A stretch of DNA of 22,364 nucleotides. Origin: a virus. Positions 1 through 22,364 of this stretch are shown piece after piece (position 1 is the stretch's first letter; each line of letters begins with the position of its first letter). The notes under the pieces are model-generated. The model was not told where the DNA came from. It saw nothing but the letters and a program-made list of their open reading frames with translations, and made no database searches. Location of the stretch: the IMG/VR virus record IMGVR_UViG_3300036766_000195, positions 1 through 22,364 of that record; one strand, 5' to 3'. A program made the position numbers and the translations under genes.

Positions 1-2
1 AA

Positions 3-1133
3 ATCACTGTCACCACGGTGTTCAGTGGCACGGTTCTCAACCCAGTTGTTCGAGGCGTTAACGGCACCACGGCAGCCGCTCACTTGACCGCCGCTGCCGT
101 ATTCAAGCGAACCGCCGCTAGTACGACTCTTTACATTGCAACCTCCGCAAGTGCAACCGCGCTCGCGCTAGACACGATAGCTAACCTCGCAAACGGCGAC
201 GTGATTGTTATCGGAGCCGAGCAGATTGCATATGTGACCGAGACGGCCACGGTAGACGGCTTCACCGTCCTAGCACGTGGCGCTAACAGCACGGTTGCGG
301 CTGCTCATGTAGCCGGTGTAAGCGTTTTCCTAGTCACTGACACGACCGACAACCTCTATGTTGCCGCATCAGTCGCCGCGCTCACGATGGCTTTCGATGC
401 CATCGCAGGATTCGCGGACGGTGATACGCTTCTCATCGGAGCCGAGCGTATTACTTGTACGACCAAGAACGCCGCTGTAGGTGGCTTCACCGTCCTAGCA
501 CGTGGCGCTAACAGCACGGTTGCGGCTGCTCATGTTGTAGCCTCTGCCGTATTCCTAGTCACGGATACGACCGACACCGTGTATGTAGATGCTGGTGCAA
601 GTGATACCCGAATGGCCTTCGATGCCATCGCAGGATTCGCGGACGGTGATACGCTTCTCATCGGAGCTGAGCGTATTACGGTAACGGCTAAGAACGCCGC
701 TGTAGGTGGCTTCACTATCGCAGCGCGCGGTACCGGCTCTAGTGACCCGGCACCACACGCCGCAGATACCAGCGTGTTCAACTTGGAAACAGGCCACAAC
801 ACCGGCAGTGCGGACTCAGATAAGCTCATCATCGGCGAGATTTTGATGGTCAAGGTTGATTACAGTGCCGATGAACCGAACACGCTAGACCTTGTTCTAA
901 AGACGCGTGGTGCGGACGGTTCACCGTCATACGACATTTATGCCAAGGGTGACAGCGTTACAGACGTATTTGTTTGCCCGCGTAAGGTGGCAACTGACCC
1001 GGCAGGCGCGGCCATTGCGGCATCGGCAGTACCAATTTTCGTGGCTGACTACCTAACCGTTACGGTCGCGCAGGCAGACTACCTTACCGATGCTGTCGAT
1101 GTCACTGTCTGGTATCGGGACATGTCACGTTAA
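3..1133 (+). CDS. Repeat-rich phage virion protein, 5' partial
   Basis: The reading frame is open through the left edge, so the GTG at 18 is probably not the true start. The visible ~376 residues consist mainly of a repeated module of about 75 residues with the pattern GDTLLIGAERI, then V, then a TVLARGANSTVAAAH-type motif. The motif recurs near residues 10, 84 and 159, with a degenerate copy near 234. The last ~110 residues (from about ETGHNTGSADSDKLI) are unlike the repeats and look beta-rich. The same module is found inside the next gene, a head-tail connector, and such modules are known from phage structural proteins. Its place just upstream of the connector suggests a capsid decoration or other head/neck protein, but the exact role is inferred. 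The coding call is firm; the function is not. Confidence 0.75.
   Translation: MTVTTVFSGTVLNPVVRGVNGTTAAAHLTAAAVFKRTAASTTLYIATSASATALALDTIANLANGDVIVIGAEQIAYVTETATVDGFTVLARGANSTVAAAHVAGVSVFLVTDTTDNLYVAASVAALTMAFDAIAGFADGDTLLIGAERITCTTKNAAVGGFTVLARGANSTVAAAHVVASAVFLVTDTTDTVYVDAGASDTRMAFDAIAGFADGDTLLIGAERITVTAKNAAVGGFTIAARGTGSSDPAPHAADTSVFNLETGHNTGSADSDKLIIGEILMVKVDYSADEPNTLDLVLKTRGADGSPSYDIYAKGDSVTDVFVCPRKVATDPAGAAIAASAVPIFVADYLTVTVAQADYLTDAVDVTVWYRDMSR
258..707 (+). repeat. Two tandem 225-nt in-gene repeats
   Basis: A 53-nt stretch at 258-310 recurs identically at 483-535, and a 67-nt stretch at 387-453 recurs almost identically at 612-678. Both pairs are exactly 225 nt (75 codons) apart, so the unit is an in-frame tandem duplication. 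The near identity at DNA level implies recent duplication or gene conversion. Confidence 0.9.
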
Positions 1134-1349
1134 GACTCCTCGTGTAGAGCACTGCCAATATGCGCGGTGGCTCACTTTACGAGTGAAGATAACCGGGCAA
1201 GGATGCCCAACAATCGAATACCGATTAACCCGAAACCCAGAAAGCGCGGAGACGGGGAGATGAATACGGAACGCATTTTAGCGTACCCTCACTTCCTCCC
1301 GCTTAATTGACGAGAGGTTTTCTTTTATGCCTCGAAAGGTAACAGCCTA
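1134..1349 (+). other. Intergenic region with consecutive short hairpins
   Basis: This 216-nt gap breaks an otherwise tightly packed operon. It contains a row of potential stems: TCACT/AGTGA (1172-1186), GGGCA/TGCCC (1195-1208), AATCG/CGATT (1212-1226), ACGC/GCGT (1271-1284) and an outer GGGAG/CTCCC (1255-1300). None is followed by a T-run, so a simple terminator is unlikely. Two tiny ORFs are present. One has 35 codons (1203-1310) with no usable ribosome-binding site. The other has 7 codons (1327-1350, MPRKVTA), preceded by GAGAGG and ending in TAATG on the next start. The region could be a regulatory leader, a structured RNA or a gene remnant; I cannot assign it. Confidence 0.4.
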
Positions 1350-2405
1350 ATGAACACGTACACAACTAGGGAAGCGGTTAAGAGCGTGTTAGGGCTAAAC
1401 GGAAGCCAATTTAACACGAACATCGACACGCACATTGAGGCAGCGAGTCGTGAGGTAGAGAAACTAACTAACCGCATTTTCATTCCTAAGACGCAAACCA
1501 GCTACTTCCGCTTCCCACAGCGAGACAACATTAAGAGTTCCTACGTCCTGTATCTCGATGAGGACTTGCTATCGGTGTCGGCGCTTACCAAGAATGATGA
1601 TAGCGCGACGGCCATCGATGCCGCTGATTACTTTTTGGAGCCTTCTAACCTAGGCCCGCCATACGACCGCATAGAGATTGACGCTTCTAGCGCGGCCTAC
1701 TTCGGTAATGCACTGACGCCGCAACGCGCCGTCCGGGTAACAGGCTCATGGGGCTACAGTAACGACACGAAGGCCGCTGGTGCTGTTGCCGGTTCTGGCC
1801 TCGCATCCGATGTCGCTGCCACGTCTTTTGTCTGCTCTGATGCCTCCCGTATCAGCGTCGGAGAAACACTCCTCATCGGCACTGAACAACTTTGGGTTAG
1901 CGACCGTGGCACATTCGATACTACGGCGGCTCTCAGCGCCGGGGTTACTGCCGCCGCAAACATTGTCACTATCCCAATCACTTCTCTTGGCACGAAGGTT
2001 AAGGCAGGCGAAATCGTCCTGATTGATTCCGAGCGCATGTTCGTAGAGGCCATCAGCGGTAACAATCTCACGGTAAAGCGCGCCTATGATGGCTCTGTTC
2101 TTGCCGCGCACGCCCAAGCGGCTGCTGTCTATGCCGACCGCACTCTTACTGTTGCGCGGGGCGTCAATGGCACCACAGCGGCGGTACACGCCGATACAAC
2201 AGCTATCAACAAGTATGCCCCACCAGCCGATATACAGAACCTTTGCCGCGCACTATCGATAGCGTACCTGACGCAATCGCAAGGGGGTTGGACGGGTCAA
2301 ATCGGCGGGGCAGAGAACGGCATCGAAACAACACTAGCGGGCCTGTCTAAGCTGCGTGAGGCCGTCAAGCGTCAGTACAGACGCACCGCATTAGCGTTCG
2401 TGTAA
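1350..2405 (+). CDS. Head-tail connector (gp6-like) with inserted repeat modules
   Basis: The N-terminal ~130 residues look like a gp6-like head-tail connector: an early helical part (TREAVKSVLGL, HIEAASREVEKLTNR) and a beta segment ending in VRVTGSWGYS. In simple members of this family, GxWGY is soon followed by PPxxI and C-terminal helices. Here those helices (PPADIQNLCRALSIAYL, then ETTLAGLSKLREAVKRQYRR) start only near residue 290. The ~150 residues between are a module array containing GETLLIGTEQL, GEIVLIDSERM, KRAYDGSVLAAH and VARGVNGTTAAVH, the same module as in the preceding gene. The protein should form the ring joining portal and tail. The start is ATG 1350, with AAAGG ten bases upstream and a TAATG overlap with a 7-codon ORF. 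The fold assignment rests on recognised motifs. Confidence 0.75.
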   Translation: MNTYTTREAVKSVLGLNGSQFNTNIDTHIEAASREVEKLTNRIFIPKTQTSYFRFPQRDNIKSSYVLYLDEDLLSVSALTKNDDSATAIDAADYFLEPSNLGPPYDRIEIDASSAAYFGNALTPQRAVRVTGSWGYSNDTKAAGAVAGSGLASDVAATSFVCSDASRISVGETLLIGTEQLWVSDRGTFDTTAALSAGVTAAANIVTIPITSLGTKVKAGEIVLIDSERMFVEAISGNNLTVKRAYDGSVLAAHAQAAAVYADRTLTVARGVNGTTAAVHADTTAINKYAPPADIQNLCRALSIAYLTQSQGGWTGQIGGAENGIETTLAGLSKLREAVKRQYRRTALAFV

Positions 2406-2416
2406 GAGGAGAGAAC

Positions 2417-2800
2417 ATGGCAGTAAGTTACAGGGTGGAACTCTCCGGGCCGCTGTTGAAGGGCGATAGCTCGCGGGCGAAAGAAGCGGTTGAGGAGGCG
2501 GTTAAGGATTTAGTGATAGAGGGTGAGCGGGCCGTAAAACTAGATTTATTTCCCGGTCACGGTCTAGTAACCGGCCACTATCGTAACTCGATACATGGCG
2601 AAATCACGAACTCGTTACATGGCGTAATCGATGATTCAAAAGTCGTGTACGGAAGTTGGCTTGAGGGTGTCAGCAGTCGCAACGATAAGACTCGCTTCAA
2701 GGGATACGCGATGTTCCGCAAGGCACACGACAAGCTAGAGCGCATGGCAGGCGAGATTCTACAACACGCGGTAGAGCGCTTAGTGAAACGGTTGGACTAA
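2417..2800 (+). CDS. HK97 gp10-like head-tail joining / neck protein
   Basis: This 127-residue protein has the family pattern of HK97 gp10-like neck or minor structural proteins. A long N-terminal helix (AKEAVEEAVKDLVIEGERAV) is followed by LVTGHYRNSIHGEI, then VVYGSWLEGVSSRN and TRFKGYAMFRKA, and a final helix. The TGHYRxSI and YGxWLEG...SRNxxTRFKGYxxFRKA motifs are the main support. It is expected at the head-tail interface, where it helps join the filled head to the tail. AGGAGA lies just upstream of ATG 2417. Its TAA shares a base with the next ATG (TAATG at 2798-2802), implying translational coupling with the terminator-like gene. Confidence 0.75.
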   Translation: MAVSYRVELSGPLLKGDSSRAKEAVEEAVKDLVIEGERAVKLDLFPGHGLVTGHYRNSIHGEITNSLHGVIDDSKVVYGSWLEGVSSRNDKTRFKGYAMFRKAHDKLERMAGEILQHAVERLVKRLD

Positions 2801-3249
2801 TGGCAGTAACACTTCGCGCAACATTGACCGCAATTCAGAGCTACCTACAGGCTTCGGCTCGCTTCGATAGCGTTAGCGTTGGCGAACCTCTATCGGCTCC
2901 GGCGGGTATAAGCGCCGCTGTGCTGTTGTCAGACAACCGGATTGATGCCTTGACGCTTAACAGCACAATCGAGATTCGTACAGTGGTGATTCGCATTTAC
3001 GTTAGTGCCCTCGCGGAGCCAAAGTCAGATACCGAGTTTGTGCTTGATGAAACACAGGCGGAACTCATCGAAGATTTCTGCGGGGATGCTGACCTTGGCA
3101 CGAACGGGATTCGGGCTATTGATGTAAAGAACATCGTCACGCGCTACGGGTACCAGACGATAGGCGCGGGCGGTAACAACGCAATCTATCGCATCTGTGA
3201 TATAACGCTCCCTCTAATTGTGGACGATTCGGCGGCTCTCAGCCAATGA
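2800..3249 (+). CDS. Tail terminator / tail completion protein candidate
   Basis: The 149-residue protein begins with a helix (LRATLTAIQSYLQASARFDS). Alternating beta strands follow, including STIEIRTVVIRIYVSALAEP, and a C-terminal strand NAIYRICDITLPLIVDD. Length, alpha/beta pattern and position directly before the tail tube genes match tail terminator proteins (the role of lambda gpU), which cap the tail after tube polymerisation. No diagnostic residue motif was identified, so the call rests largely on gene order. The start overlaps the previous stop (TAATG). The end overlaps a small ORF through ATGA at 3246-3249. Confidence 0.55.
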   Translation: MAVTLRATLTAIQSYLQASARFDSVSVGEPLSAPAGISAAVLLSDNRIDALTLNSTIEIRTVVIRIYVSALAEPKSDTEFVLDETQAELIEDFCGDADLGTNGIRAIDVKNIVTRYGYQTIGAGGNNAIYRICDITLPLIVDDSAALSQ

Positions 3250-3368
3250 CATACACGATGACAGCCGAACACAAGGTGCAAGAACTCAATAAATGCGAAC
3301 TCGTGTGTGGTACGTGTCACTCGATACGAACTGCTAAGAGACGACAAGAAGGCAGGCAACTAATATGA
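3246..3368 (+). CDS. Small zinc-motif protein, HNH C-terminus-like (40 aa)
   Basis: A 40-codon ORF exactly fills the gap between the terminator-like and tail-tube genes. Its ATG overlaps the upstream stop (ATGA at 3246-3249), and its TGA overlaps the downstream start (ATGA at 3365-3368). It contains NKCELVCGTCHSIRTAKRR, with C17, C21, C24 and H25. The KCxLVCxxCHxxRT string is typical of the zinc-binding C-terminal end of many small phage HNH endonucleases, but the catalytic His-Asn part that would precede it is absent. It could be a coupled micro-protein or a relic of an invading HNH gene. The two overlaps argue that it is translated. Confidence 0.5.
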   Translation: MTYTMTAEHKVQELNKCELVCGTCHSIRTAKRRQEGRQLI

Positions 3369-4126
3369 GCAAGTCTAGCGGCATTGGGCAGAGATTATAT
3401 ATCGACGGACAGGACATCTCCGGTGACATCGGCGCGATTACTAAGATTGCATCTCCAAGAGCGGCACTCGACGTTACAGGGCTCGATATGCCCGCGCCTG
3501 AACGAATCCTAGGGGGTGTCATTGATGGTGAAATCGGGTTCAATAGCTTTTTCAACCCGGAGACTAGCCCGGCGGCAGAGCACGCGGTACTAAGCACGCT
3601 GCCTACAGCCGACCGGCTTGTAATGCTACTGACGAGCATTACAGCAGGCGAACCCGTCGCGTGTCTCTCATCAAAGCAAGTCAATTACGATTTGTCTCGT
3701 GGTGCTGATGGCGCATTTAGTGGCGCGGTGCAGTGCTTAGGCTCTGCTGGCATCCCGCTTGAATGGGGCTTGTTGCTTACGCCGAAGGTGACTCACGCGT
3801 TAGCGGCTTCTGAGACGGGCATCAATGACTCCGCACAAACAACAAAGGGCGCTGTAGGTTACTTGCAGCATTTTTCTGCCGCAACAGCGACCGTCACCTA
3901 CAAGATTGAGCATAGCTCTGATAGCACAGATGGTATTGACGGGACGTGGACAACATTGATGACATTTACAACTGTTCCAACTCCGTGGAGTCCAACCGCA
4001 GAGCGTGTCTCGGTCAATGGCACAGTTAAGAAATACGTCCGGGCTACTACGAGCGGGACAGGCACCGACATGGTTTTTGCGATGTCATTCCGACGCCGCA
4101 CCGCTCAGGACTTCGATGCAGCCTAG
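3365..4126 (+). CDS. Major tail (tube) protein with C-terminal decoration-like domain
   Basis: The first ~135 residues share a clear pattern with the next tail gene: DISGDI, a Pro followed by DVTGLDMPAPERILGG, DGEIGFNSFFNP, a PTADRLVMLLTS-type strand, then YDLSRGADGAFSG and IPLEWG. This is a tail-tube fold pattern seen in siphovirus major tail proteins. After residue ~150 a second beta-rich domain begins (AVGYLQHFSAATATVTYKI to YVRATTSGTGTDMVFAMSF). It resembles the extra C-terminal domains that decorate some tail tubes. It would polymerise around the tape measure to form the tail tube. ATG 3365 overlaps the 40-aa ORF. Confidence 0.75.
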   Translation: MSKSSGIGQRLYIDGQDISGDIGAITKIASPRAALDVTGLDMPAPERILGGVIDGEIGFNSFFNPETSPAAEHAVLSTLPTADRLVMLLTSITAGEPVACLSSKQVNYDLSRGADGAFSGAVQCLGSAGIPLEWGLLLTPKVTHALAASETGINDSAQTTKGAVGYLQHFSAATATVTYKIEHSSDSTDGIDGTWTTLMTFTTVPTPWSPTAERVSVNGTVKKYVRATTSGTGTDMVFAMSFRRRTAQDFDAA

Positions 4127-4183
4127 TTCGTAAATACGTACTAGAACAATAGCGCCGTACATACGGCACGAAAGGTAAACACA

Positions 4184-4603
4184 ATGGCTAAGCAAGGTGG
4201 AATCGGAATGTCTGTCACTGTCGATAATGCGGCGGGTGCAGGCAAAGATATAAGCAATGACATTACGAGTTGTTCTTTCAAAACCCCGAGGGGGATACAG
4301 GACATTACTGGATTATCCAGTGCCGGTGTGGAGCGTTTGCTCTTGCTCGCTGATGGTGAAGTGACTTTTAACGGCGTATTTAATACGGCTACGGATAAAT
4401 CCCATGATGTGTTTAAGTCAGTACCGACACAATCAGGCACCGGCACGGGCAGCACGCGAACAGTTGTAATCGTTGTCGGTGGTAAGACACTCACCCTTGA
4501 GGTTGTCTTTACTGACTACGCGCTAACCCGTGGCGCTGACGGCTCTTTCACGTGGTCAGTAACCGGCAGTCTCGCGGATGGCGTAGCTCCAAGTTGGTCA
4601 TAA
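4184..4603 (+). CDS. Second tail tube-like protein (paralogue)
   Basis: This 139-residue protein repeats the landmarks of the N-terminal domain of the preceding tail tube protein: KDISNDI, IQDITGLSSAGVERLLLL, DGEVTFNGVFN, then DYALTRGADGSFTWSV and a VAPSW ending. It lacks the second domain. It is therefore a diverged tandem duplicate of the tube domain. It may be a minor tube component, an initiator ring near the tip, or the main tube subunit with the larger one used differently. GAAAGG precedes ATG 4184. The 57-nt gap before it contains the near-palindrome GCCGTACATACGGC. Both genes use the same frame, but two stop codons in the gap exclude a simple readthrough fusion. Confidence 0.7.
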   Translation: MAKQGGIGMSVTVDNAAGAGKDISNDITSCSFKTPRGIQDITGLSSAGVERLLLLADGEVTFNGVFNTATDKSHDVFKSVPTQSGTGTGSTRTVVIVVGGKTLTLEVVFTDYALTRGADGSFTWSVTGSLADGVAPSWS

Positions 4604-4638
4604 TGATAAGGTTGCTTATCATTTGAAAGTGTGTATCC

Positions 4639-5100
4639 ATGACGTTTGTTTGTGAGGAATGCGGGCAGGAACGTAGCGGCGTAAGACGACGCTGCTACCC
4701 CTGTACCGTTGGCCGCTCACCCGGCAATCAGTACACACGAGGGGCGAAGTTTGCTCCTGAGACGATGGCTAAAGCGGTAGCAACGAGAACCGCTAGAGGC
4801 TTTGTGCCTTTTGACATTGCCGCTGTGACTCGCGGCAAACCGGCTATCAACGCCTGCCCGGTCAACACACAACGGCTGGTCAAAGATGGCCGGTGGCAAA
4901 TTAAGACTGAGGAAGGCCAATTCCGTTGGCCGTACCTCTCGCGCGTTATGTGGGAACACGCAACCGGCGAAAGTCTCACATCGCGTGACATCATCCACCA
5001 CGTAAATGGGAACCCGGCTGACGACCGGATAGGCAACTTCGAGAAGTTAACACGAGCCACGCATTTACGTGCTCATACACAGCTAGTAGCAGCAGTTTAA
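4639..5100 (+). CDS. HNH homing-type endonuclease with N-terminal zinc finger
   Basis: The 153-residue protein starts with a four-Cys finger (C5, C8, C19, C22). It ends in an HNH_3-type nuclease core, IIHHVNGNPADDRIGNFEKL, followed by ATHLRAH. Likely metal and catalytic residues are H120-H121, N133, H142 and H146. A mobile, free-standing HNH gene between the tail tube and tail-chaperone genes is typical of intronless homing endonucleases that move between related phages. It has no structural role in the tail. The GAAAG before ATG 4639 is a modest ribosome-binding site. A short gap with AGGAG separates it from the next gene. I see no intron around it. Confidence 0.85.
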   Translation: MTFVCEECGQERSGVRRRCYPCTVGRSPGNQYTRGAKFAPETMAKAVATRTARGFVPFDIAAVTRGKPAINACPVNTQRLVKDGRWQIKTEEGQFRWPYLSRVMWEHATGESLTSRDIIHHVNGNPADDRIGNFEKLTRATHLRAHTQLVAAV

Positions 5101-5113
5101 GAGGAGTTATCTA

Positions 5114-5482
5114 ATGACTGGTTTTCGCGTAAAAAAGAGAACAGCCATCATCAAGTTTGAAGGAACCGAGTACGACGGGGCGGAAATCGAGTGTTTGTTT
5201 GACATTCCGCTCAAGAAGTTATTTGAGATTCAACGCCTAGCCGAAGCGGGCAAGGCCGAAGAGTCTTTCCGACAGTTCGGGGATGAAATCCTTACCGCGT
5301 GGAATATCGAACAGGACGACGGAAACCCTATCCCGGCAACGGGTGAGGGGCTGTTAAACCAACCGCCGCAATTCGCAAACTTGATTCTTTCTAAGTGGCT
5401 CGCGGCAATGACTGAACCGCCCGCCCCTTTCGCATCGCAGCCGAACAGTGGCGGCACGTCGGCGGTGACGGAACAGGCGTAG
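5114..5482 (+). CDS. Tail assembly chaperone, short form (gpG-like)
   Basis: The 122-residue product lies directly before the tape measure gene, the standard site of the lambda G/T-type tail assembly chaperone. It is a small acidic protein: an N-terminal beta part (RTAIIKFEGTEYDGAEIEC), helices (IPLKKLFEIQRLAEAGKAEE, SFRQFGDEIL, FANLILSKWLAAM) and a low-complexity Pro/Ser/Thr tail after the frameshift site. It would bind the tape measure protein and recruit tube subunits, and is not expected in the finished virion. AGGAG lies eight bases before ATG 5114. A fraction of ribosomes probably shift at 5425-5431 to make the longer GT form. Confidence 0.75.
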   Translation: MTGFRVKKRTAIIKFEGTEYDGAEIECLFDIPLKKLFEIQRLAEAGKAEESFRQFGDEILTAWNIEQDDGNPIPATGEGLLNQPPQFANLILSKWLAAMTEPPAPFASQPNSGGTSAVTEQA

Positions 5483-5634
5483 ACAAGCCGCTAGAACTCG
5501 CGCAATTCGAGATGGTAGATACGCTCTGCCAACGATGGGGATGTCCGCCTAGCGTGATTCTCGAACAGGATGCTCAATACGTCTTACACATGACGTGGGC
5601 GATTGCAAACGGAAGTAAGGAACAACAAGCATAA
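5114..5634 (+). CDS. Tail assembly chaperone, -1 frameshift product (gpGT-like)
   Basis: Read as join(5114..5431,5431..5634), this gives a 173-residue fusion of the first 106 codons of the short form with 67 residues from the -1 frame. The -1 frame opens at 5416, just before the slippery heptamer, and stays open until TAA at 5632-5634, next to the tape measure ATG. The T-like part contains ELAQFEMVDTLCQRWGCPPS and VLHMTWAIANGSKEQQ, a compact helical domain typical of T extensions. It has no start codon with a convincing ribosome-binding site of its own, so frameshifting is the best explanation for this coding stretch. In lambda the G:GT ratio controls tail assembly. Confidence 0.75.
5425..5431 (+). 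promoter_or_regulatory. -1 ribosomal frameshift slippery heptamer CCCTTTC
   Basis: In the zero frame the codons are GCC CCT TTC, so the heptamer C CCT TTC fits the X XXY YYZ rule with X=C, Y=T, Z=C. Both tRNAs can re-pair one base back on CCC and TTT. The site lies ten bases after the last -1 frame stop (TGA 5413-5415) and ~50 nt before the zero-frame stop. Weak GC-rich pairing is possible downstream (for example GCCG/CGGC in 5438-5456); no strong pseudoknot was worked out. Confidence 0.75.
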
Positions 5635-7539
5635 ATGTCGAACACCGTAACAATTATCATCGATGGAAAAGACAACGCATCAGCGGCAATGGACAAAGCC
5701 AAGGCCAGTGCTGGCGGCTTGTCTAAATCTCTCGGTGGTCTAGCGAGTGTTGCGGGCGGTGTTGGCCTAGAGCATCTTGGGGAAAAAGTACTCGGCTTCG
5801 GTGAAGATGCGCTCAAGGCCGCAGAGGAAGCGCAGGCAGCGCAGGCGCAACTAAAGACAGCGGTTGATAACACCGGCACGTCTTACGACTCTGTGAAAGA
5901 ACAGATACAAGGCGCTATCGATGCAGGCGCTAAGTATGGATTTGCAGTCAACGATACTCGATTCGCGCTCACCGAGTTAACGCAAGAAACCAGCAGTTCC
6001 GCCGAAGCTCTTTCGCGCCTGTCTGACATACAGGACTTGGCACGCGGAACGGGTATGAGTTTGGCGAACGCCGCTAAGCTCGGCGGTAAGGTCACAGACG
6101 AGAACGTAAACGTTTTCAAGCGGTACGGCATTAGTGTAGAAAAGGGTGCCACAGCCGCAGAGTTGTTCACAAAGATTCACGAGAAGTTTCACGGCCAAAG
6201 CGCGGCCTTCGCTAACACTGCCGCCGGTCAAATGGAGCGCGCCAAGATTCAGTTTGAGGAACTCAAGGTTCATCTAGGCGAGAAACTTCTACCGATTGTT
6301 ACGAAGCTCTCTGAAGTGTTCATCGAAAAGATTGTTCCGGCTATCGGCTCTTTCATCGAAAAGGTGAGCGCTGGCATTGACGATTTTAGGACGTGGGCTG
6401 ATAACAGCGACCTAGTACAAGACGCGCTCGGCAAGGTGGCGGATGTTCTTGATACTGTCACGCCGAAGGCTCAAGAGTTTATCGACTTCTTGAAAGACCA
6501 CAAGACAGAGGTAGAGATTTTCGCGGGGGTTATCGGCGCGGTTCTTGTTGTGGCCTTCACCGCATGGGCGGTATCCGCTGGCCTCGCAGCCGCCGCAACG
6601 TTACTCGCGCTCGCGCCTGTTCTATTGATTGGCGCGGCGCTCGGCTTACTCGGTGTTGCCATCTTTGAGGTTGTACAGCATTGGGACACTATCAAGGAAA
6701 AGACACTTGAAGTGGTGGGGTTCATTACTGACTTCATCACCGAGCATTGGAAGTTGATTGTACTGGCGATTCTTGGCCCGATAGGTCTGATTGTCATTGC
6801 CGTTGTTGACCATTGGGATGCCATTCAGAACAAGACGGTAGAAGTTTTCGACGCCATCAAGGATAAGGTAATGGTGGTTGTAGACTTCGTGTCATCCTTC
6901 ATCCGCGAACATTGGGAAACTATCTCGGCAGTCTTTGACTCGGCTCTATCCGCAATCGTGAGCGTCCTTCAATTTCAGTTTGAAACAATCAAGACCATTG
7001 TGCAGACAGCATTTGAAGTTGTACAAGGCATCTTCAAAACCGTTATGGCTCTCATTGACGGTGATTGGGGTTTGGCGTGGGATAGGCTCAAGGGCACGGC
7101 TGAGGCAGCATGGAATGGAATCGTAAGTGTTGCGAAGGGTAGTGCGAACGCGGTTATAGGCATCATCAACAGCATGATTGAGGCCATCGACGCCTTTAGC
7201 ATTCCGAGCAAGCATATCGGCGGCAGTTTCATGGGGCATGACTTTGGTTTCGATACTCCGGGCTTCGATGGTTTCGGAATCCCCCAGATTCCCTATCTCG
7301 CAAACGGCATTAGAAACTTCGGCGGCGGCCTAGCGGTTGTAGGTGAGAACGGCCCGGAACTCGTCAACCTGCCGCGCGGCGCAAACGTGTTTAGTAATCG
7401 TGAATCACGCGGGGCCGGTGGCATCGTGGTCAATGTGGGCGTAGTTAACGCGAGTTCCGCAGACGAGGCCACACAAGCCGCAAGCGGTTTGGGATATGCA
7501 ATCACTCAAGCTATGCGTTCGCGCGGCGTTGCGGCTTAA
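5635..7539 (+). CDS. Tape measure protein
   Basis: At 634 residues this is one of the two longest proteins of the tail block and directly follows the chaperone pair. The N-terminal ~280 residues are mostly helical (MDKAKASAGGLSKSLGGLAS, AAEEAQAAQAQLKTAVDN) with the common tape-measure segment ENVNVFKRYGISVEKGATAAELF. Hydrophobic stretches lie near residues 293-348 and 374-392. Tryptophan-containing repeats HWDTIKEKTLEV, HWDAIQNKTVEV and REHWETIS follow, and the C-terminus is Gly-rich. It sets tail length and is thought to help DNA passage across the membrane. At roughly 1.5 angstrom per residue, the tail would be about 95 nm. The start abuts the GT stop (TAAATG). Confidence 0.92.
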   Translation: MSNTVTIIIDGKDNASAAMDKAKASAGGLSKSLGGLASVAGGVGLEHLGEKVLGFGEDALKAAEEAQAAQAQLKTAVDNTGTSYDSVKEQIQGAIDAGAKYGFAVNDTRFALTELTQETSSSAEALSRLSDIQDLARGTGMSLANAAKLGGKVTDENVNVFKRYGISVEKGATAAELFTKIHEKFHGQSAAFANTAAGQMERAKIQFEELKVHLGEKLLPIVTKLSEVFIEKIVPAIGSFIEKVSAGIDDFRTWADNSDLVQDALGKVADVLDTVTPKAQEFIDFLKDHKTEVEIFAGVIGAVLVVAFTAWAVSAGLAAAATLLALAPVLLIGAALGLLGVAIFEVVQHWDTIKEKTLEVVGFITDFITEHWKLIVLAILGPIGLIVIAVVDHWDAIQNKTVEVFDAIKDKVMVVVDFVSSFIREHWETISAVFDSALSAIVSVLQFQFETIKTIVQTAFEVVQGIFKTVMALIDGDWGLAWDRLKGTAEAAWNGIVSVAKGSANAVIGIINSMIEAIDAFSIPSKHIGGSFMGHDFGFDTPGFDGFGIPQIPYLANGIRNFGGGLAVVGENGPELVNLPRGANVFSNRESRGAGGIVVNVGVVNASSADEATQAASGLGYAITQAMRSRGVAA

Positions 7540-7553
7540 AGGAGATGACCTAA

Positions 7554-8393
7554 ATGGTAGCGAGCGTAAGATTTTTGGAAAAGTTCGTCTCGTTGTCGGG
7601 CGCTGTCTCATACACCTTCCCTCTCAAGGCGTACGAGTGGGAGTCCGTCGAGTCACTCCGTACGGCGTTCTTGGAAAGCGTCGGCATGGACTTCGCTTTC
7701 GATGCGCTCCATAACGCACCGGCCCCGCGCAACGTCGCTAATGAAACGGTGCGCTTCATCATCGTAGGCGCTAACGCGAGCGCGGTGGACACCGAAGTGG
7801 ATGCGATGAAGGCCAAGCTGTACAACATTGGGCGCGGCAAGCTCTACACGATTGACAATGCGGGTACGCGCCGCTGGTGCTACGCGCGGCTTACGGCGAT
7901 GCCGGATGTTCGTGTGGCTGTCCCGGCGCTGGTACACGTACCGGCCTCTGTTCAGTTTCAGCGGTTCTCGCCTTGGTTCGCCGAGTCAATCACAACGGTT
8001 ACGACCGCGATTGTGACGACGAACCCAAAGACTTTCACGGTCACGAATGCTGGTAATGTGCCGGTCAAGGTCGTCTCATTCCGGTTCCGCTCTAACAGTA
8101 ATACCGGCTTCACGAACCCGGCATTGCTGAACTCGATAAATAGTTACTCGTTCAGTTCGACACGCGATGCGGCGTCGGCTAATAGCGAACTCAAGGTAGA
8201 CACCGAAGATTTATCAGTGAAGTTCAGCGCCGATGACGGCATGAGCTACGCGGATGATTTTGCCAACTTCACCATCGGTTCAAATCAAGGCAGCTTTTTT
8301 CAGTTAGAGCCGGGTGACAATAGCATCGTGTACACGGACGGCGGAACGCCGGACTTGTCACTTGAAATCGCGTTCTACACGCCGTACGCATAA
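7554..8393 (+). CDS. Distal tail protein (Dit-like)
   Basis: The 279-residue protein follows the tape measure gene, the normal Dit position. The N-terminal half (VRFLEKFVSLSGAVSYTFPL, RFIIVGANASAVDTEVDAMKAKLY, then GTRRWCYARLTAMPDV and VQFQRFSPWF) matches the hub-ring part of Dit-like tail proteins. The second half (TVTNAGNVPVKVVSFRFRS and SFFQLEPGDNSIVY) is a beta-sandwich of the kind that begins with NxGNxPxxP-type strands. Dit forms the ring between tube and baseplate and anchors fibres. A strong AAAGGAGAT precedes ATG 7554, the best ribosome-binding site in the tail block. The alternative name is tail protein family gp14/gp18-like. Confidence 0.75.
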   Translation: MVASVRFLEKFVSLSGAVSYTFPLKAYEWESVESLRTAFLESVGMDFAFDALHNAPAPRNVANETVRFIIVGANASAVDTEVDAMKAKLYNIGRGKLYTIDNAGTRRWCYARLTAMPDVRVAVPALVHVPASVQFQRFSPWFAESITTVTTAIVTTNPKTFTVTNAGNVPVKVVSFRFRSNSNTGFTNPALLNSINSYSFSSTRDAASANSELKVDTEDLSVKFSADDGMSYADDFANFTIGSNQGSFFQLEPGDNSIVYTDGGTPDLSLEIAFYTPYA

Positions 8394-8402
8394 GGAAGCA
8401 TC

Positions 8403-8801
8403 ATGGCTGGTCAAGACCTAAGCAACTACCTAGAAAACAAACTCATTGAGCATGTGCTACGGCACGTGTCGTACACGTCACCATCAACGGTGTACCTCGC
8501 CTTGTTTACTGCTAATCCGGGTGAGGCGGGTGACCAGACAAACGAGGTTTCAGCAGGAGAGTACGCACGACAGTCAATCACCTTTGGGGCCGCTGCTGAC
8601 GGCATCTGCCTTAACACCCTAGATGTAACGTTCCCTGTAGCGGCAAGCGATTGGGGCACGATTACCCATTTGGCGATTTTAGATGCCGCGACTGCCGGAA
8701 ACATGCTGTTCTATGGCGCGGCTTCAGGTACTCCAATTCATATCACATCAACGAACATCTATAAGGTTCTAGCCGGGAACCTTAGCGCGGGGTTGGCCTA
8801 A
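8403..8801 (+). CDS. Tail fibre / minor tail protein family
   Basis: The 132-residue protein follows the recurring phage pattern of a short N-terminal helix (LSNYLENKLIEHVL), a strand STVYLALFTANPGEAG, EVSAGEYARQSITFGAA, FPVAASDWGTITHLAILDAATAGNMLFYG, and a final strand ending in an AGNLS segment. This family is widespread in siphovirus tail-fibre regions and is usually called tail fibre or minor tail protein; its biochemical role is not established. AAGGA precedes ATG 8403 by a few bases. The stop shares a base with the next small ORF (TAATG at 8799-8803). Confidence 0.7.
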   Translation: MAGQDLSNYLENKLIEHVLRHVSYTSPSTVYLALFTANPGEAGDQTNEVSAGEYARQSITFGAAADGICLNTLDVTFPVAASDWGTITHLAILDAATAGNMLFYGAASGTPIHITSTNIYKVLAGNLSAGLA

Positions 8802-8941
8802 TGGAGGGAGAAACGACCTATACAGGAAAACTAAGTGCGAAACGAAACAGGCCATTGCGGGTACGTGTTCGCCTACTTCGTGAAGCATTAAACCCATTTA
8901 ACCGCAAGCGCCGCAATCTGCGGCTAAATCTCAGGAAGTAA
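8801..8941 (+). CDS. Small Arg/Lys-rich protein (46 aa), unknown
   Basis: A 46-codon ORF starts on the TAATG overlap with the preceding tail gene and ends at TAA 8939-8941. It is strongly basic, with strings such as RPLRVRVRLLREALNPFNRK and RRNLRLNLRK, and almost no acidic residues after the first few. The basic, amphipathic composition resembles the N-terminus of the next protein (MRIRYTIENLRKLPARI). It could therefore be a relic of a duplicated N-terminal segment or a small RNA/DNA-binding or membrane-active peptide. No recognised family. Translation is supported by the start-stop overlap alone. Confidence 0.45.
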   Translation: MEGETTYTGKLSAKRNRPLRVRVRLLREALNPFNRKRRNLRLNLRK

Positions 8942-8996
8942 ACCAACAGACATCTACAAACCAAGCTCTTATTGTCCGAAAGGAAAGGCAACGAAC

Positions 8997-9548
8997 ATGC
9001 GTATCAGGTACACAATCGAAAATCTCCGCAAGCTCCCGGCACGAATCATTTTCACAGCGAAGGCTATCCTTGCTGGCCTACGTGGCGAGTTGATGTTAGG
9101 GACACAAACTCTAAGCCTTGTTCACATCAAGGCAGACGGCACACGTATAGACCACGGCATTGTTTCCCGTAAAAAGGTTACACAAGCATTCGTCAAGCGT
9201 ATCGCCGCACAGATGGCCGTCAGTTTTTCCGGTGCCGACCCGTTCAAGTGGCACGCCGCAGGAACCGGCGGAACCGCAGAATCCAACGCCGATACGGCGA
9301 TGAGTGTTGATAGCGGTGTGGCGCGGTTCGCGGGCACGCAGGTTGATTCATCTACTGGCACCACGGGCAATTACACGTCGGTAGGCACGCTGGCTTTTGT
9401 TAGCAGCCTCACCATCGTCGAGCACGGCTTGTTCAGCCTCGTCACAGGTGGCACCCTGCTCGACCGGAGCGTGTTCGGGGGCATCGCCGTCGTATCGGGT
9501 GACTCTGTGCAGTTCACGTATCAACTCACGTTGAACCCGGAGGCGTAG
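8997..9548 (+). CDS. Putative tail-tip / fibre structural protein
   Basis: The 183-residue protein has a basic N-terminus, then a pattern I associate with phage minor tail proteins: SRKKVTQAFVKRIAAQMAVS, FKWHAAGTGGTAESNADTAM, TGNYTSVGTLAFVSSLTIVEHGLFS, then LLDRSVFGGIAVVSGDSVQFTYQLTL. Such proteins of the distal tail region are usually beta-rich and of unknown exact role. GAAAGGAAAGG precedes ATG 8997. Eight bases separate it from the next gene. The 3' part has a more GC-rich third-position style than the 5' part, at the edge of a mosaic region that continues into the next gene. Confidence 0.6.
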   Translation: MRIRYTIENLRKLPARIIFTAKAILAGLRGELMLGTQTLSLVHIKADGTRIDHGIVSRKKVTQAFVKRIAAQMAVSFSGADPFKWHAAGTGGTAESNADTAMSVDSGVARFAGTQVDSSTGTTGNYTSVGTLAFVSSLTIVEHGLFSLVTGGTLLDRSVFGGIAVVSGDSVQFTYQLTLNPEA

Positions 9549-9555
9549 AGACAAG

Positions 9556-11460
9556 ATGGCCATCCAGATCAAGACCGGCTCCTTCACGAAGTCCACTGCG
9601 GGGGCTCCCGTTAGCCAGGTTATCGCTGGCATCGGCTTCACGCCCAAAGCCATCATCATGTGGACGGAGGGCGGGACGGTATCCGGCACGTTCCACGGTA
9701 GCAGGCTCTCCGCATTCGGCATCTCCTCCGGTGCCGCTGCGTCTCAGTCGGTAGCGGCCTCGGAGAAGGATGCTGTGGCCGTCACCGTGAGTGAGCGGCG
9801 CCACGCGGCGAAGGCGCTGACCATCATTCAGTACGACGCCACGCTACTGGCCGAGTGTGACCTGACTTCCTTCGACGCGAACGGCTTCACCCTTAACTGG
9901 ACGACCAACAACGCCGTCGCTTACATCATCCATTACATCGCGATCGGCGGGAGCGAACTGAGCGCGAAGGTCGTCCTCTGGACTAGCCCCACGGCCACCG
10001 GCAACAAGGCCGTCACGGGCGTCGGCTTCGTCCCTGACTTCGTGCTGCACGCGACGGGCGGTAACGCCGGCGCCCCTCCCGTCAACAACACTATTGCCCT
10101 CATAGCGCTGGGGGCGATGAGCACTGCCGCACAGTGGGCTCAGAACATGTACGCCGCCAACACGCTGACTCCCTCGCAGGAGCACCGGGAACAGCACACT
10201 AACGCAGCCATGATGATGGGAGGCGCGACCGCCGGTACGCCGCTGTCCAAGTCGGCCTTCGTATCGATGGACGCGGACGGGTTCACGACGAACTTCAGCG
10301 TGGTCGATGCCTCTGCACGTCAGGTCATCTCGCTATGCCTCAAGGGGGGTCACTACGCGGTCGGCGCCTTCAACAAGGTCACAGGGGGTGCCCCCGCGTC
10401 ACAGGTGGTCACGGGCGTAGGCTTCAAGCCTATGGGTATCCTGCTCGCCAGTTTCCAGAACACCGCCGCCGCTACGAACCAAGCGCACGCGCGGCAGGGC
10501 ACGGGAGCGTTCGACAACAACGGCGGCACCCAGGCATCGGCGCGGGCCGACCAGGACAACGTGAACCCTTCCGTAAGCAAGGCGGTAGACAAGACCAGCA
10601 AGGGGTTCGTGAAGGTCGATAACAACACGTCCACCGTCGATGCGGAAGCCGACCTCACGAGCATGGACGCAGACGGCTTTACGCTCTCATGGTCAACGAA
10701 CGATGCGGTCGCTACTGAGATGCTCTATGTCGCGATCGGCTCGAACGTCACTGCCGCATCCCTAGCGGGTGCAATGCCCGCCCCCAGCGGTTCCCTCGTC
10801 AGGAAGACGCTGAAGGCGCTCGCCGGCGTCGTGGCCGCTGGCCTGTGGGTTGGGGCCGCCGCTACGCACTTCATCAGCGCTGGCTTCTCTTACTTTCAGG
10901 CCGTAGCCGGGATAATGCCCGTCCCTAGCGGCGATGTAGCCAAACAGACGAACAAGCCGCTGGCGGGTGCAATGCCCGCGTCTAGTGGCATCCTTGCGCG
11001 GCTGACCTCGCTTAACGGACTTGCGGGTGACCTCCCTGCTGCGACCGGCACTATCGCCAAGAAGGTACTTCTTAACGGCCTTTCCGGTGTAGTAGCAGCG
11101 GGGCAGTGGGCCGGTTCTGTCATTGCTTCAGTTTTCCAGATTGGTTCAGTGACGTTTCTCGGCGGTGGCACTCTCACAGTTACCGGACTTGACGTACAGC
11201 CCATCACCGGCCAACGGCTTTACATCGTGATTTACGACAGTCTCGGCAACAAGTTAGGCAGCGGGCCTATTTATCAAATCCAACGGCTGTCATTCACGAA
11301 GCGGCTTGACCGTGGCGGGGATTTCGAGTTTGCCATAGCCGCGAGCGATGACAGGGCAGTTCTTATAAATCAGGGTAGAGAGATTAGAGTTTACAGAGAG
11401 GGAGAGGGAGAGATTTACAGGGGCGTTATTGAGCAAGCTATGTGGGAGGTGACAGACTAA
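9556..11460 (+). CDS. Modular tail protein: three repeats, linker, Gp37-like C-terminus
   Basis: The 634 residues fall into three parts. First are three ~130-residue repeats (about 1-132, 138-268, 269-399). Each has a GVGFxP strand motif, and repeats 1 and 3 end in LTSxDADGFTL-type and YIAIG/YVAIG segments. Second is a low-complexity linker (about 403-530) with LAGAMPAPSG and LAGVVAAGLW units. Third is a ~100-residue C-terminal part (from about 531) with LYIVIYDSLGNKLG, FTKRLDRGGDFEFAI and REIRVYREGEGEIYRGVI. This last part resembles the N-terminal domain of Gp37-like (ReqiPepy6-type) tail hub proteins and continues functionally into the next gene. The repeats may be a receptor-binding or decoration array. 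The TAA overlaps the next ATG. Codon use shifts within the gene. Confidence 0.65.
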   Translation: MAIQIKTGSFTKSTAGAPVSQVIAGIGFTPKAIIMWTEGGTVSGTFHGSRLSAFGISSGAAASQSVAASEKDAVAVTVSERRHAAKALTIIQYDATLLAECDLTSFDANGFTLNWTTNNAVAYIIHYIAIGGSELSAKVVLWTSPTATGNKAVTGVGFVPDFVLHATGGNAGAPPVNNTIALIALGAMSTAAQWAQNMYAANTLTPSQEHREQHTNAAMMMGGATAGTPLSKSAFVSMDADGFTTNFSVVDASARQVISLCLKGGHYAVGAFNKVTGGAPASQVVTGVGFKPMGILLASFQNTAAATNQAHARQGTGAFDNNGGTQASARADQDNVNPSVSKAVDKTSKGFVKVDNNTSTVDAEADLTSMDADGFTLSWSTNDAVATEMLYVAIGSNVTAASLAGAMPAPSGSLVRKTLKALAGVVAAGLWVGAAATHFISAGFSYFQAVAGIMPVPSGDVAKQTNKPLAGAMPASSGILARLTSLNGLAGDLPAATGTIAKKVLLNGLSGVVAAGQWAGSVIASVFQIGSVTFLGGGTLTVTGLDVQPITGQRLYIVIYDSLGNKLGSGPIYQIQRLSFTKRLDRGGDFEFAIAASDDRAVLINQGREIRVYREGEGEIYRGVIEQAMWEVTD

Positions 11461-13268
11461 TGCCACCGATTTTGACAGTGAGGGGGCCGAGCCTACTTCA
11501 AGAACTTGTGTACAAGAACTCGCTTCTTGGGCGTACGTTAGACGACGTGACGCCTACTAGCGCATTGGCCACGCTACTTGCCGGTTCGACTTGGACTATC
11601 GGCACGGTTGACGGCGGGCTTAGTAATGTGTCGGCTCGCTTCGACGGCGTACCCGTCTTTAACGCTATCGCCAAGTTGGCAGACATCCTAGGCGTACACG
11701 TCCGCGAGCTAACAGGCCGACGAATCGACTTTGGCGCGTTCGGTGTCGCAAGCGGTATTACGCTCATGGCTCCCTCTGCTATCGGCCCGTCGGTAGACGA
11801 CAATGCTAACGTAGGCATCATCAAGAGCATTAGTCTCACTGAGGAAGGCACTTCGATTGTAAACCGCGTCATTCCTGTTGGCGCGGGCGAAGGTAATACG
11901 CTCTTTCAGCTTGGCCCGTCAAAGGGTGCGGCGGCTGGGACACCGTGGTCTACGCGCACCAGTCCGTACACGATTCAACACGCGACGGGGCCGAACGGTG
12001 AGACGTACTACTACCTAGAGGATACGGCTTCTGTAGCGGCCTACGGACGGCGTGAGAAGGTACTAGCGGCGAAAGACATCGCACCGATTGCCAACTCGCC
12101 TACGGCTTTTGAGAACGGCGCGAATGCGCTCTATGACTTGGCGTCCGCCTACCTTGGCCGTTTTAAGAACCCGCTTAAAGTCTATACGGTGTCGGTTAGC
12201 AAACTGGCCGACACGTTCCTAGTCGGGGATACCGTGCGTGTTATCTACAAAGGCGTTGCGTCAACCGCAGTAGGCACGCGCACCACATGGCTTAACATCG
12301 ACGCTAACCTAGTCGTCTTAGAAAAGACGCGCGCCTTTGATGCGTCTGGCGCTGAGACATGGAGTCTAAAGGTTGCGACCGTCGCGCGCTACTTGCAAGA
12401 CGACCAAGAAATCATCATCGGTGCGCTTGAGACGCTACGCGCGTTCCGTACCGGCATCAAGTTCTATACATTCGAGTCGAACCACGGCACCGAACGAAAC
12501 GCCATCAAGAACGGCAACAACTTTGATTACATCGTAGAGTATGACGGCAACGTAAGCTATCTGCACAAGGTACAGCTACACGTTCAGTTGAAGGGGCTAA
12601 AGAGTAACGTAACCGGCGGCACGGCTGGCGGCTCTCACAGTCACACGGTAACTATCAGCAGCCATACGCACACCGTCTCTGGTGCAACGTCAGCCGCAGC
12701 CGCCGGTACGAACTACCAAGTACCGTCCAGCGTTCACACGCACGTCTGGGCAACGCAGTCCGGCAGCGCAGCAGCGCCCGGCTTCGGGCCTCTCATTGCC
12801 ACCGCCGGTAACGGCAACCGCGTGGGCGTCTACCCGCAGGATGGTTCATCCGCGACGTACGCGACGGCTGCAACCGGCCTATGGGCAACGGGTAACGTCT
12901 CCGACGTAAGCCACACGCACAGCGTAAGCGGCCAGACTGCCGCCGCTGGTGGCGCGTCTACGCCGACTTCCAGCACGATTACTGACCACACGCACGCCCT
13001 CGTGTACGGCATCTTCGAATCGACGGTTCCGGCCTCTCCGGGTGTACAGGTGTGGATAAACGGCACGAACGTTACAACGGCTATCGGTGGCGGTGGTGGC
13101 TTCGGCGCGGACATCGATAAGGACATCAGCGCCTACATGGTAGATGCTCAAGGCCACCCGCTACGCGCCAAGAACACGATATCTCTACGCACCACGAATG
13201 GAATCGCATTCGACTTAGTAGTACAAGTGCGGTCGCTCATCGCGGCATCCGCTATAGAAGCGAGTTAG
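11460..13268 (+). CDS. Tail hub / tip protein with C-terminal HxH metal-binding motifs
   Basis: Starting at ATG 11460 (TAATG overlap; GGGAGG upstream) rather than GTG 11442, the product has 602 residues. The first ~330 residues fit the central part of Gp37-like siphovirus hub proteins, with TPTSALATLLAGSTW, VFNAIAKLADILGVHVRE, SIVNRVIPVGAG and YDLASAYLGRFKNP. This suggests the hub was split from the previous gene's C-terminus. From about residue 390 there are five HxH motifs (HSH, HTH, HTH, HTH, HTH near 392, 401, 424, 484, 509) in Gly/Ala/Ser-rich repeats. HxH motifs in phage fibre tips such as T4 gp37 bind iron in an intertwined trimer. The C-terminal ~90 residues are beta-rich. Likely at the tail tip. 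Confidence 0.65.
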   Translation: MPPILTVRGPSLLQELVYKNSLLGRTLDDVTPTSALATLLAGSTWTIGTVDGGLSNVSARFDGVPVFNAIAKLADILGVHVRELTGRRIDFGAFGVASGITLMAPSAIGPSVDDNANVGIIKSISLTEEGTSIVNRVIPVGAGEGNTLFQLGPSKGAAAGTPWSTRTSPYTIQHATGPNGETYYYLEDTASVAAYGRREKVLAAKDIAPIANSPTAFENGANALYDLASAYLGRFKNPLKVYTVSVSKLADTFLVGDTVRVIYKGVASTAVGTRTTWLNIDANLVVLEKTRAFDASGAETWSLKVATVARYLQDDQEIIIGALETLRAFRTGIKFYTFESNHGTERNAIKNGNNFDYIVEYDGNVSYLHKVQLHVQLKGLKSNVTGGTAGGSHSHTVTISSHTHTVSGATSAAAAGTNYQVPSSVHTHVWATQSGSAAAPGFGPLIATAGNGNRVGVYPQDGSSATYATAATGLWATGNVSDVSHTHSVSGQTAAAGGASTPTSSTITDHTHALVYGIFESTVPASPGVQVWINGTNVTTAIGGGGGFGADIDKDISAYMVDAQGHPLRAKNTISLRTTNGIAFDLVVQVRSLIAASAIEAS

Positions 13269-13285
13269 TCAGAGGAGAGCACACA

Positions 13286-13474
13286 ATGTCAGACGGTCAC
13301 GAGGAACAAGTAAACCAGAATTGGAACATCATCATTAGCCCCAACGAAGATGGGTCAGTAAGTAGCAGGCATCTCGGCCTAACGCTTCTTGGCGCGTGCG
13401 CTGTATTGAAGGCTGTTCTTGATGATTACGAAAAGGAACTAGCAGCGGCCAGCGAGGAACAGAGCGATGCCTGA
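13286..13474 (+). CDS. Small hypothetical protein (62 aa)
   Basis: The protein begins MSDGHEEQVNQNWNIIISPN, contains GLTLLGACAVLKAVLDDYE and ends in an acidic EKELAAASEEQSDA tail. A good AGAGGAGAG precedes ATG 13286. The TGA overlaps the ATG of the holin candidate (ATGCCTGA at 13467-13474). No family recognised. The mid-protein hydrophobic stretch is short and probably a buried helix rather than a membrane span. As it is coupled to the holin candidate, a lysis-cassette role is possible but unsupported. Confidence 0.6.
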   Translation: MSDGHEEQVNQNWNIIISPNEDGSVSSRHLGLTLLGACAVLKAVLDDYEKELAAASEEQSDA

Positions 13475-13859
13475 TAACACGGATGAAACCCCCGGAACTC
13501 TCGCGCCACCCAACGGCGGTGCTGTCACGAATGCCGACCTGTACCGTACATTGTATGAACTCGATAGAGGGTTAGGGGAACGCTTCACTTCTCTTGGCAA
13601 CTCTATCAATGGAGTGGGCGAACGCATTACACAGCACATTAAAGAAGGCCACGCGGAAATAGAGCGCGAGATTTCACAGAAGGCCGATAAGGCGACGGTT
13701 GCGGAGCTTGTTGACGGTTGGACATTCATTCGCCGCTTGATTCAACTCAGCACGAGTAAGCCGGGGCTTGCCATCATTGCCGCGATTCTCGGTGCGCCGC
13801 TAGTAGCGCAATGGAGCCAACTCGGGCCAGAGATTATCAAGCTCTTTCCCGGTACGTAA
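13467..13859 (+). CDS. Holin candidate (coiled coil plus C-terminal membrane span)
   Basis: The 130-residue protein has a Pro/Gly-rich N-terminus and a predicted coiled coil from about residue 20 to 80 (TLYELDRGLGERFTSLGNSI, ITQHIKEGHAEIEREI). One strongly hydrophobic segment near residues 98-117 follows (KPGLAIIAAILGAPLVAQW), then a short tail. This layout resembles XhlA-like and other single-span phage membrane proteins that help release endolysin. The endolysin is encoded on the other strand, past the terminator, so the two are not in one operon. It could instead be a membrane anchor of unknown function. GAGGAA precedes the start, which overlaps the preceding gene by 8 nt. Last gene of the plus-strand structural operon. 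Confidence 0.5.
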   Translation: MPDNTDETPGTLAPPNGGAVTNADLYRTLYELDRGLGERFTSLGNSINGVGERITQHIKEGHAEIEREISQKADKATVAELVDGWTFIRRLIQLSTSKPGLAIIAAILGAPLVAQWSQLGPEIIKLFPGT

Positions 13860-13883
13860 TCCCTCTGACCATCATCTAAAGGC

Positions 13884-13924
13884 AAAGCCCGCCGGGTGCC
13901 TCTCCTCTACCGGCGGGCTTTTTG
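13884..13924 (+). terminator. Rho-independent terminator of the structural operon
   Basis: AAAGCCCGCCGG (13884-13895) pairs perfectly with CCGGCGGGCTTT (13910-13921) around a 14-nt loop, and a T-run follows. It lies between the convergent plus-strand tail operon and the minus-strand terminase operon. On the minus strand the T-run is only TTT, so termination there would be weaker. Confidence 0.93.
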
Positions 13925-13934
13925 CATTGCGGTT

Positions 13935-14384
13935 TTAGGCCGCTTTGTGGTGGTGGTGCCTATGCTCAGATTGATTCTCGAATAGCTGTAGGTTCTCTGG
14001 CCTGTTATCGTCCTTAACCTCATTGCGATGATGCACCACCTCTGTAGGCAAAAGAGCGCGGCCAATAGATGCGGCCATGATGTAACGGTGCTCTAGTTGC
14101 CAATCGCTTGGCTCGGCAACCTTTATCATTACGTACCCGGCCTTAATATGTGTAGAGCCAACGGGAACAGGCTTACGCCCCGGTGAGTTCTTGTTGCCGA
14201 TGTTCGCGGCGACTATCTTGGCCCGCGTCTCGTCACTATGTTTGTAGCCTACAGCATTCTGATTACCCATGTTTGCGGCAGATATCTTAGCCTTGTGTTC
14301 GGGTGATTGCTTGTAGCCTAGCCGGGCGGCTGATGTGTTAGCCTTGTGTTCGGCAGTTTGCTTGTAACCCTTCTTAGGTGGCAT
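13935..14384 (-). CDS. HNH endonuclease with three NUMOD3 motifs
   Basis: The start chosen is ATG 14384 (MPPKKGYK), which overlaps the TerL stop (TAATG) and has AGAGGAGAAAG upstream; a longer frame into TerL is not needed. The 149 residues begin with three NUMOD3-type DNA-binding repeats (YKQTAEHKANTSAARLG, YKQSPEHKAKISAANMG, YKHSDETRAKIVAANIG). An HNH_3 nuclease follows with EVVHHRNEVKDDNRPENLQL. H118-H119, N131 and the His-rich end supply metal ligands. It is closely related to the HNH gene at 18211-18534. As a homing-type nuclease coupled to TerL it may cut related phages, or assist packaging as some terminase-linked HNH proteins do; the second is inference. Confidence 0.85.
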   Translation of the reverse strand: MPPKKGYKQTAEHKANTSAARLGYKQSPEHKAKISAANMGNQNAVGYKHSDETRAKIVAANIGNKNSPGRKPVPVGSTHIKAGYVMIKVAEPSDWQLEHRYIMAASIGRALLPTEVVHHRNEVKDDNRPENLQLFENQSEHRHHHHKAA

Positions 14385-15994
14385 TAGTCTTTCTCCTCTG
14401 TATATCCCCCGAGTCCGAAGCGCTTTTTGACTGTCCATAGCAGATAGCGCACAGCGTCGCACGTGTGGCTAAAAGCGTGGTTCGAGGCGCTCGGGTCGGG
14501 TCGCTCCCCCCATGCACCATCCGCCTTTGCCTCCGAACGATATTTCTGGAAACCGGCAATCGTTTGTATGCATCTTGGGTGTACGATGTAACGCGGCTTG
14601 CCGAGTGGCCCCGGTTGCATCATCGCCTTCACTACATCTTGGCCGCTAACAATCTGATGCTTGACCCGTGACGGCTTAGCCGCCGCAAGGCCACGTATCT
14701 TGAACTCCTGCCTCATTTGCACGGCTGACACGTCCCCAGCGCCGATATCCACCCAAACAGAGGGGAACCTTACGCCCGTCCAATTATTCGTTTTCCAAAC
14801 TTGCCGCCACTCATCCATAGAAGGGCCGTCATAGTTTTGAAGTTCTGTAATGCGAGTTACAAGTCTCTCTACCCACTCTTGTTCACTCACACCGTTACCT
14901 ACGAGTTCATCAAACTGAAAAAGTTGGCCGTCGCGGTACTGGCAGAGGATAATCGCCGTGTCGTCGGAGAAGCCCCAATCATATCCGCACCAAATCGGCC
15001 CCGCGTCGGGCACGTACTCTGCCTCGTCGCTCACGTTCGCATCGCTGAATGTCTGATAGATAAACGATTTGCTCTCAGGCTTCTTGCAAAGAAATTGCGC
15101 GTCGAACGTGTCCGCATCGATAGTCCTGTAGAACTTGCCGACTGCCTCGTGTGATAGCCACCCTGTAGCATTGCGTGAGTTGCCGTCTGACCACTTGTAC
15201 AGATTGCAGTTCTCAGCGGTGCAATTCTCATCGCACGGCATCGCCGCTTCGGCGATACAATAGGCGTAGACCCGCGCACCAGTCAACTCGGCATCGCTTA
15301 GAACCTTTGCCATGAGGCCTGTAGCCGAGTTCCGCGTACTCGTCACTAGGTATTGACCGAGCCGGTTGATTTCACCATCAAGCCAAGATGTCGGGATAGC
15401 GAGAGTATTACGATAGGCAACAGGGTTGCCGCTCTCCAACTCATCGAACGAAACAAACCGGGTGTGCGCGCCTTGGCTTGCGCGTTCGCTGGCTGCTATG
15501 ATTTCCAACGTTGACCCGTTGATGAATGTGCTTGAAGATTGAAGCGTCTCTTTGATAGCGAGCTTGAATGGCTTACGGCGGATGAAGTCTTTGAAGTACG
15601 CATATGCTCGCCGGGCCTGCTTATCGATTGCGCCGAAGTGTGCGGTAGAAAAGCCCGGCTTCCAATACGAGTTTGTGATTTCGAGGATGGCTGTGTAGAG
15701 CGTCTTACCCCCACCACGGTTCGCCAGCACGATTACGTTATCTTCGCGGTGAAAGAACATATCGGCGATGAAGTCGAAGGGGGGCGCGTGACCGGCACAC
15801 ACAGAGGTACGCGGGATGTCTAAGCCGAACACTTCTTTTATCCAAGCGTGTAACTCATCATCGGTGGTAGGCCGTGTTTCTGCGGCGGGTTTGTTCTTGA
15901 GTTGCTCAGCCGCTTGTTCGAGGAACAACGCCAACACTTCCGGCGGTACGCCACTCTTTTTCTTTATCGGCGGCTCGTATGGCTTAGTCGGCAT
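14384..15994 (-). CDS. terL: Terminase large subunit
   Basis: The 536-residue packaging motor has an ATPase half with Walker A ANRGGGKT (91-98), Walker B VSFDELE (D184, E185) and coupling motif LVTSTRN (216-222). The nuclease half has D339 in WCGYDWGFSDD, D416 and D421 in VWVDIGAGD, and D513 in SHTCDAVRYLL. Between the two halves is a Cys cluster (C246, C254, C258, C263) that may bind zinc. It pumps DNA into the prohead through the portal and cuts concatemers. The start overlaps the TerS end by 11 nt. The gene lies on the strand opposite the tail genes, separated from any portal gene. Confidence 0.95.
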   Translation of the reverse strand: MPTKPYEPPIKKKSGVPPEVLALFLEQAAEQLKNKPAAETRPTTDDELHAWIKEVFGLDIPRTSVCAGHAPPFDFIADMFFHREDNVIVLANRGGGKTLYTAILEITNSYWKPGFSTAHFGAIDKQARRAYAYFKDFIRRKPFKLAIKETLQSSSTFINGSTLEIIAASERASQGAHTRFVSFDELESGNPVAYRNTLAIPTSWLDGEINRLGQYLVTSTRNSATGLMAKVLSDAELTGARVYAYCIAEAAMPCDENCTAENCNLYKWSDGNSRNATGWLSHEAVGKFYRTIDADTFDAQFLCKKPESKSFIYQTFSDANVSDEAEYVPDAGPIWCGYDWGFSDDTAIILCQYRDGQLFQFDELVGNGVSEQEWVERLVTRITELQNYDGPSMDEWRQVWKTNNWTGVRFPSVWVDIGAGDVSAVQMRQEFKIRGLAAAKPSRVKHQIVSGQDVVKAMMQPGPLGKPRYIVHPRCIQTIAGFQKYRSEAKADGAWGERPDPSASNHAFSHTCDAVRYLLWTVKKRFGLGGYTEEKD

Positions 15995-16634
15995 CTGGTT
16001 CTATCCCGCCCGCCTCGATTGCGAGGCGAGTAGCCACGGCCTCTAACTCGTTAGCGTCAAGCCCGTCCCTGTTGGCAATCTCAACAATCTTCGTACGTGT
16101 GATTAGCTCTACCCGGTTCTGTTTTCCGTAGCGGTCGGGGTGTACCCGTTCGAGGTACCACGCCGCGCTGGCCCAAAATTGTGGGCCGCGTGTCGCCGCG
16201 TCTCTGATAATTTCTACCATCTCCATTTCACCGTATGCCGCCGCTTGCGTTGCGGCATCATAGAACACGCGGTACGGGCCTTCTGTTGCCTGCTCCCCTT
16301 TTCGAATCCAGTCCTTAAACGTGCCATAGGTAATACCAGCAGCCATGCACGCGGTAGAGGCATACTGTCCGTTAGCGAGTGCCTTACAGATAGTGGTAGC
16401 AACCTCTTGCGTCAGTTTGGAAAATGGAGGCGTGACGATTTCGCCAATGACGATAACAACCGGCTCACGCGGCGTAGGAGCATAAGGCTTGGGCTTGTCT
16501 GCCGCCGGAACCGGATTTTCACCCGCCGCTATTGCGGCCTTTCGGCGTGCTATCGCGGCTAACGACTTATCGCGGGCTTGCTGCCGCATCTCCGGTGTTC
16601 GCTCAAACTTTCCTGTTCCGTCGCCTTGTGGCAT
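15984..16634 (-). CDS. terS: Terminase small subunit
   Basis: The 216-residue protein has a basic, low-complexity N-terminus (residues 1-60). A helix-turn-helix follows in SKLTQEVATTICKALANGQY then STACMAAGITYGTFKDWIRK (roughly 73-115), the usual DNA-binding motif of small terminases. A helical middle (AAAYGEMEMVEIIRDAATRG) and AWYLERVHPDRYGKQNRVEL lead to a C-terminal helix likely to contact TerL. It should form a ring that selects the packaging site. Its ATG overlaps the endolysin stop (TAATG), and its own end overlaps TerL by 11 nt. Length and context are normal for the family. Confidence 0.9.
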   Translation of the reverse strand: MPQGDGTGKFERTPEMRQQARDKSLAAIARRKAAIAAGENPVPAADKPKPYAPTPREPVVIVIGEIVTPPFSKLTQEVATTICKALANGQYASTACMAAGITYGTFKDWIRKGEQATEGPYRVFYDAATQAAAYGEMEMVEIIRDAATRGPQFWASAAWYLERVHPDRYGKQNRVELITRTKIVEIANRDGLDANELEAVATRLAIEAGGIEPDAD

Positions 16635-17383
16635 TAGTGCCCCCCGCCGAGCGCATCAGCAGCCGCTTTTACTCGCGCCTCTAATGCTGTCTGCCGTGCC
16701 TTGATGTCCGCTATCTGCGCTTCAAGTTCCGCTTGAACTTCTGGCGTGATAGCGCCACGATTGGCGAGAGCCACCACGGCATTACAGAGGAAGTTGATAG
16801 CGGCCCCGTGTGCCAAGATGTCCGCACCATTCTGCATCGCGTTAGCGAACAGCGCGCCTACCTTCTCATCGATTTGTGCGTCTGTGTACAATCTAGTTTC
16901 CTCCTCTGTGTTAAAGAGTGTGCATTCGGCTTGGCGTCTGCGGACAAGGCCGGGATACGTAACCCCGTCTGTGCCGTGTACGTATTGCATGAGCGCGGCG
17001 CAAACATCCCCGCCGCTATTGACGGCCACACGCACGCTAGAGTTAGCGTAGCCGCCAACGCCAATGTTGTAGGCAAGGCTTGTCAGTGCGTCATACTCAT
17101 TCTGTGTGAGGGGCCGCGAATAATTCTCTACGCAAGCGGCGTAGGGTTGTACCTTCTCAATGAGTAGCTCTAATCCTCTTGCTTCGGTAATCCATTGGCC
17201 TTGTTCTGATAGTCTAGGCCACTCGTCACACAGCGCGCATAATCCCCGGGGCGTATGTGTTGGGCCTAGATGTACAAGTATTCCGATACCAACCGTGGCA
17301 TTGTTTGCGGCATCATCATAGAGATATGGTATGAACCCCTCAAACTCTCTAATCAGGTTGAACCCGGCGGTACTAAGTTGCAT
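16634..17383 (-). CDS. Endolysin, GH24 lysozyme (muramidase)
   Basis: The 249-residue protein has the T4-lysozyme-type catalytic triad with exact spacing: E15 (REFEGF), D24 and T30 (NNATVGIG), matching T4 E11-D20-T26. YDALTSLAYNIGVGGYANSS and VTYPGLVRRRQAE are further family motifs within the first ~165 residues. The rest is an added C-terminal region with a helix pair (AAINFLCNAVVALANRG, EVQAELEAQIADIKARQTAL), possibly for oligomerisation or wall binding. No signal peptide is seen, so it needs a holin or another release route. It is odd that it sits between small HNH-type genes and terS in one coupled operon. The start overlaps the preceding gene by 11 nt. Confidence 0.93.
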   Translation of the reverse strand: MQLSTAGFNLIREFEGFIPYLYDDAANNATVGIGILVHLGPTHTPRGLCALCDEWPRLSEQGQWITEARGLELLIEKVQPYAACVENYSRPLTQNEYDALTSLAYNIGVGGYANSSVRVAVNSGGDVCAALMQYVHGTDGVTYPGLVRRRQAECTLFNTEEETRLYTDAQIDEKVGALFANAMQNGADILAHGAAINFLCNAVVALANRGAITPEVQAELEAQIADIKARQTALEARVKAAADALGGGH

Positions 17384-17597
17384 TGTCTCTTGCCTTTGCT
17401 ATGAGTTCTTGCCTGCTACTAGGCAGATGACGCCTGCCCATCAGTGCGTCTGATAATTCACGTTTCGTGCCCGAGTCGATATCGCGTAGGCCATTGACGT
17501 TGCCAATCATCGCGTCACTGAGCGAATCTTGCGCGTCGGCATTACAGCGTCCGCACCAAGCGTGCCGACGATTGCAACTTTTAAGCGTGTATGGCAT
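17373..17597 (-). CDS. Small zinc-motif, NUMOD3-like protein (74 aa)
   Basis: The start taken is ATG 17597, on a TAATG overlap with the zinc-ribbon gene and with AGAGG upstream. The N-terminus has a C8-H12-C15-C18 cluster (SCNRRHAWCGRC). Two related segments follow, LSDAMIGNVNG and RELSDALMGRRHLPSS, which resemble NUMOD3 DNA-binding repeats. There is no HNH catalytic core. It looks like the DNA-binding half of an HNH protein that has lost its nuclease, or a small DNA-binding protein. It overlaps the endolysin start by 11 nt, so its translation probably couples to endolysin. Confidence 0.55.
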   Translation of the reverse strand: MPYTLKSCNRRHAWCGRCNADAQDSLSDAMIGNVNGLRDIDSGTKRELSDALMGRRHLPSSRQELIAKARDNAT

Positions 17598-17899
17598 TAG
17601 GCGTTTTCCTCTGTTTCCTTCTTGGCCGCGCGCTCTGCGGTACGCGCCCATCCTGCCGCCCAACGTGCTGTATAGGCGTCTAGCTCATCGCGGTGATTGA
17701 TGAGTATGTCGAGCCCGATGTACCCCGCCTCGATTTGCCGATAGACCGCTTCACTTGGCGGGGTACGTGGAACGAAACCCGGTGTTCTACCACACAACAC
17801 GCATACTTCGCGCTGTTCTGTGCGGGGCGTTCGTTCTTCCACAAACACTTTGCCTTTACAATGAGGGCGCTGGCAGTAATATGGGATTGACTGTTCCAT
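17597..17899 (-). CDS. Zinc-ribbon protein of unknown function (100 aa)
   Basis: The N-terminal ~38 residues carry C9-x4-C14 and C33-x2-C36 (YYCQRPHCKG and VCVLCGRTPGF), a likely zinc ribbon. The C-terminal half is helical (AVYRQIEAGYIGLDILIN, WAAGWARTAERAAKKETEEN). AGGA precedes ATG 17899, nine bases after the HNH-like gene stop. A zinc ribbon in a phage early or late operon may bind DNA or RNA polymerase, but nothing here decides that. No family recognised. Confidence 0.6.
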   Translation of the reverse strand: MEQSIPYYCQRPHCKGKVFVEERTPRTEQREVCVLCGRTPGFVPRTPPSEAVYRQIEAGYIGLDILINHRDELDAYTARWAAGWARTAERAAKKETEENA

Positions 17900-17908
17900 T
17901 GCGCGTCC

Positions 17909-18211
17909 TCATCTCTCGTAACCTGTTGGCGGAATGCCGCGCATCGCAAAGCCTCGTGTCCATTTTGTCACCCGACTGTGCTCAGGGCGGCAACACGCTT
18001 TTGTCTGACACACGCGGCGTAATTCGAAATCTCCGGGGTCACCCATGAACACGATGTAACAGAGCCGCCGGGCGTTCCAATTTTTGTGCTCATACCAAAT
18101 CTGCGCGCGGCCTCGATAGTCTACTTTTCCGATGTAGAGCCAACAGGGAGAGCCTTCAATAGAGCCGGGAACGTTTCTATCAATCTTTGAAAGAAGGTGC
18201 GCCATGTCCAT
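17909..18211 (-). CDS. HNH-like protein with missing catalytic histidines
   Basis: The 100-residue protein follows the layout of small phage HNH proteins of the CWxWxG type: SPCWLYIG (C23, W24), GRAQIW, ARRLCYIVFMGDPG, then LRRVCQTKACCRPEHSRV with C68, C73, C74 and H78. In active relatives the usual patterns are AHR and HxC(D). Here Arg occupies both positions (R48 and R66). The zinc site may persist while cleavage activity is likely reduced or lost. It starts on a TAATG overlap with the upstream HNH gene at 18211. It is either a decayed homing endonuclease or a DNA-binding derivative. Confidence 0.65.
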   Translation of the reverse strand: MDMAHLLSKIDRNVPGSIEGSPCWLYIGKVDYRGRAQIWYEHKNWNARRLCYIVFMGDPGDFELRRVCQTKACCRPEHSRVTKWTRGFAMRGIPPTGYER

Positions 18212-18534
18212 TACGCTGCCTCGTTGTGATATGCGGTGTGTGCCGCTGTGTTTTCGAATAGACGTAGGTTTTCAAGCCTGTTATCGTCTTTCACTTCGTT
18301 GCGATGATGCACTACCTCTGTAGGCAAGAGAGAGCGGCCTAGATGTTGGGCCATCAATACACGGTGTTCTAGTTGCCACACGTCAGGGTCAGCCACTTTG
18401 ACGAGTCTGTAACCCTTTGAGTAGCAGGTAGAACCGATAGGCACGCGCATGTGTGTGTTACCCATCTTGGCGGCAGACATATTAGCCTTGTGTTCGGCTG
18501 TGAATGGCTTACGTTCGTACACTCCTGTTGGCAT
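18211..18534 (-). CDS. HNH endonuclease with one NUMOD3 motif
   Basis: The 107-residue protein has one NUMOD3 repeat (FTAEHKANMSAAKMG), then GYRLVKVADPDVWQLEHRVL and the HNH core EVVHHRNEVKDDNRLENLRL. Key residues are H76-H77, N89 and H99/H103. It is a shorter paralogue of the HNH gene at 13935-14384: the core from WQLEHR to LFEN is nearly the same in protein and very similar in DNA, but two of the three NUMOD3 repeats are absent. The strong AGGAGAG before ATG 18534 and the promoter at 18660-18632 make it the first gene of the minus-strand operon. Confidence 0.85.
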   Translation of the reverse strand: MPTGVYERKPFTAEHKANMSAAKMGNTHMRVPIGSTCYSKGYRLVKVADPDVWQLEHRVLMAQHLGRSLLPTEVVHHRNEVKDDNRLENLRLFENTAAHTAYHNEAA

Positions 18535-18563
18535 GTTCTCTCCTCACTGTGCTTAGGACGCGC

Positions 18564-18596
18564 AAAAGGGTTGACTTCTCAGAGCGGTCAACCCTT
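18564..18596 (-). terminator. Hairpin with short T-run in the leader of the minus-strand operon
   Basis: AAGGGTTGAC (18566-18575) pairs perfectly with GTCAACCCTT (18587-18596) around an 11-nt loop. On the minus strand it is followed by TTTT. It lies ~30 nt after the predicted start point of the minus promoter and before the first gene, so it could attenuate the operon. It may instead be an operator or RNA-stabilising hairpin. Confidence 0.5.
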
Positions 18597-18631
18597 CCGG
18601 TAAATGGCTATTCTGTTCCCCCGACCTATGT

Positions 18632-18660
18632 AGTATACCACATTGAGGCTAGAAGCGCAA
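18632..18660 (-). promoter_or_regulatory. Extended -10 promoter for the HNH-lysozyme-terminase operon
   Basis: On the minus strand TTGCGC (18660-18655) is followed after exactly 17 nt by TATACT (18637-18632), with TGG immediately before it giving an extended -10. The predicted start point is near 18625. It is well placed to transcribe all minus-strand genes down to 13935. Confidence 0.6.
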
Positions 18661-18676
18661 CCTAGGCTGCCTATGC

Positions 18677-18705
18677 TTGCTATTTGGCTTTGAATGCTGT
18701 AGAGT
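18677..18705 (+). promoter_or_regulatory. Sigma70-type promoter candidate for the lipoprotein gene
   Basis: TTGCTA (18677-18682), 17-nt spacer, TAGAGT (18700-18705); each hexamer matches consensus at four of six positions. It lies ~65 nt before the lipoprotein start and is divergent from the minus-strand promoter, so the lipoprotein may have its own transcription unit. Confidence 0.45.
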
Positions 18706-18770
18706 AAACGCAAGCCCAAGGATGAATTAACAGGCATGGACGGCCTTAGAGAAAAGGAGTAAACCCGCCC

Positions 18771-19817
18771 ATGACCAAGATTATCGTTACATTCGTCACA
18801 TCTGCCTCCCTCATGCTCGCTGTAGCATGTGGCGGGAAGGCCGAAAGCCCGACGATTGACCACAGCCGCGCGCCGGTTGTCGGCATCGAGACGATAGCCA
18901 CTATCACCGCACCATCGTTCACCGAATCCACCGGCTGTGATAAGACGGCATTCAACGCGGGGGAGTGTGTGCCCGGCAACCCGACAGCCGCGCCCACTGT
19001 CGCAACGGCTCCGGCGGTTAACGCCGAAGTTCCGGCGGCTGTTACGACACCTGTTCTTGTTGAGGCACCAACTAACGTGCCCGCCGCGCCCCCAGCCCCG
19101 ACGAACACGGCGATACCTTTCGTTCCAGTCAGTACCCCGATAGTACCCGTAGTACCCGTGGTGCCAACCGTTGCACCAGTACACAACTGGCAGCTACAGG
19201 CCACGTGTATCTCAGGCGGCTCAGGAAGCGGGCAGGGTTTTCAACACTTCATCTCGCCGACTGGGCATCAGACTTTCACCTTTGAGACAGTCAGCGAGAC
19301 AGGCGGCTTTCATAGCGTGATTATTTCCGGTTCGTTCGTGGCTCCGAGTGTTTACAGCGGAAACATTCAAGTTTGGGCGAACGGCCTCGCAGCCGGGATG
19401 ATAGTGACTTTGAATGCTGAGACATTCGAAGGCGGCGGCGGGCCTGTCCTTGCAGAGACAATGATTCAGTGCCCCCCACCGGCTCCGACAAACACCCCGG
19501 TAGCAAGTCCCACAAATACATCCCCTGTTCCGCTTTGGAATTGGAACTTGCAGGCAACATGTGCCCCGCGCGACGATGGCAGCCCGGATATCACAGATGC
19601 CACCATTAGCGGTTCATTCGATACCGGCCCTGATCCTGATGTGGTCTACACTGTGACTGTCAGTAGCTACACCGACGGTCACGGATGGGATTTTACTGTC
19701 ATTCATAGCGCTCAAGGTCACGAGACTTTTACCCTTCAAGCACACATCGGCAAGACCTACTCTGTACGTGTTGACGTGGGTGAGATTGGTACCTATGTGC
19801 CGATTGTGACCTGCTAG
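18771..19817 (+). CDS. Phage-encoded secreted lipoprotein with two repeated C-terminal domains
   Basis: The 348 residues begin with a lipoprotein signal: K3, a hydrophobic core and LAVAC with C20 as the likely lipidated cysteine (the lipobox is imperfect). A long Pro/Ala/Thr/Val linker follows (about 70-135, with a PVVPVVPVVP run). Two related domains come next, each starting NWxLQATC, with SGSF and GHxTFT motifs and closing in a second Cys. A second linker, PTNTPVASPTNTSPVP, separates them. It would sit on the outer face of the cytoplasmic membrane. The PTNT linkers recall Chloroflexota secreted proteins. A single gene with its own promoter between lysis/packaging and lysogeny modules fits a moron. 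Superinfection exclusion by a lipoprotein is known in other phages; here it is inference. AAAGGAG precedes ATG 18771. Confidence 0.75.
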   Translation: MTKIIVTFVTSASLMLAVACGGKAESPTIDHSRAPVVGIETIATITAPSFTESTGCDKTAFNAGECVPGNPTAAPTVATAPAVNAEVPAAVTTPVLVEAPTNVPAAPPAPTNTAIPFVPVSTPIVPVVPVVPTVAPVHNWQLQATCISGGSGSGQGFQHFISPTGHQTFTFETVSETGGFHSVIISGSFVAPSVYSGNIQVWANGLAAGMIVTLNAETFEGGGGPVLAETMIQCPPPAPTNTPVASPTNTSPVPLWNWNLQATCAPRDDGSPDITDATISGSFDTGPDPDVVYTVTVSSYTDGHGWDFTVIHSAQGHETFTLQAHIGKTYSVRVDVGEIGTYVPIVTC

Positions 19818-19881
19818 GCCAGCGCGCCGGTTCTCCCCCTTGGTCGTCAATCTTGTATAGTCAACCTAGAAAGGAAAGGCC

Positions 19882-20094
19882 ATGAGTAAAATCCTCAAGG
19901 CATCGCAACACGTGGGCCGTGATGGGGACTGGAATCTTGACGAAGGCGTTACGGTGCATGAACAATTCGCCGGGCTGACAGCCTGCCGCCGCGCCGTCGG
20001 GACACGTCAGCGGGGATGGCTCTCGCAAGAGGCTTGGGCCTTCGATGTAACATGCAAGCAATGCCGGAAGGCAATTGAAAGCGGGGCGTACTAA
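19882..20094 (+). CDS. Small zinc-finger-like protein (70 aa)
   Basis: The protein contains VTVHEQFAGLTACRRAVG, with H26 and C35, and later VTCKQCRKA with C58 and C61. This H-x8-C ... C-x2-C layout is common in small phage and plasmid zinc proteins of unknown function. AGAAAGGAAAGG precedes ATG 19882, and a TATAGT -10-like box lies at 19856-19861 without a clear -35. The next gene begins directly at its stop. No specific role can be given. Confidence 0.65.
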   Translation: MSKILKASQHVGRDGDWNLDEGVTVHEQFAGLTACRRAVGTRQRGWLSQEAWAFDVTCKQCRKAIESGAY

Positions 20095-20295
20095 ATGGCA
20101 GAGGCACAATACCGCACGATGGCTGACGCGAAGCTCATCCGCATCTCGCAAGAGGCCCACCACGCCACACGGATAGGAGCCGCTATCGAAGATATGAAAA
20201 TGGAGGATTGGGCTTCGTGGGCGTTGATTGAGATGTCGAAGCAAGTCCGAGCGCAAGGCTTCCGCGCACCGGCAACGAAGCGGAAAGGCAAGTAA
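20095..20295 (+). CDS. Small hypothetical protein (66 aa)
   Basis: The ATG abuts the preceding stop (TAAATGG), so it is probably co-translated with the zinc-finger-like gene. The protein is mostly helical (YRTMADAKLIRISQEAHHAT, EDMKMEDWASWALIEMSKQV) with a basic end (ATKRKGK). No family recognised. It is the last plus-strand gene before the attP-like region and integrase. Confidence 0.6.
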   Translation: MAEAQYRTMADAKLIRISQEAHHATRIGAAIEDMKMEDWASWALIEMSKQVRAQGFRAPATKRKGK

Positions 20296-20302
20296 CGCTC
20301 TG

Positions 20303-20329
20303 CAAGCTGAGCTAGTACCTATCAGCTTG
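20303..20329. repeat. Inverted repeat beside the putative attP
   Basis: CAAGCTGA (20303-20310) and TCAGCTTG (20322-20329) are perfect inverted arms, 11 nt apart. The right arm lies in TATCAGCTTG (20320-20329), which recurs at 20394-20403 inside the tRNA-like core. CAGCTTGTGAAGCC (20323-20336) recurs with one change at 20445-20458. These repeats flank the core and may be integrase arm sites. No T-run follows, so a terminator is less likely. Confidence 0.55.
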
Positions 20330-20395
20330 TGAAGCCGACAAAAACGGAACCCCAGATTAGGTACGATTCAGGTTCGACGGTTGACGGCAGTGTTA

Positions 20396-20438
20396 TCAGC
20401 TTGGAAGGCTAGCGCTCTACCAATTGAGCTACCCCCGC
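20396..20438 (-). other. tRNA-Gly(UCC) 5'-half fragment, putative attP core
   Basis: Reading the minus strand from 20438, the order is an acceptor 5' arm GCGGGGG, TA, D-stem GCTC, D-loop AATTGGTA, D-stem GAGC, G, anticodon stem CTAGC, loop CTTCCAA (anticodon TCC) and the first bases GCT of the 3' stem. The match then stops. No T-arm or 3' acceptor strand is found, so it is not a functional tRNA. A tRNA piece beside a tyrosine integrase is the usual sign of an attachment site. Most tRNA-targeting elements carry the 3' part of the gene, whereas this one carries the 5' part. Confidence 0.75.
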
Positions 20439-20512
20439 TTTTGGCAGCTAGTGAAGCCAGCATAGCACTACTTAGCTTCGACCGTCGCGCCGATAACAGG
20501 AGCATGGTGGAA

Positions 20513-21385
20513 ATGAACCTAAACGGCGCAATCGACAGCTACGCGAAGGCGTTAAAGGCCCGTGGGCTTAGCTTGGGAAGCATAACGGGCTATTCCCGCG
20601 TTTTGAACATGCTTTCGAAGGCTACACAAGCTGAATGGCCGCGCTATCCCGAACTCGTTGATTGGGTGTCGGGCATGGAGAATCTCAATAAGACGACGAT
20701 GCATCATCGGGTGTCCGCCGTCAAGAGTTTCTTTGCATGGGCCTTCGATATGGAGTACATCCCGGCCAACCCCGCCGCGAAACTCATTACCCCCAAGCGG
20801 GCCAAGGGACTGCCGGAGATACTCACCGAATCGCAAGTAATGTGGCTGCTCAGGGAATGGACACCCTACTACGACAAGCGAGACGCCTTCCTGATTCCCC
20901 GTGATAAGGCCATCGTCAGGATGTACCTCTTGACGGGCCTACGGCGGGCGGAACTCTGTTCCCTTGACGTGGGGGACATCAACCTAGCGGCTAAGACGGT
21001 CAGCGTACGTCACGGCAAGGGGGACAAGGCCCGCGTAGTGCCGCTATCTACCAGCCTCGTATTCGCCCTCAAAGAGTTCGTGCATGGGCGGGAGCCGGGC
21101 GAACCGCTGTTCCTTGGCAAGAACATCAGAGGCGAGCGCAAGCGGCTGGCCCCGGACGCGGTAACGTACATCTTCGTCCGCAAGGTGTCACCGGCAATAG
21201 GGCGAAAAGTCACACCGCACATGTGCCGCCATTCATGCGGTACGATGCTGGCCCGGCGCGGCAAGAACATTCACGATATCAAGGACTGGCTAGGCCATGA
21301 ATCGCTAGACACGACCACCTTGTATTTGCACACGTCAGGCCGGGACTTGCGGGCCTTAGCCGACTCGCTAGACGATATCGCCTGA
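20513..21385 (+). CDS. int: Tyrosine recombinase integrase
   Basis: The frame is open from 20381, but codons before ~20500 translate the antisense of the tRNA fragment, so a later start is preferred. ATG 20513 has AGGAG ten bases upstream; ATG 20504 is only one base from it. The 290-residue product has an N-terminal SAM-like DNA-binding domain (1-90). The catalytic domain has R144 (TGLRRAE), K169 (RHGKGDKAR), H236 and R239 (HMCRHS), H262 (WLGH) and Y271 (TLYLH). All expected catalytic residues are present. It should integrate the phage at a host tRNA-Gly gene through the adjacent attP. A strong terminator follows. Confidence 0.93.
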   Translation: MNLNGAIDSYAKALKARGLSLGSITGYSRVLNMLSKATQAEWPRYPELVDWVSGMENLNKTTMHHRVSAVKSFFAWAFDMEYIPANPAAKLITPKRAKGLPEILTESQVMWLLREWTPYYDKRDAFLIPRDKAIVRMYLLTGLRRAELCSLDVGDINLAAKTVSVRHGKGDKARVVPLSTSLVFALKEFVHGREPGEPLFLGKNIRGERKRLAPDAVTYIFVRKVSPAIGRKVTPHMCRHSCGTMLARRGKNIHDIKDWLGHESLDTTTLYLHTSGRDLRALADSLDDIA

Positions 21386-21410
21386 CGGCTGCTGTTAGGA
21401 GCATCTCCCG

Positions 21411-21450
21411 AACCCCTTGATTGCCTAGCACGCATCAGGGGGTTTCTTTG
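21411..21450 (+). terminator. Rho-independent terminator after the integrase
   Basis: ACCCCTTGAT (21412-21421) pairs with ATCAGGGGGT (21434-21443) with one G-T pair, followed by a T-rich TTTCTTTGTTGT run. It isolates the integrase from the next gene. Confidence 0.85.
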
Positions 21451-21453
21451 TTG

Positions 21454-21466
21454 TCACTCGTAGTGA
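21454..21466. promoter_or_regulatory. Short palindrome, possible operator or promoter overlap
   Basis: TCACTCGTAGTGA is a perfect five-base inverted repeat with a 3-nt centre, ~35 nt before the basic-protein start. A weak promoter reading TTCTTT, 17 nt, TACGCT with TGA before the -10 overlaps it. A regulatory site is plausible but unproven. Confidence 0.3.
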
Positions 21467-21500
21467 TACGCTGTCCCACGTAGAGAGAGGAGTAACAGCC

Positions 21501-21800
21501 ATGCCCAAAGGTCAGTACACGAGAGGTAAGACACAATCCCTGTCTGTCCGCTTACAGGAGCTAACAGAGGAAGTGAGGCAGCTAGAAGGCTTCCGTACCA
21601 CTATCGATGCATACCTAGCAGGCTCAAGCTCAGCACCTAAGGCACCTCGACGTAAGCGCCGAACGAAGGCAGAGATGCTAGAGGCCGCTGCTAACGCTGC
21701 TACCCCCGTCAAACGCTCCCGCAAGCCTGCCCGGCGCAAGAAGGCTGCCACTACGGCCCGTAAGCCACGCAAGAAGGCTACCCCCAAGGCAACCGAGTAA
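21501..21800 (+). CDS. Histone-tail-like basic DNA-binding protein
   Basis: The 99-residue protein has a short helical N-terminus (SLSVRLQELTEEVRQLEGF, probable coiled coil). A long Lys/Arg/Ala/Pro tail begins near residue 47 (APRRKRRTKAEMLEAAANAA, then SRKPARRKKAATTARKPRKK). Such tails resemble histone H1 and the C-terminal arms of some bacterial HU proteins and probably bind DNA without sequence specificity. It could help genome compaction or integrase complex formation. AGGAG lies nine bases before ATG 21501. The same frame stays open for 51 codons after the TAA and there encodes an AT-hook-like RGRPPKPSPR. Confidence 0.75.
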   Translation: MPKGQYTRGKTQSLSVRLQELTEEVRQLEGFRTTIDAYLAGSSSAPKAPRRKRRTKAEMLEAAANAATPVKRSRKPARRKKAATTARKPRKKATPKATE

Positions 21801-22128
21801 CAGGCCACCACGGCTAACAGGGACGGCAGTAAGGCTAGGCAGGCTAGAGGGCGTCCGCCCAAGCCATCTCCCCGCCTGATGCTGTCCGAAAAACCTTTGC
21901 CCTCCGCCTAAATATCCACATGCGTACTATCGTCTGGCGTTCCTCTTTTGGCTGAATGCGGAACGCCGCCGAACCTGTATGCCTGTCAGCCGGGATAGCC
22001 GCTGCCTTGCAAGCTGACAGGCCGTATCGGGGCCAGTCGGGCAGGCAGGCTGAAGCTAATGTGTCAAAGGGAATAGCTCGTGTGGTTATGTCTAAAGGGC
22101 GGCTAAACGCGCTAGGGGCAGGGGGGCG
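21801..22128. other. Mainly non-coding region rich in inverted repeats
   Basis: No convincing independent gene is seen. The first 153 nt continue the frame of the basic protein after its stop. GGCGTTC/GAACGCC arms lie near 21937-21967, and a longer perfect pair at 21981-22022. GGCAGGCT recurs at 21838, 22044 and, beyond this stretch, 22151. These could be regulatory or replication-related, but no origin signature such as regular iterons or an AT-rich tract is present. Confidence 0.5.
21981..22022. repeat. Perfect 10-bp inverted repeat
   Basis: GCCTGTCAGC (21981-21990) and GCTGACAGGC (22013-22022) are exact complements with a 22-nt loop. No T-run follows on either strand. It may be a protein-binding site or RNA hairpin. 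Confidence 0.7.
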
Positions 22129-22137
22129 TTAGCCGCC
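22098..22137 (-). terminator. Hairpin at the end of the right-edge minus gene
   Basis: GGCGGCTAA (22098-22106) and TTAGCCGCC (22129-22137) pair exactly. The stem extends by a further ACGC/GCG part with a bulge. The right arm includes the TAA of the minus-strand gene. No clear T-run follows on the minus strand, so it is a terminator-like hairpin of uncertain strength. Confidence 0.45.
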
Positions 22138-22305
22138 ACAATCGAGAGGGGGCAGGCTAATCGTGGGTTGGCTGGCCGGGGTAGCGTAGGCGTGACTCTG
22201 CCCGCAAGAGCACACGAGCCACACCCTACAGCCATCAGCCGAGCGTGTGTGCTTAACGTTGATGGTGCTATGGACAATCGGTGTTGCCTTCTTGCGCTTG
22301 AACAT
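22129..22305 (-). CDS. Small Cys-motif protein (58 aa), unknown
   Basis: The preferred start is ATG 22305 (MFKRKKATPIVHSTINVKH), preceded by AAAGGGAG; the frame is open further upstream to the window edge. The protein is basic at the N-terminus and has a C26-x5-C32-x-C34 cluster in GCRVWLVCSCGQSH, a possible partial zinc site, then a Pro/Ser-rich end. It is on the strand opposite the integrase. A hairpin covers its stop. No family recognised. Confidence 0.5.
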   Translation of the reverse strand: MFKRKKATPIVHSTINVKHTRSADGCRVWLVCSCGQSHAYATPASQPTISLPPLDCGG

Positions 22306-22364
22306 GGCGGCTACTCCCTTTACTCGAATAGCGATAAGCGTCTTAGCTTCGGCGCGGTGCATAG

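Follow-up and report, generated by a model that had tools for sequence, protein, structure and literature searches.

A candidate phage attachment site carrying the 5′ half of a tRNA-Gly(UCC) gene beside a tyrosine integrase gene

The region at positions 20296-20512 of the window, that is, of the whole 22,364-nucleotide stretch of viral DNA analysed here, is very probably the attachment site (attP) of a temperate tailed phage that infects a Chloroflexota family. This high confidence refers to the whole explanation taken jointly, namely an attP, an attB within a host tRNA-Gly(UCC) gene and, upon integration, a hybrid tRNA gene lying behind phage DNA. If correct, the region represents a clean instance of a rare 5′-type attachment site in a phage, in which half of a tRNA predicts the host family. 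It would also allow a simple test of whether prophage DNA can take the place of a host tRNA gene's own promoter.

The minus strand from 20438 to 20397 reads GCGGGGGTAGCTCAATTGGTAGAGCGCTAGCCTTCCAAGCTG, which corresponds to nucleotides 1-42 of tRNA-Gly(UCC) and runs from the acceptor 5′ strand through the D-arm and the anticodon loop to the fourth base on the 3′ side of the anticodon stem. A first-pass annotation of this DNA had recognised a 5′ half of tRNA-Gly(UCC) on this strand and had proposed a search of bacterial genomes for the corresponding genes. Such a search confirms the tRNA half, as complete tRNA-Gly(UCC) genes identical to the window segment at 42 of 42 positions were found in genomes G001 (L012), G002 (L013) and G053 (L050). 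Identity between phage and host begins exactly at tRNA nt 1 and ends at nt 42, while the leader upstream of nt 1 has 0-1 base in common with any host leader; the tRNA itself thus sets one limit of the shared block, and the anticodon stem the other. The same annotation had placed the loss of the match just after the anticodon loop; in fact the identity continues for four nucleotides into the 3′ strand of the anticodon stem (nt 39-42). Shuffled sequences give zero expected matches for a 25-base pattern drawn from the matched segment. Among the viral contigs, the eight whose tRNA-Gly starts are similar have complete tRNA genes throughout and zero halves. The 5′ half, folded alone, is of no unusual stability.

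The remainder of the tRNA-Gly gene is absent directly after nt 42. With ARAGORN, the window yields no complete tRNA. The host 3′ half, whose occurrence elsewhere in the phage had been named beforehand as evidence against the proposal, was not found in the window at up to three mismatches. As the virus record is apparently partial and linear, these searches cover the sequenced part alone, and the rest of the genome could still contain the 3′ half or a whole tRNA. The sole other window site with up to five substitutions to the D-arm of the 5′ half is the one at 20296-20314; it is possibly what is left of an old tRNA, or else another integrase arm site, an uncertain choice. This site lies 117 bp from the first D-arm and overlaps part of the arm-like motif described below (CAGCTTG).

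Table 1. Features of the candidate attachment region, of the rest of the window and of a related genomic element (strand given where assigned)
Feature	Position	Strand	Remarks
tRNA-Gly(UCC) 5′ part (nt 1-42)	20397..20438	-	segment identical with the presumed host attB
Anticodon loop CTTCCAA, presumed 7-bp overlap (crossover) region	20401..20407	-	position from sequence
Arm-type-like repeat CAGCTTGTGAAGCC, left of core	20323..20336	+	direct repeat with 20445-20458, 13/14
Arm-type-like repeat CAGCTAGTGAAGCC, right of core	20445..20458	+	direct repeat with 20323-20336
Possible third arm-type-like site CAGCTTGTGTAGCC, inside the integrase gene	20620..20633	-	1 mismatch to motif
Extended -10-like box TGCTATGCT, candidate phage promoter for the rebuilt tRNA	20459..20467	-	
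D-arm-like sequence TAGCTCAGCTTGCAGAGCG	20296..20314	-	15/19 against the D-arm of the 5′ half
Tyrosine integrase gene, 293 aa	20504..21385	+	ATG 20504; alternative ATG 20513
HNH-endonuclease-like ORF	4639-5100	+	motif by eye
HNH-endonuclease-like ORF	13935-14462	-	motif by eye
HNH-endonuclease-like ORF	18211-18534	-	motif by eye
G018 element (L051-L052)	G018:C30:75899-86192		10.2 kb between two identical complete tRNA-Arg(UCU) genes

The intact tyrosine integrase gene that had been reported beside the segment is likewise there. Its product matches PF00589 (E 4.9e-30) and the phrog_1 integrase family (E 1.5e-46) and has the expected R, K, HxxR, H and Y residues. The gene starts 65 bp from tRNA nt 1 and is directed away from the tRNA, and the attP core (20397-20438) lies upstream of its ATG at 20504, in other words outside the integrase reading frame. 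Just 3′ of it, at 21501-21800 on the plus strand, a small and strongly basic protein with a C-terminus rich in K, R, A and P is encoded, for which no Pfam match was found.

The closest integrase found, with 51% identity over 290 amino acids, is encoded in G018, a genome of the same Chloroflexota family. A phylum-wide sample of 400 genomes gave no further relative at E 1e-45, and protein scans of viral and genome contigs gave no close one. A two-sequence profile scan of the viral contigs returned matches at 23-36% identity and nothing closer, none of them at a locus with a complete tRNA. No tRNA adjoins any of the remaining 29 integrase-like loci retrieved from the class.

The G018 integrase gene lies 65 bp from the 5′ end of a tRNA-Arg(UCU) gene and is directed away from it, that is, in the same geometry as in the phage. 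It was predicted before the search that the tRNA-Arg 5′ half would recur at the other end of the integrated element, and such a copy was found, 10.2 kb away and in the same orientation. Each of the two, however, is a complete 76-nt copy with CCA, identical to the other; this contradicts the strict prediction of a single 5′ fragment. Since the element bears a complete tRNA at both ends, it is no example of an attP with a 5′ half only. Upstream of the far copy is a DUF6391 gene, and six relatives have one ahead of tRNA-Arg as well. This neighbourhood argues that the far copy keeps the host upstream side and that the integrase-side copy has a leader derived from the element. Besides the integrase, the element encodes an NrS-1 polymerase-like/AAA protein, an HTH regulator and a DDE transposase, and no structural phage gene was recognised within its 10.2 kb. 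Overall, these observations suggest that the integrase clade attacks different tRNA genes from the 5′ side. Related prophages integrated elsewhere had been foreseen as a finding contrary to the original proposal: the one relative does lie at another gene, tRNA-Arg(UCU), which goes part of the way towards such a finding, but it retains the geometry of the phage. It also fits the claim that the phage has to supply the upstream context, as this nearest integrase relative sits at the 5′ end of its tRNA.

Within the candidate attP, the crossover most likely takes place inside the 7-bp anticodon loop, as we infer from known integrases that recombine there (PMC8371274). Compared with such anticodon-loop sites (sublocation A), the phage identity stops at nt 42, just beyond the loop. 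The core is flanked by direct repeats that look like integrase arm sites: in 60 shuffles of the region, a match of 13/14 never arose, and the window has just three sites of this motif at up to two mismatches (20323, 20445 and 20620). The motif was not found in the G018 element.

The predicted course of integration is as follows. The integrase would recombine attP with attB, which lies within the host tRNA-Gly(UCC) gene, and the exchange would most probably fall in the anticodon loop. The junction on the integrase side would then consist of the phage leader, phage nt 1 to about 38 and host nt 39-76, so that the tRNA gene would be rebuilt intact, now behind phage DNA, whereas the opposite junction would retain the host promoter and a useless 5′ stub. 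In silico, joining phage nt 1-38 to host nt 39-76 gives the host tRNA sequence again, and ARAGORN calls this hybrid as tRNA-Gly(UCC), while neither the attP nor the displaced junction is recognised as a tRNA. Judging from this hybrid, recombination would restore a complete tRNA-Gly. No integrated copy of the phage or of a close relative was found, and use of the tRNA-Gly(UCC) attB by the phage is predicted. Two further statements of the first-pass annotation are thereby strengthened, namely that the attP carries the 5′ rather than the 3′ half and that the 5′ part has to be rebuilt on integration: the 42-nt identity starts at nt 1, and together with the host 3′ half it forms an intact tRNA-Gly.

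In general, recombinant tRNA genes of bacteria are expressed from the original promoter, with very few exceptions (PMC8371274). Among the islands mapped by Islander, a 5′ tDNA fragment is found in 159 of 3919 and a 3′ fragment in the remainder (PMC4383910). The presence of a 5′ half, which had been presented as unusual, is therefore uncommon indeed, but less so than was implied. The phage resembles the Islander 5′ type in its tyrosine integrase, its tRNA target and the 5′ part carried by the element; specifically, the tRNA is matched from nt 1 to an internal point, the tyrosine integrase gene is adjacent and the in-silico hybrid is intact. The difference is that the Islander examples are integrated islands, whereas here there is a free attP alone, from a phage for which no close relative turned up in the collections searched. 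A second comparison is offered by the archaeal pTN3-like integrases, which target the 5′ half and leave expression to the integrase promoter, a kind of situation that is rare among bacteria (PMC8371274); pTN3 has 41 bp in common with its target, and its rebuilt tRNA-Leu is cut off from the promoter (PMC5495485). These Thermococcales elements (PMC5495485, PMC8371274) have in common with the phage about 41 bp of a tRNA 5′ half and a rebuilt gene removed from its original promoter. In contrast, pTN3 integration disrupts the integrase gene and the tRNA is expressed from the integrase promoter, while the attP of the phage is outside the integrase gene, not within its frame, and the tRNA is directed away. 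The G018 element, with its sister integrase (51%) divergent from a tRNA whose nt 1 is 65 bp away, differs in having the whole 76-nt tRNA at both ends, another tRNA and no recognised structural phage gene. The arrangement of the phage is real and uncommon, and falls within a known minority type.

The rebuilt tRNA would be expressed from a phage promoter, for which the extended -10 box at 20459-20467 is the candidate. The box ends 20 bases before tRNA nt 1, and its 9-mer recurs ahead of the tRNA-Gly gene of G001. Both strands counted, the window has eight sites of the form TGNTATNNT, with 0.013 expected per 75 nt of one strand. A simple sigma-70 scan gave no full sigma-70 promoter and no good -35. 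We consider it about evenly balanced whether this weak consensus match acts as the phage promoter. Alternatively, the attP may be just as described, with the rebuilt tRNA transcribed by read-through or silent and a second host tRNA-Gly compensating. This is a variant of the preferred explanation and compatible with it, and we hold it possible, though the less probable course: the promoter evidence is weak, which speaks for it, and against it stand the suitable distance and orientation of the extended -10 and the 9-mer shared with G001. A bolder conjecture, for which we have little confidence, is that the phage extended -10, which abuts an arm site, takes over the host tRNA-Gly(UCC) in lysogeny, maybe the only copy of the host. 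If this were true, expression of a host tRNA would depend on prophage DNA and might respond to integrase binding.

A different outcome is known from phages of Actinobacteria with tRNA-dependent lysogeny, such as Fionnbharth, LeBron and Gaia, whose attP and attB share 8-17 bp (PMC10865867). They too have a tyrosine integrase and an attB within a tRNA gene, but differ in their short core, in the lack of rebuilding and in a phage tRNA that complements the loss. Integration of the present phage would, by analogy, break the host tRNA, and a complete phage tRNA-Gly encoded elsewhere would substitute for it. Such a gene could sit in the missing part of the partial record and phages of this kind do exist (PMC10865867), yet the window is without a complete tRNA, and 42 nt shared up to exactly nt 1, with an intact hybrid, contrast with the 8-17 bp core and unrebuilt tRNA of those systems. 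We therefore judge this improbable. Even less credit is given to the idea that the region is a prophage junction and not an attP, with host leader and host 5′ half joined to phage and everything to the right of 20438 being host DNA. A displaced 5′-type junction would resemble the phage side; nevertheless, the integrase gene lies to the right of 20438, in the position that it has in the G018 element, no more than one base of the leader is common to any host leader, and no integrase is found beside the tRNA in the host upstream regions read. A decayed phage tRNA-Gly gene or a chance match, with no tie to integration, is the least probable of all, for although tRNA genes, tRNA-Gly(UCC) included, are frequent in phages, the segment has zero substitutions in 42 nt, an abrupt end, the integrase gene 65 bp away and repeats on both sides, and its 25-base part has no expected random match.

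The attP with a tRNA-Gly attB, which we prefer, also points to a host. An exact 40-base pattern of the segment matches just two genome contigs, L010 and L011, both with a complete tRNA-Gly(UCC). In the class of L011, 7 of 393 genomes match the tRNA-Gly pattern at up to three mismatches and all seven belong to one eight-member family; since every class genome with a matching tRNA-Gly falls in this family, the host is likely to be this one Chloroflexota family. Of the two contigs, one is labelled Chloroflexi and the other (L010) Actinomycetes, and translations reveal that the two have in common the gene preceding the tRNA, which makes a host from the Chloroflexota probable. L010, having tRNA-Gly and upstream gene as in the Chloroflexi contig, is possibly mislabelled or part of a mixed MAG. 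In G053, two contigs, C12 and C19 (L049 and L050), end in the same 55 bases at tRNA-Gly(UCC). The assembly thus breaks at the predicted attB, with strain variation as the simplest cause.

With regard to the other genes of the window, scans with the TerL protein found no relative in the viral contigs and one weak phage match. A contig of 11.8 kb from a genome of the same class (L070, G267:C37) encodes a 45% relative of the C-terminal part of the window TerL; this contig has no tRNA and, besides TerL, no window protein matched it. Lastly, in the translations read by eye, at least three ORFs with HNH-endonuclease-like motifs (VVHHRNEVKDDNR and similar) are scattered among the structural genes.
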